From the NCBI RefSeq assembly GCF_000304355.2, contig NC_018227.2:868001-932000 (forward strand): a stretch of 64,000 bases of DNA. The letters are read 5' to 3'. This stretch comes from Methanoculleus bourgensis MS2. Its GTDB lineage: Archaea; Halobacteriota; Methanomicrobia; Methanomicrobiales; Methanoculleaceae. The translations under genes and the position numbers were made by a program. Below are positions 1 to 64,000 of the stretch, one piece after another (position 1 is the first letter of the stretch; each line of letters starts with the position of its first letter). Under the pieces are notes generated by a model that was given only the letters and a program-made list of their open reading frames with translations, was not told the DNA's origin and did not search any database.

Positions 1-2
1 GG

Positions 3-56
3 GTCCTCCGATCGGTCATCGCACGCCACAGAGAGGGAGAGAGTGCTGCTGAATAA
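3..56 (+). CDS. 3' end of an upstream gene, probably mre11 (partial)
   Basis: This frame is open from the left edge and stops at the TAA at 54-56, giving a charged C-terminal tail of 17 residues. It overlaps the rad50 GTG start by 14 bp, the kind of overlap expected for translational coupling. In archaea the gene before rad50 is usually mre11, the nuclease partner of Rad50, so Mre11 is the natural guess. The tail is too short to recognise on its own, and frame 2 is also open to 52. The call is context-based inference. Confidence 0.35.
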   Translation, partial: VLRSVIARHREGESAAE

Positions 57-3000
57 ACTTGTGATGCGCAACTTCAAGCGGTTCCGGGACCAGGAGATCA
101 TCTTCCAGGACGGCATCACCGGGATCGTCGGGAACAACGGGACCGGCAAGAGCAGCATTGTGAGCGCTATCCTCTTTGCTCTCTATGGGCTCCAGGGGAC
201 GGGAATCGACGGGGACTACATCGTCAGTTCGTTTGCGGGCCCGCAGGACGTCTGCGAGGTCCGCCTGGACTTCCTGGCCGGCGGCAACGAGTATGCCGTC
301 GTCCGTAAATTCAAGCGCCGCCCTTCCTCCACCCTCCATGAGGCAAACCTCTACCTGAACCAGAGACTCCTCGCAAGCAGCGTCCAGAAGGTGGGGCAGG
401 AGGTGCAGCGGATCGTCGGCATGGGTCCGGGTGACTTCCGCAACACCATCTATGCCGGGCAGAAGGAACTCCTCACCCTGATCGAGAGCAGGGCCGGGTC
501 CCGGAAGGACTGGTTCATGCAGGTGCTGGGCATCGATTACCTCAAGAAAGACAGCATGGAAGCGTTGAAGGAGGTCATCGATGCCAGGGAAGGGAGCCAC
601 CGGGAGATCTCCGGGAGGCTCCAGGAGCTGGACGCAGGCGGTGCCCGTGACCGCATCCAGACGCTCCGGACCGAGCTTGCCGGTGCAGAGGAAGAGGCGG
701 GGAGGATCGCGGCCGCGGAGAGGAGTGCCGGGGAGACGCTTGAGCGTGCCCGGGAGGAGCGCGACCGTCTGCTCCTGGTGCGTGACTGCTACCTGCGCCT
801 CGCAAAGGAAGAAGAGGTGCTGATCGCTGAGGTCGGGCGGCTCCGCACCGAGTGCCGGGAGGGGGAAGCGGAGATCGCGGAACGCATGAGACTGCAGGAC
901 GACCTCGAAGCCCTCTCCCTCACCGCCGGCCGCTACGAGGCCCTGAAGGCGGAGGTCGCCGCGATGACCACTGAGAAGGTCAGGGCCGACCACCTGGCTC
1001 TCGCCGCCGCAGCCGCACGGGAGCAGGTGCGGGAGTACAATGAGCGCCGTGCGAAGATCGAGGCGGACCTCGCCGCACTTGCAGAGGATGAGGAGGCCGT
1101 CGCCGCCCTTGCCCGGAAGGTCGGGGAGCGGCAGGCGCTCCGTGACCGTACTGTGGCGATGAAGGGCCTCCAGCCTGAGTATGATGCCCTCCGCGAAGAA
1201 CTCGCCCGCATGGACGAGCGGTTCGTCCAGACTGAACGGCGCGTCCTGGAGAACCGGGCTGATATCGAGGGGGTCGAGGAGAAGGCCGGGCACCTTGCGG
1301 CGCTCGAGGCTGAGGTCGGTGGGTATGACGCCCTCCGTGCCCGTGACGAGGTGCTCCTCTCGGCAGCAGGGTATGCCAGGGAGGAAGAGCGGTGCCTGCG
1401 GGAGGCTCGCACCGCATCAGATGAGATGGACCTACTCGAGAGCGAGATCGCCGGGCTTGCCCGGCAACTCGCCGGGATAGGTGCCGTCGAGGAGGGGATC
1501 GAGACGGCCGAGAGCCGGAAGGACTACCTGACATCGCGGATCAGTGCCTGTGCCACACGCCAGCAGGCGGTCCGCGAAGAGATCCGGAGGCTGGCCGAAC
1601 ACCAGGCAGAGATCCTCAAAGCAGGTCCGGACGGGTCCTGCCCGATGTGCCACCAGGGTCTCGGGGAGCACTACGAAGGACTGCTCGGCGACCTTGCAAC
1701 AGCCGCCGCGTCGATGCAGGAGACGCTCGCGGGTCTTGAGCAGGAGCATGCGAGAGCGACCGCCGAGCACCAGGAGGTTGTTGCCGGGCTGCAGGACCTC
1801 CTGCAGCAGCGCACCGCCCTCCAGCGCATAAAAGAGCAGCACGCACTCTACTCCTCCCGCTACAGGCAGAGCGCCGACGCCGTGCGGCGGTGGCAGGCCG
1901 AGGCCGGAGAGCACCGCGCCGCGATACGGGCGCTGGGTCTGGAGGGGTATGATCCGGCGGCGCACGATGCCCTCAGGGAGCGGCTCCGGGACCTTGCAGA
2001 GAAACGGACGAAGGCCGATACCCTCAGGGGCGAGTGCAGTCGCCTCCCCACCCTCCGAAAGGAGCGGCAACGGCTCATCGCCGAGGTCGAGGGCTACCTC
2101 ACCCGGAAAGAGGAGATAGAGGGGAAGCTCACCCGGCTCGGGTTCGACCCTCTGGTCCTCAAGCGCCTGGAGACCGAAGCGCAGGCGCTTGAGGCGTCCT
2201 ACCGCGCATACACCGAGGCACAGGCCCGGCTCTCGCGGAGACCGGCACTTGAGGAGGAACAGAAGTCGGTCCTCGAACGGATAGAAGAACTCGCGGAGAG
2301 ACTGCAGGCCATTGAGGACGAACAGCGGGACCTCTCGTTTGACCCGGACCGGTTTGCGCGTCTCACCGAGGAGTGCGGCCGCGCTGAAGAGGCGCACCAG
2401 AAGACGCTCGAACTCCGCGTCCGCCTCGAAGAAGTCCCGAGGATGCGAAAGGCGCTGGAGACGAAGCGGGAACTCCTCGCGGGCCGGGAGGCTGAACTCC
2501 TCAGCGCGAGGGCGGCTATCGCCGACATTGGCTTTGACGAGCGGCAGATCGCGGCAGCGGAGGAGATGCTTGCAGGTCTTGAGCGGGACCTCGCAGCGGC
2601 GCGGGAACAGGGGTATGCGATCGCCGCCCGGATAAGCAACCTGAAGGCTGGTATCGGGGAGGAGACCGCAAGGCTCTCCCGGGCTGACGACCTTACCCGG
2701 CAGCAGGAGTCACTTCACGAGGAGATCGGGCGCCTGAAACTGACCCGCTCACTCATCAGGGACTACACCGATTACCTCCTGCAGGTGGTCAGGGACAGGA
2801 TCGAGGAGGAGGCAGGGAGGGTGCTTGCCGAGATCACCGACGGACGGTATGGGACGGTGATGCTTGACGACGACTTCACGGTCCTCGTCCATGACATGGG
2901 CGATGACTACCCGGCCGACCGGTTCAGCGGCGGAGAGCAGGACGATATCGCCATCGCTCTCAGGATCGCCCTCTCTCGGTTCCTTGCCGGGGTGAACGAG

Positions 3001-3216
3001 GTACACGACTCCACGTTCCTGATATTTGACGAGATCTTCGGGAGCCAGGACGAAGAGCGGCGGAGCAACCTCCTCCGGGCGCTCAGGACCCAGGAGGCTC
3101 ACTTCCCCCAGATCCTCCTGATATCCCATATCACCGAGGTCCAGGACGAGTTCTCGACGACGTTCGTGGTCGAGATGGGGGCGGACCACGCGAGCACGGT
3201 CAGGGAGTTTGAGTAA
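43..3216 (+). CDS. rad50: DNA double-strand break repair ATPase Rad50
   Basis: SMC-like ATPase of 1057 aa that acts with Mre11 in tethering and resecting DNA ends. The N-terminal lobe has the Walker A motif GNNGTGKSS (about residues 30-38). Two long coiled-coil arms rich in Glu, Arg, Ala and Leu flank a zinc hook CPMC near residue 533, in the middle as expected. The C-terminal lobe has the ABC signature FSGGEQ near 960 and the Walker B stretch LIFDEIFGSQDEERR near 990. The GTG start at 43 follows a purine-rich GAGAGGGAGAGA. The TAA stop overlaps the nurA ATG by one base (TAATG), so the genes look translationally coupled. Confidence 0.97.
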   Translation: MLLNKLVMRNFKRFRDQEIIFQDGITGIVGNNGTGKSSIVSAILFALYGLQGTGIDGDYIVSSFAGPQDVCEVRLDFLAGGNEYAVVRKFKRRPSSTLHEANLYLNQRLLASSVQKVGQEVQRIVGMGPGDFRNTIYAGQKELLTLIESRAGSRKDWFMQVLGIDYLKKDSMEALKEVIDAREGSHREISGRLQELDAGGARDRIQTLRTELAGAEEEAGRIAAAERSAGETLERAREERDRLLLVRDCYLRLAKEEEVLIAEVGRLRTECREGEAEIAERMRLQDDLEALSLTAGRYEALKAEVAAMTTEKVRADHLALAAAAAREQVREYNERRAKIEADLAALAEDEEAVAALARKVGERQALRDRTVAMKGLQPEYDALREELARMDERFVQTERRVLENRADIEGVEEKAGHLAALEAEVGGYDALRARDEVLLSAAGYAREEERCLREARTASDEMDLLESEIAGLARQLAGIGAVEEGIETAESRKDYLTSRISACATRQQAVREEIRRLAEHQAEILKAGPDGSCPMCHQGLGEHYEGLLGDLATAAASMQETLAGLEQEHARATAEHQEVVAGLQDLLQQRTALQRIKEQHALYSSRYRQSADAVRRWQAEAGEHRAAIRALGLEGYDPAAHDALRERLRDLAEKRTKADTLRGECSRLPTLRKERQRLIAEVEGYLTRKEEIEGKLTRLGFDPLVLKRLETEAQALEASYRAYTEAQARLSRRPALEEEQKSVLERIEELAERLQAIEDEQRDLSFDPDRFARLTEECGRAEEAHQKTLELRVRLEEVPRMRKALETKRELLAGREAELLSARAAIADIGFDERQIAAAEEMLAGLERDLAAAREQGYAIAARISNLKAGIGEETARLSRADDLTRQQESLHEEIGRLKLTRSLIRDYTDYLLQVVRDRIEEEAGRVLAEITDGRYGTVMLDDDFTVLVHDMGDDYPADRFSGGEQDDIAIALRIALSRFLAGVNEVHDSTFLIFDEIFGSQDEERRSNLLRALRTQEAHFPQILLISHITEVQDEFSTTFVVEMGADHASTVREFE

Positions 3217-4253
3217 TGGACCGAAGAACCCTCTACCAGGACGCGATCCGGCGGGTCGCGGGAAGGATCCGGGAGTGCGCCCCGGAGGACCTTGTTGAGC
3301 GGTTCTCTGCGCGTAGCGGGTTTGACGCGGGATCCTACCGGCACTGCCGCCCCTCGTTTGACGGGGCCGTCTGCGCGGTCGACGGGAGCAACGCAATCAT
3401 CCTCGATGCAGGGAGTTTTGCCGTCGCCGCCGTCCGGGCATCGGTCAGCGCGTATGCCGGCGGCGCACGCGTCTGTCACAGGACGACGCCCTTGCAGGTC
3501 GTCACCGTCAACCCCGGGGCCGGGAACGAAGACTTTGACGCACTCTTCCGCGACTGCTTTTGTCGCCCCCCGAAGGTGCACCTCGACCATGATGACCCGG
3601 TCCGGAACACCGCCGTCATACGGGACACCCTCGAGTACTGGGCGGCGATGGAGATGGCCGGAGAACTCGAGACCGGGGACCTCATCGTGCTTGACGGCAC
3701 GCTCCAGGTCCGCCACGCGAGCCACGACGAGGTCATCGAGAACCTCTTAAACCTCTGCAACCTCAGGGGGGTGCTCATCGCCGCGGTGACGAAACGGACG
3801 TCGCTCACCTGGGACGGGGGGCACCCGATCGTCCCGGCGGCAGAAGGACTCGCCCGCGACCTCGGTGTCCCTGAGCCCTGGTACCTCTGCGTCTCCGCCG
3901 CCGAAGGCCTGATCGACCGCGAGGAGACGCATCGCTGGAAGCAGCGGGGCGAGCAGTACGTCGCGCGGCTGCACCCCCGTGCACAGAGAGCGTTCAAGGT
4001 GGAGATCCCCAAATACTACAGCCCGGAGATGGTCGAGCAGGTCTTCTCCGCGCTCGCCTACTTCGCCGACGACGGCAGGGTCACGGGCTACCCCTACCCG
4101 CTCCTCGACGCCCACCTCACCACCAGGATCGGGATCGATGCGGTCGAGCAGGTCCGCCAGGACATCATCCGGAACATGGACCTGCTCGGCATGAGCCTCG
4201 CCGACTACACCGGCATCTTTGGTGACTACCATGATGAGTTTGATCGATATTGA
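3216..4253 (+). CDS. nurA: DNA repair nuclease NurA
   Basis: NurA of 345 aa, a 5'-3' nuclease that works with HerA to resect ends after Mre11-Rad50. The N-terminal motif AVDGSNAI (about residues 52-59) carries the metal-binding Asp, and the following beta-strand and GDLIVLDGTLQ segment (near 150) gives a second conserved acidic site. Length suits archaeal NurA. The ATG overlaps the rad50 stop, and the 3' end overlaps the start of herA. The mre11-rad50-nurA-herA order is the classic archaeal resection operon, which strengthens the call. Confidence 0.93.
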   Translation: MDRRTLYQDAIRRVAGRIRECAPEDLVERFSARSGFDAGSYRHCRPSFDGAVCAVDGSNAIILDAGSFAVAAVRASVSAYAGGARVCHRTTPLQVVTVNPGAGNEDFDALFRDCFCRPPKVHLDHDDPVRNTAVIRDTLEYWAAMEMAGELETGDLIVLDGTLQVRHASHDEVIENLLNLCNLRGVLIAAVTKRTSLTWDGGHPIVPAAEGLARDLGVPEPWYLCVSAAEGLIDREETHRWKQRGEQYVARLHPRAQRAFKVEIPKYYSPEMVEQVFSALAYFADDGRVTGYPYPLLDAHLTTRIGIDAVEQVRQDIIRNMDLLGMSLADYTGIFGDYHDEFDRY

Positions 4254-5829
4254 CGGAGGCGACGCCTCGAAGTACCGCCTGATCGGGGACCGAGTACTCA
4301 GTTACCGGTTCGCCGTCCCCCACGACGCAGAACTCTACCTCGGGGACGTGCTCAAGATCACAGACAGCGTCAAGGGACTGACGTTCTTTGCGAAAGTGAG
4401 CGACCTCCTCCACGGCTGTAACTTCTCAGACCCTAAGTGGGACACCCGCCCGCACACCGAGCACTTCTATGGGATCGGGGAGGACGTCTTCATCCTCGTC
4501 GAGGCGATCCCGCTTGGGTTCGTGGGGGAAGACGGCGTCTTCCGGAAACCCCGGACGATCCCCGCAAAGTTCTCGCGCGTGGAGCAGCCACAGGCAGAGG
4601 ACTTTGCGTTCCTGCGGCAGGTGATGGGCGAGATCGAGGTGGGCGTCATGAAGACCGGCCAGGGCGTGCTCAAGGACGTGAGGGTGGCGCTCCATGCGAC
4701 GGTGATGCGGCAGCACATGGGGGTCTTTGCCACGACCGGCATGGGGAAGAGCAACTTCATGAAGGTCTTCTGTGCCTCCTGCATGCAGGCCCGGAAGTTC
4801 GGTCTCCTCATCGTGGACCCGCACGGCGAGTACGTGGCAGGAGGGCGGTCATCGAGCGGCACGGCCACCCAGGGACTTCTCCACTACCAGGCAGGAAGGG
4901 ACGGCCTCGCGGTCTTTACCACGCGGTCAGACAGTTTCAGGAAGAAATACCTGCTCGACCAGCTCTACCTGGACTACGATGACTTCAGGGCGCCCGACCT
5001 CCTCCTGCTCTATGAGCACTCCCAACCCCAGCGCGAGGTCGTGGAGATGCTTGAGAGCACGCCCGGTTCTGCTGTAATCGATTTCTTCCAGAACACTGAC
5101 TTTGCAACGTTTGATGCCGATACCTACACCGGCCGTCACCCTGCGATTGCGAGGGACCTGAAGAACTTCTCGCCGAGCACGCTCTCGGTGATGCAGCGGC
5201 GCATCAAGGGCATGCTCAACCGGAACAGGGGTTTCCTCCGGGAGAGGGGCTCATCGATCCCGGACATCATCAAGGCGCTCCACGAGAACAAGGTCGTCCT
5301 GATCGATATCCCGGGGATGAGCGAGCAGAGCGAACTCTTTGTCCTCTCGATCATAACCCGCATGATCATGCGCAACCACCAGGGGGAGGATGCCAGGGGT
5401 GCGGAGGAGCAGAAGCAGGTGCTGATCACCATCGAGGAGGCCCAGCGGGTGCTCGGGTCGGGGCTCGGGAGCACCCGGACATTCCGGGAAGCCGCGATGG
5501 AGGGGAGGAAGTTTGGTGTGGGGCTTTGTGTCGTCACCCAGCAGCCAAAGAACATCGATGCCCGGGTCCTTGCCCAGTTGAACACCTTCGTCGTGATGGG
5601 GCTCTCTGACCGCGGGGACCGTGATATCATAGCAAGCAGCGCAAAACAGGACCTCTCGCGCCTGGATACCGAGATCCAGACACTCGAGCCGGGTGAAGCG
5701 GTTATCAGCACCCTCGGGATTCCGTTTCCCGTGAGCACCCGGATCCATCTCTTTGAGGAGTATATCCAGGATCTCAACGGAAGGCCGGGGTCAAGGCCGA
5801 TAGAAGAAGGGCTTGATACATCGTTTTGA
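4231..5829 (+). CDS. herA: HerA-type DNA translocase/helicase
   Basis: Hexameric bidirectional DNA helicase of the FtsK/HerA group that partners NurA. There is an N-terminal HAS-barrel-like region (about residues 1-110), a Walker A motif TTGMGKSN near 170, a Walker B-like segment VLITIEEAQ near 400, and a later conserved stretch containing GLSDRGDRDIIASSA. I chose the ATG at 4231 (532 aa); a second ATG at 4234 fits equally well, with a GGTGA ribosome-binding site at 4221-4225. TTG 4219 is also in frame but lies upstream of that site. The start overlaps the end of nurA by 23 bp. Downstream is a short convergent spacer with a small GGCGCC/GGCGTC hairpin. Confidence 0.93.
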   Translation: MMSLIDIDGGDASKYRLIGDRVLSYRFAVPHDAELYLGDVLKITDSVKGLTFFAKVSDLLHGCNFSDPKWDTRPHTEHFYGIGEDVFILVEAIPLGFVGEDGVFRKPRTIPAKFSRVEQPQAEDFAFLRQVMGEIEVGVMKTGQGVLKDVRVALHATVMRQHMGVFATTGMGKSNFMKVFCASCMQARKFGLLIVDPHGEYVAGGRSSSGTATQGLLHYQAGRDGLAVFTTRSDSFRKKYLLDQLYLDYDDFRAPDLLLLYEHSQPQREVVEMLESTPGSAVIDFFQNTDFATFDADTYTGRHPAIARDLKNFSPSTLSVMQRRIKGMLNRNRGFLRERGSSIPDIIKALHENKVVLIDIPGMSEQSELFVLSIITRMIMRNHQGEDARGAEEQKQVLITIEEAQRVLGSGLGSTRTFREAAMEGRKFGVGLCVVTQQPKNIDARVLAQLNTFVVMGLSDRGDRDIIASSAKQDLSRLDTEIQTLEPGEAVISTLGIPFPVSTRIHLFEEYIQDLNGRPGSRPIEEGLDTSF

Positions 5830-5902
5830 TTGAGAGATGGTGACAGGATCTCATATCCCGGGTCAACCGTCTCTTCACTGAACTCTTTGGCGCCCGAAGG
5901 CG

Positions 5903-6412
5903 TCAGGATTGCTGATTGTTCTCTACCTTCCGGATGGAGACACAGTTGATGACCGCATCCCCGGTCAGGATGTAGCGTTTGACGATGGTTCCGAGGACCT
6001 CGACCACGTCCCCTTCGTGCACATCTTCCGCCGGTGAGGTGAACATCTTGACCGATATCTCACCTGTCCGGTCGGCGACGAGGTACTGCGGCCGATTGAG
6101 GAACTTGAAATAGACCCGCTCGACGACGCCCTTCACGCGCACCGGCTGGCCGAGCATGTTCAGGTTGATCGCCCGGATGCGGGTTGTTTTTGCTTCTGCT
6201 TCGTAGACCGGCACCAGTGACGCATACTGCTTCTGGCTCATGTAGTTGAGCGCCAGCGGTATGAGGATCAGCATGACGGCCGAAGGAACTGCCCAGATCA
6301 GCACGGATACATCCCCGGTAGCGAGGACGTACACCGCGATCAGGACCATAAAAAAGAGGAAAACGGCCAGCGCAACGGCCGTTACCCTCACTTTAATATC
6401 TCCGATCTGCAT
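5903..6412 (-). CDS. Membrane-anchored OB-fold nucleic-acid-binding-like protein
   Basis: 169 aa. Residues about 10-32 and 36-55 form two hydrophobic membrane helices. The rest looks like an OB-fold: a segment reading LGQPVRVKGVVERVYF, then QYLVADRTGEISVKMF and EGDVVEVLGTIVKRY, typical of tRNA-anticodon/RPA-type OB strands. The topology would place the OB domain in the cytoplasm or just outside the membrane. It begins 12 bp after the fdhC stop on the same strand, so it is probably co-transcribed with the formate transporter. I cannot assign a function; related NfeD-like membrane OB proteins are an alternative comparison. Confidence 0.75.
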   Translation of the reverse strand: MQIGDIKVRVTAVALAVFLFFMVLIAVYVLATGDVSVLIWAVPSAVMLILIPLALNYMSQKQYASLVPVYEAEAKTTRIRAINLNMLGQPVRVKGVVERVYFKFLNRPQYLVADRTGEISVKMFTSPAEDVHEGDVVEVLGTIVKRYILTGDAVINCVSIRKVENNQQS

Positions 6413-6424
6413 CGTTTATCAGGT

Positions 6425-7297
6425 TTACTTCAGGGCGGCAATTTCCTTTCTGAATGCGACCCAGTAGATGACACCAACGAAGAGCAGACCGCCGACGATG
6501 TTGCCGAGCGTGACGACGATCACGTTGTTGGTCCACATGGACACCCAGTTGAGCGTCTCGACTGCCTTTGTGGGGTCAAGGCCCGTGCAGAAGATGCCCG
6601 TGGGGATGAAGTACATGTTCGCAACACTGTGCTCGAAACCGCTGGCAACGAAAGCGAAGATCGGGAACCAGATACCGACGATCTTTCCTATCGCGTCATC
6701 AGCACAGATACCGAGCAGGATAGCGAGGTTGACGAGCCAGTTACAGGCAATTCCTTTGAGGAACGCCGAAAACAGCGCCATACCGCTTATATAACTTGTC
6801 TTTGCTGTCGCTATACCTATTGCTCTCAAACCAAACGCGGTGAGCGTTGCGGTTCCGGCGGCATCGAAACTGACACACGGGCCGTATGCCATGATAAACG
6901 CAAAGATTACCGATCCGATGAAGTTACCGATATACACCCAGAGCCAGAGATTGAGCACACTGGCCCAGCTGATCTTGTGGATGAACGCTGCCATGGGGGC
7001 GAGCATCGCGTCGCCGGTGAAGAGTTCTGCACCGGTCATGACCGTGATGATAAGCCCCACAGGGAAGACAGCACCCAGCATGAACTGGGCGAAACCGGGG
7101 CCTGCAGTACCGAACCTCATCGCAGCGTCGGATGCAAGAATGCCGGTCGAACAGACCGTCGCAAGCGCACCGCCCATTGCGATGTAGGCTCCTGACATGA
7201 TACCACGCAGGACCATGTTCCAGGCCGGCAGTCCGACCTTGTACTTCCCGGTATCACCCGCTTTTGCTACTATAGCAACTGGAGGATGGAACACCAT
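6425..7297 (-). CDS. fdhC: Formate transporter FdhC (FNT family)
   Basis: 290 aa formate/nitrite transporter, a pentameric formate channel in the cytoplasmic membrane. It has about six membrane helices and FNT hallmarks such as the GAYIAMGGALA segment near residues 35-45 and the buried GNFIGSVIF segment. It supplies formate to FdhAB for F420 reduction. The ATG at 7297 has a GAGAGGTG ribosome site about 8 nt upstream. Upstream (minus direction) is an AT-rich promoter with an inverted repeat (7324-7356). The gene is about 0.8 kb downstream of fdhB, so it may be transcribed separately from fdhAB. Confidence 0.93.
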   Translation of the reverse strand: MVFHPPVAIVAKAGDTGKYKVGLPAWNMVLRGIMSGAYIAMGGALATVCSTGILASDAAMRFGTAGPGFAQFMLGAVFPVGLIITVMTGAELFTGDAMLAPMAAFIHKISWASVLNLWLWVYIGNFIGSVIFAFIMAYGPCVSFDAAGTATLTAFGLRAIGIATAKTSYISGMALFSAFLKGIACNWLVNLAILLGICADDAIGKIVGIWFPIFAFVASGFEHSVANMYFIPTGIFCTGLDPTKAVETLNWVSMWTNNVIVVTLGNIVGGLLFVGVIYWVAFRKEIAALK

Positions 7298-8104
7298 TTT
7301 TCATACACCTCTCTAAACGTCCTACCTATACCTTCGAGTAATCTGATTGTATAGGTCCAATTAATGAGTAATTTGAGAGGGCTATTAATATGTTTCGAAT
7401 TGATCGTTCTGTGAGGAGAATATAATCTCGTTTGGAGCGCTTATCTTTGGTCTAAGTTAATTTCTGTCGTTAAACACCGAGAATTGTCAAACGATGTTTT
7501 TGCCACGGTTTTTTGGGCCACGCGGAATTGGGGTGATTTTTTGGTAAAGTTTGGGGCGGTCAGAGAGAGCAGCCGCGCCGATCCCCCTCTTCTCCGTCCA
7601 TATCCCTTTCCGGGTGGTGAAGGTCGGTAAAACCGCCAGGAATACATGCGCGGCCGGGATCGATCCCCCTGGTGGGTGTCACGGCGGCTGGAATATCTTT
7701 ATTTCCGGGAATCATGCTCATTAATATCCTTTTCCCGATCTCTCTCCGGTTCCGGGAGAGGCCTCTTCCGGGGTGATTTAGGGGCTGCGTGATACGATTA
7801 TCCATGTGCCGCCGCGGGCCCCGTATCCCGGCGGGGCAGGTCATGCGCAGGATTGGGTGCGGCCGACCCCGGGGTGCGCTCATGCCCCCGGAGGCGGCCG
7901 CCGGGACCGGTCGCGGCACGGGATCAGAAGGTAGAGGGGCGTGAAGAGTAGTTGTCCTTCTGGTCTCTCTTCGGCCGGGTGCCACGCCCCCCGGGAGACG
8001 CATATGCCGGGCTTATGGGGGTTGTGGAGGCGTCCTGGTATGTTTCCTCCTGTCCCGGGATATCGGGGGCTGCCGGGGCATTGATGGCCCCCTGGTGCCA
8101 CCCC
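7298..8104. other. Gene-free spacer between fdhB and fdhC
   Basis: 807 bp. The part next to fdhC (7298-7560) is AT-rich and holds the fdhC promoter. The remainder is GC-rich, with short open frames whose translations are Arg/Pro/Gly-rich and look non-coding. A more AT-rich patch at 7690-7740 could hold another promoter. I see none of the dispersed repeat modules here. Confidence 0.6.
7324..7356 (-). promoter_or_regulatory. fdhC promoter with 8-bp inverted repeat (possible operator)
   Basis: ACCTATAC at 7324-7331 and GTATAGGT at 7349-7356 are perfect inverted arms separated by 17 bp. They lie 27-59 bp before the fdhC start in an AT-rich stretch, so the far arm overlaps the position expected for a TATA box. 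The symmetry suggests a dimeric regulator site. The role is inference. Confidence 0.5.
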
Positions 8105-9373
8105 TCAGTCCTTGAAGAGATCGAAGATCTGGTCGCTCCCGGTAGCGATGAGCCGGTCGCGCTCCGCACTCTCCTCGACGAGCGCGAGCACCGGCGGGGT
8201 CATATCCTCCCCCGGGTGGAACCCGAAGAGTTCCTCAAGTTCAGTCTGGATGGCGTGAAGGAAGACCGAGTTCGATATCTCCACCGGGCAGAGTTCCTCA
8301 CACTGGCCGCAGTTGACGCAGGAGTCCGAGATGTGCGCAAACCGGATCAGGTGGAACATGAACGGCGGCGGGATCACGCCGGGCTCGACCAGGTAATCCT
8401 TCTTTGCGCTGCAGTCGATGCAGTAGCAGATCGGGCAGTTCTCGATGCAGGAGTAGCACTTGATGCACCGGGAGGTCTGCTCCCGGATCCGGCGCAGGCG
8501 CTCCGTGCCTTCGCCGAGCGCCCAGAAGTAGCGTGCCCGCCACGTATCACCGAGTTTCAACATCGCACGCTCGACCTTGCCCCGGATCTCAACCCCCTTC
8601 GGGTTTGCGGGCTCTGTGGCAACGGCTCCGGCCTTCAGGGCCGCATCCAGGAGATTTGCTCCTTTCTCAGAGCAGACCTCGACGAACGTGGCGTTCCCGG
8701 CCCTCTCGCCGATGACGCCCCAGTTCCCGCAGGCGAGGTCGGCCTGGCGCGGGATCTTGATCTTGCACCGGCGGCAGTTCGACCGGCGGCCGAGCCCTTC
8801 GTTCCCGAGGAGGTCCCCGGCGCCTTCTTCGAGTTCGTCAATCGAGACGGCCGCATGCGTGCCGTCCTTTGTGATGACGATGAACTTTCCTTTGTCGATC
8901 TCCTCCTTGACGACATCGTCGGGATCAAGGCCGAGTTTCTCCCGGACGATTCTTCGTGCTATCTCCGGCCTGATGGTGCCGCCGCAGTTTAGGCCGATGA
9001 TGATAATGTTGTCCAGGTTGACCTGGTTACGCTTGGCCATCTCGTAGATCGCCTTGACGTCGCAACCCTTGAGGACTGTCGCGATCCGCATATCCGGCTC
9101 GGTGCTGAGGAGGCACCGCCGCATCTGTTTTGGGAGGAGCAGGGTGCCACAGTGAAGTGAGCCCGCGATGCCCCCGATCTCGGCCGGGTCGGTGATGAGC
9201 GCCGGCAGCGCGTCATAAACGTCCGCGCCCTTCCTGACCGCAAAGACACCGTCCACCATACCGCTCTTGAGAGCGTGAGCGAGCAGGGCGGTCACCGCCC
9301 CGCCGGTCTCCGCCTTCTCCCGCAGGCTCTCGTCCGTCGTCCATGCGTAGAGTAAATCGCCTTTTGCTACCAT
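8105..9373 (-). CDS. fdhB: Formate dehydrogenase beta subunit (F420-reducing)
   Basis: 422 aa FrhB/FdhB-type subunit that passes electrons from FdhA to coenzyme F420 through FAD and iron-sulfur clusters. Two C-terminal ferredoxin motifs are visible: CIKCYSCIENCPICYC (from about residue 303) and CVNCGQCEELCP (from about 352). The N-terminal half has the F420-reductase pattern, including GLNCGGTIRPE. The ATG at 9373 has a strong GAGGAGG site just upstream, which overlaps the end of fdhA; the fdhA stop is two bases before the start, so the pair is translationally coupled. In-frame codons upstream of 9373 lie inside fdhA. Confidence 0.95.
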   Translation of the reverse strand: MVAKGDLLYAWTTDESLREKAETGGAVTALLAHALKSGMVDGVFAVRKGADVYDALPALITDPAEIGGIAGSLHCGTLLLPKQMRRCLLSTEPDMRIATVLKGCDVKAIYEMAKRNQVNLDNIIIIGLNCGGTIRPEIARRIVREKLGLDPDDVVKEEIDKGKFIVITKDGTHAAVSIDELEEGAGDLLGNEGLGRRSNCRRCKIKIPRQADLACGNWGVIGERAGNATFVEVCSEKGANLLDAALKAGAVATEPANPKGVEIRGKVERAMLKLGDTWRARYFWALGEGTERLRRIREQTSRCIKCYSCIENCPICYCIDCSAKKDYLVEPGVIPPPFMFHLIRFAHISDSCVNCGQCEELCPVEISNSVFLHAIQTELEELFGFHPGEDMTPPVLALVEESAERDRLIATGSDQIFDLFKD

Positions 9374-9375
9374 CT

Positions 9376-11439
9376 TCAGGCCTCCTCTGCAATCTTCTCG
9401 ACCTTCACGGCGCACGCCTTGAACTCCGGGATCTTCGCTATCGGGTCAAGCGCGTTGTGGGTCAGTCTGTTCGCCGGGTGCTCCCTGTAATGGAACGGTA
9501 TGAACATGACACCCTTCACGATCTCCGGGGTGACCCGCGCCGGGATGTCGATGGAGCCGCGGCGGGTGCTCGCTCGGACGACCTCCTGATCCTTGATCCC
9601 GAGTTCTTTTGCGTCCTCGGTGTTGATCTCGATCCAGCCGATGGGCGCCTCCTTCTCAAGGCTCCACGACCGGCGGGTCATGGTGCCGGTGTGCCACTGC
9701 CATATGACCCGCCCGGTCGTGAGCACGAAGGGGTACTCGGCGTCCGGCACCTCGGCGGGCGGTTTCCACTCAATCGGTGAGAAGACGCCGAGCCCGTCCG
9801 GCATGGCAAACTTCTCCCGGTGGAGGATCGGGGTTCCCGGGTGCTCCGCGGTCGGGCAGGGCCAGTGCAGCCCGTCCGGGTCGAGGCGGGAGTAGGATAT
9901 GCCGTGGTAGGAGGGCGTGACCGCGGCGACCTCGTTGAAGACCTCCTCCGGGTTCTCATACGCGAACTGCTCAGCGTAGCCCATCCGGGCGCCGAGTTCA
10001 CAGATGATCTGCCAATCCGGCTTTGCCTCACCCGGGGGATCCTGTGCTTTCTTCCAGCGCTGGACACGCCGCTCGGTGTTCGTCTGGGTCCCGTCCTTCT
10101 CGGCGTAGCAGGCTGCTGGCAGCACCACGTCGGCGAACCCGGCGGTCTCGGTCAGGAAGATATCCTGAACAACCAGGAACTCGAGGTTCCGAAGCCCCTC
10201 CTCGACATGCTGGATATCGGGGTCGGAGAGCATCGGGTTCTCGCCCATGATATACATCGCCCTGATCTCACCGGGGTTATCGGTGAGGACGTTCATCATC
10301 TCGGTGACGGTATAGCCGACCCTGGCCTCCGCGATATCGTCGACCCCCCAGGCCTCCATCATCTTCTTCCGGACTTCTTCGTCGGTGACCTTCTGGTAAC
10401 CGCTGAAGACGTTCGGGAGGCAACCCATGTCGCAGGCGCCCTGGACGTTGTTCTGGCCGCGGAGCGGATTCACGCCACCGCCGGGCTTGCCCAGATTGCC
10501 GGTGAGCATCATCAGGTTGGCGGTGGATTTGACGTTGTCGACGCCTGTGGTGTGCTGGGTGATCCCCATCGAGTAGATGAGGGTGGCAACCTCTGCCCCT
10601 GCGATCCACTCTGCAGCGGTCCTGAGGCTCTCGACCGGGATGCCGGAGATCTTCGAGACGTTCTCAAGGCTGTAAGTCTCCTTCATGACGACTTCCTTGA
10701 GTTTCTCGTAGTCCTTCGTCCTCTGTGCGATGAACTCCTTATCCTCCCGGCCGTTCCTGATGATCTCCTGCATCAGGCCGTTTAAGATGGCGACGTCGGT
10801 CCCGGAGATAAACGGCATGTAGAGGTCCGCCTGCTGTGCAGTCGGGGTGTAGCGCGGGTCTGCTACGATCACCTTCGCGCCGCCCTGCCTGGCGCGGATG
10901 ATGCTCCGCGCGATCAGGGGGTGCTGCTCGAAGGTGTTGCTCCCGAGGACGAAGACGCACTTTGATTCGCTGATATCCTGGATCGAGTTGGTCATGGCAC
11001 CGGACCCGAAGACCGCCGCGAGGCCCGCGACGGTGGATGCGTGGCAGAGCCGGGCGCAGTGGTCAATATTCGGTGTCTTGAGCACAGCACGCGCGAACTT
11101 CTGCATCAGGTAGTTCTCCTCGTTCGAGGCCCGGGCTGAGGAGAGGCAGGCCATCTCGTCGGGTTTGTAGGACCCAAACCGCTCAGCGATCAGGTCGTAG
11201 GCCTCATCCCAGGTCGCCTCGACGAACCTGCCCTCCTTTTTGATCAGGGGTTTTGTGAGCCGGTCAGGGCTGTTGATGAACTCATGGGCATACCGGCCTT
11301 TAGGGCAGAGTTTGCCGCCGTTGACGGGTGCGCGCTGCCAGTGCGCCACGTCAAAGACCTTGCCGTCCCGCACGACAAGGTTGAATCCGCATCCGGTGCC
11401 GCAGTACGGGCATGTTGTTGACACGTATCTGATATCCAT
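9376..11439 (-). CDS. fdhA: Formate dehydrogenase alpha subunit (Mo/W enzyme, Cys form)
   Basis: 687 aa molybdopterin oxidoreductase that oxidises formate to CO2. The N-terminal 4Fe-4S ligands are C10, C13, C17 and C45 (CPYCGTGC and LCPKGRY). The active-site segment is CARLCHAS with Cys132, the position that is selenocysteine in some other formate dehydrogenases, so this form uses Cys. A C-terminal dinucleotide-binding domain follows (FVLTTGRVIWQWHTGTMTRRS). Start ATG 11439 has GAGGGAG about 6 nt upstream. Together with FdhB and FdhC it makes the cell able to grow on formate; mobA at 16 kb probably supplies the guanylated cofactor. Confidence 0.96.
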   Translation of the reverse strand: MDIRYVSTTCPYCGTGCGFNLVVRDGKVFDVAHWQRAPVNGGKLCPKGRYAHEFINSPDRLTKPLIKKEGRFVEATWDEAYDLIAERFGSYKPDEMACLSSARASNEENYLMQKFARAVLKTPNIDHCARLCHASTVAGLAAVFGSGAMTNSIQDISESKCVFVLGSNTFEQHPLIARSIIRARQGGAKVIVADPRYTPTAQQADLYMPFISGTDVAILNGLMQEIIRNGREDKEFIAQRTKDYEKLKEVVMKETYSLENVSKISGIPVESLRTAAEWIAGAEVATLIYSMGITQHTTGVDNVKSTANLMMLTGNLGKPGGGVNPLRGQNNVQGACDMGCLPNVFSGYQKVTDEEVRKKMMEAWGVDDIAEARVGYTVTEMMNVLTDNPGEIRAMYIMGENPMLSDPDIQHVEEGLRNLEFLVVQDIFLTETAGFADVVLPAACYAEKDGTQTNTERRVQRWKKAQDPPGEAKPDWQIICELGARMGYAEQFAYENPEEVFNEVAAVTPSYHGISYSRLDPDGLHWPCPTAEHPGTPILHREKFAMPDGLGVFSPIEWKPPAEVPDAEYPFVLTTGRVIWQWHTGTMTRRSWSLEKEAPIGWIEINTEDAKELGIKDQEVVRASTRRGSIDIPARVTPEIVKGVMFIPFHYREHPANRLTHNALDPIAKIPEFKACAVKVEKIAEEA

Positions 11440-11474
11440 TGTCGCTCCCTCTGGCGGGGATTAATAACGCCATT

Positions 11475-11484
11475 GATATATAAC
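11475..11484 (-). promoter_or_regulatory. TATA box of the fdhAB operon
   Basis: Read on the minus strand the site is GTTATATATC, about 36-45 bp before the fdhA start. A transcript starting about 25 bp downstream would have a short leader that holds the GAGGGAG ribosome site. Confidence 0.65.
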
Positions 11485-11764
11485 ATGCATGGTCTTCCCG
11501 GGCGTTTTGATTACTATCGATGGAATGCCGCCTGGGGGCCGGCAGAACCCTGGATTATGCCGGAAAATCTATCTCAGAGAATATGGCCGGGTTTTATTGT
11601 GAGCGCATCCCAACAGTACCCTGCGGCCGGATATCCGCATGGTTCAGAGCATTATGACGCACTTTCGCAAAGAATTGAGCAATATCCTGCGTCAAAAGTG
11701 CTGACACGGCTTGCCACCCGGTATCGCCTCGCGGGGAGGGAGGGGGAAGGGGGTCTTCCCCCAT

Positions 11765-12275
11765 TGGCGTGAACGCAACCATGGGGGCACTGCGTTCTGG
11801 GTTGGCTATCGGCGAGGCTCAAGCTCTGTTGAACTCTCATGTCGGTTCTGGTGTTCGTCCCCACCCACCTCAGCATGGGTGGTGAACGCGGAGTATCCCC
11901 GGGCTCTCCCCGGACAGTGGACCGTGGTGGGAATCGCCCTGGGGGTGGGGGCAGGGGAGGGGGCTCGCCCCCTCCCCGCTGGCGGCGATACCGCGAACCC
12001 CCCACCCCGCCCGGCCTGCGGCCTCCTCCCCCGCCCCCTCAGGGGGCGGGGGCAGTGTATGGTGATGTCTGAAGGAAAACCCTACCCGAGGCATGATAAA
12101 CTTCCGGTGCGAACCGGTCGGGCTCTCGCTGATTGCCCCCGACAAGGATCAAGACCGTTTTCCGAGGAGGTGGACGATTGCCCGCAGACTGGGCAATAGT
12201 ACATTAAAACGACGTTCGTCTCCTGAATTGGACGGTATCTTCACGAGTCTCCATGCCGAGAGTTAGCGCGTATGG
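11765..12275 (+). repeat. Composite dispersed repeat (modules C-A-B and inverted D)
   Basis: Module C (about 11765-11914) leads into the 16-base core CAGTGGACCGTGGTGG (11915-11930). A G-run track (11941-11963) follows, and its end forms an 11-bp perfect hairpin with a 2-nt loop (11954-11977). Module B is a second 11-bp perfect hairpin of C5GC5/G5CG5 with loop TCA (12028-12052). A D module then lies in minus orientation (12091-12275). The same modules recur in other gaps near 27, 49, 56.5 and 61.5 kb. The rest of the gap, to 12648, has no recognisable gene. Confidence 0.8.
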
Positions 12276-12648
12276 GGACACCCCCTCCCGGCAGAGGCGT
12301 TTTGGGACGACCTCTGTGTGACGGTGCCCCATGAGGCGATGCTCTCCTGACTTTGCGGATGAAAACCGGTATACTGAATGCAGGAGACCGGTATGCCGGA
12401 CCCGGTTTCCTCCTCTCGCAGGGGCAAACCCTGCCCGGGGAACCTCCCATTGCCCGGGCCCGTGAGGTTTTTTCGTGAAACCCCTGCCTGTCCAGATGAT
12501 GAGGGTTCCCCGACAACCGGTTCACTGTCCCCGGAAACTCCGTGACGGATCAGGATATACGCCCCCCGATGGCGCCCCTCCCCCAGCCCGTTCAGATTCG
12601 CCCCTGAGACCCAAACTACATTGAGGTCAGCCGACGATATGTACATCA

Positions 12649-14661
12649 ATGGATTCCCTTGACGACTGGTTCCCGTACCGGGAATACCGACCTCACCAGC
12701 GGGAGATGCTTGAAGTGGCCGCATCTGTCGCACGCGACGGCGGTATCGCCATGATCGATGCGCCGACCGGGAGCGGCAAATCGAGCGTGGTCTCCGCGCT
12801 TCTCTCAGAGAGCCGGGGGCGGAAAGTGCTCGTCGCCGTCCGCACCATAAGCCAGCTTGGCACGTTCATGCGCGAGCTCGAGCTTGTCCGGAAGAAGCGC
12901 GGCGGCCTGAAGTTCGCCTACCTCATCGGCAAGTCCAGCATGTGCCCGCTCGGCGGCGAGGGGGACATCTACCGGCGATGCGAGGGTGTCAAGGCCTTCT
13001 CAACGGCGCTGATGCGGGAGCGGGCGCAGAAGGGGTCGCTCGTCCCGGCAAACGACCGCCATATCAGGCAGCAGATCCGGAAGATGGACCCGGATCACCC
13101 GCTCATCTGCCCCTACTTCATCCACGGCAAATCGTTCGTGGAACCCGAGGATGCGGGGCTGAAGATGATCCCGTCGGCGGCCCTGCGTGTCCGTGCCGAG
13201 CGGGTGAGCACCGAACTGATCTGGCCTGACCAGCTCGCCGGGTTCTGCGGCAACATCTGCCCCTACGATACGATGATGCACGCCGCACGGGACGCTGATG
13301 TGGTGCTCGTGAACTTCTACCACCTCTTCGACGACATCATCAGGGAGCAGCTCTACCAGTCGCTCGGGATCGAGGGGCACGACGCCCTGCTGCTCATCGA
13401 TGAGGCCCATAACTGCGGCGACGTCGTCCAGAGCATCGAGAGCGTGACGATCGAGGAGCGCGATATCGTTCAGGCCGGGCACGAACTCGCCGGCCGGCGG
13501 CGGTCGCAGCACCAGGCGGATGCCATCACCCAGATCCTGCCGCAGATCACCAGGTTCATGGATGCGCTCAAAGCCTCGCACGAACTTGAGGACTGGTTTG
13601 ATCCTGCGATCTTCCAGCGGATGATCCTCGCGGGCACACTCTACCGGAATATGGAAGAGGTCGTGGATGATCTCCTCAAGATCAGCGAAGGGATCCGCGA
13701 GAAGAATATGCAGGCGGGCGAGTTCCGGGAGAGCGCGATCGAGCGGCTGACTGAGTTCTTCTACCGGATCTTCCGGTCCGCGGCCGACCCGGCCTACCTG
13801 ACGGTCTACCGGAAGGAGGACGACGGCACGGTGGCGCTCGAGGTCAGGAACATCGACCCGAGCACCAAACTCCAGGATATCGCCCGGGCACACGCCTGCT
13901 GTGTCCTGATATCAGGCACTCTCTCCCCCATTGAGAGTTACCGGCGCTACTACTTTGGCGACCTTCCGGTCTCCATGCTATCGCTCCCGAACTCCTTCCC
14001 CCCTGAGAACCGCCGTATCTTCTGCGCCGACGACATCACCACCGCCTACTCGATGCGCCGGGACGCACAGAACCTCGCGCGGACCGTGGACTACATCACC
14101 ACGTTTGCCGCTCTCCCGGGGAACCTTGCCGTCTACTTCCCCTCCTACGACCTGGTCAACACCTTCGCGGAGCGGTGCGCCCCCCGGATCAGAAAGAAGC
14201 AGATCTACGTCGAACCGAAAGAGACCGCGACCGCAGCCGCCATGCTCCGGGAGTTTATGGCTCTCCCGGGTTCGGGCCGGTCCGGCATCCTCTTTGCGGT
14301 CTGCGGGGGCAAGTGGAGCGAGGGTCTGGACTACCGCGGCGAGATGCTCGCGGGCGCGCTTGTCATCGGTCTCCCACTCGCGCCCTTCAACCGCGTCCGC
14401 CGGATGGTGATCGACTACTTCCGGATGAAGTTCGGGGCCGAGGGGGAGTTCATCAGTTACACCCTCCCGGCGATCAACCGCGCCCTGCAGGCGTTAGGAA
14501 GAGTGCTCCGGGCGCCGGAGGACCGGGGGATGCTCGTCCTCGGGGAGCGGCGGTTCCTGGAGTCCCGGGTCCGTGCTGGGCTGCCGCCGTGGATGCAGGA
14601 GGAGATGACGACCTGCACCATCGACCTCTTCCGCAAGGAGGCCGGCAGATGGCGATCGTGA
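12649..14661 (+). CDS. XPD/DinG-like Fe-S superfamily 2 DNA helicase
   Basis: 670 aa ATP-dependent helicase. It has Q-motif-like YRPHQREML, Walker A PTGSGKSS near residues 39-46, and the DEAH box LLIDEAHNC near 248. Four Cys between them (near 98, 110, 154 and 204: MCPLGG, RRCEG, ICPY, NICPYD) fit the 4Fe-4S cluster of XPD, FANCJ and DinG. C-terminal motifs include LISGTLSP, the WSEGLDYRG segment and QALGRVLRAPEDRG. It probably acts in repair or removal of unusual DNA structures. The ATG at 12649 is the first good start; the end overlaps ogt by 13 bp. Confidence 0.9.
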   Translation: MDSLDDWFPYREYRPHQREMLEVAASVARDGGIAMIDAPTGSGKSSVVSALLSESRGRKVLVAVRTISQLGTFMRELELVRKKRGGLKFAYLIGKSSMCPLGGEGDIYRRCEGVKAFSTALMRERAQKGSLVPANDRHIRQQIRKMDPDHPLICPYFIHGKSFVEPEDAGLKMIPSAALRVRAERVSTELIWPDQLAGFCGNICPYDTMMHAARDADVVLVNFYHLFDDIIREQLYQSLGIEGHDALLLIDEAHNCGDVVQSIESVTIEERDIVQAGHELAGRRRSQHQADAITQILPQITRFMDALKASHELEDWFDPAIFQRMILAGTLYRNMEEVVDDLLKISEGIREKNMQAGEFRESAIERLTEFFYRIFRSAADPAYLTVYRKEDDGTVALEVRNIDPSTKLQDIARAHACCVLISGTLSPIESYRRYYFGDLPVSMLSLPNSFPPENRRIFCADDITTAYSMRRDAQNLARTVDYITTFAALPGNLAVYFPSYDLVNTFAERCAPRIRKKQIYVEPKETATAAAMLREFMALPGSGRSGILFAVCGGKWSEGLDYRGEMLAGALVIGLPLAPFNRVRRMVIDYFRMKFGAEGEFISYTLPAINRALQALGRVLRAPEDRGMLVLGERRFLESRVRAGLPPWMQEEMTTCTIDLFRKEAGRWRS

Positions 14662-15113
14662 TGGGGTCGTGCCGGTTCGGGCTCTGGCACGTCCACGTGA
14701 CGTGGCAGGACAACCTCGTCTACCGTGTGCGTTTCGCGCGCGAGGGAGTCGTCGGCCCGGTGCCCCGTGAGATCCAGCGCTACTGTGCCGGGCTGCTGGC
14801 AGACCTCTCCTCCCTTGAAAGCGTCGCAACCGAGGGCGAGTCGACCTTTGCGAGGATTTACCGTGCGGTACGGGCGATCCCCTGCGGCGAGACCGCAACC
14901 TACGGTGAGATTGCGAGAAGGGTCGGGACCGCGCCGCGGGCGGTCGGCTCGGCGATGGCGAGAAACCCGACCCCGATCGTGGTGCCCTGCCACCGTGTCG
15001 TCGCGAAGACTGGTCTAGGGGGGTTCTCCCCCGACCTGGAGATCAAGGAGGCCCTGCTCGCCATGGAGCGCCGCACACCCGGGCCCTGCACGCCGGAAAA
15101 TGAGAGGGATTAA
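14649..15113 (+). CDS. ogt: Methylated-DNA-protein cysteine methyltransferase (Ogt/MGMT)
   Basis: 154 aa suicide repair protein that moves the alkyl group from O6-alkylguanine to its own cysteine. The active-site motif VPCHRVV lies near residues 112-118. The helix-turn-helix segment IPCGETATYGEIARRVG and the following RAVGSAMARNPTPI are the usual DNA-binding part. The N-terminal domain is short and divergent. The open frame continues upstream inside the helicase, but the ATG at 14649, 13 bp before the helicase stop, starts just before the conserved protein. The overlap suggests co-translation with the repair helicase. Confidence 0.92.
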   Translation: MAIVMGSCRFGLWHVHVTWQDNLVYRVRFAREGVVGPVPREIQRYCAGLLADLSSLESVATEGESTFARIYRAVRAIPCGETATYGEIARRVGTAPRAVGSAMARNPTPIVVPCHRVVAKTGLGGFSPDLEIKEALLAMERRTPGPCTPENERD

Positions 15114-15134
15114 CTGGTAATCCTGCTGATAATA

Positions 15135-16052
15135 ATGGATATGAAGATCGTGGTCCTGGGTGCGGGGGCGGTCGGCCTGACCATCGCCGCGAAGTTATCC
15201 CGCGTCGCGGACGTCCATGCCGTTGCCAGGAAGCGGCATGCAGATGCGGTGCGGGAACGCGGTCTCCTGATGACCGGGATATGGGGGGAAGGTGCATACC
15301 GCTTCAGCTGCTCCGAAGACCTGCCGGATGCATGGCTGGACGCCGATTACTACATCATCACCGCAAAGTCCACCGACACGGAGGCAGTCTGCCGCCAGTT
15401 TGCTGGTGCCATCAGGGGGCGCGAGGTGGTGAGCCTCCAGAACGGCATCGGGAACGAGGAGATCATCGGCAGGTTCACTGACCGGGTCATCGGCGGGATG
15501 ATCATCACCGGGTTTGAGTGGCGTGGCGACGCATCGGTCCATGTCTCGGTGGAGGCGGCGCCCATGAAACTGGGGCGGTTCCCGTCCGGCATGGACGACG
15601 CGGTCGGGCGTCTCGCGGACCTCATTGGTGAGGCCGGGATCCGGGTTGAGGCGACCGGCGGGATCAGGAGCGATCTCTGGTCGAAGACTCTCTACAACTG
15701 TGCGTTAAACCCGCTTGGCGCCGTCACGAATGTCCCCTACGGTGCGCTCACCGATCCGCACGCCTGGGCAATCGTCACCGCGATTGTCAGGGAAGCCTAC
15801 CAGGTGGTGGAAGCCGAGGGCGTCACCCTCCCCTGGGAGACGGCGGAGGCCTACCTGGAGTATCTCAGGACCACTCAGCTCCCGGCGACGGCCACCCACC
15901 ACTCGTCGATGCTCCAGGATCTCACCCTGGGACGGAGGACCGAGATCGACTTCTTAAACGGCGCGGTGGCGGACCTCGGACGGAGGCACGGTATCGACGT
16001 GCCGTATAACACCTGCATCACCGAACTGATCCACTTTCGGGAGCAACTCTGA
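15135..16052 (+). CDS. panE: 2-dehydropantoate 2-reductase
   Basis: 305 aa ketopantoate reductase (ApbA/PanE), which reduces 2-dehydropantoate to pantoate for coenzyme A synthesis. The N-terminal nucleotide-binding loop is VLGAGAVGL (about residues 7-15). The C-terminal domain has the family pattern NPLGAVTNVPYG around a conserved Lys/Asn (KTLYNCALNPL). ATG 15135 is chosen; an ATG two codons later is possible. It follows ogt by 21 bp and precedes mobA by 14 bp on the same strand, so the four genes from 12649 may be one transcript. Confidence 0.9.
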   Translation: MDMKIVVLGAGAVGLTIAAKLSRVADVHAVARKRHADAVRERGLLMTGIWGEGAYRFSCSEDLPDAWLDADYYIITAKSTDTEAVCRQFAGAIRGREVVSLQNGIGNEEIIGRFTDRVIGGMIITGFEWRGDASVHVSVEAAPMKLGRFPSGMDDAVGRLADLIGEAGIRVEATGGIRSDLWSKTLYNCALNPLGAVTNVPYGALTDPHAWAIVTAIVREAYQVVEAEGVTLPWETAEAYLEYLRTTQLPATATHHSSMLQDLTLGRRTEIDFLNGAVADLGRRHGIDVPYNTCITELIHFREQL

Positions 16053-16066
16053 AGGCTGGGGTGGGT

Positions 16067-16702
16067 ATGCGGTCGGCGATTGTCCTGGTCGGGGGAGCGG
16101 CACGGCGTGCCGGCGGGAGGGAGAAGTACTTCTTCACGTTCCAGGGCAAGACCTTCATCGATCGCCTCATCGATACCCTGCAGGAGGCGGTGGATGAGAT
16201 CGTGGTGGTCGCCCGGGACCCCGGGCAGTGCGAGCGGTTCTGCCACCTCGGGGATATCAGGTGCATAGCAGATATCAGGAGAGGGCTCGGCCCCATCGGC
16301 GGCCTGCATGCGGGGGCGCAGGCGGTGCATGGTGAGTATGTCTTCGTTGCCGCCTGTGATATGCCCTGCATCAGCCCTGCGGTGGTGCGACTGCTCTTTG
16401 ACGCCATCGGGGACTATGACGCCGCCATACCCTGCTGGAACGCCGATATGCTCGAGCCGCTCCATGCGGTTTACCGGACGAGCGCACTGCTCAGTTACCT
16501 GGAGGAGCATGACTCGCTCTCGCTCCGTACGATGATACGGAGCATTAACACCCGGTATGTGAGCGTTGAGAAGATCCGCGAGATCGATCCGGACCTGATG
16601 ACGTTTACGAATATCAACAAACTGGAAGACCTGAAGATGATCGATCCCTCGGCGGAGCACGGCCAGGATGATGCGTGCGGGTCCGGGCAGGGAACCCCGT
16701 AA
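16067..16702 (+). CDS. mobA: Molybdenum cofactor guanylyltransferase (MobA-like)
   Basis: 211 aa nucleotidyltransferase expected to add GMP to molybdopterin, giving the guanine dinucleotide cofactor needed by FdhA. The N-terminal loop is VLVGGAARRAGGREK, a divergent form of the usual LAGGxSxRMGxDK. Other MobA features are GLGPIGGLHAGAQA, ACDMP (metal-binding Asp) and EPLHAVYR, then FTNINKLEDL near the end. ATG 16067 is preferred because GGGGTGGG sits just before it; GTG 16061 is an alternative. A repeat-filled gap follows. Confidence 0.85.
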   Translation: MRSAIVLVGGAARRAGGREKYFFTFQGKTFIDRLIDTLQEAVDEIVVVARDPGQCERFCHLGDIRCIADIRRGLGPIGGLHAGAQAVHGEYVFVAACDMPCISPAVVRLLFDAIGDYDAAIPCWNADMLEPLHAVYRTSALLSYLEEHDSLSLRTMIRSINTRYVSVEKIREIDPDLMTFTNINKLEDLKMIDPSAEHGQDDACGSGQGTP

Positions 16703-16723
16703 GCGGGCGGGGAACGTTTAGAT

Positions 16724-16989
16724 ACTATTGCGCTATTTCATCCTATTTTGCGGGTTCTGGTGCGGATCACCAACCGCTCGCATGAGGCGATAGTGCGCAT
16801 GAACCAACCATCAGGCTACGCTCTCCGGGCAGTGGACCGTGGTGGCTATCACCCGGGGGGTGGGGGCAGGGGAGGAGGCTCGCCCCCTCCCCCCACAGGC
16901 CAGACCCGGGGCACAAACAGAGCCATGTTCCCCACCCGCCAAACCAAGGTGGTTTTCATGGGAAATGTTAGCTGAAATGGTCCACTAGT
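16724..16989 (+). mobile_element. MITE-like composite element carrying the repeat core
   Basis: The left end ACTATTGCGCTATTTCATCC (from 16724) and the right end near 16963-16989 are imperfect inverted repeats of one another (about 16 of 27 positions). Inside lies the core at 16830-16845 followed by G-runs and a CTCGCCCC segment. Total length is about 266 bp, close to the 256-bp composite at 30647-30902. It contains no gene of its own. The right end abuts the next element at 16983. Boundaries are estimates. Confidence 0.5.
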
Positions 16990-17228
16990 GCAACGTGTCA
17001 TCTTATTTTAGAGATTTTTGGAACATGCCGGGATGGGCACTCTGGTCTCACGCGGAAGCACGCGGGAGTGCGCGAAGTTTGGTATAATCCCCTGCAACGC
17101 CCCTTCGCGGCTTCGCGGCTTCGCGTGAGGCAGTGTGGTCATAGAGAGTACCAACGTCTCACGCGGGAGACCGCGAAGAGGGACGGGAGATCTCTAAATT
17201 TAAGATGACAACAAGCACTAGTGCAACG
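16983..17228. mobile_element. MITE-like element with strong terminal inverted repeats
   Basis: CACTAGTGC followed by TGTCATCTTA at the left end is matched in inverted form at the right end; after one gap, TTTAGAGAT also matches, giving arms of about 33 bp. CACTAGTGCAACG (16983-16995) is also present as a direct repeat at 17216-17228, so it could be a target-site duplication or part of a palindromic tip. The interior is full of GCGAAG and CTTCGCG motifs that pair into hairpins. There is no open frame worth calling. Confidence 0.7.
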
Positions 17229-17289
17229 ATTCCCAATATGTAGTACAACCAGAGAGCACCATCGGATCTCGCACACCTGCTCTAGGAGA

Positions 17290-17695
17290 TCATACTCCGG
17301 GGTACGCCCGGGCACGGCTTTCCACCGGGTATCGCCATGACTGCCCCCGCCCTGGGGGCGGGGGAGGAGGCCGGAGGCCGGGCGGGGTGGGGTTTACCGG
17401 CATACCTGGAGAGTGGAGACAGGGGAGGGGGCAGGCCCCCTCCCCGTCAGCCTCTCCCCCAATGGCGATAGCCACCACGGTCCACCGCAGGGGAAGAGCC
17501 CGGGGAAGATCCGGATCCGGCACCAGCCCCATCGGGAGGGGAGACGAGTACGAAATAAGTCTGATAATTTGGAATCGGTGTACTAGTCCGGGTGATTGAA
17601 GGCTCCCCGCTCCACTCCATCGCGCCTCGAATAGGAGAGGGCGGCAGGCTCCCCTGCCCCCTCCCCCGGCACGATATCCACCACGGTCCACGTTT
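17290..17695 (-). repeat. Dispersed repeat modules in minus orientation
   Basis: The module B hairpin lies at 17344-17364 (CCCCCGCCC and GGGCGGGGG arms). Two inverted copies of the 16-base core follow: CCACCACGGTCCACCG at 17472-17487 and CCACCACGGTCCACG at 17679-17693. G/C-rich tracks lie between them. The region fills most of the gap between mobA and the propeller gene and ends about 200 bp before the latter's promoter. Confidence 0.7.
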
Positions 17696-17890
17696 CCGGG
17701 ATTGGCGGGGGAAAACCGGGTCTGGTGCAGCGATCTCCGGCATCCAGTGCGCCACCCCTCATCGGTTCAGCCCTGAACATCGCCTCACGAGTGTCTTGTC
17801 CCCTGGTCAGTCTCTCTGCCGGGGAGCCGGCCGGGTCTGGTGGATGCCAGTGTATCATCCGGGAAAGCAGGCGTTGCATGTGCCCAAAAT

Positions 17891-17900
17891 CTATAAATAG
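17891..17900 (+). promoter_or_regulatory. TATA box of the beta-propeller gene
   Basis: CTATAAATAG is centred about 29 bp before the ATG at 17924, with no ribosome-binding site between them. The spacing implies a leaderless transcript. Confidence 0.7.
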
Positions 17901-17923
17901 TATCTCCGAGTAGTCAGGGCCTG

Positions 17924-19165
17924 ATGTCATCGGGGGAAGTGCCTTCAACAAATTCCAGTGCGGGAGGGGGGGCTGATTCCGGGTTGGCGCGAGCAGGACC
18001 GCCCGGATCCGCCGCCGGCCGCTCTCTACCGCTCCTTCTGTTCTGCTGCCTGATACTTGCCCTGTGCGGTTTTGCCTCCGCTGCGGAGGGGACATATGCC
18101 CCCCTCTGGGACGTGGGGGCCAATGGTGCCATCAGTTCCGTGGCTATCTCGCAGGACGGCACCGCGGTCGTTGCCGGTGCGGGCTCGACGGTCTACCTCC
18201 TGGACCAGAAGGGGGATGTACTCTGGAAGACCACTGTCGGCTCCCGGGTGAACGGTGTCGGTATATCGCCTGAAGGGTCGCACATCGGTGTCGCTGCAGA
18301 TAAACTCTATCTCTTTGATAAAGACGGAAATCTTCTCTGGACCGAGAAGACCACGTTTGTCTACCTCAGTGTCTCTCTCTCTTCCAAAGCCGCGTATGTT
18401 GCCACCGGATGCGACAACGGTGCGGTATACATCTTTGACCGGAACAAGAAAACGCTCTGGGACTACGATATGGGAACCGACAGTTACAGTATTGCCATAT
18501 CCGAGAATGGGCGTGTCATTGCAGTAGGATGCGATGACCAGGGAGTCTACTACCTCAACAGCAGGCAGGGAGAGTCCTGGAGTTACGGGACCGGCAAGTG
18601 TGTGAAGGGCATCGCCCTCACCCCCGACGGCCGGTTCGTGGCCGCCGGGTCACTTGACCGGTGCGTCTACCTCTCCACGGGCGAGGGCGAGCACCTCTGG
18701 AAGTATCCCACCGGGGATGCCATCATCTCAACAGCGCTGACGAATGAGGCACGAGAGGTCTTTGCCGCATCCGGCAGGTCTGTGCTCGTCCTCGACCGTT
18801 CCGGGGCCGAGATCCAGAAGATCGCCCTCAAAGGTCGTGCGGAGTCGATCGCAGCGACCCCGGACGGTTCGTTCCTCGTGATCGGGGGCGGCGACGGCGA
18901 CCGGTCCATCCACCTCTTCACGCGGGACGCGGCCCTGCTCAGCAGCGGGAGTCAGGAGGTCCCGGTAAACGAGACCGAACCAGTGGAGAGCCCGACGGGC
19001 AACGTGACCTCCCTCCCGGTCCCCACGACCGACAACGCCAGTGCAGTGGCAGAAGTGACCCCTCTGCCCCCGGATGAGGAGGTTTCCATCGCCTCGCAGA
19101 TGCTCGGGTGGCTGGAGAACATCTTCTCCCTCCTCTTTAAACCGCAGGAGGACTTCCTCGCCTGA
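17924..19165 (+). CDS. Secreted PQQ/WD40-like beta-propeller protein
   Basis: 413 aa. A polar N-terminus is followed by a hydrophobic helix (about residues 34-54, ending ASAAEG) that should act as a signal peptide or anchor. Residues about 60-335 contain repeats of roughly 40 residues with the pattern ISxDGxxVxVG, then VYLLDxxG and LWxYxxG, typical of PQQ-like/WD40 blades, about seven of them. A Thr/Pro/Val-rich linker (about 345-385) and an amphipathic tail ending FSLLFKPQEDFLA follow. It is likely an extracellular or surface protein; the ligand is unknown. Transcription looks leaderless. Confidence 0.85.
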   Translation: MSSGEVPSTNSSAGGGADSGLARAGPPGSAAGRSLPLLLFCCLILALCGFASAAEGTYAPLWDVGANGAISSVAISQDGTAVVAGAGSTVYLLDQKGDVLWKTTVGSRVNGVGISPEGSHIGVAADKLYLFDKDGNLLWTEKTTFVYLSVSLSSKAAYVATGCDNGAVYIFDRNKKTLWDYDMGTDSYSIAISENGRVIAVGCDDQGVYYLNSRQGESWSYGTGKCVKGIALTPDGRFVAAGSLDRCVYLSTGEGEHLWKYPTGDAIISTALTNEAREVFAASGRSVLVLDRSGAEIQKIALKGRAESIAATPDGSFLVIGGGDGDRSIHLFTRDAALLSSGSQEVPVNETEPVESPTGNVTSLPVPTTDNASAVAEVTPLPPDEEVSIASQMLGWLENIFSLLFKPQEDFLA

Positions 19166-19313
19166 CCTCCTGCGGGTCTGTTGATCAGGTTCGGCGGGGA
19201 GGCCGATACCCGCCACGGTCTTTGCGTGATGATCATTCGATGCCCCGGAGCCCTGTTGGACCATTGCATCTCATATTTTCATGAAACACCCCATTTCCCC
19301 GCTTCACCCCATG

Positions 19314-19638
19314 CTGTGGACCGTGGTGGGCATCACCCTGGGGGTGGGGGCAGGGGAGGGGGCGAGCCCCATAAGCGCTAACTTTAACCATGAGAATTTG
19401 GGCGGATCATGCCCTATTCGGTGAAATGTGGCTGATTTGACGAGATATCCGCCACACAATTCCGGTGGTGTGCGGCAATCGTCCTCCTCCGCTGAAAACG
19501 ATAGGGATCATGGAAATCTCATGGGAAACGGATTGCCTTGGGGCAGAGATGAGAACTCGCCGATTGCCTGATACTTGCCGGTATCACCGAGAATGCATTC
19601 CACCCAGCTGGTAAGTTAACGCCTATGGGGCTTGGCCC
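19314..19638 (+). repeat. Repeat core plus 264-bp unit E (first copy)
   Basis: A variant core (CTGTGGACCGTGGTGG, 19314-19329) and its G-run track lead into unit E at 19375-19638. This unit recurs without gaps at 51325-51588 with about 15 differences, most of them in the first 110 bp. It starts with CGCTAAC, as the D modules do, and shares the stretch GGAAAACG/TGAAAACG and TCGTCCTCCTCC with them, so D and E appear to be subfamilies. No plausible reading frame spans it. Confidence 0.8.
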
Positions 19639-19792
19639 CTCGCCGCACGAGGCACGAAACCCCCGTCCCCAGAGCAGGGCAGTGCGTGGTGATGCCCGGG
19701 TGTGTGGCGCCGGGACGCGCGTCTGTCAAGATCGGGCGAAACCCGATCGGTAATCATTTCTCGTGAGTGTACGGGGTATTGGGAATCGATGC

Positions 19793-19965
19793 AGTAGTGG
19801 AGCATTTCACCGTATCGTGTGGGTCCTGGATGCATGTGAGTGATCGCCACCTCACGCGAAGGGCGCGAAGCCGCGAAGTTCGGTTGCCGGGCGGCATAGT
19901 CCCCTTCGCGTTCTTCGCGGCTTCGCGTGAGATGAGTGTAATAATTAGATACTATAGTCCAGTAC
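19793..19965. mobile_element. MITE-like element with GCGAAG hairpin
   Basis: 173 bp. The left end is GTAGTGGAGCATTTCACC; the right end read in reverse is GTACTGGACTATAGTATC. CTCACGCGAAG (19851-19861) pairs perfectly with CTTCGCGTGAG (19921-19931), and further GCGAAG units extend the hairpin. Its right tip directly abuts a repeat core at 19966-19980. Related elements are at 38332, 51774 and (as a fragment) 45003. Confidence 0.65.
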
Positions 19966-20130
19966 GGTGGACCGTGGTGGCTATCTCCACGGGGGGTGGG
20001 GACCGGGGAGGCGGCACGACCCACGACCCCCTCACCCCGCATGCGTCGAGGATGCGTGGCGATGCCTGGCGGGAGGTGCCGTGCCCGGGAGTGATGGAAC
20101 TGAACCGGGAGCCCCATTGGCCAAACGGGG
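19966..20130 (+). repeat. Degenerate core and G-run repeat
   Basis: GGTGGACCGTGGTGG (19966-19980) is followed by a G-run track and C-rich sequence with a weakened module B. It lies between the 3' ends of the propeller gene and pyrK, so it is in a convergent gap. Confidence 0.55.
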
Positions 20131-20158
20131 GTGTTTCATGGAAAGCCGGCTCGATGCA

Positions 20159-20923
20159 CTAGACCCTGCGCCTCCGCCCGCTCGCGTCGCGCGCGTAGTG
20201 CCCGAACTCGCTCCCGAGCAGAACGTCGCCGGAGAAGACCGGGCCGTCCCGGCAGACCCGGAGACCGTGCGGGTCGGTGCAGCATGACCCGCAGAGGCCG
20301 ACCCCGCACTTCATGTAGCGGTGCAGGGAGAACTGCCCCCGCTCTGCACACCCCTCACGGTCGAGGATGCCGAGCACCGCCGCCATCATGACCTCGGGGC
20401 CGCAGACGCAGATATGGCTGAAGTCGGCGAGGTCTACCCTCGATATGAGGTCGGTCACGAACCCGTGGTGACCGGCGGTACCGTCGTCGGTCGCGACCAT
20501 CAGCGTCGCCGCTTCCCGTATCCGGTCGGCAAAGAGGAGTTCAGAGGCCGTCCGGCCGCCGATGAGGAAGGTATCCACCTGCCCGGCCGCCACGAGCGGT
20601 AGCAGCGGGGAAGCCCCAACCCCGCCGGCAATAGCAAGGGTCCTCCCGGTCACCGTAAAGCCGTTCCCGTACGGACCCCTGATCCCGATCCGGTCGCCCT
20701 CGCGCATCGCAAAGAGGGCGGCGGTCGCGTCTCCCACCTCCAGGACGGTGATCGAGGACGGGGAGGAGAGGGCCATCGGGACCTCGTCGACGCCCGGCAC
20801 CCAGACCATCACGAACTGTCCCGGCCGGAAAGCGATCTCGCGGTCGAAGACGAACGTCCTGATCGACGGCGTCTCCGGGATGATCTCGTTTAGTGTAACC
20901 CCGATGGGCATCTGCTCATCCAT
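20159..20923 (-). CDS. pyrK: Dihydroorotate dehydrogenase electron transfer subunit
   Basis: 254 aa FAD and 2Fe-2S subunit that passes electrons from PyrD to NAD or another acceptor in pyrimidine synthesis. The N-terminal ferredoxin-reductase barrel has the FAD motif MALSSPS. A nucleotide-binding middle region (AIAGGVGASPLLPL) is followed by the Cys-rich cluster CGVGLCGSC with a further Cys in RVCRDGPVF near the C-terminus. The ATG at 20923 overlaps the pyrD stop by 8 bp, so translation is coupled. In-frame codons further upstream are inside pyrD. Confidence 0.93.
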   Translation of the reverse strand: MDEQMPIGVTLNEIIPETPSIRTFVFDREIAFRPGQFVMVWVPGVDEVPMALSSPSSITVLEVGDATAALFAMREGDRIGIRGPYGNGFTVTGRTLAIAGGVGASPLLPLVAAGQVDTFLIGGRTASELLFADRIREAATLMVATDDGTAGHHGFVTDLISRVDLADFSHICVCGPEVMMAAVLGILDREGCAERGQFSLHRYMKCGVGLCGSCCTDPHGLRVCRDGPVFSGDVLLGSEFGHYARDASGRRRRV

Positions 20924-21803
20924 GGGCGCACCCCACGATCTCGCGAGCGTCGATACCATCGTGGCTGTAGAGGTCCTTTGCTATCGCTGCAAAGATGCCG
21001 ATATCGTCGATGACCGCGCTCCCTACCTCGACGGCGCTCGCACCCGCCATCATCATCTCAACAACGTTATCTGCAGTGGAGACCCCGCCGCACCCGATGA
21101 TCGGGATGGAACACGCCTCGTAGAGGTCGTAGACGCACCTGACCGCGATAGGAAAGATCGCCTTCCCCGAGAGCCCGCCGAACCGGTTCCCGAGCACCGG
21201 CCGGCGGAGTGACGTCGATATCCGCATCGCCTTCACCGTGTTGACCGCGACGACCGCATCCGCCCCGCCGCGTTCCGCTGCCGCCCCGATCTCCCCGATA
21301 TCAGCGACGTTCGGGGTGAGTTTCACCCAGGTCGGGACCCCGAGCGAGGCCACCGCCCTCGTGCACTCCTCCACCAGGGCAGGGTCGCTCCCGATAGCAG
21401 CCCCGTAGCCCTCCGCGTGGGGGCAGGAGAGGTTCAGTTCGAGCCCTGATGCTGTGCCGGCGAACCAGCCTGCGACCGTCCGGAACTCCTCCGGTGTCCC
21501 CCCAAAGATGCTCACGACCACAGGTTCACCCTGCAGGACGGCCAGTTCATCCACGAACGCTGCCGAGGGGTTCGGGAGGCCCATGGCGTTGATGATACCT
21601 CCGTCGACGACGATCAGGCAGGGTCCCGGGTGCCCCTCTTTCGGGTCCGGGCCGATGGATTTCGTGACCACGCCGCCCGCACCGTTGTGCAGGATGCGGG
21701 CGAGTGACGCACCGGTGGTCCCGAGGATGCCGGCAGCCAGCAGAAGGTGGTTCTTCAGCCGGACGCCGCCGACCTCGGTAGGGCCAGGATAAAGCGTAAC
21801 CAT
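20916..21803 (-). CDS. pyrD: Dihydroorotate dehydrogenase (class 1B catalytic subunit)
   Basis: 295 aa FMN enzyme that oxidises dihydroorotate to orotate. Typical features are the N-terminal GVRLKNHLLLAAG, the substrate loop NLSCPHAEGYG, VKLTPNVADIGEIG, the segment FGGLSGKAIFPIAVRCVY and the FMN-phosphate loop GCGGVSTADN. ATG 21803 is chosen because conservation begins there and a TATA-like GGTATAATAATACC is centred 27 bp upstream, consistent with a leaderless mRNA. Pairing with pyrK makes this the NAD-linked heteromeric type. Confidence 0.94.
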   Translation of the reverse strand: MVTLYPGPTEVGGVRLKNHLLLAAGILGTTGASLARILHNGAGGVVTKSIGPDPKEGHPGPCLIVVDGGIINAMGLPNPSAAFVDELAVLQGEPVVVSIFGGTPEEFRTVAGWFAGTASGLELNLSCPHAEGYGAAIGSDPALVEECTRAVASLGVPTWVKLTPNVADIGEIGAAAERGGADAVVAVNTVKAMRISTSLRRPVLGNRFGGLSGKAIFPIAVRCVYDLYEACSIPIIGCGGVSTADNVVEMMMAGASAVEVGSAVIDDIGIFAAIAKDLYSHDGIDAREIVGCAHG

Positions 21804-21822
21804 TGAAAAAAGGTGGGAGTGA

Positions 21823-21836
21823 GGTATTATTATACC
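21823..21836 (-). promoter_or_regulatory. TATA box of pyrDK
   Basis: GGTATAATAATACC on the minus strand is nearly palindromic and centred about 27 bp before the pyrD ATG. There is no ribosome-binding site between them. Confidence 0.6.
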
Positions 21837-22004
21837 CTCGCGCCAAGTATAATAAAGAAGGAATATCTGCTCCGCTTCCCGGAGCCCGGATACCGGAACG
21901 GAATACGGCAAGGCGCCCCTTTTCCCTGCCGGACCGTCACTCTCCGTGCAGCAGGGCCGATTGATTGTACAGTCTTTTACCGTTATCCATACAGGACGAT
22001 ACGT

Positions 22005-22871
22005 ATGACCTCGCTCGCAATCTTAGGTGTAGGAAAGGTGGGGGGCGAGACGGCGTTTCTCTCCGCCGCGCTCGGTCTCGCCGATGAGATCATCCTCTAC
22101 GACGCATACGACCCCATCCTCCGTGCCCAGGTGCTCGATCTGCAACACACGGGTATCGATGTCACGGTCTCTACCGACACAGCGGCGATGCGGGACGCCG
22201 ATATCTTCATCTTTGCGGCAGGCACCCCGAGAACGCCGGATGTCAGGACCAGGGCCGATCTCCTCGAGGCCAACATCCCGGTGGTGAAACGCTGCGGCAG
22301 ACACCTGCAGGGATTTTCAGGGGTCGTCATCACCATCACCAACCCCATGGACGCAAACAACTACGGCCTCTGGAAGGTGATGGGCATCGATAGGCGACAA
22401 TGCATCGGGTTTGGCGGTCAGCTCGACAGCGCCCGCTTTGCCTGCCTCCTCCGCGAGGCAGGGGTCCCCGGGCCTGCCTGGGTGCTCGGTGAGCATGGCG
22501 AACACCAGGTGCCGCTCTTCTCAAAGACCGGCGCCTATGTCGAGATCGATGAGCGGGAAGCAACCCTCTCCCGGATGCGGGGGGCGAGCATGGAGGTGAT
22601 CCGCGGCAAGGGCGGCACGGTCTTTGGCCCTGCATATCACATCGCGATGTTGATACGCGCGATCCTTGAAGACCGACGCGAGGTGCTCTCCTGCTCGTGC
22701 GTGCTCGACGGCGAGTACGGCCTCTCGGGCTGCTCGCTCGGCGTCCCGGCCCGGATCGGGCGTGAGGGGATCCTCGGTATCGAGGAATGGAGCCTCGATA
22801 CCTGGGAAGAGGAGAAGATGGCAGAGGCGGGAGCGTTCGTGAAGGGGCTCTGCAGGAGGTTTGATGACTGA
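22005..22871 (+). CDS. mdh: Malate dehydrogenase (LDH/MDH family)
   Basis: 288 aa NAD(P)-dependent dehydrogenase. The N-terminal dinucleotide loop is ILGVGKVGG, the substrate-binding and catalytic region includes TITNPMDANN and the catalytic His in GEHGEHQVPLFS. In methanogens this enzyme belongs to the partial reductive TCA path from oxaloacetate. ATG 22005 is chosen because the conserved strand follows it directly; AGGA lies about 10 nt upstream. The stop overlaps the start of polB by 8 bp (ATGACTGA). Confidence 0.9.
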   Translation: MTSLAILGVGKVGGETAFLSAALGLADEIILYDAYDPILRAQVLDLQHTGIDVTVSTDTAAMRDADIFIFAAGTPRTPDVRTRADLLEANIPVVKRCGRHLQGFSGVVITITNPMDANNYGLWKVMGIDRRQCIGFGGQLDSARFACLLREAGVPGPAWVLGEHGEHQVPLFSKTGAYVEIDEREATLSRMRGASMEVIRGKGGTVFGPAYHIAMLIRAILEDRREVLSCSCVLDGEYGLSGCSLGVPARIGREGILGIEEWSLDTWEEEKMAEAGAFVKGLCRRFDD

Positions 22872-25299
22872 ACCGGTCCCGGAGTCCCGCATGAGCACCC
22901 CGGCAACCCTGGACGATTTCGGGAAGACCCGGATCGGCATTCACCAGGTGGAGTACAGTGTCGGCCCTGATATCCCGGTCATCCATGTATTCGGCAGGGA
23001 TGCCTCAGGGAGCGCCGTCAAGGTTGACGTGACCGGTTTTCGGCCCTACTTCTACGCGCCAGCCGGCCAGGTGGACGGGAAACCCGTCCCGCCGGACATC
23101 GACGTGGAGCCGGACACGACCTACCGCTCCATCCAGGGCGAGGCGCTACGAAGGCTCTATACCCGGCGCCCCGGTGACGTCCGCGACATCCGTGACCGCT
23201 ACCAGCACTATGAGGCAGACATCCCGTTTGCCACCAGGTTCATGATCGACTGCGGTCTTACCGGCGGTATGGAACTGCCTGCCGGCGCCACGGTGGTCGA
23301 CTACCGAGAACTTGCGCCGGTCGATATCAAGGCTCCCGCGCGGACCTGCATCATGGATATCGAGTGCGTGGACGAGCGGGGTTTCCCGGAGCCGGAGCGG
23401 GATCCGATCATCTGCGTCACCTGCTGGGACTCCTTCGATGAGGACTACACGACCCTCCTCTGGCAGCCCGGCGGGGTACCGGGCGATGCGGCCGAACTCA
23501 GTCTCAACGCGCGGCACCGGGTCGTCCGGTTCCCGGACGAGGTGGCGATGCTCAAGGGGCTCATCGACTATGTCAGGGAGCGCGACCCGGATATCCTCTC
23601 GGGCTGGAACTTCGTTGAGTTCGATATCCCCTACATCCTGCAGCGGATGGCGGCGCTCGGGCTCCGCGGTGAGGACCTCGCGCGCCTCCCCGGGCAGACC
23701 ACGCGTAACGCTGTCCGGGGGAGATCGATCTTCGACCTCCTTGGCGCCTACCGGAAGATGCACCAGGCCCAGAAGGAGTCCTACCGGCTCGATGCGGTCG
23801 CCGAGGAGGAGCTCGGGGAGACGAAGGTCCGCTACAGCGGGACGATCACCGCGCTCTGGCAATCCGACCCGGCACGGCTCGTGGAGTACAACTACCGCGA
23901 CGTCGAACTCTGCGTCGGGATCGACAAAAAGAACAACATCATCGAGTTTTACCGGGAGATCGCCCGGTACGTCGGGTGCCCGCTCGACCGGACGCTGAAC
24001 TCCTCAAACGTCATCGATATATTCGTCCTGCGTAAGGCTTCGGGCAGGTTCATCCTCCCCTCAAAGGGGTTTGCCGCCGGGGACGAGTTTGAGGGGGCGA
24101 CCGTCTTTGAGCCCGCCACCGGTCTCCGCGAGAACGTCGTGGTCCTCGACCTGAAATCGCTCTACCCGATGGCGATGATGACGATCAACGCATCGCCCGA
24201 GACGAAGAACCCGGACGGGGAACTGCGGGCGCCAAACGGCGTCCGGTTCTCCCGGGAGCCGGACGGGTTAACAAGGAGCATCCTCTCGGAACTCCTCGTG
24301 GAGCGGGACGAGCGCAAGCGTCTCCGCAACCGCTACCCCTTCGGGTCGCCGGAGTACGTCCTCTACGACCTCCAGCAGAACGTCCTGAAGGTGATCATGA
24401 ACTCCTACTACGGGGTCTCGGGCTACACCCGGTTCAGGCTCTACGACCGTGAGATCGGGTCGGCCGTCACATCGGTCGGTCGGGCGATCATCAAGCACAC
24501 CCGTGATGTCATCACCGATCTTGGCTACACGGTCCTCTACGGCGACACCGACTCTTGTATGGTCGAGGTCCCGCCGGGGAGCCTTGAAGAGACCATCGCG
24601 AAGGCGAGGGCGATCGAGGCCCGCCTGAACGCGAGTTACGGCGACTTCGCGCGCCGCGAACTCGCTGCCGATAAACACTACTTCTCTATCAAGTTCGAGA
24701 AGGTCTACCGCCGTTTCTTCCAGGCCGGCAAGAAGAAGCGCTACGCCGGGCACCTGGTCTGGAAGGAGGGCAAGGATGTCGACGAGGTCGACGTCGTCGG
24801 GTTTGAGATCCGGCGGAGTGATTCGCCGCAGGTCACCCGGGAGGTGCAGCACGACGTCCTCGAGATGATCCTCCGCGGGGATGCGTTCGAGGACGTGCAG
24901 GCGTACCTGCGCGACGTCATCAGGAGGTACCGCCGCGGGGAGTACTCCCTCGACGAAGCAGGTATCCCGGGTGGGATCGGGAAGAACCTGGATAGCTACG
25001 AGAACGAGGATGCCCATATCAGGGGAGCAAAGTATTCAAACAAGTATCTCGGGACCGATTTCAAGCGGGGCAGCAAACCGAAACGCGTCTACATAAAGAC
25101 CGTTACTGAGAAGTATCCGCGGACCGACGTGGTCTGCTTCGAGTACGCCGACCAGGTGCCGCCCGAGTTCGTCGTCGACTGGGAGACGATGCTTGAAAAG
25201 ACGCTCAAAGGACCCCTCTCGCGGATCATTGAGCCGCTCGGGTGGGACTGGCATGACGTCGACCCGACACGGACGACGCTCTTTGACTTTGGGATGTAA
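22864..25299 (+). CDS. polB: Family B DNA polymerase
   Basis: 811 aa replicative/repair polymerase with 3'-5' exonuclease. The exonuclease begins with MDIECVDERG (Asp/Glu of Exo I) near residue 160, and ExoII lies around SGWNFVEFDIPYI. Polymerase motifs are DLKSLYPMAMM (motif A), the NSYYGVSGY region and YGDTDS (motif C). No intein interrupts these sites. The ATG at 22864 overlaps the mdh stop; ATG 22891 would also be possible. Downstream it converges on the gene ending at 25327. Confidence 0.95.
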   Translation: MTEPVPESRMSTPATLDDFGKTRIGIHQVEYSVGPDIPVIHVFGRDASGSAVKVDVTGFRPYFYAPAGQVDGKPVPPDIDVEPDTTYRSIQGEALRRLYTRRPGDVRDIRDRYQHYEADIPFATRFMIDCGLTGGMELPAGATVVDYRELAPVDIKAPARTCIMDIECVDERGFPEPERDPIICVTCWDSFDEDYTTLLWQPGGVPGDAAELSLNARHRVVRFPDEVAMLKGLIDYVRERDPDILSGWNFVEFDIPYILQRMAALGLRGEDLARLPGQTTRNAVRGRSIFDLLGAYRKMHQAQKESYRLDAVAEEELGETKVRYSGTITALWQSDPARLVEYNYRDVELCVGIDKKNNIIEFYREIARYVGCPLDRTLNSSNVIDIFVLRKASGRFILPSKGFAAGDEFEGATVFEPATGLRENVVVLDLKSLYPMAMMTINASPETKNPDGELRAPNGVRFSREPDGLTRSILSELLVERDERKRLRNRYPFGSPEYVLYDLQQNVLKVIMNSYYGVSGYTRFRLYDREIGSAVTSVGRAIIKHTRDVITDLGYTVLYGDTDSCMVEVPPGSLEETIAKARAIEARLNASYGDFARRELAADKHYFSIKFEKVYRRFFQAGKKKRYAGHLVWKEGKDVDEVDVVGFEIRRSDSPQVTREVQHDVLEMILRGDAFEDVQAYLRDVIRRYRRGEYSLDEAGIPGGIGKNLDSYENEDAHIRGAKYSNKYLGTDFKRGSKPKRVYIKTVTEKYPRTDVVCFEYADQVPPEFVVDWETMLEKTLKGPLSRIIEPLGWDWHDVDPTRTTLFDFGM

Positions 25300-25326
25300 G
25301 AAAAAAGTTTTGAGGGGTTCTGGAGC

Positions 25327-25758
25327 TTACGCGAGCCCCCTCTTCTCGAGTTCTTCCTTCATGAACGCCCGGCGTTCGATGTTCTTTGACCAGGCGATGC
25401 GGCCGTCGACGACCTGCCAGTTGCCCATCTCTAAAACATCGATCCCCTCAGGGACCCGGGAGACGTTCGCGCCGGTGGGTACGACCAGGACGGCCCTATC
25501 GACGCGGATATCGTTCTCGACGAGCGTCCGGCACTGGTCCTGGAGTTCCTCGACGGTATCCATCGGGACCGCAGGTGCCATCTTTACGCTCACGATCACC
25601 CGCTCAGTCCTGCCGGCGATCCGGCGGGAGAGCATGCACTCCGGCTGCACACTGCCGTAGGTGGGGAACCATGCAAACTGCCACCCTTCCTGGGGGGAGA
25701 ACCGCCGGGCAAGGGCCTTCTTGACATCAAGATACGTAGAATCCTTTATGCCACCCAT
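25327..25758 (-). CDS. Conserved hypothetical protein
   Basis: 143 aa, soluble, alpha/beta-looking. The N-terminus contains DVKKALARRF; the middle has alternating strands (RVIVSVKMAP, DRAVLVVPTGANVSRVPEGIDVLEMGNW) that resemble a small nucleotide- or DNA-processing fold. The C-terminus is basic and acidic (ERRAFMKEELEKRG). I do not recognise the family. It starts with ATG 25758 and lies alone between polB and the next plus-strand gene. Confidence 0.75.
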   Translation of the reverse strand: MGGIKDSTYLDVKKALARRFSPQEGWQFAWFPTYGSVQPECMLSRRIAGRTERVIVSVKMAPAVPMDTVEELQDQCRTLVENDIRVDRAVLVVPTGANVSRVPEGIDVLEMGNWQVVDGRIAWSKNIERRAFMKEELEKRGLA

Positions 25759-25982
25759 GTTAATATCCTCTGCTTTACTGTATGTTCACGGTCGAATATA
25801 AGCATTGTAGTTCTTTTCTGTCCTGGTGTTCCCGTGCATACCCTTCCACGGAGGCGGTGAATCCTCTTCTCCTGCGGCCGATGAGGGGGTGGGCGCCGGG
25901 GTTCGGGCCGGCCGGCGCACCCGGAAAATCCGGAGGAACACTTTTATCCTACCACCGGTACTATGCGGCGGGGTTTGTCAGC

Positions 25983-26615
25983 ATGGCAGAGGCAACGAAA
26001 ACACCGACCGGGGTTGTAGAGGCCTACGAGAAACTGGCCCGCGAGGTCCTGGAGCGGCCGGAGAGTATCCCGAGCGCCATCCATAATCTCCTCCTGAAAC
26101 TCGCGGAGACGCATCCCGGGGCGGTCTACTGGATCATCAGGAAGTTCTACCAGGAGTACCTCCGGCTCTACGTCTCTGATACGGGGTACATCGGTATCGC
26201 GGACAGGTACGAGCCTGACCTGATGTATCCGGGGGATATTGCCATCTATATGGTGCCGGAGAGCCCGAAGGAGGGCGACGTGGTCCAGATAACCTTCACC
26301 GATAAGGATGAAGTGAGCGTCTACGTTATCCACGGCCGGGTTCTCAGGTGTAATGAGGATAGGTCGATACAGATCGAGGATACCAGCACAGGAGAGGACT
26401 ACCGGGTCGTCGAGTGGAACATCCTCGGGAAACTGGTCAAGGTCATCCCGTTCGGTTCTGATGAGTGGCAGGAACTTTTCCAGGCATCGGGCGTCCCGAA
26501 GGAGTGGGTGGCCGCATCGGTCGAGGGGAATATCACGTCGCTCCAGAAGTCGGATATCTCCGGGAAGGATGAGGTGATCTCTGAACTCAGGAGCCGTCTT
26601 GAGAAACTGGTGTAG
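25983..26615 (+). CDS. Conserved hypothetical protein
   Basis: 210 aa soluble protein. Residues 1-60 are helical (VVEAYEKLAREVLE, SAIHNLLLKLAE); residues about 75-160 look like beta-strands with a GDIAIYMVP and EGDVVQITF pattern reminiscent of barrel domains such as S24/LexA-type folds, though I see no catalytic Ser/Lys pair. The C-terminus is a short coiled coil (EVISELRSRLEKL). ATG 25983 was chosen over upstream in-frame codons, which encode low-complexity sequence. A TTTTATCC box lies about 44 bp before it. Confidence 0.75.
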   Translation: MAEATKTPTGVVEAYEKLAREVLERPESIPSAIHNLLLKLAETHPGAVYWIIRKFYQEYLRLYVSDTGYIGIADRYEPDLMYPGDIAIYMVPESPKEGDVVQITFTDKDEVSVYVIHGRVLRCNEDRSIQIEDTSTGEDYRVVEWNILGKLVKVIPFGSDEWQELFQASGVPKEWVAASVEGNITSLQKSDISGKDEVISELRSRLEKLV

Positions 26616-26869
26616 CGGGCGGAGGGCCGGGGAACCTCTTTTTGGCGCTTGAGAGGGGCTGTCGAGACCCTGTTTGGGTCGCCCCCAATCTCTGATAGGA
26701 GGTATCGAACCCGGTTTCTCGCCGGATTTATCCTGTGCTGCGGACCATGATGGGTTGTCGGAGATGTGGGCACCGACGGTGCGCTGTTTGATTGTCGGAA
26801 CAGGAAAGCGGGGACAAAATCGGTACAATGGACCGTAGGGGCTACCGAATGCGCAGGGGGCTTTCCCCA

Positions 26870-27542
26870 TTGGCGTGAACGCAACCATGGGTGCACTTGC
26901 GTTCCCGGGTTGGCTATCGGCGAGGTTCGAGCTCGGTTGAACCCCCATGTCGGTTCCGGTGAACGCGGAGTATCCCCGGGCTCTCCCCGGGCAGTGGACC
27001 GTGGTGGGCATCGCCTCGGGGGTGGGGGCGGGGGAGGGGGCTCGCCCCATTGGCGCGAACGTATCCTATGGTGCAATGTATCGATGAAGTTGATGCCGGA
27101 TCCGGACTGTTCGACGGCTCACCCGGGCAGTGGACCGTGGTGGGCATCACCCCGGGGGGTGGGGACCGGGGAGGGGGCTCGCCCCCGCCCCGCAGGCGGC
27201 GGAACTCGCAGAACCCTCCTCATAGCCCCCACCCTGCCCGGCCTCCGGCCTCCTCCCCCGCCCCCTCGGGGGGCGGGGGCAGTGTGTGGCGATACCCATG
27301 GAAAACCCTGTCCGGGCAGAGACGGCTTTGTCTTGGGGAGAGGTCTTCCCCCATACGCGCTAACGTTCAGTATGGAGATTCGCGAGGATACCGTCTCCAA
27401 TTCAGGAGACGAACGTCGTTTTCGGGCACTATTGGCCGGTCTGCGGTCAATCGTCCTCCTCCTCCTCGGAAAACGGTCTTGATCCTTGTCGGGGAGGCAA
27501 TTAGCGAGAGCCCGACCGGTTCGCACCAGAAGTTCATCATGC
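26870..27542 (+). repeat. Large composite of repeat modules C, A, A, B and D
   Basis: Module C (26870-26991) lacks the roughly 30-bp internal insert seen at 11849. Cores are at 26992-27007 and 27128-27143, each followed by G-runs. Module B, with its C-rich/G-rich hairpin, lies at about 27225-27300. D (27353-27542) is in plus orientation, opposite to the D at 12091. An Arg/Gly/Pro-rich open frame runs through the region but mirrors the repeat composition and is not called. The first part of the gap, 26616-26870, has nothing I recognise. Confidence 0.75.
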
Positions 27543-27647
27543 GGCGCGGTCGGCCCCGATATGCCCGGGCTGTCGTTGAGACCATTCCCATGGTCCGACT
27601 CTCCACCGCACGAACCTTTTTGAGGGGGAGCGATCTCTCCCCCTCCC

Positions 27648-28631
27648 ATGAAGTATCTGGCAGTGATCATCCTTGGCCTGCTGCTCATCCCGTCCGGAGT
27701 GCAGGCGCTCACTTTCGTGAGCGGGGACCAGCCTGTGATTAATACTCCCATCCCTGATGACGTGATCGCGTCGGGAGGGTCCGTGACCGTCGGCGCCCCG
27801 GTTGACAGCCTGACTGTCGCCGGGGGCAGTGTTACGGTGAATGCGCCGGTCCGGGGCGACGTCATAGCCGCGGGGGGCGCCCTGATCATCAACGGCGACG
27901 TCGGCGGGAAGGTGCTCGCCGCAGGGGGCGATATCGAGGTGAACGGAAACGCGACGAACGTCCTCATCACCGGGGCCACGGTCAGGATCGGGAAAGACGC
28001 CGTCATCAGGCGCGACGCTATGATCAGTGCCGGGGACGTCACGAACGAGGGATCGGTCCTGCAGAACCTTACCGTCTCAGCGAACACCTTCAACAACACC
28101 GGCACGGCCGGGAACGTGACGTTTGAGGAGGTGCAGGAGCCGGCGCTGCCGTTGCCCGGCCTCTTCTCGGTTCTCGCCGCCATCGGGTTCCTGATCCTCG
28201 GGCTCATCCTCGTCAGGGCCTTCCCGGCTCCGTTTGTGGCGGTGGTCCGGCAGGTCGAGAGGAGCCCGATCATCCTGACAGTCGTCGGGTTCTTTGCGAT
28301 CATCGTATCGGTGATCGTCCTCCTCATCATCGCCGTCACCATCATCGGTCTCCCCCTCGCGCTCGTCGGGGGACTGCTCTTCATCGCCGCCCTGATGCTC
28401 GCGTCGCTCTTCGTCGCATACGCCCTCGGGGACGTCATCGCCTCCCGGGTGGGGTGGAAGCCCGGGCCGACCTGGGTGTTCGTCCTCGGGTTTGTGATCC
28501 TGCAGATTCTCCTCTTCATCCCGCTGCTCGGAAGCATCGTCGGGGTCATCGCGGTCAGCCTCGGCTACGGCGGGTTGCTCTACGCACTCAGGGACGCCTG
28601 GCCGTTCGGCGCGGGCGGGGAGGCGGCATAA
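27648..28631 (+). CDS. Secreted/membrane protein with bactofilin-like repeats
   Basis: 327 aa. A signal peptide (about residues 1-20, ending GVQA) leads to a beta-helix-like region (about 40-150) with repeats such as GGSVTVGAPV, GGSVTVNAPV, AGGALIINGDV and AGGDIEVNGNA, the pattern of polymer-forming bactofilins. A hydrophobic C-terminal half (about 165-320) has four or more membrane helices. The repeat domain would lie outside the cell. ATG 27648 follows a TTTTTGA stretch about 30 bp upstream and no clear ribosome site. It could shape the envelope; that is inference. Confidence 0.82.
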   Translation: MKYLAVIILGLLLIPSGVQALTFVSGDQPVINTPIPDDVIASGGSVTVGAPVDSLTVAGGSVTVNAPVRGDVIAAGGALIINGDVGGKVLAAGGDIEVNGNATNVLITGATVRIGKDAVIRRDAMISAGDVTNEGSVLQNLTVSANTFNNTGTAGNVTFEEVQEPALPLPGLFSVLAAIGFLILGLILVRAFPAPFVAVVRQVERSPIILTVVGFFAIIVSVIVLLIIAVTIIGLPLALVGGLLFIAALMLASLFVAYALGDVIASRVGWKPGPTWVFVLGFVILQILLFIPLLGSIVGVIAVSLGYGGLLYALRDAWPFGAGGEAA

Positions 28632-28900
28632 TCCAGTTTCATGAGGGACAATGGATGGGGGCCTGTTAACCCCACGCCCGCCCCCACGGGGTGATGGCCA
28701 GGAGAAGGGCCAGGGATACCTGCAGCCCTCGGTTACCGCCCCGTTCACCGTTGCCAGCAATACTTTCCCCTCCCAGGGGGGGCAGTCACGGGGATCGCCG
28801 GTGGCAGTCGGTTGCCAGTGTGCTTCTTCCCTCTTCATCCTCAAAACCTGATGCAGAAGCTTCGGGTGTTTTCTGGCAGGACGTCCTATCCTCATCTTAG

Positions 28901-29176
28901 ATGACCCCTCAGGAACTGAACGCCTCCCCCTGCCCCTGCCGCTGGTGCGGGGGCACCGGTATCAACAACACCATCCACCTACGCCACCCCGGCGGCGCAT
29001 GCCGTGCCTGCAGGGGCGCCGGAACCCTGCTGGTCTGGCGACCACCACGCCCCTGCCCCTTCTGTGGCGGCACCGGGGTGGACCCGGTCCCAAACGCGGC
29101 CTTCCGGAGCATTCCCTGCCGCAACTGTTCAGGGACAGGGTGGATCGACTACCTCCTCACCACCGCAGATGAGTGA
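28901..29176 (+). CDS. Four-CxxC zinc-finger miniprotein (DnaJ-type motif)
   Basis: 91 aa. Four CxxCxGxG-like units are spread over the whole protein: CRWCGGTG, CRACRGAG, CPFCGGTG and CRNCSGTG. This is the arrangement of the DnaJ cysteine-rich domain that binds two zinc ions, but no J-domain or substrate domain is present. It may be a stand-alone zinc-binding chaperone or RNA-binding module. The start is ATG 28901; no strong ribosome site is seen. It converges on the Rsm22 gene 55 bp downstream. Confidence 0.8.
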   Translation: MTPQELNASPCPCRWCGGTGINNTIHLRHPGGACRACRGAGTLLVWRPPRPCPFCGGTGVDPVPNAAFRSIPCRNCSGTGWIDYLLTTADE

Positions 29177-29231
29177 CGGCTGGCATTCCTTCCAGTTGGT
29201 GAGGAGGCAGACCGCAGGGGTTCGCACGGGT

Positions 29232-30599
29232 TCAGGTGCTCCTGGCTCCTGTCCCCGCATCCTGCCCCTCCGAACCCCTTATCGGCTCGATCCTGGTCCG
29301 GGGCAGGATCACCAGGTTGTATGCGTTGTGGTCCCGGTTGAACTTGACGAGGACCCTCGAGAACTCCACGATATCGCCGTAGGCAAGCCCCTCGAAGATG
29401 TCGCGGTTCGGGCCCCGGAGGGTCGCCGGGATCACGGCGTAGACCGGGTTGGCGGCTGTCCCGTCGCAGACCTTGTAGACCTTCGTCCGGTCATCACCAA
29501 GGTTCCCCGACATCAGCGCGGCGACGACGTTGATCGTTCTGTCACGGTGCCGGTGGAGGTGGGAGAAGCGGGCGAACTTCGCCCCGGAAGGCACCCGGTA
29601 GGCGTGCTGTGTCTTCCCATCCTTCCGCAGGAGTGCGGAGGAGTACTTGATATCGACGTTGATGAACCGGTAGGCGTCCCCTCCCTCTGCGAGCCGTTCC
29701 ATCAGCCGGGTCGGCCGGATGTTGCTCTTCTGCTCGAAGGTCCAGCATCGTTTGGGGTTGCAGACGGTGCCCCATATGAACGAACAGGGGCTGTAGATGG
29801 TGAGGCCCCGGTCCATGATCGCGCGAACGGTCTGGCGCATGGCGGTCGCGTTCTCGAGGTCTGCCGGTTCCACGACGACGATCGTCCCGTCGGGCGCGAG
29901 GCGGTCGGCGAGACGGGCGACGAGGTCGGCACGCTCCTCGATCTCCATGTCGCGGAGCTCGTTCAAGACGTTTGAGAAGACCATAAGGTCGATCCGGTCG
30001 GGCAGGTCTTCCACCACGAGTGCCCTGATATCCTCACGGATGGGTTTTTCCACCCGCACAGCATCGCCCTGTGCCGCGGCGGCGGCCGGGACCAGGGCGT
30101 TGTAGGCTTCAAAATGTTCCTCAGAGCGTTCAATGGCGTAGACCTCGGCCGAGCCGCCTCCTATCCTGCCGAGGAGATCGATGACGGCGAGCGGCACGAC
30201 TCCCGGCCCGGTCCCGACGTCCAGGATACGCATGTGGGGCTTTGCGAGCCCCTGATCGATGATCTGCCAGAGGATATGCTCAAACTGCACCAGGTAGACG
30301 GGCGCGTGATAGGCAAGGTAGCCGAGGACCTGGTAGGCCTTCCGGTAACTCACCTGCTGTCCTTTCCAGTACCGGCTCTTCTGGACGAGGATGGCGTTCC
30401 GCATCCGGTCGAGGACGACTGGGTCGTCCCATGCCTTGGTGGTCTTCCTCTCGATGTAGCCCTCCACGAGCCGCTGGATGTAATCGGGGACCTCCGGGTT
30501 CCGGAAGAACGCGAGTTGCCGCTCGCGCCCGGCATCACTGATCAGATAGTCATCGCCCGCAAGGGGCTCCTGTTCTGCAACTCTATGCCGCTCGCTCAT
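29232..30599 (-). CDS. Rsm22/METTL17-type ribosomal small-subunit methyltransferase-like protein
   Basis: 455 aa SAM-dependent methyltransferase fold with the motif I loop ILDVGTGPGVV and the acidic follow-up AIERSEEHF. A later segment PCSFIWGTVCNPKRCW and a further Cys (YKVCDG) give four cysteines that could hold the Fe-S cluster known for Rsm22/METTL17 proteins, which assist small-subunit assembly. Cys spacing here is inferred, not modelled. A C-terminal OB-like region (YGDIVEFSRVLVKFNRD) follows. ATG 30599 starts the conserved protein; upstream in-frame codons are weak. Confidence 0.8.
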   Translation of the reverse strand: MSERHRVAEQEPLAGDDYLISDAGRERQLAFFRNPEVPDYIQRLVEGYIERKTTKAWDDPVVLDRMRNAILVQKSRYWKGQQVSYRKAYQVLGYLAYHAPVYLVQFEHILWQIIDQGLAKPHMRILDVGTGPGVVPLAVIDLLGRIGGGSAEVYAIERSEEHFEAYNALVPAAAAAQGDAVRVEKPIREDIRALVVEDLPDRIDLMVFSNVLNELRDMEIEERADLVARLADRLAPDGTIVVVEPADLENATAMRQTVRAIMDRGLTIYSPCSFIWGTVCNPKRCWTFEQKSNIRPTRLMERLAEGGDAYRFINVDIKYSSALLRKDGKTQHAYRVPSGAKFARFSHLHRHRDRTINVVAALMSGNLGDDRTKVYKVCDGTAANPVYAVIPATLRGPNRDIFEGLAYGDIVEFSRVLVKFNRDHNAYNLVILPRTRIEPIRGSEGQDAGTGARST

Positions 30600-30646
30600 G
30601 GTGTACCAGCTTCTTACAGGATGGTTTATACAGGTTCCGGGGGCGC

Positions 30647-30902
30647 CATAGTGTACCATTTCACCTTAACGTGAGGGTGCGTTGGAGTGATCGCCGGTCT
30701 TGCGCGTGCTTCCGCGGGAGAATTCATGGGGCAGAGCGAGAGGTTGTATGCATGAAAGCGACCCATTTCCCGGGCGAGCCCCGGGCAGTGGACCGTGGTG
30801 GGAATCGCCCCCGGGGGCACGGTGGAACAGAGTAAGGGGGCCTCCCGGTCGCCACCCCGGGGAGGTCTTCATGGACGATCTTGGATAAAATGTTCCAATA
30901 GA
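30647..30902. mobile_element. MITE-like composite (TIR, module G, repeat core)
   Basis: The left end CATAGTGTACCATTTCACC and the right end, CTATTGGAACATTTTATCC when reversed, match at about 12 of 17 positions. Between them lie the G unit GAATTCATGGGGCAGAGCG (from 30720), also at about 40619 and inverted at 51664-51707, and a repeat core at 30786-30801. It sits between the start of the Rsm22 gene and the end of iorB. The element shows the core packaged inside MITE-like ends. Confidence 0.6.
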
Positions 30903-30951
30903 CCTCCGCCCTGTCTGGTAAAAATCGATGATGGGTGGCAGAGCCTCTCGT

Positions 30952-31551
30952 TCAGGGTGCAGGCGCACCCCGCTCCCCCGCCGCCGCCCGCCCGAGCCTG
31001 AAGGCTTTCGCGTTGACTTCGACGGTCTTTGGCGGGACGCACCGCCGCACCGCCTCTTCAAGCGTCTCCGGCCTGAGGGGTATGTCGCCGGAGGCGGCCC
31101 CGAGCATAACGATGTTCTGCGAGAGGCTGCTCCCCGCCTCCTCCGCAAGTTCTGCAGCGTCGATGCAGGCGACGTCGAGGTCTGAGAGTGCGGCGAGGAT
31201 GCTCTCCTCATCCGGCACCGCAAGGCCCTGCTGGTAGACCGATGTCGGGACGACCAGGTGCCGGTTCACCACGAGCCTTCCTCCGGCCGGGAGGTAGTGG
31301 CGGTAGCGGAGGGCCTCGAGGAGGTCGAAGGCGATCAGGAGATCGGCCGTCCCGGGGGTGATCAGGGAACCGAACTTCCCGTCGATCCGGATATGGCTCT
31401 CCACCGACCCGCCGCGCTGTGCCATCCCGTGGGTCTCGGCGCTCCTGACGCTCCGGTGTTCGATGATGCACGCCTCACCGAGGACGTTTGAGGCGAGCAC
31501 GGTCCCCTGGCCGCCGATCCCGACGATCAGGATATCAAACGAGGGTTTCAT
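30952..31551 (-). CDS. iorB: Indolepyruvate:ferredoxin oxidoreductase beta subunit
   Basis: 199 aa gamma-type pyruvate-ferredoxin oxidoreductase domain. The N-terminal segment DILIVGIGGQGTVLASNVLGEA is diagnostic, followed by AQRGGSVESHIRI. With IorA it oxidises aryl pyruvates (indolepyruvate, phenylpyruvate) to acyl-CoA with ferredoxin, or runs in reverse to make aromatic amino acids from aryl acetates. The ATG at 31551 overlaps the iorA stop by 4 bp (ATGA), so the pair is co-translated. Confidence 0.93.
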   Translation of the reverse strand: MKPSFDILIVGIGGQGTVLASNVLGEACIIEHRSVRSAETHGMAQRGGSVESHIRIDGKFGSLITPGTADLLIAFDLLEALRYRHYLPAGGRLVVNRHLVVPTSVYQQGLAVPDEESILAALSDLDVACIDAAELAEEAGSSLSQNIVMLGAASGDIPLRPETLEEAVRRCVPPKTVEVNAKAFRLGRAAAGERGAPAP

Positions 31552-33317
31552 TGCCGTCCCTCCCTAGCGATCGCACCCGACGGACATATGTCCGCACAGA
31601 CGCCGCACCCGGCGCAGAGGTCGGTGATCGTCGCGTTCTTCCCTGAGAACGCGATCGCCGGACAGCCGAACGACCGGCAGACGCCGCAACCCGTGCACCG
31701 CTCCAGGTTGACTGCGTAGGGTTTTCGCCTGATCCCGGACCGGCGTGCGGTGATGACGCAGGGCTGTTTTGCGATGATGACCCGGACGCCTGTGCGCTCC
31801 TTTGCCCGGCGGAAGGTATCGAGAAGGTGGGGCAGGTTGTAGGGATCGACCGTCTCGACCCAGGCGACCCCGCATGACCGGCAGAGAGCCTCAAGCGATA
31901 CCGGTACGCTCTCGACGCCCGTGGCCGTCACTCCCGTGTTGGGGTTTGGCTGGTGACCGGTCATCGCGGTGATCCGGTTGTCCAGGATGACGACGACCAT
32001 CTCGGCACCGTTGTAGACGGCGTTTAAGAGCCCCGGGATCCCGGTGTGCAGGAACGTCGAGTCGCCGATGGTGCAGACCACCGGCCGCTCCTCGCCCGAC
32101 CGGGCGATTCCACTCCCAACCGTGATCGAGGCGCCCATGCAGATGGTGGTGTCGACCGCCCCGAGCTGGAGCCCGAGGGTGTAGCACCCGATGTCGCTCG
32201 GGAAGATGCCGTCGCGGAAGACCTTCTTCATAGCGTAGAACGTCGACCGGTGCATGCACCCGGCGCAGAGGATCGGCGGACGGGGCGGCACCCCCTGGAC
32301 CGGTGCGGCTGCAGGATAGGCTACCGTGGGGGGTATGCCTGCATCCTGCATGGCGGCGGCGACCGTCGCCGGGGTGAGTTCTCCCTCATACGGCACCGTG
32401 CCGGTCATCTTGCCGAAGACCTCCGTCTTCGTCGCCACCTGGCGCACCGCCTCCTCGATGACCGGAGCGAGTTCCTCGATGACGAGGACCTTCTCGTGCT
32501 GGTCGACGAAGGATTTGAGCCACTCCTCATCGATGGGGTAGGCGCCGATGACCGCGAGCGAGACGTCATCCGGGAGCACCTCCTGGACGTAGGCGGCGGC
32601 GACGCCGCTTGCGATAACAGCGGTTCTGCCCCGGACGGTATGGCGGTTGTAGCCGAGTTCGACCAGCCGCTTTCTGATCGCCGGCTGCTTCTCGTTCAGG
32701 GCTTTGTGGAGCAGGCGGGTGTGCGCGGGGATGACCACATACTGCTTCGGGTCACCGCAGAAGGCTGCGGTCCGGTGTTCAGCGCCGACCTCTCCGACGT
32801 CGACATCGCCCTTTGAGTGGCAGATACGGGTGGTGGGCCGGAAGATCACAGGCAGACCGAACTCCTCGGAGAGGGCGAAGGCGTCCCGCATCATATCGTG
32901 CGCTTCCTGAACCGATGCCGGGTCCAGGCAGGGGAGCCGGGCGAAGTGCGCGTAGCGCCGGGTATCCTGCTCGTTCTGGGAGCTGTGCGCGAAGGGGTCA
33001 TCTGCAGAGAGGATGACGAACCCGCCGGTGACCCCGGTGTATGCGCTCGTCATCAGGGGATCGGCCGCCACGTTCAGCCCGACGTGCTTCATGGTGCAGA
33101 GTGCGCGGAGGCCGCACCAGGCGGCGGCGAGCGCGTTCTCGAAGGCGACCTTCTCGTTCGTGGACCATTCCACGGTGAGCGGGCGCTCCTCCTGCACCCT
33201 GAGGATATCGACCACTTCTGAGGACGGTGTCCCGGGGTAGCCGCTGGCAAAATCGATGTTTGCCTCCAGGCACGCGTGTGCAATGCCCTCGTTTCCGAGT
33301 AGGTATCGTACTGCCAT
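31548..33317 (-). CDS. iorA: Indolepyruvate:ferredoxin oxidoreductase alpha subunit
   Basis: 589 aa. It has an N-terminal pyrimidine-binding domain (FASGYPGTPSSEV), a central TPP domain (FPSDIGCYTLG, then ASITVGSGIARSG and TIGDSTFLHTGIPGLLNAVYN), and two C-terminal 4Fe-4S motifs, CTGCGVCRSFGCP and CAGCGVCADICP, as in other archaeal IorA. ATG 33317 is preferred; the frame could begin at TTG 33329. The first Cys-rich motif has a CxxCxxC-x3-C form, typical of IorA. Reactions run with iorB next door. Confidence 0.94.
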   Translation of the reverse strand: MAVRYLLGNEGIAHACLEANIDFASGYPGTPSSEVVDILRVQEERPLTVEWSTNEKVAFENALAAAWCGLRALCTMKHVGLNVAADPLMTSAYTGVTGGFVILSADDPFAHSSQNEQDTRRYAHFARLPCLDPASVQEAHDMMRDAFALSEEFGLPVIFRPTTRICHSKGDVDVGEVGAEHRTAAFCGDPKQYVVIPAHTRLLHKALNEKQPAIRKRLVELGYNRHTVRGRTAVIASGVAAAYVQEVLPDDVSLAVIGAYPIDEEWLKSFVDQHEKVLVIEELAPVIEEAVRQVATKTEVFGKMTGTVPYEGELTPATVAAAMQDAGIPPTVAYPAAAPVQGVPPRPPILCAGCMHRSTFYAMKKVFRDGIFPSDIGCYTLGLQLGAVDTTICMGASITVGSGIARSGEERPVVCTIGDSTFLHTGIPGLLNAVYNGAEMVVVILDNRITAMTGHQPNPNTGVTATGVESVPVSLEALCRSCGVAWVETVDPYNLPHLLDTFRRAKERTGVRVIIAKQPCVITARRSGIRRKPYAVNLERCTGCGVCRSFGCPAIAFSGKNATITDLCAGCGVCADICPSGAIAREGRQ

Positions 33318-33425
33318 TGTTCCACTCAACTGTACTTCTATTGTCGGTTTTCAAGATAGCGCTTTGGATGCTGATCCAAAACAATTAAGTGTCAGGATAT
33401 CCGATATTGTAGGGTAGTCCCTACA

Positions 33426-33498
33426 GGGCCCGTAGCATAGCTGGTGGTGCACCCGGCTGATAACCGGGAGGTCGTGCGTTCGAATCGCATCGGGCCCA
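33426..33498 (+). tRNA. tRNA-Ile (GAT anticodon)
   Basis: The acceptor stem GGGCCCG (33426-33432) pairs fully with CGGGCCC (33491-33497); A at 33498 is the discriminator base. The anticodon arm is CCCGG-CTGATAA-CCGGG, which gives GAT and isoleucine. The T arm has GTTCGAATC. The D arm is TAGCATAGCTGGTGGTGCA-like. The CCA tail is not encoded. A T-tract lies about 30 bp downstream. Confidence 0.95.
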
Positions 33499-33527
33499 CT
33501 GTTTCTCATTTCATGTTATTTTCAGGG

Positions 33528-33534
33528 TTTTTTT
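33528..33534 (+). terminator. T-tract after tRNA-Ile
   Basis: Seven consecutive T residues, 30 bp after the tRNA, fit an archaeal T-rich terminator. No strong hairpin precedes them. Confidence 0.45.
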
Positions 33535-33539
33535 GAATA

Positions 33540-33590
33540 GGTGGTGCACCCGGCAATTTGCCGGGTGGTCGTGCGTTCGAATCACATTGG
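33540..33590 (+). pseudogene. Partial, decayed copy of tRNA-Ile
   Basis: GGTGGTGCACCCGG (33540-33553) and GGTCGTGCGTTCGAATC (33566-33582) repeat the D-side, anticodon stem and T arm of the tRNA 114 bp upstream. The anticodon loop is CAATTTG, which lacks the U33 expected before an anticodon. The 5' acceptor strand and D arm are missing and the 3' side has no pairing acceptor. It is a remnant, perhaps left by integration into the tRNA gene or by duplication. Confidence 0.75.
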
Positions 33591-33726
33591 GATATCGTTC
33601 TTTTTACCAAATGCCTCCTTTAAAGCCGTCTATTCCCGAATTCATGCATCATTTTCGGTAACCCCGGTAATATTATCTCTCGTTTTGAATCGCGGGAAAC
33701 GGGAGGCTATGCAAGAGCGCATCCGT

Positions 33727-35010
33727 TCAACCCGAATTCTCGGACCTCCGGCGGTAGACAAGATGCTCAAGCACCAGGACCGCTACGATGCCCACCACAA
33801 AGCCGTTCGCGATCAGGGGGCGGAGGGTTGCCGGGAACCCTGCGGCGACCGCTGCGGGCAGGAACGCCACCACGGTCCCGAGGAGGAGGGGAACGCCGAT
33901 GATCAGCCCTTCGTCGAACGTCCTGACAGCGCTGCTCTCCTGCCCGAGCATAAGCCCTGCCGCGATCTGGGCGGCCATGACGTAGGCGAGGACGACGCCG
34001 ATGACCGGCCCGGGGATGCTGCCCAGGTAGCCGATGGCGAGGGGGGACGCGGCCATGAGCGCGAGCGCCACGCCGGCCGGGACCAGGGCAAACCGGGACG
34101 CGCACCCGGTGGCGGCGATGACGCCAGGGGAGAGCGAGAAGTTCACCGGGCCGATCACGCCGGTGAGGCCCGCGAGGGCGTTGCCGAGGCCGGTGACGGT
34201 CACCCCGCGGTTTACGCGCTCGCCCATCTTATCAGCCGCGAGAAGGCCGCCCACCGACTGGATGGACCCGAGGTCGTTGATGGCGAGCGCAAGGAAGCAG
34301 ATCAGGAATGCCGCAAGGACCCCGATATCTGGTATGGCGAGCGGCGCAAGCAGGTCTCCGGGGAACGCGAGCAGCGCGGTACCTTCTGGCGGCAGGGGGA
34401 CCGCACCGAAGAGGACGACGTAGGCCAGGGTGCCGAGGATGATCGCCCAGAGCGCCAGGGTCGATTTCCATATACCCTTCAGGAATCCGTTTGCGATGAA
34501 GAGGATGAGAGCGAATGCGAGGGCGAAGAGGAAGGTATGCGTCGCCGGGACCGTGCCGCCGCCGTCGGTGATCAGGTTGAGGATGACGGGGGCGAGGGTG
34601 AAGGCGATGAGCATGAGGACGACCGTGATCACCCGGGGTGTAAAGAGGCGTTTGAGGTACTCAAAGAGGCCGGCTGCTGCGGTCCCTGCGAGGAGGAGCC
34701 CGCCGACAAGTAGCGATGCGTTGATCGCGCCGAATCCCGCATCAAGACTTGCGAGGACGCCGATCAGGAGCACCGTCGCCGGGCCGATCACCAGGGGGAG
34801 TTTGTGGCCCAGGTATAACTGCACGAGCAGCACCAGGGCGGTGAGGAGGAAGAGTTTCTGGAGGTAGGGGATGGCTGACCCCCCGTAGAGGCCGGCCACC
34901 ACCTTGCCGATGATGAGGATGGCAGGCACGCTCACCGCAAGCCACTGCAGGCCGAAGATGAGGAGGGACGCCGGCCCCGGCCGGTCGTCGATACCGTAAG
35001 TAAATTCCAT
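33727..35010 (-). CDS. Uracil/xanthine permease (NCS2 family)
   Basis: 427 aa membrane protein with about 12-14 helices. The N-terminal segment FTYGIDDRPGPASLLIFGLQW is the start signature of NCS2 nucleobase symporters, and the central region has FALAFALILFIANGF and LALAINDLGSIQSVGGLL (with the conserved Asn/Asp/Gly-Ser). A Gly-rich carboxylate segment (LTGVIGPVNFSLSPGVIAATG) is the family's substrate-binding part. Uracil, xanthine or hypoxanthine are the candidate substrates. Start ATG 35010. Confidence 0.9.
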   Translation of the reverse strand: MEFTYGIDDRPGPASLLIFGLQWLAVSVPAILIIGKVVAGLYGGSAIPYLQKLFLLTALVLLVQLYLGHKLPLVIGPATVLLIGVLASLDAGFGAINASLLVGGLLLAGTAAAGLFEYLKRLFTPRVITVVLMLIAFTLAPVILNLITDGGGTVPATHTFLFALAFALILFIANGFLKGIWKSTLALWAIILGTLAYVVLFGAVPLPPEGTALLAFPGDLLAPLAIPDIGVLAAFLICFLALAINDLGSIQSVGGLLAADKMGERVNRGVTVTGLGNALAGLTGVIGPVNFSLSPGVIAATGCASRFALVPAGVALALMAASPLAIGYLGSIPGPVIGVVLAYVMAAQIAAGLMLGQESSAVRTFDEGLIIGVPLLLGTVVAFLPAAVAAGFPATLRPLIANGFVVGIVAVLVLEHLVYRRRSENSG

Positions 35011-35311
35011 TGTAACAACTCCTGGCGGAACTGCCGGCCCGGGAGCGGGGCACGGGAGGGCGTTCCGGCCTATATTGAGTCTTTTTTGTCCCGGGGTCCA
35101 TAACTGTTCCCATTACGGCGAGAGGGGGCCCGATCGGGGTGGATGGAGTACCCCCTTCACCGTATAGGGCAGGCCCGGGATACTGCCTCCCGGCTATTTT
35201 CATCGAAAACCGGTGGTTTGATGCCCGCGGCTGGGAATTGATCAGTATGGTTTCACCCGGTCATGCGGCTGGACTCTGTATCAACTCCGGCACCACGCGG
35301 AGGCGGCGAGC
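35011..35311. other. Gene-free divergent spacer
   Basis: The 301 bp between the divergent permease and ABC transporter genes hold the two promoters. The best TATA-like stretch on the plus side is weak. I find no repeat modules or small genes here. Confidence 0.5.
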
Positions 35312-36247
35312 GTGAACGCCGTCGAGGTCCGGGGCCTCTCGCGGTCCTTCGACGGTCGCGATATCCTCAGCGACGTCTCGTTCACCGTCGGGCACGGGGA
35401 GGTCTTCGGCTACCTCGGCCCGAATGGGGCCGGAAAGACCACGACCGTCCGGATCCTGCTCGGTCTGCTCGCCCCGGGCGCGGGTGAGGTCCGGGTCCTC
35501 GGCCGGGACCTCGCCGTCGATGACGATGCGCGCCGAAGAGTCGGGGTGCTCTTCGAGAACAACGGCCTCTCCGACCGGATGAGCGCTGCCGCCAACCTTG
35601 CTTACTACGCTGGGCTCTACGGTGTGGACGACCCCGCAGAGCGAATCGACGATCTCCTCACGCTCGTCGGCCTCACAGAACGACGGGACGACCTGGTCGG
35701 GACGTTCTCGACCGGCATGAAACGGAGACTCGGGATCGCCCGGGCCATCCTCCACCAGCCGGAGATCGTCTTCCTCGACGAGCCCTCATCAGGTCTCGAC
35801 CCCGGCGCGCAGAGGATGGTCCGCGACCTCATCCTCGAACTCTCCCGGCGGGAGGAGATGACGGTCTTTTTGAATTCCCACCACCTCGATGAAGTCCAGC
35901 GGATCTGCTCCTCGGTCGCGATCCTTGCGGGAGGGAGGATCCGGGCCTTCGATTCGGTGGCGAACCTCACCGGCGCGTCAGGCCGCCCGGTCGTGACGGT
36001 CGCCCTTGCCGACCCGGACGACCGGGCCCGGGCGTGTGCAGTCATTGCGGCGCTGCCGTTCGTCGCCGGGTGCGACATGGACGGCGCGAGCGCCCTCCTC
36101 TGCACCCTCTCAGACCCCGGCGCGACTCCGGATCTTGTCGCGGCGCTCGTCGGCGCCAACTTCCGCATCGAGGAGGTCAGGCGGTCGTCGCGGTCGCTTG
36201 AGGAGATCTACCTCGAACACGTAGGTCCGGCGGGGGGTGGGGCATGA
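35312..36247 (+). CDS. ABC transporter ATP-binding protein
   Basis: 311 aa DrrA/CcmA-type ATPase of an ABC-2 exporter. Walker A is LGPNGAGKTTT near residues 37-47, the signature is GTFSTGMKRRL (an FSTGM form of LSGGQ), Walker B is PEIVFLDEPSSGLD, and the H-loop is NSHHLDE. A roughly 80-residue C-terminal extension follows, as in this subfamily. GTG 35312 has GGAGG about 9 nt upstream. The stop overlaps the permease ATG by 4 bp. The substrate cannot be read from sequence. Confidence 0.93.
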   Translation: MNAVEVRGLSRSFDGRDILSDVSFTVGHGEVFGYLGPNGAGKTTTVRILLGLLAPGAGEVRVLGRDLAVDDDARRRVGVLFENNGLSDRMSAAANLAYYAGLYGVDDPAERIDDLLTLVGLTERRDDLVGTFSTGMKRRLGIARAILHQPEIVFLDEPSSGLDPGAQRMVRDLILELSRREEMTVFLNSHHLDEVQRICSSVAILAGGRIRAFDSVANLTGASGRPVVTVALADPDDRARACAVIAALPFVAGCDMDGASALLCTLSDPGATPDLVAALVGANFRIEEVRRSSRSLEEIYLEHVGPAGGGA

Positions 36248-36945
36248 GCACGTTTTCCGTCATCGCCGGCCGCGAGATGCGGCTCGCTTTCAGGAACCGG
36301 AGTGTCCTCATCACCGGGTTCATCTTCGCTGTCTGGCTCCCAGTCATGTCCGCCTTCGGGATCGCTGCGGGTGCCGGTGGAGACGCCGCAGCCCTTGCCG
36401 GCGGTATCGCCGCGATCACCCTCCCTGTCGGGGTATTCATGGGCTACATCTTCTGCGCCGACGCCTTCCTCAGGGAGAAGCGGGACGGCACCATCGAGAC
36501 GCTCCTCTGCACCCCGGTCTCCCTCCGCCGCCTCTGGGAGGGGAAGGCCGCAGGGGTCGCCGTGCCGGCCTACCTGATGACCCTTGTCTCGGCTGCAGTG
36601 ACCGCTGCGACGGTCTCCGCCCTCACCGGCATCTCGGTCGCCGCCGAACCCCTGCTCCTCCTCCACCTCGCGGTCATCGTCCCGGTCTGGGTTGTCGCCT
36701 CGGCCGGGCTCATCGGCGCGGCCCAGCTCGCGCTCGGGATGCGGGAGAACCAGATCCTCGGGTTCGCCCTCATCTTCGGGTTCATATTCCTGGTCGCCGG
36801 GTTGCAGCAGGCAGTGCCCGGCGGGTCGGGAATCTCGGCGACGGCGGAGGCGGTCCTCGCGGCCGCAGGACTCGCACTCCTCGCCCTTGCCCGTTTCATC
36901 GCGGGGAAGGTGACGAAAGAGCGGATCGTCCGGACGATCCCGTAA
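36244..36945 (+). CDS. ABC-2 type transporter permease
   Basis: 233 aa membrane protein with about six helices that makes the channel for the ATPase encoded just before it. The N-terminal segment FSVIAGREMRLAFRNRSVL and the intracellular CADAFLREKRDGTIETLLCTPVSL loop are typical of ABC-2 permeases. The ATG overlaps the ATPase stop (ATGA). No exported substrate can be inferred. Confidence 0.9.
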   Translation: MSTFSVIAGREMRLAFRNRSVLITGFIFAVWLPVMSAFGIAAGAGGDAAALAGGIAAITLPVGVFMGYIFCADAFLREKRDGTIETLLCTPVSLRRLWEGKAAGVAVPAYLMTLVSAAVTAATVSALTGISVAAEPLLLLHLAVIVPVWVVASAGLIGAAQLALGMRENQILGFALIFGFIFLVAGLQQAVPGGSGISATAEAVLAAAGLALLALARFIAGKVTKERIVRTIP

Positions 36946-36964
36946 ACATGTGGAACGGGCCGGC

Positions 36965-38188
36965 CTATTGCCCGGCCGCCGTCCCTTCCCTGAGATACCG
37001 GAGGACCGGGGCGAGGACCTCCTCATTCACCACGCCCGCTTTTGCCGCAGAGTTGCTGTTCATGGCGATGTAGGTGTCCTTCTCGGCCCAGTAGTAGAGT
37101 ATCGTGTACGAGCCGTAGTACCCGCCGGTATGGCCGTAGAGGGTCAGGCCCTCCGATGCGTTCTGCTGCATGAAGTATCCGTACCCGCATCCGACGCTCA
37201 ACTCCCCAAGACCGGGCACTATCCCGATCTTCTGGGACTGCGGGGAGGTGTTCTCCATCGCCGCAAGCGATGCCGGGCTGATCAGCGCTCCCGAACGGAG
37301 TGCACGGTGGAACCTGTTGAGATCGGCCGTCGTGCTCACGATATCCCCGGCGCCCCGGTCGAACTGGATGTAGAGGTCGCTGAAGTCCATGACGGTGCCG
37401 TCTTCTTCGCTCTCCTGTGCCCGCATATGCAGCCCGGGGATGTGATTGATCCGGTGGACAAACGTATCGTTCATCCCCGCCGGGACGAGGATGTTGCGGG
37501 TGACGTAGTCCTCGTAGGGGACGCCGGCCGCCTCGTCGATGATCAGCGTGAGAAGGATGTAGTTCACGTTCGAGTAGGTGTAACCCGTTCCCGGCGGGTA
37601 GAGGGGGCCGGCCTCGAGGCCCTGCCGCATCCCTTCCTGGTAGGGAATCGGGGTATCAGGGTTCATGTACTCTTCGAGGACGATCGCGTTCTCGTCGTAG
37701 TCCGCGATCCCGCTCGTGTGGTCGAGGAGGTGGCGGACGGTGATCGTGTCGCTCTCCGGGACCGCCTCCGCCACGCCCGCCGGGAGCCGGCGGTCGATGG
37801 GGTCGTCGAGCGAGAGCTTTCCGTCCTCGGCAAGCTGCTGAATCGCGACGCTCGTGAAGGTCTTTGTCACGCTCGCGATGATGAACCGCATCTCCGGCGT
37901 CGCCGGCATCGCGGGGGAGAGCGAGGCGTTGCCGGCCGCGTAGTTCCAGGTCCATTCCGGCGTCGAGATCTCGATCAGGGTGCCGGGGACGCCGGCGCTC
38001 ACAACCCCGGCCGAGACGATTGACTCGAGATCGGAGGCTACTGCAGTGGGCGGGGGGTTTCGGTAGGCGTCGCCCGCTTCCTGCACGGATCCGGAGTTCT
38101 GCATGCACCCGGAGGTGAGGACTCCCGCGGCTACGGTGATACCGATGAGAAGGAGGATATATGGCTTCGCATAGGGAAAGAGGCGCAT
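36965..38188 (-). CDS. Lipoprotein serine hydrolase (beta-lactamase/penicillin-binding family)
   Basis: 407 aa. An N-terminal hydrophobic helix ends at the lipobox LTSGC, so it is probably a membrane-anchored lipoprotein outside the cell. Catalytic motifs of the class C/DD-peptidase fold are visible: SVTK (SxxK; FIIASVTKTFT) near residue 105 and YSNVNY (YxN) near 195, with GHTGGY as the likely KTG equivalent (HTG) near 355. Its substrate is uncertain because archaea lack murein; a peptidase or esterase role is possible. Start ATG 38188. Confidence 0.85.
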   Translation of the reverse strand: MRLFPYAKPYILLLIGITVAAGVLTSGCMQNSGSVQEAGDAYRNPPPTAVASDLESIVSAGVVSAGVPGTLIEISTPEWTWNYAAGNASLSPAMPATPEMRFIIASVTKTFTSVAIQQLAEDGKLSLDDPIDRRLPAGVAEAVPESDTITVRHLLDHTSGIADYDENAIVLEEYMNPDTPIPYQEGMRQGLEAGPLYPPGTGYTYSNVNYILLTLIIDEAAGVPYEDYVTRNILVPAGMNDTFVHRINHIPGLHMRAQESEEDGTVMDFSDLYIQFDRGAGDIVSTTADLNRFHRALRSGALISPASLAAMENTSPQSQKIGIVPGLGELSVGCGYGYFMQQNASEGLTLYGHTGGYYGSYTILYYWAEKDTYIAMNSNSAAKAGVVNEEVLAPVLRYLREGTAAGQ

Positions 38189-38331
38189 AGATTTTCGTAT
38201 GATTTTTTCGATTATATGGTATCTCTTTTGAGGGGCGTATGGTGCATCGCTGCCGGCAGACATCGGTTCCGGGACGTCATCGACTCCTCGCCGTTTGCCG
38301 CCGCGATCATCGATTCAGACGGCCGCTATAC

Positions 38332-38505
38332 CTACTGGAGCATTTCACCTTATCTTGCGGGTCCTGGTGCAGATCGCCGGTCTCACGCGAAGTCGCGAAG
38401 AGCGCGAAGGGGACTTGCCAATACTCACACCAACCTCTCGCCCTCCCGCGTGCGATTGATGATCCGTCCAGATAACCCGTAAAATTAGATGCAATGGACC
38501 AGTAG
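38332..38505. mobile_element. MITE-like element with 30-bp terminal inverted repeats
   Basis: 174 bp, flanked by inverted ends that begin CTACTGG and end with CGGG on the inside: 38332-38361 and 38476-38505 match at 23 of 30 positions. The interior begins TCCTGGTGCAGATCGCCGG and has CTCACGCGAAG, TCGCGAAG and GCGCGAAGGGG units. It lies between the start of the hydrolase gene and the end of serS. This is the clearest full-length copy of the family in the window. Confidence 0.75.
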
Positions 38506-38566
38506 TCGTTTCCTGACGGTTCGTCTCCGCCAGGAAATGTATTGCAAGTCCCGGTCCCCGGGGCGC

Positions 38567-39844
38567 CTACAGCACCTTGTCGCCGTAGAGATATGGTCTG
38601 AGGGGCTCCGGGATCGTGACCGAACCGTCCTCGTTCTGGTAGTTCTCGAGGATCGCCCGGATCGCGCGCGACGTCGCTATCGCGGTGCTGTTCAGGGTAT
38701 GCACGTAGCGCTTCTCGGTGAACTCGGTCGGATCGCGCACCTTGATGTTCAGCCTGACCGCCTGGTAGGCCGTGCAGTTCGAGCACGAGACCGCTTCACG
38801 GTAGCGCTCCTCGCGCGGCATCCAGACCTCAAGATCGTACTTCTTCGCGGCGACGGTCCCGATATCGCCCGTGCAGATCGAGACGATCCGGTAGGGGAGG
38901 CCGAGCTGCCGGAAGACCTCCTCAGCGTTCGCCAGCAGTTCCTCGTGGAGGTCCCAGGACTGCTCAGGCGTGGCATAGATGAACTGCTCCACCTTATGGA
39001 ACTGGTGGACACGGAAGAGCCCCTTCGTATCGATCCCGTGCGCCCCGATCTCGCGGCGGAAGCACGGGCTCAAGCCAGCCAGCCGGAGCGGGAGGTCCTT
39101 CTCCTCGAAGATCTCATCGCTGTACATCGCTGCCATCGGATGCTCGCTTGTCGCGATGAGGTACTCGTCCTCACTCTCGATCTTGTACATGACGTTCTCG
39201 AAGTCGGCGAGGTCAGTCACGCCCTCGTATGCGGCCCGGTTCATCATGTACGGCGGGATAATCGGGGTGTAGCCGCGCGCAACAAGCAGGTCCATCGCGA
39301 ACCGCTGGAGCGCCATATCGAGCAGGGCGAGCCTGCCTTTCAGGAAGTAAAACCCGGCGCCCGAGATCTTGACCGCACGTTCGAAGTCGGCCCAGTCGTG
39401 TTCGACGGCAAGCGCACCGTGGTTCTTCAGGTCAAACGCCGGGACCTGCGGCTCGCCCCACCGCTTGATCTCGACGTTCTCGGTGTCGTCCTTGCCGACG
39501 GGCACACTCTCGTGCAGGATGTTCGGGAGCCGCATCAGGCGGTACCTGACCCCTTCGGTGAGCGTATCGCGCTCCGTCTCCGCCTCCTTGATCCGTGCGG
39601 GGAGTTCTGCCGCCTCGGCGATGAGCGCCGCGGTATCGTCTCCTGCCTTCCTCGCGCGACTGATCTCCCGGGATATGACGTTCCTTCGGTTGCGCAGGTC
39701 TCCGATCGCCACGGTGAGTTCCCGTGCTCTCCGGTCCATCTCCAGCACCTCGTCGACCCAGGCCAGTTTCTCGGTATCTCCCCTTTTGTTGAGGTCTGCC
39801 CTGATGATCTCGGGGTGTGCACGAACGAACTTCAACTCAAGCAT
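38567..39844 (-). CDS. serS: Seryl-tRNA synthetase (bacterial type)
   Basis: 425 aa class II synthetase that charges tRNA-Ser. An N-terminal coiled-coil arm (about residues 25-110) binds the long variable arm of tRNA-Ser. The catalytic domain has motif 2 CFRREIGAHGIDTKGLFRVHQF and motif 3 with TSRAIRAILENYQ. The length and arm show the common type, not the methanogen-specific rare SerRS. ATG 39844 begins the conserved LELKFVRAHPE sequence. Confidence 0.95.
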   Translation of the reverse strand: MLELKFVRAHPEIIRADLNKRGDTEKLAWVDEVLEMDRRARELTVAIGDLRNRRNVISREISRARKAGDDTAALIAEAAELPARIKEAETERDTLTEGVRYRLMRLPNILHESVPVGKDDTENVEIKRWGEPQVPAFDLKNHGALAVEHDWADFERAVKISGAGFYFLKGRLALLDMALQRFAMDLLVARGYTPIIPPYMMNRAAYEGVTDLADFENVMYKIESEDEYLIATSEHPMAAMYSDEIFEEKDLPLRLAGLSPCFRREIGAHGIDTKGLFRVHQFHKVEQFIYATPEQSWDLHEELLANAEEVFRQLGLPYRIVSICTGDIGTVAAKKYDLEVWMPREERYREAVSCSNCTAYQAVRLNIKVRDPTEFTEKRYVHTLNSTAIATSRAIRAILENYQNEDGSVTIPEPLRPYLYGDKVL

Positions 39845-39961
39845 ACTGTCTCTCTGTAGTACTTCGCCACGACGGTATATGGTCATGTTGCCCTCAGGGC
39901 CGGGGTGGACGCGCGGCGGCCCCTGGATGTGCACCGGATCGCCTCCGCTCAAAAACCCACT

Positions 39962-39969
39962 CTTATAAT
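39962..39969 (+). promoter_or_regulatory. TATA box for the gene at 39994
   Basis: CTTATAAT is centred 28 bp before the ATG at 39994, and there is no ribosome-binding site between. The transcript is probably leaderless. Confidence 0.65.
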
Positions 39970-39993
39970 CTCCGGCGAACCAATCCTTCTAGT

Positions 39994-40446
39994 ATGGAAA
40001 AGAACCAGAAGATCATCCTGGTGGCAGGCGGCCTCATAACCCTCGGGCTGCTCGTCATCGACGTCTTCTTCGCCCTCATTGCGCTGGTCTTCGTGCTCGT
40101 CCTCCTGATGACGTTCCACATCATGGGGGAGACCAGGGACTACCCGCTCGTCGCCGCAGAACTCTCAGAGGATGCCCGGGAGGTCATCATCACCAACACG
40201 GGCACAGCAGAGGCGCGGAATATCCATGTTGCCGTTGTCCCATTCAACGTCGAGTTCGATATCGTGTCGCTCGAACCGGATGAGGCATCCGGGTTCGGGC
40301 TTGAGTCCATGGTGGTGGAGGCAAAAGCAGTCGTCACCTACGAAAACATCGCCGGCCAGAAGTACACGCGCACATACCCGCTCACGTCGCTCGGCAGCGG
40401 GGGCGACCTGTTGAAGCCGATGTTCCCGCTCTTTGGGCACCGGTGA
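39994..40446 (+). CDS. Small membrane protein with extracytoplasmic/CARDB-like domain
   Basis: 150 aa. Two hydrophobic helices (about residues 8-27 and 28-46) are followed by a soluble beta-rich domain: DYPLVAAELSEDAREVIITNTGTAEARNIHV, then FDIVSLEPDEAS and YTRTYPLTSL. This order of strands resembles CARDB/COG1361-type ligand-binding folds. A family name is not clear. Transcription looks leaderless and the gene lies opposite to serS. Confidence 0.75.
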   Translation: MEKNQKIILVAGGLITLGLLVIDVFFALIALVFVLVLLMTFHIMGETRDYPLVAAELSEDAREVIITNTGTAEARNIHVAVVPFNVEFDIVSLEPDEASGFGLESMVVEAKAVVTYENIAGQKYTRTYPLTSLGSGGDLLKPMFPLFGHR

Positions 40447-40493
40447 GAGGGGAAAGGCGCAAGGGAGGTGGCCGTAGCCCCGGATCAGCCCCT

Positions 40494-41170
40494 GTAGTGG
40501 ACAATTTCACCTTAACTTGAGGGTGCGTTGGAGTGATCGCCGGTCTCTCGCGTTGAGCGCGAAGGACGCGAAGGGGACTATACCGTCCAGCAACCGAACT
40601 TCACATCCTTCGCGCGGGAGAATTCATGGGGCAGAGCGAGAGGCTGTACGCATGAAAGCGACTATTCCCCAGGCTTGTTCCCATGCAGTGGACCGTGGTG
40701 GTGGCCTGCGCACCTGACGGTGCTCGAACGCCCGGCGACACGGTGGACGTTTATCTCAATTGGGGGAGGAGACCGGCGAGGGAGAAATCCCCCTCCCCGA
40801 AGGTAATAGTTGTAAGTCCTTCTCCAGCAACCCCACCCCTCCCGGCCTCCGGCCTCCTCCCCCGCCCCTCGGGGGCGGGGGCAGTGCGTGGGGATATCCA
40901 GTGGGAAGCCGTGTCTGGAGGGCCGCAGGTGGAGAAGTAGTCCGGACCCGGTTCTTTCCCGGGCTGTCCCCGGACACTGGACCGTTGTGGATAACTGCAA
41001 TTGGGGGGTGGGGACCGGGGAGGAGGCCCGCCCCCTCCCCGTACAAGGCAGCCCCCGCAATCCCCCATCCCGCCCGCCCATTCGGCGCTCCTCCCCGCCC
41101 TGCGAGGATTGGGGGGGCAGTCATCATGATATCTGGTGGGGATCGGTTGATGGGGCTATGCGATTGAGTC
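40494..41170 (+). repeat. Composite repeats: MITE left end, module G, cores, modules A and B
   Basis: The region begins GTAGTGGACAATTTCACC (40494), a MITE left end, with GCGCGAAGG and CTTCGCGCGGGAG units and the G unit near 40619. Cores are at 40686-40701 and 40975-40990, and the second has a G-run track. Module B occurs near 40850-40905 and in a weaker form near 41085-41120. The matching right end of the MITE was not found. The gap is convergent (small membrane protein and minus-strand gene ending at 41338). The rest, to 41337, is featureless. Confidence 0.7.
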
Positions 41171-41337
41171 CGGGCTGACAACAACCCTACCCGCCCCTGG
41201 TAGCCCTCACTTTCCTGTTCTGACAAGCACACAGCGCATCGCCGGTGCTCATGCGCCCGGCAAACCAACACGGTGCCCGGGGCTTGTCCCGGCGAGAAGA
41301 GATCCGGCAAGGCCCCTCACCAGCGTCCCGAAAAAAG

Positions 41338-41868
41338 TTATTCGGAGGGGGCGATATACTCAAGCGCCCGGGCGAGTGCGGCTGTCAGTTCCTCCTCCTT
41401 CTCCACATACTCATACAGCGCCCGGTAGAGCATGAAGACGAGGTCGTAGCCGTAGATGTCGACCGCCTCCTCCGGCGTGAGAGGGCTCGCGTAGGAATCG
41501 ACCCTGATCTCGGTGGTGGTGTACATCACCTCGTAGAACTTCCCCTCCTCATCGAGAACGCATATCTGGGTATCGACGGGCTTACTTGGGTCGTCGGGGC
41601 GGTACGGGAGCGGCTCGGCCTTCCCGAGGACGATCATCTTCCTCTCGTAGAACTCCTGGTCATAGAGTTCCCCGGACGCCTCCCTCTTCGCCCGCCAGAG
41701 CATCTCAAGGCCGATATCCTTCACGACCGGCGCCGTATCGGCGGCCATCCGTGCAACAAGCGCCCCGATCTTCTCCCGGAGCGCCGTTGTCGACTCTTCC
41801 TTCTTCGCCTGCAGGTCCCCGATGGTCTCGAGGAGCCGGGCGTATCCCTCTTCGATGATCGGATCCAT
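41338..41868 (-). CDS. Conserved hypothetical protein downstream of znuB
   Basis: 176 aa, soluble, mostly helical at both ends (ARLLETIGDLQAKKEESTTAL; EYVEKEEELTAALARALEY). The middle has aromatic strands, including FYERKMIVLGKAEPL and a PVDTQICVLDEEGKFYEVMY segment. No motif is recognised. ATG 41868 has an AGGTGAG site just upstream. It lies 51 bp after znuB on the same strand, so it may belong to the metal-uptake transcript. Confidence 0.75.
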   Translation of the reverse strand: MDPIIEEGYARLLETIGDLQAKKEESTTALREKIGALVARMAADTAPVVKDIGLEMLWRAKREASGELYDQEFYERKMIVLGKAEPLPYRPDDPSKPVDTQICVLDEEGKFYEVMYTTTEIRVDSYASPLTPEEAVDIYGYDLVFMLYRALYEYVEKEEELTAALARALEYIAPSE

Positions 41869-41919
41869 ATGCTCACCTAACTCTTGCGTACGCCCGCATA
41901 AGCGCACCGGTTTGTCCTG

Positions 41920-42729
41920 TTACCCGGCCTGCCGGAGGCGTTCGACCCCGAGGGCGCCCGCATACGCAAGCGTGCTCACGAGGATGATCGTCGCCCCTGA
42001 TGGGACGTTCGCGAGGTAGGAGAGCCATATCCCCATCCCGGTGAAGACGACGCCGAGGACGACGGCGCCAAGCATCATGCTCCATATGCGGGTGGTGTAG
42101 AGCCGGCTGATCGCCGCCGGGAGCGTGAGGAGCGCGATCACGAGGATGATCCCGACCACCCGGATCAGCATCACCACCGTCAGCGCAATCAGCACAAGCA
42201 GGAGGAGCGAGAGCCGCTCCACCGGCAGGTTCATGACCTTCGCGTAATCCGGGTCAAAGGTGACCGCCTGGAGCTCCTGGTAGAGGAGGGCCACGACGGC
42301 GACGATAACGACGGTGAGGACCGCCATCAGCAGGATGTCCCCCCGCGGCACGAGGAGGATGTTCCCGAAGAGGTAGGAGAAGAGATCGGGAGCAAACCCC
42401 GGTGTCAGGTAGACGAAGAGGATCCCGAGCGCCATCCCGGCCGCCCAGACCGCACCGATGAGGGTATCCATCTGCTGTTTTGCCCGGAGTTGGAGCGTGC
42501 CCATCCCGAGCGCCGTTGCGACGGTGAACCCGGTGGCCCCGGCGAGCGGGTCGATCCCGAGGTAATAGCCAAGCCCGATCCCCCCGAAGGCCGCGTGGGA
42601 TATACCGCCGCTGATCGCGACCATCCGCCGCACCACGACGTAGGTGCCGATGATACCGCAGGTGACGCTCGCGAGCACCCCGGCGATGAGCGCGTTCCTG
42701 AAGAACTCAAACCCGAGCACCTCTAACAT
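41920..42729 (-). CDS. znuB: Metal ABC transporter permease (ZnuB/MntB family)
   Basis: 269 aa with about eight membrane helices, ABC-3 family. VVRRMVAISGGISHAAFGGIGLGY near the N-terminus is the family signature. It forms the membrane channel for ZnuA-ZnuC, with zinc, manganese or iron as the likely metal. ATG 42729 is preferred because GGGAGGAG sits 6 nt before it; the frame also has GTG 42735, which overlaps the znuC stop. Confidence 0.9.
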   Translation of the reverse strand: MLEVLGFEFFRNALIAGVLASVTCGIIGTYVVVRRMVAISGGISHAAFGGIGLGYYLGIDPLAGATGFTVATALGMGTLQLRAKQQMDTLIGAVWAAGMALGILFVYLTPGFAPDLFSYLFGNILLVPRGDILLMAVLTVVIVAVVALLYQELQAVTFDPDYAKVMNLPVERLSLLLLVLIALTVVMLIRVVGIILVIALLTLPAAISRLYTTRIWSMMLGAVVLGVVFTGMGIWLSYLANVPSGATIILVSTLAYAGALGVERLRQAG

Positions 42730-42731
42730 AC

Positions 42732-43499
42732 TCACTCCTCCCGGGAATGCTCTGGAAATACCCGGTGCGGAACCCCGTGGGCGATCAGATCCACCGGGCA
42801 GTGGTATGCGGCCTCAAGCATATCGGCTGTGATCTCGGCTGTGTCGTGCGTGTAGAGACGCCGGTTTAAGCAGGCGACCCGGGTCACGTGCCCCGGGAGC
42901 ACCCCGATGTCGTGGGTCACGAGGACGATCGCCATCTGGTCGCGGAGCCGGTCCAGGATCTCGTAGAACTGTGCCTCTGTCGGGGCATCCACGTAGACCG
43001 TCGGTTCGTCGAGGAGGAGCACCTTCGGGTCGCCGACGAGCGCCCGGGCGATGATCGCCCGCTGCTGCTCCCCGCCCGAGAGGTCCTGGACCTGTCGGTC
43101 AGCGAGATCGGTGATCTGCATCGTCTCGAGCGCCTCCTCTGTCCGGGCATGGTCTTTTTCGTCGTAGCGCCGTGGGCGGCGGGTGATGTGGCCGAGACGG
43201 CCGGAGAGGATCATCTCCCGCACAGTGATCGGATACTGGAAATCGAACGTCCGGAACTGCGGGACGTAGCCGAGGAACTTTCGCATCGCCGCATCCGTGC
43301 TGCCGAGGATCCTGACCTCGCCGCGGCAGGGGGCGAGGAGCCCGAGGATCACCCGGAGGAGCGTCGTCTTCCCACCGCCGTTCGGCCCGATGATGGCGTA
43401 GAAATCGTCCGGGTAGATGTCAAGGTTCACGCCCTCAAGCACGGTCTGGCCGCGCAGCCTGACCCAGACGTCGTCGACCTCGATCACGGGGGCGCTCAT
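42732..43499 (-). CDS. znuC: Metal ABC transporter ATP-binding protein (ZnuC family)
   Basis: 255 aa ATPase. Walker A is IIGPNGGGKTTLL near residues 36-48, signature LSGGEQQRAIIARAL, Walker B VLLLDEPTVYVD, and H-loop VTHD. It powers ZnuB. The ATG overlaps the znuA stop by 4 bp, and its end overlaps or abuts znuB. The exact metal is not decided by sequence. Confidence 0.93.
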   Translation of the reverse strand: MSAPVIEVDDVWVRLRGQTVLEGVNLDIYPDDFYAIIGPNGGGKTTLLRVILGLLAPCRGEVRILGSTDAAMRKFLGYVPQFRTFDFQYPITVREMILSGRLGHITRRPRRYDEKDHARTEEALETMQITDLADRQVQDLSGGEQQRAIIARALVGDPKVLLLDEPTVYVDAPTEAQFYEILDRLRDQMAIVLVTHDIGVLPGHVTRVACLNRRLYTHDTAEITADMLEAAYHCPVDLIAHGVPHRVFPEHSREE

Positions 43500-44398
43500 G
43501 GACTGCCGCTCCCTGCGAACGCCGCGGCCACGTGCCGCATGTTTGCCAGGTAATCCTTCGCAAGCGGGCTTACCAGCACCACGGTCCCGCCGATCTCATC
43601 TGCGATCACCTCGGCGCTCCGGGTGGAGTACTCGGGCGACGCAAATATCACGGTGATATGCTCTTCCTTTGCCTGCTTGATGAGGTGCTCTATCCCCCGC
43701 GGGGAGGGTTCTTTCCCCTCGTTCTCGATCGGGATCTCCTCGAGGCCGTAGTCCCGGGCAAAGTAGGCCCACGACGGGTGGTAGACCATGATCTTCTCTA
43801 CCCCTGATTCGGCGAGCGCCCCGGCGATCTCCCTATCCAGGGCATCGAGTTCCCCCTGGTAGGCGTCGGCGTTCCGGCGGTATTCATCGGCGTTCGCCGG
43901 GTCGACCTCTACGAGCCCCTGGCAGATGTTCTCGACCATGACTTTCGCGTTCCGGGGAGAGAGCCAGATGTGAGGGTCGGTCCCGGAGTGGTCGCCTTCG
44001 CCGGTCGATATCAGGTCGATGCCGCGCGAGCAGTCGACGATCAGCATCCCGGGGTTCATGGCAGCGATCTTCTCCTTCCAGGCGAGTTCAAACTCTATCC
44101 CCGATCCCACCACAGCATAGATATCCGCGTCTGCGAGATCGGCGATGACCCCGGGCGGCGGTTCGTAGGTGTGCGGGTCGGCCCCCGGCGGCACCAGCAG
44201 GATCACCCTGACGTGATCGCCTCCCACCCGCTCCACGAACTCCTGCTCCGGCGGTATGGTGACCGCGACAACGATCTTCCCGTCATCCTGCCGGTCGGTC
44301 CCGGTGCACCCGGCCGTGGTTGCTGCCAGCATGAGGACTACAAATGCGGCTGCAACGAGGGAGAGGGGATTGACGATGCCCTTACCCTGCGATCCCAT
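43496..44398 (-). CDS. znuA: Metal-binding lipoprotein of ABC uptake system (ZnuA family)
   Basis: 300 aa periplasmic-type binding protein. The N-terminal helix ends at TTAGC, a lipobox-like site. Metal-site residues are near AVTIPPEQEFVERV and PHTYEPPP (His) and DPHIWLSP (His) and YHPSWAYFARDYGL (His), matching the cluster A-1 family pattern. The His-rich loop typical of zinc-specific ZnuA is absent, so manganese or iron remain possible. GAGGAG lies 8 nt before ATG 44398; an AT-rich promoter with TTTTTATTCTC lies further upstream. Confidence 0.9.
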   Translation of the reverse strand: MGSQGKGIVNPLSLVAAAFVVLMLAATTAGCTGTDRQDDGKIVVAVTIPPEQEFVERVGGDHVRVILLVPPGADPHTYEPPPGVIADLADADIYAVVGSGIEFELAWKEKIAAMNPGMLIVDCSRGIDLISTGEGDHSGTDPHIWLSPRNAKVMVENICQGLVEVDPANADEYRRNADAYQGELDALDREIAGALAESGVEKIMVYHPSWAYFARDYGLEEIPIENEGKEPSPRGIEHLIKQAKEEHITVIFASPEYSTRSAEVIADEIGGTVVLVSPLAKDYLANMRHVAAAFAGSGSP

Positions 44399-44465
44399 GG
44401 TTCTTCTCCTCAGGTTTGGTATTGGTCTAAATTTACTTCTATGTGAGAATAAAAACGTTGTGCCG

Positions 44466-44909
44466 TCACCTCTTCCGGTTCTCCGGGGGACAGCAGCAAC
44501 TATGGTCGTGCTCGATCTCCCCGCAGACACTCATCATCGGGTGCCCAAGCGACGTGCATATCCGGTTTGTGAGGTCCCGTGAGATGCACTGTTCGATCTT
44601 CTTTGCCTCCCTGCAGGCCTCGGCGGGCTCAAGTCCGTAGCGGCTGAGCACCAGAGCGACGATCCGGTGGCGCCGGAACAGGAACCGAGCGTAATCGGTG
44701 CCGGGAGCCGTGAGTCTCACCCCGTGGTAGGGGGAGTGCTCGAGGTATCCCGCTTTTGCGATATCTGCAAGCGCCTTTGTCACCGTCGAGGGCGCGACCG
44801 AGAAATGGGCGGCGATATCGGTCGTCTTCACGACATCGCCCTGCAGGTAGATGTATTTGAGGTACTCGGCCTTCCTCGGGGTGAGTTCGCTCCCGGTGAT
44901 CCCCTGCAT
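44466..44909 (-). CDS. DtxR/MntR-family metal-dependent repressor
   Basis: 147 aa. A winged helix (KAEYLKYIYLQGDVVKTTDIAAHFSVAPSTVTKALADIAKAGY) is followed by a dimerisation domain (LVLSRYGLEPAEACREAKKIEQCISRDL). The C-terminus is EHDHSCCCPPENRKR, a Cys/His cluster that may sense metal. It is directly upstream of znuA on the same strand, with a 67-bp gap, so it probably represses the uptake genes and may regulate itself. Start ATG 44909. Confidence 0.88.
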   Translation of the reverse strand: MQGITGSELTPRKAEYLKYIYLQGDVVKTTDIAAHFSVAPSTVTKALADIAKAGYLEHSPYHGVRLTAPGTDYARFLFRRHRIVALVLSRYGLEPAEACREAKKIEQCISRDLTNRICTSLGHPMMSVCGEIEHDHSCCCPPENRKR

Positions 44910-45002
44910 GATACATGCGTTGGCGTTCGGGGAAGAAAAATTTTCGGTGGGGCTAAACTCTCTGCTCCAGGGGCGACGAACAGTTCCGCGCACTCCAAGT
45001 TG

Positions 45003-45068
45003 TCTCACGTGAAACCGCGAAGACCGTGCGGTTACTCCCCTTCGCGAACTTCGCGTCTTCGCGTGAGG
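45003..45068. repeat. GCGAAG hairpin fragment of the MITE family
   Basis: GTCTCACGTG...CCGCGAAG and CTTCGCG...CTTCGCGTGAG arms match the interior of the MITE-like elements near 17.1 and 19.9 kb. No terminal inverted ends are visible. It lies between the repressor gene and the end of the methylthiotransferase gene. Confidence 0.5.
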
Positions 45069-45080
45069 TGCCGATCCGCC

Positions 45081-46427
45081 TCACACCCGCAGATGAGGAT
45101 GGCTCGATGCACCCTGCACAAGTTCGCCGATGACGTAATGCCGCCGGTTCCTGGTGATCACCGCCCGTCCCGAGAACCCGAGCGGGAGATCCTCTTTGAT
45201 GACGACGTTGAGGTAACAGGGGTTGCGGCAGACGGTCGAACCGGGCGCGTTCTTCTCGGTCGCGACGATCGAAGTCTCCCGACCCATCCAGCGCTCGTTG
45301 TAGCGGTCGTAGATCCGGTTCGCCTCTGCAAGCAGCGCCCGGGACCGGTCTTTCCGTATCCGTTCGGGGAGGTCTTTTAAGGCAGCGGCGGGCGTGCCGG
45401 GCCGCCGGGAGTAGCGGGTGATATTCACCTTCACAAACGCCGCACGCCGCAGGAGGTCGAGCGTCTGCCGGAACTCCTCGTCCGTCTCCCCGGGAAACCC
45501 GGTGATGAAGTCGGACGATATCATCATATCCGGGTAGCGTTCCCGGAACGCATCGACGATTCGAATGACATCGGCCGCACGGTAACCGCGCTGCATCCGC
45601 TCAAGGACGGCGTCTGAGCCTGACTGGACAGGGAGGTGGAGGAACCGGAACATCTTCTCGCTTGCGTAGGCATCGATGAGCGGGTCAAGGATCCTGAGTA
45701 CCGGGGCCGGATGCATCATCCCCAACCGGACGGCGAAACGCCCCGGGATCTCCGTGATCGCCTGCAGGAGGTCGGGGAGCGCCTCCCCCCGGTCGAGCCC
45801 CCAGGCTGCCACGTCCTGCCCGGTCAGCTGGATCTCAAAGGCCCCTGACCGGACGAGGCGCCGGACGGCATCGAGGATCTCTTCGGGCGGCGCGCTCTTG
45901 AGCCTTCCTCGTGCGAGCCGGGTGATGCAGTAACTGCACCGGCCGACGCATCCGCTCGCCACCTGGACCACGCCGATTGCCCCCGCACCGGGGCTGCCGA
46001 CGCCGCTGGCGCGCTCATGGATCTCGTCGGGGTGGATGACGTGGGCGGTGCAGACCGAGTTGATCAACTCCCTCTGGACAAGCGGCATACACCCGGTCAC
46101 GTAGAGGTCCCGGTCGGCGAACGCAGCCAGGCGCCGGAGCATCTTCCTCTCGGTTGCCCCGATCACCGTGCAGGTGTTGATGATCACGGCGTCCGCCTCA
46201 TCAGGCCCGGTCAGCCTGCAGCCGAGACCTTCCAGTATCGCCTCCAGCCTCCGGGCGTCGGCATGGTTGTAGGTGCAGCCGTAACTCTCGATGTAGACCT
46301 TCTTCCCTCGCAGATCTTCTATGGTGATATCAGATGTCCCCCCTGCGGCCGGGCCGCCGGCGGTGCACAACCCCCTCTCGACCGGAGGGGGTTCCCCCGG
46401 CTTTGGGCTGTTTTTCTGTCCGGGCAC
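45081..46427 (-). CDS. tRNA threonylcarbamoyladenosine methylthiotransferase (archaeal MtaB/CDKAL1 type)
   Basis: 448 aa radical SAM enzyme that adds a methylthio group to t6A37. The N-terminal UPF0004 domain has three cysteines in SYGCTYNHA, NTCTV and TGCMP. The radical SAM cluster is CVGRCSYC. A C-terminal TRAM-like domain follows (SGRAVITRNRRHY). The start GTG 46427 (GTG CCC GGA) seems leaderless: only 37 bp separate it from the divergent nadX ATG and no ribosome site is visible. Alternative starts within are possible. Confidence 0.92.
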   Translation of the reverse strand: MPGQKNSPKPGEPPPVERGLCTAGGPAAGGTSDITIEDLRGKKVYIESYGCTYNHADARRLEAILEGLGCRLTGPDEADAVIINTCTVIGATERKMLRRLAAFADRDLYVTGCMPLVQRELINSVCTAHVIHPDEIHERASGVGSPGAGAIGVVQVASGCVGRCSYCITRLARGRLKSAPPEEILDAVRRLVRSGAFEIQLTGQDVAAWGLDRGEALPDLLQAITEIPGRFAVRLGMMHPAPVLRILDPLIDAYASEKMFRFLHLPVQSGSDAVLERMQRGYRAADVIRIVDAFRERYPDMMISSDFITGFPGETDEEFRQTLDLLRRAAFVKVNITRYSRRPGTPAAALKDLPERIRKDRSRALLAEANRIYDRYNERWMGRETSIVATEKNAPGSTVCRNPCYLNVVIKEDLPLGFSGRAVITRNRRHYVIGELVQGASSHPHLRV

Positions 46428-46464
46428 AATACTTAACCGCTGATATTACAATTTCTTTACTAGA

Positions 46465-47223
46465 ATGATAAAAATAGGGTTGCTGGGGTGCGGTAACGTC
46501 GGGCGCATCATCGCCGCGCACGCCGAGAGCATCCAGATTGTTGCGGTCTTTGATATCATCCCAGGGCGGGCTGAAGAACTGGCGGCGCTCTGCCATGCCC
46601 GGGCATATACAGACTTTGATGCCTTCATGCAGGAGGACTTCTCGATCGTCGTGGAAGCCGCCTCGGTCGACGCAGTCAGGCGCTACGCGGAGGCGGTTCT
46701 CCGGTCGGGCAGGGATATTGTCGTCCTCTCCGTGGGGGCACTTGCTGATGTGGAGTTCCGCGAGCGCCTCATCGAGGTCGCAGGGGAGGTGGGAAAGAAG
46801 ATCCGTATCCCGAGCGGCGCCATCATCGGGCTCGATAACCTCAAGATCGGCCAGATATCGCCGCCGGAGAAACTCCTGCTGCGGACGACCAAGCCCCCCG
46901 CGTCGCTTGGGATGGCTGCCGGGACCAGAACAGAGATATTTAAGGGGCTTGCGCACGATTGTATAAAGCTATACCCAAAAAACATCAACGTCGCGGTAGC
47001 GTTGGGACTGGCGGCCGGCCGGGACGCCGACGTGGAGCTCTGGGTCGACCCCGGAATAGAGAGGAACATTCACGAGATATTTGCCGAGGGTGACTTTGGG
47101 GACATCTACGTCCGGGTCAGAAACGTCCCGAGCCCTGATAACCCTGCAACGAGTTATATGGCGGCCCTCTCCATCCTGACGCTCTTAAAGAACCTCGAGA
47201 ATCCTCTGGTGGTGGGGACATAG
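46465..47223 (+). CDS. nadX: L-aspartate dehydrogenase
   Basis: 252 aa NAD(P)-dependent enzyme that makes iminoaspartate from aspartate, replacing L-aspartate oxidase in NAD synthesis. The N-terminal loop is IGLLGCGNVGR, and the C-terminal domain has IPSGAIIGLDNLKIGQ and NINVAVALGLAAGRDADVELW, a signature of this family. The ATG at 46465 follows an AT-rich stretch with TACTTAA about 30 bp before it. It heads the nadX-nadA-nadC operon. Confidence 0.95.
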   Translation: MIKIGLLGCGNVGRIIAAHAESIQIVAVFDIIPGRAEELAALCHARAYTDFDAFMQEDFSIVVEAASVDAVRRYAEAVLRSGRDIVVLSVGALADVEFRERLIEVAGEVGKKIRIPSGAIIGLDNLKIGQISPPEKLLLRTTKPPASLGMAAGTRTEIFKGLAHDCIKLYPKNINVAVALGLAAGRDADVELWVDPGIERNIHEIFAEGDFGDIYVRVRNVPSPDNPATSYMAALSILTLLKNLENPLVVGT

Positions 47224-47225
47224 CA

Positions 47226-48119
47226 ATGGAAATGGAGATTCGTGCGCTCAAAACCAGAAAGAACGCAATTGTCATGGCGCATAACTACCAGCCCCTGGAG
47301 ATCCAGGCGCTCGCCGATGTGGTGGGCGACAGCCTCGAGCTTGCGGTGAGGGCGAAGGAGGCCAAGGCCGACCTAATCGTCGTCTGCGGGGTCCGGTTTA
47401 TGGCCGAGACGGCAAAGATCCTCAATCCGGAGCGGAAGGTGGTCATACCGGTGCCGGACGCGGGGTGTCCCCTCGCCGACTTCCTGACGCCGGAGATGAT
47501 CCGGGAGGCAAAAGAGCGTCACCCGGATGCGGCCGTGGTGGTCTACGTCAACAGCACAGCTGAGAGCAAGGCGCTCGCCGATGTCACCTGCACATCTGCA
47601 AACGCGGTCAAGGTTGTCGCATCGCTCAAAAACGATACAATCCTCTTTGGACCTGACTCAAACCTTGCGGCATACGTCCAGCGGGAGCTCCCGGAGAAGA
47701 CGATCATCCCGCTGCCGCCTGGCGGCCACTGCTACGTCCATACCGGGTTCACCCTTGCCGACGTCGAAGCGGCCCGGAGGAAGGGCGGTATGGTCGTCTG
47801 TCACCCCGAGTGCCGGCCTGAGATCCAGGAGCAGGCTGACCTGGTCGCGTCTACGGGGGGTATGGTCCGGGGTGCCGCCGGCGGGAGCGAGCCCTGGTCG
47901 GTCTTCACCGAGCGGGAGATGGTCTCCCGTCTCCGGGTGCTCTACCCGGGCAGGGTCTTTTACGAGAAGCCGGAGGCGGTCTGTGCGGATATGAAGAAGA
48001 TATCCCTCGCCGACCTCCAGCAAGCGCTCGAGCGCGAGGAGCATGAGGTCGTCCTCTCCCCCGAGGTCATGGACCGTGCGCGTCGGGCGATTGAGCGGAT
48101 GATCGCCGTCGGGGCGTGA
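47226..48119 (+). CDS. nadA: Quinolinate synthase
   Basis: 297 aa 4Fe-4S enzyme that condenses iminoaspartate with dihydroxyacetone phosphate to make quinolinate. Features are IVMAHNYQPLEIQALADVVGDS near the N-terminus, VVCGVRFMAETAKIL, VTCTSANAV and VCHPECRPEIQEQAD, whose Cys residues bind the cluster. The ATG at 47226 is 2 bp after the nadX stop. The end overlaps the first possible nadC codon. Confidence 0.95.
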   Translation: MEMEIRALKTRKNAIVMAHNYQPLEIQALADVVGDSLELAVRAKEAKADLIVVCGVRFMAETAKILNPERKVVIPVPDAGCPLADFLTPEMIREAKERHPDAAVVVYVNSTAESKALADVTCTSANAVKVVASLKNDTILFGPDSNLAAYVQRELPEKTIIPLPPGGHCYVHTGFTLADVEAARRKGGMVVCHPECRPEIQEQADLVASTGGMVRGAAGGSEPWSVFTEREMVSRLRVLYPGRVFYEKPEAVCADMKKISLADLQQALEREEHEVVLSPEVMDRARRAIERMIAVGA

Positions 48120-48127
48120 GGGTGGCA

Positions 48128-48982
48128 ATGATCCCGCTTGAGAACCTGCTCCGGTTCATCAGGGAGGATGCACCGTGGGGCGACGTCACCACCGATACGG
48201 TTGTCCCTGACGTCGCCTGCCGGGCGGTGGTCCGGGCGAAGGATCGTGGGACCATCGCCGGCCTTGCCGAGGCACGGGCGCTCTTTGAGCACTTTGGGGT
48301 CACGGTCCGCGAGCGTTCCGCCGATGGCAGGGCGGTCGCCCCCGGGGAGATCCTCCTCGAACTCGACGGTCCTGCGAGGGCGGTCCTCCTCGTGGAGCGG
48401 ACGGCGCTCAACATCATCGGGAGGATGAGCGGGATTGCGACCCGGACCAGGGAGGCGGTCGATATGGTGCGGCAGGTCTCCCCGGCAGTGCGGGTCGCCG
48501 CGACCCGGAAGACGGCCCCGGGGCTCCGGGCGCTGGATAAGAAGGCGGTGGTGCTCGGTGGGGGCGACCCGCACCGCTCCTCTCTCTCAGATATGGTCCT
48601 GATCAAGGACAACCATCTTGCGCTGGTGCCGCTCCCGGAGGCGATAGGGCGGGCGAAGAAGCAGAGCCTCTACCGGACGGTCGAGGTGGAGGTCGAGACG
48701 ACGGATGATGCAATCACGGCCGCCAGCGCCGGGGCTGATATCATCCTGCTCGACAACATGACGCCGGACGCGGTCTGGGAGACGGTCGGAGCGCTTGCCG
48801 GGCGGGGCCTCCGGGAGCGGGTGATCCTTGAGGTCTCAGGGGGGGTTGCCGGCGGCGACCTTGCCGGGTACGCCGCGACCGGGATCGACGTCATCAGCAT
48901 GGGCGCGCTCACCCATACGGTCAGGAACTTCGACGTGAGCCTGGATATCCTGAAGGGTGTGGGCACGGTCAGGGTTCCGTAG
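48128..48982 (+). CDS. nadC: Nicotinate-nucleotide pyrophosphorylase (quinolinate phosphoribosyltransferase)
   Basis: 284 aa enzyme that turns quinolinate and PRPP into nicotinate mononucleotide. Signature segments are EDAPWGDVTTD, NIIGRMSGIAT, ATRKTAPGLRALDKKAV, MVLIKDNHL and EVEVETTDDA, then LEVSGGVAGGDLAGYAATG. ATG 48128 is preferred because GAGGGTGG lies just before it; GTG 48116, overlapping the nadA stop, would add four codons. It completes the de novo NAD operon. A T-tract follows. Confidence 0.93.
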   Translation: MIPLENLLRFIREDAPWGDVTTDTVVPDVACRAVVRAKDRGTIAGLAEARALFEHFGVTVRERSADGRAVAPGEILLELDGPARAVLLVERTALNIIGRMSGIATRTREAVDMVRQVSPAVRVAATRKTAPGLRALDKKAVVLGGGDPHRSSLSDMVLIKDNHLALVPLPEAIGRAKKQSLYRTVEVEVETTDDAITAASAGADIILLDNMTPDAVWETVGALAGRGLRERVILEVSGGVAGGDLAGYAATGIDVISMGALTHTVRNFDVSLDILKGVGTVRVP

Positions 48983-48989
48983 CCGGTGT

Positions 48990-49031
48990 TGGGAGGGGGG
49001 CTCCCCTCTCTCAAAATCCAGACTCTTTTTT
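48990..49031 (+). terminator. Terminator of the nad operon
   Basis: GGGAG and CTCCC at 48991-49005 can form a short stem, and six consecutive T residues follow at 49026-49031. The spacing after the nadC stop is about 10-50 bp. Confidence 0.5.
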
Positions 49032-49082
49032 CTGCAGTGTTGGGGAGTTCCAGAACAGACCCCCTGTAGGGCTCGCGTCTCC

Positions 49083-49845
49083 GGGTAAGGCCCCCTCTCT
49101 CCCGGGGAGGTTCTTCCGGGCCTGTTCCCGTACAGTGGACCGTGGCGGGGGAGAATCCCCCTTCCCGCACCAGTAGACCCTTCTTGCAAGCCCTCCACCC
49201 CTCCCGGTCTCCGGCCTCCTCCCCCGCCCCCCAGGGGGCGGGGGCAGTGCGAGGGGATATCCGGTGGGAAGCCGTGTCCGGGAGCGACTCTAAAGACGGT
49301 TTCCCGGAGGGGGCGGTGGAGGGATGGTCTGAACCCGGTTTTTCCCTGAGCCTGCCCCGTACAGTGGACCGTGGTGGCCATCACATCTGGGAGAGGGGCT
49401 GACGGGGAGGGGGCCCGCCCCAATTGGCGCTAACGTTCGGTATGGAGACTCGTGAGGATACCGTCCAATTCCGGAGACGAACGTCGTTTTCGGGCACTAT
49501 TGGCCGGTCTGCGATCAATAGTCCATCTCCCCGGAAAACGGTCTTGATCCTTGTCAGGGGGCAATCGGTGAGAGCCCGACTGGTTCGCACCGAGGCGATT
49601 CTCACCACGGTCCACTGCCCGGGTGAGGCGGGGATACTCCGCGTTCATCAGAACCGACATGGGGGTTCAACAGAGCTTGAGCCTCGCCGATAGCCAACCC
49701 AGAACGCAGTGCACCTATGTGGTAAGTTTGCGCCAATGGGGCCCGCTCCCCCAGTCTCTTGCAAGGCGGTACCGCGAGCTCCCACCCCGCTCCCCGGGAG
49801 CGGGGCAGTGTAAGAGGATACGCGGTGGAAATTGGTTCGTGGGCG
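49083..49845. repeat. Composite repeats with facing cores, modules B, D and C
   Basis: A core variant lies at 49133-49148, module B near 49195-49260, then a core at 49362-49377. D is at 49430-49593 in plus orientation. An inverted core at 49603-49618 begins module C in minus orientation (to about 49735), and a second B-type hairpin follows near 49785-49815. The two cores at 49362 and 49603 therefore face each other across D. The remainder of the gap, to 50038, has nothing I recognise. Confidence 0.75.
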
Positions 49846-50038
49846 TATGCGACCGATCAACCAGACCCTGAGAAGAGGACGCCAGGCCCGGGAGTGCGAA
49901 CGTTCGAGCCCTGGCTCTGATGTTGACAGTATTCATGAAAAAATGTATCCGGGATGTATCCGGCCTCCTTTGCACTCCTGACCGGTACCTCTCCCCGTGC
50001 TCATGTGCGTCCCGGCAGATCCGGGATGACGTCAGGTA

Positions 50039-50467
50039 TCACGATGCAGGGGATGCGTTCTCTTCCATCGTGAGCTCGTCTAAGAACGGCATCAGTCCTT
50101 TGATGTAGGCTACGGATTTTCTCTCTCCTATCCCGATCTCCCCGTAGGCGACGACCTCGATGACCAGCGGGAGCTCGTCCAGGCGCCGGGTGAAGAGGGG
50201 GTCCGACTCGGTGGCGAACCTGAGGAACGCATCGAGCCTGACGAACGGGCGCTCCAGGTCGGGGACATCGCCGTACTCCTGCAGATCTTCCTTGAGCGTG
50301 GAAGATTTGGCCAGGTCTTCCTCAAAGTAGAGGTAGATGTGGAAGTTGTGCCGCTTTCCCATCCTGTCAAGTTCCCTGATATCGATCTTCGCTCCGGGGA
50401 CGATGCCGAGGCGTTCCAGGTCCGGCGGGAACGCTGTCCCCTCCGGTGTACCGGTCGGGCTCACCAT
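50039..50467 (-). CDS. Conserved hypothetical protein
   Basis: 142 aa, acidic and soluble. Conserved-looking segments are AKIDIRELDRMGKRHNFHIYL, KSSTLKEDLQEYGDVPDLERP and LVIEVVAYGEIGIGERKSVAYIKGLMPFLDEL. I do not recognise a family; the pattern resembles a small alpha/beta regulatory domain. ATG 50467 starts it. It is divergent from the HEAT-repeat gene at 50591, so their promoters share about 120 bp. Confidence 0.7.
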   Translation of the reverse strand: MVSPTGTPEGTAFPPDLERLGIVPGAKIDIRELDRMGKRHNFHIYLYFEEDLAKSSTLKEDLQEYGDVPDLERPFVRLDAFLRFATESDPLFTRRLDELPLVIEVVAYGEIGIGERKSVAYIKGLMPFLDELTMEENASPAS

Positions 50468-50590
50468 AGTATGATTGTGGCCGGGAAAGTAGAAAAATGC
50501 ACCTCCCGGGGGCAATCTCTCCTGCCGGGGAACCCGGGGCAGGGGCAAAACCTTATACCCCGGCGGCCCAAGATGGGCGTGAGGTGGCCT

Positions 50591-51133
50591 ATGGCAGGGA
50601 AGGATTCGCCGGTACCGGGACGAGGGGCCGCAGATCTCGGTTGGGAGAAGAAGCTCCACAGGCACCTGGCGATGCTGGAGTCCGGGAATCTCAACGAGCG
50701 GTGGCGGGCCGCTGAGGCGCTCGGGGAGATGGGCGACCGTCGTGCGCTGCAGCCGCTGATCCGGGCGCTGGATGATGAATACGTTGATGTGCGGTGGAAA
50801 GCGGCGAAAGCACTCGGAATCATCGATGAACGCGAACCTGTGCTCCCGCTGATACGGATCCTGGATGATGAGAGTTCCTGGGTCAGGATGGGAGCGGCGT
50901 GGGCGCTCGGGAAGATCGGCGATCCCAGGGCCGTCGAGCCGCTGATCATGCTGTTTGACGACCCAAAACCCCGTGTCAGGAGGATGGCGGCATGGGCGCT
51001 CGGGCGGATAGGCAACCCGCGGGCCAGGGAGCCGCTGGTGCGCCTCCTTGGGGATACCAACCGCGACGTCAGGCTTGCAGCCCGGCAGGCGCTCGACGAT
51101 ATCGGGACCGAGCGCGAGATCCCGAGCGTGTGA
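50591..51133 (+). CDS. HEAT-repeat protein (PBS lyase-type repeats)
   Basis: 180 aa made of about five repeats of 31 residues, each with an RxxAAxALGxxGDxRAxxPLIRxLDD pattern (for example RWKAAKALGIIDE and VRRMAAWALGRIGN), typical of PBS-lyase HEAT-like solenoids that bind proteins. The N-terminal 30 residues are polar. ATG 50591 has GAGGTGG 5 nt before it; ATG 50573 is also in frame. A CTTATACC box lies about 40 bp upstream of the preferred start. The partner is unknown. Confidence 0.85.
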   Translation: MAGKDSPVPGRGAADLGWEKKLHRHLAMLESGNLNERWRAAEALGEMGDRRALQPLIRALDDEYVDVRWKAAKALGIIDEREPVLPLIRILDDESSWVRMGAAWALGKIGDPRAVEPLIMLFDDPKPRVRRMAAWALGRIGNPRAREPLVRLLGDTNRDVRLAARQALDDIGTEREIPSV

Positions 51134-51324
51134 CGGGTTGCCTCTCATGCCGGGAATGATCGAGGGCGCCTGACGAGCCCATCCATCCCGGGGTTGCTCC
51201 GGCTTCGTGAAGGGAGGTCGTCGCACAGACTCCGCGTCATTCCATGAAGACCTCCCACCCTCCGGGCGCGGGGTGGGGGTTTCGCGAGTCCTGCCGTGTG
51301 TGGGGAGGGGGCTCGCCCCCATAT

Positions 51325-51588
51325 ACGCTAACTTTAGCTATAAGGATTCGGGCGGATAATGCTCTATTCGGTGAAATAGGGCCGATTTGACGAGATATCG
51401 GCCACACGATTCCGGTGGTGTGCGGCAATGGTCCTCCTCCGCTGAAAACGATAGGGATCATGGAAATCTCATGGGAAACGGATTGCCTTGGAGCAGAGAT
51501 GAGAACTCGCCGATTGCCTGGTACTTGCCGGTATCACCGAGAATGCATTCCACCCAGCTGGTAAGTTAACGCCTATGGGGCTCGCCCC
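51325..51588 (+). repeat. 264-bp unit E (second copy)
   Basis: Aligns without gaps to 19375-19638; about 15 of 264 positions differ, and only about three of those fall in the last 160 bp. It is preceded by a GAGGGGGCTCGCCCCC hairpin, as at the first copy's core. No gene lies within it. Confidence 0.8.
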
Positions 51589-51599
51589 CTCCCCTACCC

Positions 51600-51773
51600 C
51601 CACCCCCCAGGGTGATATCCACGACGGTCCACTGCCCGGGGCAAGCCTGGGGAATAGGTCGCTTTCGCTTTCATGCGTACAGCCGCTCGCTCTGCCCCAT
51701 GAACGCTCCACATCCCTTCGCGATCTTCTGCCTGATCCACGCCAGAACCCGCAAAATAAGATGCAATGCTCTA
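51600..51773 (-). repeat. Inverted core, G unit and MITE end
   Basis: The core is reversed at 51619-51634 (one base different). The G unit follows reversed at 51664-51707, then a MITE end, GCAAAATAAGATGCAATGCT, reversed at 51749-51773. The latter directly abuts the left end of the next element, making a head-to-head palindrome. Confidence 0.6.
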
Positions 51774-51944
51774 CTACTGGACCGTTTCACCTTATGTTGC
51801 GGGTCCTGATGCGGGGCGAGCGATCGCCACCTCGCGCGAAGAACGCGAAGGGGACTCTGCCGCCCAGCAACCGAACTTCGCGGCTTCGCGCCCTTCGCGT
51901 GAGATGGTATTGCATGGACAATATTAGATGAAATGATACACTAC
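51774..51944. mobile_element. MITE-like element with GCGAAG hairpin
   Basis: 171 bp. The left end CTACTGGACCGTTTCACC and the right end (GTAGTGTATCATTTCATC when reversed) match at about 18 of 26 positions. The interior has CTCGCGCGAAG, ACGCGAAGGGG and CTTCGCGGCTTCGCG pairs. It resembles the elements at 19793 and 38332. The remainder of the gap to 52088 is featureless. Confidence 0.65.
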
Positions 51945-52088
51945 GGGTGAGGTGGGGAACAGTCGGGATCCGGCATCCGGCACCGGGCACCGGCGCCATC
52001 CCCGGGATCAGGGCGGCCCTGTCTCCTCTGCCCCATGTTGGCTCATTATCAAGGGACAACTTTGCTTATCGCCTGTTCATTACGGTTA

Positions 52089-52099
52089 TTTTATATATT
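52089..52099 (+). promoter_or_regulatory. TATA box of the deaminase gene
   Basis: TTTTATATATT is centred about 27 bp before the ATG at 52121, with no ribosome-binding site between. The message is probably leaderless. Confidence 0.7.
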
Positions 52100-52120
52100 G
52101 AGTGTTCCGGATGATCTCTC

Positions 52121-52555
52121 ATGGACTTATTCATGAAGTGCGCCATCGAAGAAGCGGAAGCGGGCCTGCGGGAGGGCGGGATACCCATCGGTTCGGTGCT
52201 GGTGCGCGGTGGCCGGATCATCGGGCGGGGACGGAACCGCCGCGTCCAGGATAACGACCCCGTGCTCCACGCCGAGATCGACTGCCTGAGGAACGCAGGA
52301 AGGATCCAGAGCTACGCCGGGTGCACACTCTACTCCACGTTGATGCCCTGCTACCTCTGTGCGGGTGCGGTCGTCCAGTTCGGGATCGGGAAGGTCGTGG
52401 CTGGCGAATCGGAAAACTTTCCCGGGGCGCGGGAGTTCCTCGAATCCCACGGGGTCGAGGTGCTCGACCTGGACCTCGACGTCTGCAAAACAATGATGCA
52501 TGCGTTCATCGAGGCGCACCCCGACCTCTGGTACGAGGATATCGGGGTGCTGTGA
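52121..52555 (+). CDS. Cytosine deaminase-like zinc nucleobase deaminase
   Basis: 144 aa cytidine-deaminase fold. Zinc ligands are in LHAE (His, with the catalytic Glu) and MPCYLC (two Cys). The resemblance to yeast cytosine deaminase is close: GGIPIGSVLVRGGRIIGRG, VVAGESENFPGA and the C-terminal DLWYEDIG match its order. It may convert cytosine to uracil (salvage), though other nucleobase or tRNA substrates are possible. The ATG follows the TATA box closely. It is the only gene between two repeat-filled gaps. Confidence 0.85.
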   Translation: MDLFMKCAIEEAEAGLREGGIPIGSVLVRGGRIIGRGRNRRVQDNDPVLHAEIDCLRNAGRIQSYAGCTLYSTLMPCYLCAGAVVQFGIGKVVAGESENFPGAREFLESHGVEVLDLDLDVCKTMMHAFIEAHPDLWYEDIGVL

Positions 52556-52754
52556 GCGCCAGTATCGCCCCGGAGCCGGGGTTTGCCGGGATGGGCATGA
52601 GTCCGGGGGTGGGACTCAAAGGCTTTACTGGATGGAGGAAAACCCCATCCTCACAAAAGAGAACCGGGCCGGGAACCGCCAATTTCCCGAAGAGGTGAGG
52701 ACCAGTGTGTTGGGTGCAGGGATGATCTGAAACCCTGTTTCCCTGGGTTTGTCC

Positions 52755-52925
52755 CCATGCAGTGGACCGTGGTGGCTATTGCAATTGGGGGAGGGGGGCG
52801 GGCTCCCTTCCCGGTGCAAGGTGGGACTCAGAACCCCCACCCCGTCCGCGCTTCGCGCTCCTCCCCCGCCCCCAAGGGAGGGGCAGTGCGTGGAGATACC
52901 CGGTGGAAACCGGTCGATGGAGTTA
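52755..52925 (+). repeat. Core, G-run and module B repeat
   Basis: The core lies at 52760-52775, then a short G-run track and C-rich segment. A weaker module B with CCCGCCC/GGGAGGGG arms lies near 52855-52885. The gap converges on the UspA gene. Confidence 0.65.
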
Positions 52926-53016
52926 TGCGATCGGGTCAGAGCCGGCAATCCTCCATGGATTCCCCTGCGGTTCATGTGCGATTAAACAGAACCCCGGAAC
53001 CAGAAAAATAGTGGGT

Positions 53017-53466
53017 TTACCGGACGACCAGCAGCGGTGGTCTGACCGCGCCGCCGATCTCTTCGAGCAGGGAGCTTAGCCGGGCCTTCCCGCTCTTGCC
53101 GAAAGCGCCCATGACAACCAGTCCGTATTCCCCCGAGTTCGCCTCCCGGAGCACCTCATCCCTGATGTGACCTTCCACGATCTTTGATGAGCACCTGACC
53201 TTCTCCCCCCGGTAGCGGGAGAGAATACCGTCAATCTCGTCCTGGATGCTCTTGTGCATATCCTTCCAGATCCGGTCTTCATAGTCCTTCAGCAGGCCGC
53301 AGACGCCGCTCTGGGTACAGAAGTTGAACGCCATCGCCTTGGCTTCCGCGATATCCAGCACCGAGAAGAGGACCACCTCGGCATTCTTCCGCTTTGCAAG
53401 TTCAATCGCATGCAGAGCCGCCTTCTGGCTCCATTTCGAACTATCGATGAGCACGAGTATCTTCAT
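53017..53466 (-). CDS. Universal stress protein (UspA family)
   Basis: 149 aa alpha/beta fold protein. It has the N-terminal strand MKILVLIDSSKWSQKAALHAIELAKRK with conserved Asp, and a C-terminal loop YGLVVMGAFGKSGKARLSSLLEEIGGAV related to the ATP-binding GxGxxG-9x-G(S/T) motif. ATG 53466 is preferred; GTG 53475 overlaps the stop of the preceding permease. It is the last gene of the three-gene minus-strand cluster usp-permease-usp. Confidence 0.85.
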   Translation of the reverse strand: MKILVLIDSSKWSQKAALHAIELAKRKNAEVVLFSVLDIAEAKAMAFNFCTQSGVCGLLKDYEDRIWKDMHKSIQDEIDGILSRYRGEKVRCSSKIVEGHIRDEVLREANSGEYGLVVMGAFGKSGKARLSSLLEEIGGAVRPPLLVVR

Positions 53467-53471
53467 ATCTT

Positions 53472-54794
53472 TCACACCACGAATGTCATCCAGAGCATTC
53501 CAAGACCCACCGCCACCGTCACGAAGAGTACAAGCATTCCTATCTTCAGGAAGTCGATGAAGGTGATAGAAATACCTTCACGCTCGGCGATACCGATAAC
53601 AACGACGTTTGCCGACGCGCCGATGATCGTCCCGTTCCCGCCGAGGCACGCGCCGAGCGCGAGCGCCCACCAGAGCGGGTAGATGTCCATCGTCGCTCCC
53701 AGGTCATGGATGAGCGGTATCATCGCTGCGGTCAGGGGGATGTTATCCACGATCGCCGAGGCGATGGCAGCAAACCAGGTTACGATGAACATCGCCTCAC
53801 CGGTCGAACCCACGTTCTCGACCATGACCGAGGCGATGCTCGCGATGACGCCGGTCTCCACGAGGGCGCCGACGATGACGAAGAGCCCGCCGAAGAAGAA
53901 GAGGGCCGGCCACTCGATCTTCTCAAAGATCTCCTCAGGGGGCTGCCTGCTCCAGACAAGGAGGATTGCCGCCCCGATAAGAGCCACCTCCGCGGGTTGA
54001 AGCCCCATCGCCGGGTCGACGAAAGGCAGGAAGGTGTGCAGGATCTCTCCTATCCGGTCATGGATGAAGAAGAGGAGGACCACTAAGGCGATGACAATCA
54101 CCGACTTCCGGAAGAGCGCGCGGTCGGTGATCGCTGCCCGTTCGTCGAGGCTGTTGAGCGTCCTGACCATCTCCTCCCGCTCACCGGGGTCCACCTTCAT
54201 AGACCGGCCGTAGATGAGGTACATCAGCCCGATGAGGATCACCATATTGACGACCATGATGGGTCCGAGGTGGATCAGGAACTCGTTGAACGTCAGCCCC
54301 GCGGACGATGCGATCATGATGTTTGGGGGATCGCCGATGAGCGTCGCCGCCCCGCCGATGTTGGAGGCAAAGATCTCCGTGACCAGGAACGGAACGGGGT
54401 TGAGTTTCATCACCTTTGAGACGTAGAGGAGCATCGGGGTGAGGAGGAGGACCGTGGTGACGTTATCGAGGAACGCGCTCACCACCGCCGTCACGAGTGC
54501 GAAGAGGATAAGGACCCGGATCGGGCTTCCTTTCGCAAGTTTTGTCGTCCGTATGGCGATGTACTCGAAGAGACCGCTGCCGCGGGCGGTGTTGACGATG
54601 ATCATCATCCCCATCAGCAGGAAGATCGTCCCGAAGTCGATGTGTTGGAGAAGCCCCTCCCAGGAGACAACCCCGAGGAAGACGACGATCGCCGCTCCGA
54701 GCATGGCGGCAACCGCCCGGTGGATTCGCTCGTCGATGATGAGCGCATAGGTGAAGAGGAAGACCGCTACCGCAATCAGTGCAACAATTTCCAT
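53472..54794 (-). CDS. ArsB/NhaD-superfamily ion permease
   Basis: 440 aa with about 11-12 membrane helices. The family pattern includes FLDNVTTVLLLTPMLLYVS and IGDPPNIMIASSAGLTFNEFL near the middle, and DNIPLTAAMIPLI and LGGNGTIIGASANVVVIGIAEREG near the end, where substrate binds. It could be an arsenite, Na+/H+ or organic-anion transporter. It is flanked by two UspA genes on the same strand. Confidence 0.88.
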   Translation of the reverse strand: MEIVALIAVAVFLFTYALIIDERIHRAVAAMLGAAIVVFLGVVSWEGLLQHIDFGTIFLLMGMMIIVNTARGSGLFEYIAIRTTKLAKGSPIRVLILFALVTAVVSAFLDNVTTVLLLTPMLLYVSKVMKLNPVPFLVTEIFASNIGGAATLIGDPPNIMIASSAGLTFNEFLIHLGPIMVVNMVILIGLMYLIYGRSMKVDPGEREEMVRTLNSLDERAAITDRALFRKSVIVIALVVLLFFIHDRIGEILHTFLPFVDPAMGLQPAEVALIGAAILLVWSRQPPEEIFEKIEWPALFFFGGLFVIVGALVETGVIASIASVMVENVGSTGEAMFIVTWFAAIASAIVDNIPLTAAMIPLIHDLGATMDIYPLWWALALGACLGGNGTIIGASANVVVIGIAEREGISITFIDFLKIGMLVLFVTVAVGLGMLWMTFVV

Positions 54795-54805
54795 CGATGC
54801 ACCCG

Positions 54806-55348
54806 TCAGTAGATGAGCGCGGGGGTCGCTACCCGCTGGCAGATCCGCAGGACGGTCGGGCTGATCGAGACGTCGGTCGACTCCCCGTCGGCGTAGCGCC
54901 GGCAGAGCGCGACGAGATCGTAATTCTTCGCCATCCTGACGACGTCATCGCCTTTATGCCCGACGAACATCCGCGTCTGGGTTGTAATGCCATGACCTTT
55001 GAGTTTCGCCGCGGTCCGTTCGAGAAGTTCCCGGCCGTACTCTTCCTTCTTTGCCCGGAACTCTTCTGTTGATGCGTGGTCGAGCGCCTGCTCGAGGAGT
55101 TCGATCACCCTGGCGTCGGTGATGTAGGCAAGTGATATCGTGGCGTTATACGTGGAGAGCACGTCGATAGCCTCATCTGAGATATCGTGGACGAAGAGGT
55201 CGAGCGGTATCAGGATAGACCGGACCTCCGGGATGAGCATCTCCTCTTCGGTCAGCAGGAATTCACTGTACTCCTTGAGGACCGACTCATAACGCCTCCC
55301 GACGATATCTTTGAACTTTCGTTGAATCAAGGAAGAAGAGTATCCCAT
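54806..55348 (-). CDS. UspA-like stress protein with N-terminal extension
   Basis: 180 aa. About 45 residues (GYSSSLIQRKFKDIVGRRYESVLKEYSEFLLTE) precede the Usp core; the core has the strand SILIPLDLF, helix, AYITDARVIELLEQALDHA, then KNYDLVALCRRY and TVLRICQRVATPALIY. The glycine-rich nucleotide loop is weak, so it may not bind ATP. It starts the usp-permease-usp cluster; the permease starts 11 bp downstream. Confidence 0.82.
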   Translation of the reverse strand: MGYSSSLIQRKFKDIVGRRYESVLKEYSEFLLTEEEMLIPEVRSILIPLDLFVHDISDEAIDVLSTYNATISLAYITDARVIELLEQALDHASTEEFRAKKEEYGRELLERTAAKLKGHGITTQTRMFVGHKGDDVVRMAKNYDLVALCRRYADGESTDVSISPTVLRICQRVATPALIY

Positions 55349-55414
55349 TGCAATTCACTCCTTAGTTTCCCGGAATGTTCCTTAATACTTTTGTCTGCAC
55401 GGCCCTGCAATCAA

Positions 55415-55951
55415 TCATCCCTCCCATGGGCGCAGCGCTTCCCTGCAGACCGGGCAGAGCACCTTCCTCTTCCGGTCCAGTTCGTCCAGCGTCCGCGGCC
55501 GGAACATGACGCATTCGGGGTCTGTGCAGTGCCCGAGCCCGAGGAGGTGCCCGAGTTCATGTGCCCCCTCTTTTGCGGCCCGGTCGACCAGGTCGGTGTC
55601 GTCCGGCACCCTGCCGTAGTAGTCGTTCCTGAGGCGGGCGGTCGAGACGACGGCGACGCTGCTTGCCGGTCTTGCGAGACCGAAGACGAAGTCGCACCCG
55701 TTGACATAGAGGTCGCGGGGCGTGATGAGCAGCAGGGGGCCGGCAATCTCGTACCTGCGGGTGAGGGTATCCTGCATGCGGTCCAGGATCTGTTGAGCAT
55801 CGTGCTGGTTGCGGTCCCTGTCGTAACCGTCGACGAGAAACGGGTATTTGACGAGCCCGGTCTCTTTCCCGAGGATCATCTCGATCATCCGGGCGACCGG
55901 GAGCTCAATACCTTCCGGTCTCTGCTGGTCCCAAAGAATATTGATGCTCAT
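55415..55951 (-). CDS. amzA: Archaemetzincin zinc protease
   Basis: 178 aa. The metzincin motif HELGHLLGLGH (HExxHxxGxxH) binds zinc; downstream cysteines in HCTDPECVMF and KVLCPVCREAL bind a second, structural zinc. This matches the archaemetzincin family, whose physiological substrate is unknown. Start ATG 55951; TATAAA (reverse strand) at 55978-55983, inside the divergent gene, is about 28 bp upstream, so the message is probably leaderless. Confidence 0.92.
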   Translation of the reverse strand: MSINILWDQQRPEGIELPVARMIEMILGKETGLVKYPFLVDGYDRDRNQHDAQQILDRMQDTLTRRYEIAGPLLLITPRDLYVNGCDFVFGLARPASSVAVVSTARLRNDYYGRVPDDTDLVDRAAKEGAHELGHLLGLGHCTDPECVMFRPRTLDELDRKRKVLCPVCREALRPWEG

Positions 55952-55968
55952 TACATAATTTCTGGGTA

Positions 55969-56376
55969 ATGCGTCACTATAAACATATTGAACGGAGTAT
56001 CGGGGAGTATATCGCCACTCGCTACCGGCGGGCCGTGGAGGTGGGCATCGGCAACAACCCTGACGCCGCCCGGGTGATCGCGGCCGCCGGCGCCCTTGCC
56101 CGCTGCACCGATATCAGGTCCGGCATCAGGCATGAAGGGCTCACCGTGGTGACCGACGACATCTTCGAGCCTGATATCCGGCTTTATGAGGGGGCTGACC
56201 TGATCTATGCCGTGCGCCCCGGTGTGGAGATGGTGCCCTCGCTGATTGCGCTTGCTGCCCGGGTCAACTGCGACCTGCTGGTCTACCACCTGGGTTGTGA
56301 GATATACGGGGACGGCGGAGAGATCGTGGAATGCGGTCCGGTGGTCCTCCACTGCTACCACCGCAGAATCCCTTAG
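55969..56376 (+). CDS. UPF0146 family protein
   Basis: 135 aa protein of unknown function with a Rossmann-like N-terminal loop (EVGIGNNPDAARVI) and TDDIFEPDIRLYEGADLIYAVRPGVEMVPSL, which match the UPF0146 signature. It may be a methyltransferase-like fold without known activity. The ATG at 55969 is only 17 bp from the divergent amzA start. Its TATA-like AATATTG lies inside amzA about 29 bp before the start. Confidence 0.88.
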   Translation: MRHYKHIERSIGEYIATRYRRAVEVGIGNNPDAARVIAAAGALARCTDIRSGIRHEGLTVVTDDIFEPDIRLYEGADLIYAVRPGVEMVPSLIALAARVNCDLLVYHLGCEIYGDGGEIVECGPVVLHCYHRRIP

Positions 56377-56483
56377 TGGAGCGTTTCACATGAACACGCC
56401 CCCGGTTTGGGTAATGAGGGGCTCTCGCCAGTCAGTCTATCATATCCGGGCAGGGCTTCCTTTTAGGGGGAGGGGGAGACCCC

Positions 56484-57060
56484 CATACGCGCTAACGCCC
56501 GGTATGGAGATTCGTGAGGATACCGCTTAATCTAGTCAACGAGGGGGGCGAGCCGGGGCACTATTGGTTAGTCTGCGGTCAATAGCCCGCCACCTCCTCG
56601 GAAAACGGTCTTGATCCTTGTCGGGGGGCAATCGGTGAGCGCCCGACCGGTTCGCTCCGGGAGGTTACCATGCCCCAGACAGGGTTTTTCCCCGGGTATC
56701 GCCACACACTGCCCCCGCCCCTGGGGGCGGGGGAGGAGGCCGGAGGCCGGGCGGGGTGGGGGCTACGAGGAAGGATCTACGGGTTCCGCCGCCTTGTGCG
56801 GGGAGGGGCGCGAGCCCCCTCCCCGGTCCCCACCCCCCGGGGCGATTCCCACCACGGTCCACTGCCCGGGTGAGCCGGGGGATACTCCGCGTTCACCAGA
56901 ATCGACATGGGGGTTCAACAGAGCTTGAACCTCGCCGATAGCCAACCCGGAACGCAGTGCACCATGTGGTAAGTTTGCGCCAATGGGGGCTCGCCCCCTC
57001 CCCGGTCCCCACCCCCCGAGGCGATTCCCACCACGGTCCACTGCCCCGGATGCGACGGGA
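56484..57060. repeat. Composite repeats: D, module B, inverted modules A and C
   Basis: D in plus orientation (56484-56660) has an altered central part, including a GGGGGGCGAGCC insert. A module B hairpin in minus orientation lies at about 56700-56760. Inverted cores are at 56849-56864 and 57029-57044, with module C inverted between them and G/C tracks before each. The gap is convergent. GTGGAGCGTTTCACATG at 56374 looks like a further MITE end. Confidence 0.7.
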
Positions 57061-57188
57061 GAAAGGTGGTTTTCATGCGTGCAGCCCGGAGAGCGTAGCT
57101 TCACGTGCACCGTTGCCTCACGCGAGCGCGTGCGACCGGCGGTCCTCCTCATGCGCCGGAACCCAAAAAAGTTGGTGAAATGCTCCCC

Positions 57189-58538
57189 TCAGAAGAGCGT
57201 CGCCTGGCCCGGGGGGAGATCCTGCTGTTTCTCCCCGGGGTCTTCAGGCGGGTCGTTCTCTTTGGTCTTCCTGCCTTTCCCGGAGGCCTTCTTCTCCTTC
57301 GCCTTCTCCTCTTTTGCCACGTCTTTGACGATCTTTGTGGCTCGGGCCTTGTCGTGGATGAAGAGGTTCAGTTCGTCGGCGTCCAGGTTGAACCCGCGGA
57401 CGTATCCTTCCGGGTCCTGCTCGACCAGGATGCTGATCGCGGTGAAGAAGTCTTCGCGCAGGGCGTTTTCCGGGATATGCGTCATCTCGCTGAGTTTCCG
57501 GGTCAGCCCGGTCCTGACCGCCTTCTGCCTCTTCGACGCCCCCATCTTCCGCCAGCGCGCCGGCGGCATGATGCGGCCGTGGACACCGTGCCCGCCGGCC
57601 GCGTCGGCGACGCCGATGAGCATGATGGCGCTTGCATACCGCCAGAGGGTATAATACTGCCGCCGGTAGGTCCGGCCGATATACTCGTCCGCCCTTGATA
57701 AGCAGGCGTAACCTCTCGCCCGGGAGGCAAAGTCGGGCATATGACCGAGATTTCCCTCCAGCCACTGCTCGATTGTATCCGGGGTATCCTCGACCTCCAT
57801 CGCCATACGGAGCAGGTTGGCATCATCTCTCCTTCCCGCAAGGACCCCCCCGACGAGCTCGAAGATGGTGGACCGCTGGTCCTTTGTGGAGGTCTGGACA
57901 TCGTCTACCTCCAGGCGCTCCTTCCCGATAGCGGCGGCGTAGAGCATGTTCACCGCCGCCCGCATATCGCCGCCGGCGCGGCCGGCGATCTCGTCAAGTG
58001 CGGCCGGATCGCATGTGACCCCCTCTGCGGCACAGATATGGCGGAGGCGGGGGACGATCGAGCGCGCCTGGAGCGCCCGGAACTGCACCGGCTCCGTAGC
58101 CGCCTTGAGGTCTTTTGAGAGGGCGTAGTAGTCGTTTGCGATCAGGATGATCGGTTGTTGCGACGCCGCGATGATCTCCACGATAGCCCTCGCCCCGCCG
58201 CGGTCCGCCTGCCCGTGCAGGTTGTCGGCCTCATCGAGCAGGATGAGTTTGTGGCTCGCGCCGGAGAGGCTGCCTGTCGTGGAACTCGAGCCTGCCACCC
58301 GCTCGAGGGCCTGTTTGGTCCGCTGGTCGGAGGCGTTGAGTTCCACCACCTCCCAGTTCATGTCGTTTGCGAGGGCATGGGCGCACGAGGTCTTTCCGAT
58401 ACCGGGCTTCCCGTACAGGATCAGCGGTTTTTTCTCCCGCGACCAGTCCCGCGCCCACTCGTAGATCTGCCTGACGGCGGCGGCGTTCCCCACAACGTCC
58501 TGGAGGCGTTGCGGCCTGTACTTCTCAGCCCAGTCCAT
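57189..58538 (-). CDS. rfcL: Replication factor C large subunit
   Basis: 449 aa clamp-loader ATPase that helps load PCNA. N-terminal [16 protein letters not shown] is the RFC start signature. Walker A is [11 protein letters not shown] near residues 41-51, Walker [14 protein letters not shown] basic Lys/Glu-rich tail leads to a C-terminal PCNA-interaction motif ending QATLF. No intein is present. Start ATG 58538; divergent from the methanogenesis marker gene. Confidence 0.95.
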
Positions 58539-58768
58539 GTTGATCTATTTGGCGTGGAGCATCAAAAATACAACCCAGGTGTGAGCGCAGGGGATACGCG
58601 ATACCCTGCACGGGAGCGTGCCGTCTCTCGCCCTGAACCGCCCCTCCCCGACCATGTCTCTGCAGCCGCGATCGGTTCCCTGAACAGAGGGCATAATACC
58701 GGTGAATCAAATACATTATCTCTGATGAGGCAGAATACCATAAAGAAAAGTGGAGTGTTGGTGTTCTT

Positions 58769-59779
58769 GTGGTGAAAGATTGCTCCACAGATACGGTAGC
58801 ACAGGCCGTCAGGGAATACGAGGGCGTTACCAGGAAGAGAGTAATCGGGGATATGGTCCGGTCTCTCTGGGTCGACAGTCCCGATATCATCGCCTCGTTC
58901 GGTGAGGACGCCGCCGTCATCCGGCATAATGCGGAGGATGCGCTGCTGCTTGCGGCAGACGGCATCTGGAGCAAGCTCATGGAGGCGGACCCGTTCTGGG
59001 CGGGGTACTGTGCCGTGCTTGTGAACGTTCACGATATCGCTGCCATGGGCGGGAGGCCTGTTGCGATGGTCGATATCCTCTCGGTCACGAACAACCTGAC
59101 CCGCGACGAGGTGACCCGGGGCATGGTCGCAGCATCCGCGCAGTTCGGCGTCCCGATCGTGGGCGGGCACCTGCACCCGGATACGCCGTATAACGTTGTG
59201 GATGTGGCGATCCTCGGGACGGCCAGGATGGATCAGGTCATCTTCTCGGATACAGCGGAGGAGGGGGACCAGGTTGTCGCGGCGATCGACCTCGACGGCC
59301 GGATTCACCCGTCGTGCTGCTTCAACTGGGATTCGGTTACGATGAAGCCGGCCGAGGTGGTGCGGGCCCAGATTCGGGTTATGGAGGATCTCGGGAAGGA
59401 GCGCCTGGTGACGGCCGGCAAGGATATCAGCAACCCCGGGGTCATCGGAACCCTTGGTATGCTCCTTGAGGTGAGCGAGAAGGGGGCGGTGATCGACCTT
59501 GAGGCGATACCGAGGCCGGACCTCTCCGCGCTTGGCCTGCCCTTCGAGCAGTGGGTGCGCATGTATCCCGGCATGGGGTTCATCCTGACTGTGAAGAAGG
59601 AGAATGTGGAGGAGGTCTGCCGCCGGTTTGCCGATGTCGGGATGGCCGCGGCCCCCATCGGTGAGGTTAACGGGGGCCGGAAACTGACCGTCAGATACCT
59701 GGGCCGGGAGACGCAGGTCTTTGACCTGGACCAGAACGGCATCATGCGGATCTTCACCGAAGGAGAGGTATGCCGGTAA
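58769..59779 (+). CDS. Methanogenesis marker protein 2 (AIR synthase-related)
   Basis: 336 aa protein of the PurM/HypE fold, found across methanogens. The N-terminal SFGEDAAVIRH and LLLAADGIW are the ATP-binding signature, and DISNPGVIGTLGML follows. The reaction is unknown. Two adjacent GTG codons (58769 and 58772) can start it. It overlaps the marker 4 gene by 10 bp, so they are expected to be co-translated. Confidence 0.92.
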   Translation: MVKDCSTDTVAQAVREYEGVTRKRVIGDMVRSLWVDSPDIIASFGEDAAVIRHNAEDALLLAADGIWSKLMEADPFWAGYCAVLVNVHDIAAMGGRPVAMVDILSVTNNLTRDEVTRGMVAASAQFGVPIVGGHLHPDTPYNVVDVAILGTARMDQVIFSDTAEEGDQVVAAIDLDGRIHPSCCFNWDSVTMKPAEVVRAQIRVMEDLGKERLVTAGKDISNPGVIGTLGMLLEVSEKGAVIDLEAIPRPDLSALGLPFEQWVRMYPGMGFILTVKKENVEEVCRRFADVGMAAAPIGEVNGGRKLTVRYLGRETQVFDLDQNGIMRIFTEGEVCR

Positions 59780-60531
59780 GGGTCGGGCTTGGTGTTGCAT
59801 CTCCGGATGAGAGGATCCTCTCGACGATCCGGGCGGTCGGCGGGGAGGCCGATATCGTTCTTTTTTCCCGCCCCGGGGCCGCTGATTCGGTCGGGAGCGC
59901 TGCTGTGGTCGTCGAGGCTGAGGAGCCGGAGGCAGCCCTCGTTGAGGCTCTCGCCGAGGGCAGGATCGATGCCGCCGTCAGGGGCACCCTGCCTGCGTCC
60001 TCCACGCTGAAGGCCCTTAAACAGGCCATGGGCGTCGACCACCTGGAGCGGATCGCCCTCCTTGAGACTGCAGACGGGCACCTCTTCCTCTTCGCCCCGG
60101 TCGGGGTCGATGAGGGCTGGACGGTCGCGGAGAAGGTGCGGTTTGTTGAGCGCGGCAGGGAGATTGCGCGGAGTTTCGGGCTCGCAGTGGGTGTGGCGGT
60201 CCTCTCGGGGGGAAGGCTCGGGGATCTCGGGCGGCACCCGGCCGTCGACCGGACGATGGCTGATGCCGAACTCGTGGCCCGCCTGACCGGCGCTGAGCAT
60301 ACCGAGATCCTGATCGAGGAGGCGGCAAGGCGGTACGGGATGGTCGTCGCTCCCGACGGGGTCTCCGGGAACCTGGTCTTCCGTACGCTCACGTTCCTCG
60401 GAGCCGGAAAAGGTCATGGTGCTCCGGTGGTAAATATCGATAAAATTTTCGTGGATACGTCGCGCGCTTCAGCAGATTATACGAATGCAATAATGCTCGC
60501 GAAATCGTTAGCGGAATCCCTGATATCCTGA
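59770..60531 (+). CDS. Methanogenesis marker protein 4 (MtxX-like)
   Basis: 253 aa protein of the phosphate acetyl/butyryltransferase-like fold, annotated in methanogens as marker protein 4 or MtxX. N-terminal GLGVASPDERIL, central RGTLPASSTLKAL and C-terminal DTSRASADYTNAIMLAKSLAES match the family. No reaction is proven; its pairing with marker 2 is seen here as a translational overlap (ATG 59770). Confidence 0.9.
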   Translation: MPVRVGLGVASPDERILSTIRAVGGEADIVLFSRPGAADSVGSAAVVVEAEEPEAALVEALAEGRIDAAVRGTLPASSTLKALKQAMGVDHLERIALLETADGHLFLFAPVGVDEGWTVAEKVRFVERGREIARSFGLAVGVAVLSGGRLGDLGRHPAVDRTMADAELVARLTGAEHTEILIEEAARRYGMVVAPDGVSGNLVFRTLTFLGAGKGHGAPVVNIDKIFVDTSRASADYTNAIMLAKSLAESLIS

Positions 60532-60670
60532 TTATGGTCATATTTCCTTAAAATAACTAATATTTGACGTTTTTTTGAATTGTCCGCATTCTCTGCCGTT
60601 ATCGGGATGCCCCGTCCGGATGCCCCTCCAATGGGAAAGAGAAACGCAAATTTTCGAGATAATCCCGAAA

Positions 60671-60680
60671 CGTTTAAATA
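60671..60680 (+). promoter_or_regulatory. TATA box of the histone gene
   Basis: CGTTTAAATA, with an A-rich BRE-like CCCGAAA upstream, is centred about 43 bp before the ATG. The leader carries a GAGGTGG ribosome-binding site at 60703-60709. Confidence 0.75.
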
Positions 60681-60718
60681 CTAACTCATACACCTCTTTT
60701 TAGAGGTGGAATTAGATT

Positions 60719-60925
60719 ATGGCAGATCTACCTATTGCTGCGGTTGTACGTATCGCAAAGAAGAATGGTGCTGAGAGGGTCGGCAGCGATGCTGCTGCCG
60801 CACTGGTTGCAAAGGCTGAGGCGTATATCGCCGAGCTGACCAAGGAAGCCAACAGGCTTGCCCAGCACGCGGGACGCAAGACGATCAAGGCTGAAGACGT
60901 CGAGCTCGCGGTTAAGTCCGCGTAA
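60719..60925 (+). CDS. Archaeal histone
   Basis: 68 aa single histone fold (three helices), compact and without tails: LPIAAVVRIAKKNGAERVGSDA in the first part, then AKAEAYIAELTKEANRLAQHAG and RKTIKAEDVELAVKSA. It packages DNA as dimers or larger multimers. It has a strong promoter and a strong ribosome-binding site (GAGGTGG), and a terminator-like hairpin follows, as expected for an abundant protein. Confidence 0.97.
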   Translation: MADLPIAAVVRIAKKNGAERVGSDAAAALVAKAEAYIAELTKEANRLAQHAGRKTIKAEDVELAVKSA

Positions 60926-60952
60926 CTCGATCTCTCATCTTTAAGTTTTACC

Positions 60953-60969
60953 GGGGTCTTCAGGACCCC
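60953..60969 (+). terminator. Hairpin downstream of histone
   Basis: GGGGTC (60953-60958) and GACCCC (60964-60969) pair perfectly with a 5-nt loop. A T-rich segment, CTTTAAGTTTTA, lies immediately before. It may end the histone transcript. Confidence 0.5.
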
Positions 60970-61261
60970 ATTCTCTGATCTATTCTGGTGAACCTTTCTT
61001 CTGGGAGCTCCGGCGGCTGGTATCCGTCGGGCGCTGTTGTGGAGTGTTTTTGTGGACGGCATCGTGACTGCGGTGCTCCGGCGATCTGTATTCTGTGGAT
61101 TAATGACGCGAGTGGCGACTGTAAGGACAGCAGATGCGAGGGGAAGTCCGGTTACAGTGGGCCGGGGGGTAACTCCGCGAATGGCAATGGCCGGTGGAAA
61201 TCCGTGTCCAGGTGGCTCTGGAGACAACCTGCTGGAGAGAGCAGGTGGAGTCCAGTTATCC

Positions 61262-61800
61262 CCATGCAGTGGACCGTGGTGGCTATCGCAATAGGGGGAG
61301 GGGCTGACGGGGAGGGGGCCAGGCCCTCTCCCCTGTCTCACCGGGTAGCGAGACTCGTAACCCCACCCCGCCCGGCCTTCGGCCTCCTCCCCCGCCCCTT
61401 GGGGCGGGGGCAGTGCGTGGCGATACCCAGTGGAAATCAGCTGATGGGGATATCCAGGAACTCAAGGTTCCACCCTGGCCAGGAGGGGATATCCGGATTT
61501 CGCGATACCGCTGCCTGCGGGGAGGGGGCGAGCCCCCTCCCCTGTCCCCACCCCCAGGGTGATAGCCACCACGGTCCACTGCCCGGGTGAGCCGGGGGAT
61601 ACTCCGCGTTCACCACCCACGCTGAGGTGGATGGGGACGAGCACCAGAACCGACATGGGGGTTCAACAGAGCTTGAACCTCGCCGATAGCCAACCGGGAA
61701 CGCAAGTGCACCCATGGTTGGGTTCGCGCCAATGGGGGCTTGCCCCTCCCCAGTCTCACCTGATAACAATGCTTGTAAACCCCGCCCGGCTCCCGGCGCT
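61262..61800. repeat. Composite repeats with facing cores
   Basis: A core at 61267-61282 with G-run track, module B near 61360-61425, then an inverted core at 61567-61582 that opens inverted module C (to about 61735). Module C here carries the internal insert with a CCACCCACGCTGAGGTGG hairpin, as at 11850-11890. The two cores face one another. The part from 60970 to 61261 has nothing I recognise. Confidence 0.7.
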
Positions 61801-61991
61801 CCCCACCCCATCAACAGTGCTCTGGCGCCTCTAGCCGCGATTTCAGCCGGGTCTCGGTGCAGACGGTGAAATTGGGCGACCGCCTCACGATCTGCGGCCT
61901 AAGGGCTGATATATCGCTCTGGGAGGGATGGAGCCCGTCTCCCCGGGTATCCCGGCCTCCCTCCGTCAAAAAAGGCTGTGGGTCCCCTGGG

Positions 61992-62573
61992 TCACAGGGT
62001 CCCCTTGGTGCTCGGTACGTCGTCGATCGAGGGGTCGACCGCCACGGCTGCCCGGAGCGCCCTGGCAAACGCCTTAAACGCCGCCTCACAGATGTGGTGG
62101 TCGTTCCTGCCCGTGACCGTGATGTGAGCGGTGATCCCTGCCCTCGTGCAGAGACTGGCGAAGAAGTGCTCGATGAGGTCGCCCGGGATGCCCCCAGGGC
62201 CCGCCGGCGAGAAGGCCCCCTCGAAGACGAGGTAGCCCCGCCCGCCCACATCGAGCGCCACCCGTGCGAGCGCCTCGTCCATCGGGACCGTGGCGTCGGC
62301 GAACCGGGTGATCCCTCTCCCGTCGCCGACCGCCTCCGCAAGGGCCGCGCCGAGGACGATCCCGATATCCTCGATGGTGTGGTGGGTGTCCACCTCGAGG
62401 TCCCCTGTCGCCCGGACGGTGAGGTCCATCCTGCCGTGCCGGGCAAACGATGTCAGCATGTGGTCGAAGAACGGTATCCCGGTCTTGATGGTCCCGGTCC
62501 CGGTGCCGTCGAGGTCGAGGGAGAGGTTGATATCGGTCTCCCTCGTGGCACGGTGGATCTCACTCCTCCGCAT
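61992..62573 (-). CDS. hisB: Imidazoleglycerol-phosphate dehydratase
   Basis: 193 aa histidine-pathway enzyme. Manganese-ligand motifs are visible: FFDHML (His), [14 protein letters not shown] (two His), DVGGRGYLV and EHFFASL, then [19 protein letters not shown]. The N-terminus is [18 protein letters not shown]. The start at 62573 overlaps the hisA stop by 14 bp, so the genes are translationally coupled. Without an attached phosphatase domain it is the single-function form. Confidence 0.95.
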
Positions 62574-63279
62574 GCGCCACCTCCAGGAGGTCCGAGAGCC
62601 GGACTATCCCGGCATAGAGGGCCGAGCCCGGGACCGCGCCTGCCGCCCCGGCATCCCGGAGCGCCCTGACATCCTCTGCGCTCGATATACCGCCCGAGAC
62701 CACGACCGGGACCTTCACCCGGAAAAGAAGTTCTTCCACCGGGGCAAGCGCGATCCCCTGCTGGAGCCCCTCCACGTCCACGTTCGTGTAGAGGAGCGAT
62801 CCCGCGCCGAGGCTCTCGAACCGCTCCGCCCAGGCAAGATAACTCCCTGCCGGGCGCTCCCATCCCTCGATCATCACCTCGCCCCCCCGGGCATCGATCC
62901 CGGCCATCACCCGCTCGCTCCCGAACTCGTCGGCAAGCGTCCGGATCGTCTCCGGTGCCCTGACCGCCAGAGTCGAGAGGATCACCCGGTCGACGCCGGT
63001 ATCGAGCCAGCCTGCGGCGTCCTCCACGCTCCTGATACCCCCGCCAAGTTCGACAAAAGCGTCCGTCTCGCGGATGAACCCGCGGATCAGGTCGGCGTTC
63101 TTCTGCGCCCGGCCAAACGCCCCGTCAAGGTTGACGATGTGGATACCGTCCGCACCCTCCTCGAGCCACCGGCGCGCCCAGGCGTCCGGGTCCCCGTAGA
63201 CCGTCGCCGCCTCAGGCCGGCCCTGCACCAGCTGCACGCACCGGCCGTCCAGAATATCGACTGCAGGATAGATCTCCAT
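62560..63279 (-). CDS. hisA: Phosphoribosylformimino-AICAR ribotide isomerase
   Basis: 239 aa (beta-alpha)8 barrel enzyme. [16 protein letters not shown] near the N-terminus carries the catalytic Asp and [22 protein letters not shown] and [15 protein letters not shown] form the two phosphate-binding loops. ATG 63279 begins the conserved sequence; the frame extends upstream into hisG. It lies 4 bp after the hisG stop on the same strand. Confidence 0.95.
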
Positions 63280-63283
63280 GTTC

Positions 63284-64000
63284 TCAGCGTATGATCCGTT
63301 CAATAGGCATAACTAATATGTCTTTTGCGCCGGCCCGCTTTAACTGGTTGATCAACTGGTAGACACGGTCCTCTTTCACGACAGCGTGAACAGCGACCAG
63401 GTTCTCGTCCGATGCCACGTCCATCACCGTCGGGCCGGAGAGGCCGGGGAGCACCTCTCTCACGTCCGCAAGAGCGTTCCGGTGGACGTTCATCATCAGG
63501 TAGCACTGCCCCTTCGCCCTGATGACGCTCTCAAGGGCAAGGGTAAGTTCATCGATCTTCTCCCTCTTGCCCTTGAGAGCGGCGGGGTTTGCCACCAGGA
63601 CCGTCGTGGAGGTGAGGACCTCCTCGATGACGCGGAGATGGTTCGTCCGCAGCGTCGTCCCCGAGGAGGAGAGGTCGACGATGGCGTCGGCGATCCCGAG
63701 GTGCGGCGTCACCTCGCATGCCCCGCCCACGGTCACGATCGTGACGCCGATCCCGCGCTCCGCAAAGAACGAGCGGGTGATCGACGGGAACTCGGTCGCC
63801 ACCTTCGCGCCGTCCAGGTCGGCGACGGTCCCGATCTCCGACTCCTCCGGCACGGCGACGACGAGCGTCGCGCTGCCTATCTGGAGGTCCAGGACCTGCT
63901 CGACCGCCGAGCCCCGTTCCATGACCATATCCCGCCCGGTGATACCGAGGTCGGCAACGCCGCTCGCCACGTACTCCGGGATATCGATCGGGCGGGCGAA
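63284..64000 (-). CDS. hisG: ATP phosphoribosyltransferase (long form), 5' end outside the window
   Basis: 238 residues visible; the start lies beyond the right edge. [17 protein letters not shown] is a signature, and [19 protein letters not shown] forms the PRPP/phosphate loop. A C-terminal domain ([21 protein letters not shown] to [12 protein letters not shown]) is the ACT-like histidine-sensing part, so this is the long form that does not need HisZ. It is the first committed step of the histidine pathway and heads the minus-strand hisG-hisA-hisB series. Confidence 0.95.

Follow-up and report, generated by a model that had tools for sequence, protein, structure and literature searches.

A probable fusion of two gene-less inverted-repeat elements, with loss of part of a PAS-sensor gene, in Methanoculleus bourgensis MS2

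The window analyzed here, a stretch of 64,000 nucleotides (G000:C1:868001-932000) from the genome of Methanoculleus bourgensis MS2 (G000; 2,789,774 bp, one contig), contains at positions 38332-38505 a short segment bounded by inverted repeats. An earlier note, made from the sequence alone, had taken this segment for a single miniature inverted-repeat element (MITE) without a gene of its own, which raises the question of what the segment is and how it came to lie there. The terminal inverted repeats were confirmed (31 nt, 77% complementary), as was the absence of a gene. The comparisons presented below make it likely that the segment is a fusion of two left ends, accompanied by gene loss, and that it derives from a MITE family recently amplified in one Methanoculleus lineage.

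The family to which the segment belongs, referred to as family A, is a gene-less short transposon (MITE) that has reached a copy number of about a hundred in the Methanoculleus genome analyzed here. Allowing up to one mismatch, 176 TGGASCATTTCAYCTWA ends were found in G000 (pattern TAGTGGASCATTTCAYCTWA, 90 forward and 86 reverse) and none with the reversed control, a result far beyond chance. A genome search with the flagged element recovered 84 matching places. Of the 231 other genomes searched within the class, 13 also have family-A ends, 1-4 each, and all but one of the 13 are congeneric; among named records, the exact end pattern is restricted to Ca. Methanoculleus thermohydrogenotrophicum and one Methanomicrobiales MAG. 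Three matches were obtained in the viral contigs searched for these ends, none with a paired end or a hairpin nearby, and were taken as chance, and Rfam at gathering threshold retrieved only one tRNA from the window. Copy statistics were derived from 68 paired copies in loci around matches, after one overlapping double count had been taken out. These copies are mostly 150-300 bp long and have no transposase gene inside, and 64 of them pair a left (L) with a right (R) end. The other four are LL or RR, at 476993, 906335 (the flagged copy), 1027459 and 1961843, and in all four the flanking 4-mers are unequal. Seven copies at scattered sites share 98-100% identity, indicating that the amplification of family A is recent.

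Among the 27 solitary copies, 18 carry the same 4-mer on both flanks, against a mean of 5.9 after shuffling (p about 5e-5), 24 have TA in both flanks, and the commonest 4-mer is CTAG. TA as the entire target duplication was considered and dropped after comparing the non-CTAG cases: ten of the 18 identical 4-mers are CTAC, GTAG, CTAT or ATAG, and thus the duplication comprises 4 bp, xTAy. Element-free counterparts were recovered for two copies. The copy at 1095308 stands as CTAC-element-CTAC in G000, where G009 has a single CTAC within an intact reading frame, and the gene that harbors the copy at 2129223 is uninterrupted in G021, G034 and G023, with 81-84% identity over the junction. Orthologous empty sites are thus at hand for these two copies, the flagged locus showing a deletion instead. 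Together with the target duplications, they uphold the earlier proposal of a mobile family, and support the classification of family A as a non-autonomous, multicopy, inverted-repeat element with target duplications. It is a genuine MITE family with recent activity and of an ordinary kind.

The copy at G000:2129223-2129391 provides 57 codons, in frame and stop-free, to a protein with UvrD-helicase and PD-(D/E)XK domains (L204:1813-5400 = G000:C1:2126312-2129899). The 57 residues sit between the helicase and nuclease parts of a protein of 1195 aa in G000, as opposed to 1143 aa for the insert-free orthologue of G021. A general in-frame coding role of family A was rejected, homology support being restricted to this copy among the 68.

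In the flagged copy, the element proper comprises positions 38336-38501, and the 4-mers on either side belong to the target (Table 1). A PAS-sensor gene spans this locus in G027, G005 and G033. In G027 it continues beyond the homologue of the 72-bp remnant retained by G000, and in G005 and G033 its stop codon lies within AAGTAGTCG; in G000 the sequence resumes after the element at GTAGTCGTTTCC, and about 300 bp of the gene have been replaced by the element. The CTAC (G027) and GTAG (G005, G033) of the relatives' intact gene are separate sites about 300 bp apart. Over about 80 bp, the left half is 88-91% identical to the L-ends of many copies, and the right half has its blastn matches mainly in the L-ends of other copies, reversed (71-83%). 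An origin of the flagged copy from one undamaged MITE, with ends and duplication later altered by mutation, agrees with the presence of an end on either side and of TA in each flanking 4-mer, but it is highly improbable, given that the relatives' gene has CTAC and GTAG at different places, that both ends are left-type and that the gene tail, expected after simple insertion, is missing. The distance between the two 4-mers in relatives and the left-type nature of both ends argue for two insertions with loss of the intervening DNA, and the simplest account of these alignments is that the flagged copy is a deletion chimera of two family-A elements. In place of the single intact element of the earlier note there is thus a two-left-end chimera at deletion endpoints. 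A point against this account is that the front part of the PAS gene is also missing in G000, so that the locus has undergone other deletions too.

Table 1. Features of the flagged locus and other copies of the window (positions within the window).
Feature	Position	Strand	Remarks
PAS-sensor gene remnant, 72 bp (FRDVIDSSPFAAAIIDSDGRYTY)	38264..38335	+	Ends in CTAC; 72/72 identical to G027; also in G005, G033
Left target 4-mer CTAC	38332..38335	.	From sequence; CTAC also inside intact PAS gene of G027
Chimera, left half: L end of subfamily A1, TGGAGCATTTCACCTTATCTTGCGGGTCCTGGTGCAGATCGCC	38336..38418	+	Boundary of halves approximate
Sole remaining GCGAAG arm of interior hairpin (TCTCACGCGAAGTCGCGAAGAGCGCGAAGGGGACT)	38381..38416	+	From sequence; CTTCGCG partner arm absent
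Chimera, right half: L end of subfamily A2, inverse orientation	38419..38501	-	Boundary approximate; end type LL
Right target 4-mer GTAG, at former stop codon of PAS gene	38502..38505	.	AAGTAGTCGTTTCCTGGCGG here in G005, G033
Family-A copy, long subfamily A2, 256 bp	16729..16984	+	Flanks CTAT/CTAG
Family-C MITE, ends TGCAACGTGTCATCTTATTTTAGAGAT / TGCTTGTTGTCATCTTAAATTT	16989..17217	+	Joined to A2 copy via one CTAG
Family-D MITE, ends TGCAACGATTCCCAATA / TACACCGATTCCAAATTA	17222..17582	+	Next array unit; CTAG both sides
Family-A copy, two hairpin arms	19798..19961	+	Flanks GTAG/GTAC; adjoins family-D end at 19793
Family-A copy, long subfamily	30652..30897	+	Duplication ATAG/ATAG
Family-A copy, truncated; left end and hairpin kept, right end lost	40498..40615	+	87% over query 1-118
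Family-A remnant, degenerate, with hairpin	45003..45098	-	blastn match
Family-A copy, intact	51778..51940	+	Duplication CTAC/CTAC; hairpin z -3.1

The course of events proposed would begin with a trans-acting transposase that recognises the TGGASCATTTCAYCTWA ends and excises or copies an element of 160-300 bp. Insertion would occur at a CTAG-like site through a 4-bp staggered joint, with duplication of xTAy. The xTAy then present at both borders could receive later insertions, giving rise to mixed arrays whose units share one 4-mer. For the PAS-sensor gene we infer that family A inserted twice, once at CTAC and once at GTAG with about 300 bp between them, and that the intervening DNA was then lost. 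This loss may have come about through recombination of one copy with the other or through the action of a transposase on ends from two copies. The outcome would be a single chimera bounded by a left end on either side, and in this sense the flagged copy illustrates how MITEs may fuse with each other and delete genes.

Among the related copies named in the earlier note, those at 19793-19965, 51774-51944, 40494 and 45003 were recovered by blastn (E 5e-13 to 1e-7), whereas the segment at 16983-17228 proved to be a MITE of family C, with ends that match the IS630-type element at G000:1857286. It forms part of a mixed array, A2-CTAG-C-CTAG-D (16729-17582), whose family-D unit has ends like those of the IS630-type element L069 of G021. 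In such arrays, units of families A, B, C and D are intermixed and adjoin via one shared 4-mer. Adjacent family-A pairs are arranged head-to-tail in 21 of 23 cases (15 of 17 when each dimer type is counted once, p 0.002), with 46 to 98% identity between the units of a pair. Since CTAG is palindromic, insertions at this site are expected equally in both orientations; the bias may reflect either guidance of insertion by the neighbour's end or loss of inverted pairs. A CRISPR-like array, made of short direct repeats and unique spacers, was discarded, the units being about 105-300 bp long and joined by 4 bp, with no spacers.

The long interior hairpin described in the earlier note is present in intact copies (z -3.34 and -3.10 against shuffles), but the flagged copy, with three GCGAAG units and no CTTCGCG, keeps one arm and folds no better than its shuffles (z -0.82). 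Nor can the hairpin be considered a family trait, as the module also exists on its own in further genomes and as a part of different MITEs. In congeneric species, a family-A query matches mostly the element interior, and the hairpin seed CACGCGAAGNNCGCGAAG, found 119 times in G000, occurs 30, 38 and 39 times in G003, G011 and G030, where family-A ends are absent. Also, the hairpin is found inside an unrelated type of MITE that has perfect duplications of 8 bp and ends resembling GGCTTTGTTGAA (L102, L108 and L111, in other Methanoculleus species). The matching autonomous element of this GGCTYTGTTGAA-ended type in G000 is L163 (1010 bp, duplication CAAGCATC), and a short G000 copy of the same type, L046, lacks the hairpin. 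These occurrences would be expected if the amplified unit were the hairpin, in the manner of REP/BIME sequences, and the inverted ends mere passengers. We consider this quite improbable, as the precise 4-bp duplications of G000 lie at the inverted ends and not at the hairpin, 7 of the 68 copies have no hairpin and 10 have a single arm, and the family-A copies of G001 (L130, L139) do without it. The occurrence of hairpins without family-A ends, and of backbones without hairpin, indicates that hairpin and mobile backbone can be separated from each other.

Mobility of the hairpin at its own borders was likewise rejected: no empty site was found at the three TIR-less hairpin sites checked, and the TIR-less hairpin L105 occupies the same position in several species, which marks it as old. 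The GCGAAG hairpins of G003, G006 and G030 occur in pairs about 107 bp apart (e.g. G003:C1:599281 and 599388). Separately, an interior segment, GTGGACCGTGGTGGCTATC, lies near a G-rich hairpin and is common to A2 copies, D copies and the 8-bp type (window 16800-16850, 17470-17490, 19965-19985 and 40690-40710; also L046). A tentative reading, which we regard as rather doubtful, is that the period-9 GCGAAG hairpin spreads independently as a module, either by invading MITEs of unrelated transposases (families A and C, of the 4-bp CTAG kind, and the 8-bp GGCTYTGTTGAA type) or by being incorporated into them time and again, and confers something shared on them. If so, the benefit could be, for example, that it protects the ends, terminates read-through or acts as a signal for higher copy number.

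The transposase was expected by the earlier note to lie outside the window, and this agrees with our results; none with family-A ends was found in G000 among the IS630, DDE_Tnp_1, DDE_5 and DDE_Tnp_1_2 genes, and no family-A end pairs at IS spacing occur among the matches listed in 22 relatives. MITEs usually have an autonomous partner with matching ends, although classification as a MITE does not depend on one. Of the checks that the note had proposed, the search for empty sites in relatives thus succeeded for two other copies, but that for a transposase with the same ends did not. The IS630-type elements of G000 have ends of family B (L051, L052) or family C (L053), and one with D-like ends is present in G021; these IS630-type ends are those of the sister MITE families B, C and D. 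None of these elements is thus one with family-A ends, and neither is L163, with its GGCTCTGTTGAA ends and 8-bp duplication. The transposases of L051 (G000:570435-571341), L052 (620228-621134) and L053 (1857392-1858322) are encoded in two overlapping frames joined at a run of A, an arrangement suggestive of programmed frameshifting.

Family A could itself be a true IS630-family MITE, moved by the transposase of the G000:1857286 group (family C) or by that of a near relation since lost. The matter is subordinate to the fusion account and not a rival of it, and the chances appear to us even. The preference for CTAG as target, the joint arrays with units of B, C and D, families with ends matching those of IS630-type elements, and the TIR core TCAYCTWATNTT common to families A and C (15/22 vs MITE C, p about 0.001) are consistent with it. 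The TIR similarity to family C is weak, however, extending to one end of the family-C IS (13/22, p about 0.01) but not to the opposite end (8/22), and a full-length element with family-A ends was not found. Moreover, characterised IS630 elements duplicate 2 bp, TA (PMC2170065), as opposed to 4 bp here, so that IS630 membership of family A is not claimed and its partner stays unproven; the partner transposase is possibly IS630-like.

Archaeal MITEs have been described as little studied (PMC10969869), and our literature search found no paper in which Methanoculleus is named together with miniature inverted-repeat elements. What deserves attention is the hairpin module common to different MITEs, together with the head-to-tail arrays. 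The latter constitute a natural test of why short mobile elements line up in this orientation, and the reason for the recurrence of one hairpin in MITEs of different transposases is a testable question.

Compared with known systems, family A resembles prokaryotic MITEs (PMC10969869) in being short and gene-less, with TIRs, target duplications, many copies and empty sites, and differs from them in its mixed head-to-tail arrays sharing a 4-mer and in a hairpin held in common with an unrelated MITE family. With the IS630/Tc1-mariner elements and their MITEs (ISY100, PMC2170065) it shares the CTAG preference, the TA target core and, locally, a similar TIR core, and it departs from them in its xTAy duplication and in that a same-ended partner gene was not found. 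The IS630 preference for CTAG is credited to Tenzen and Ohtsubo (1991) in the passage of PMC2170065 that cites their work. Like the Rickettsia palindromic elements (PMC10969869), the copy at 2129223 encodes residues of a host protein, although one homology-supported in-frame case in 68 does not amount to a general habit. Finally, the GCGAAG module of other Methanoculleus recalls REP/BIME palindromes (PMC2817692) as a high-copy hairpin, and is distinguished from them by its period-9 arms and its location within MITEs.
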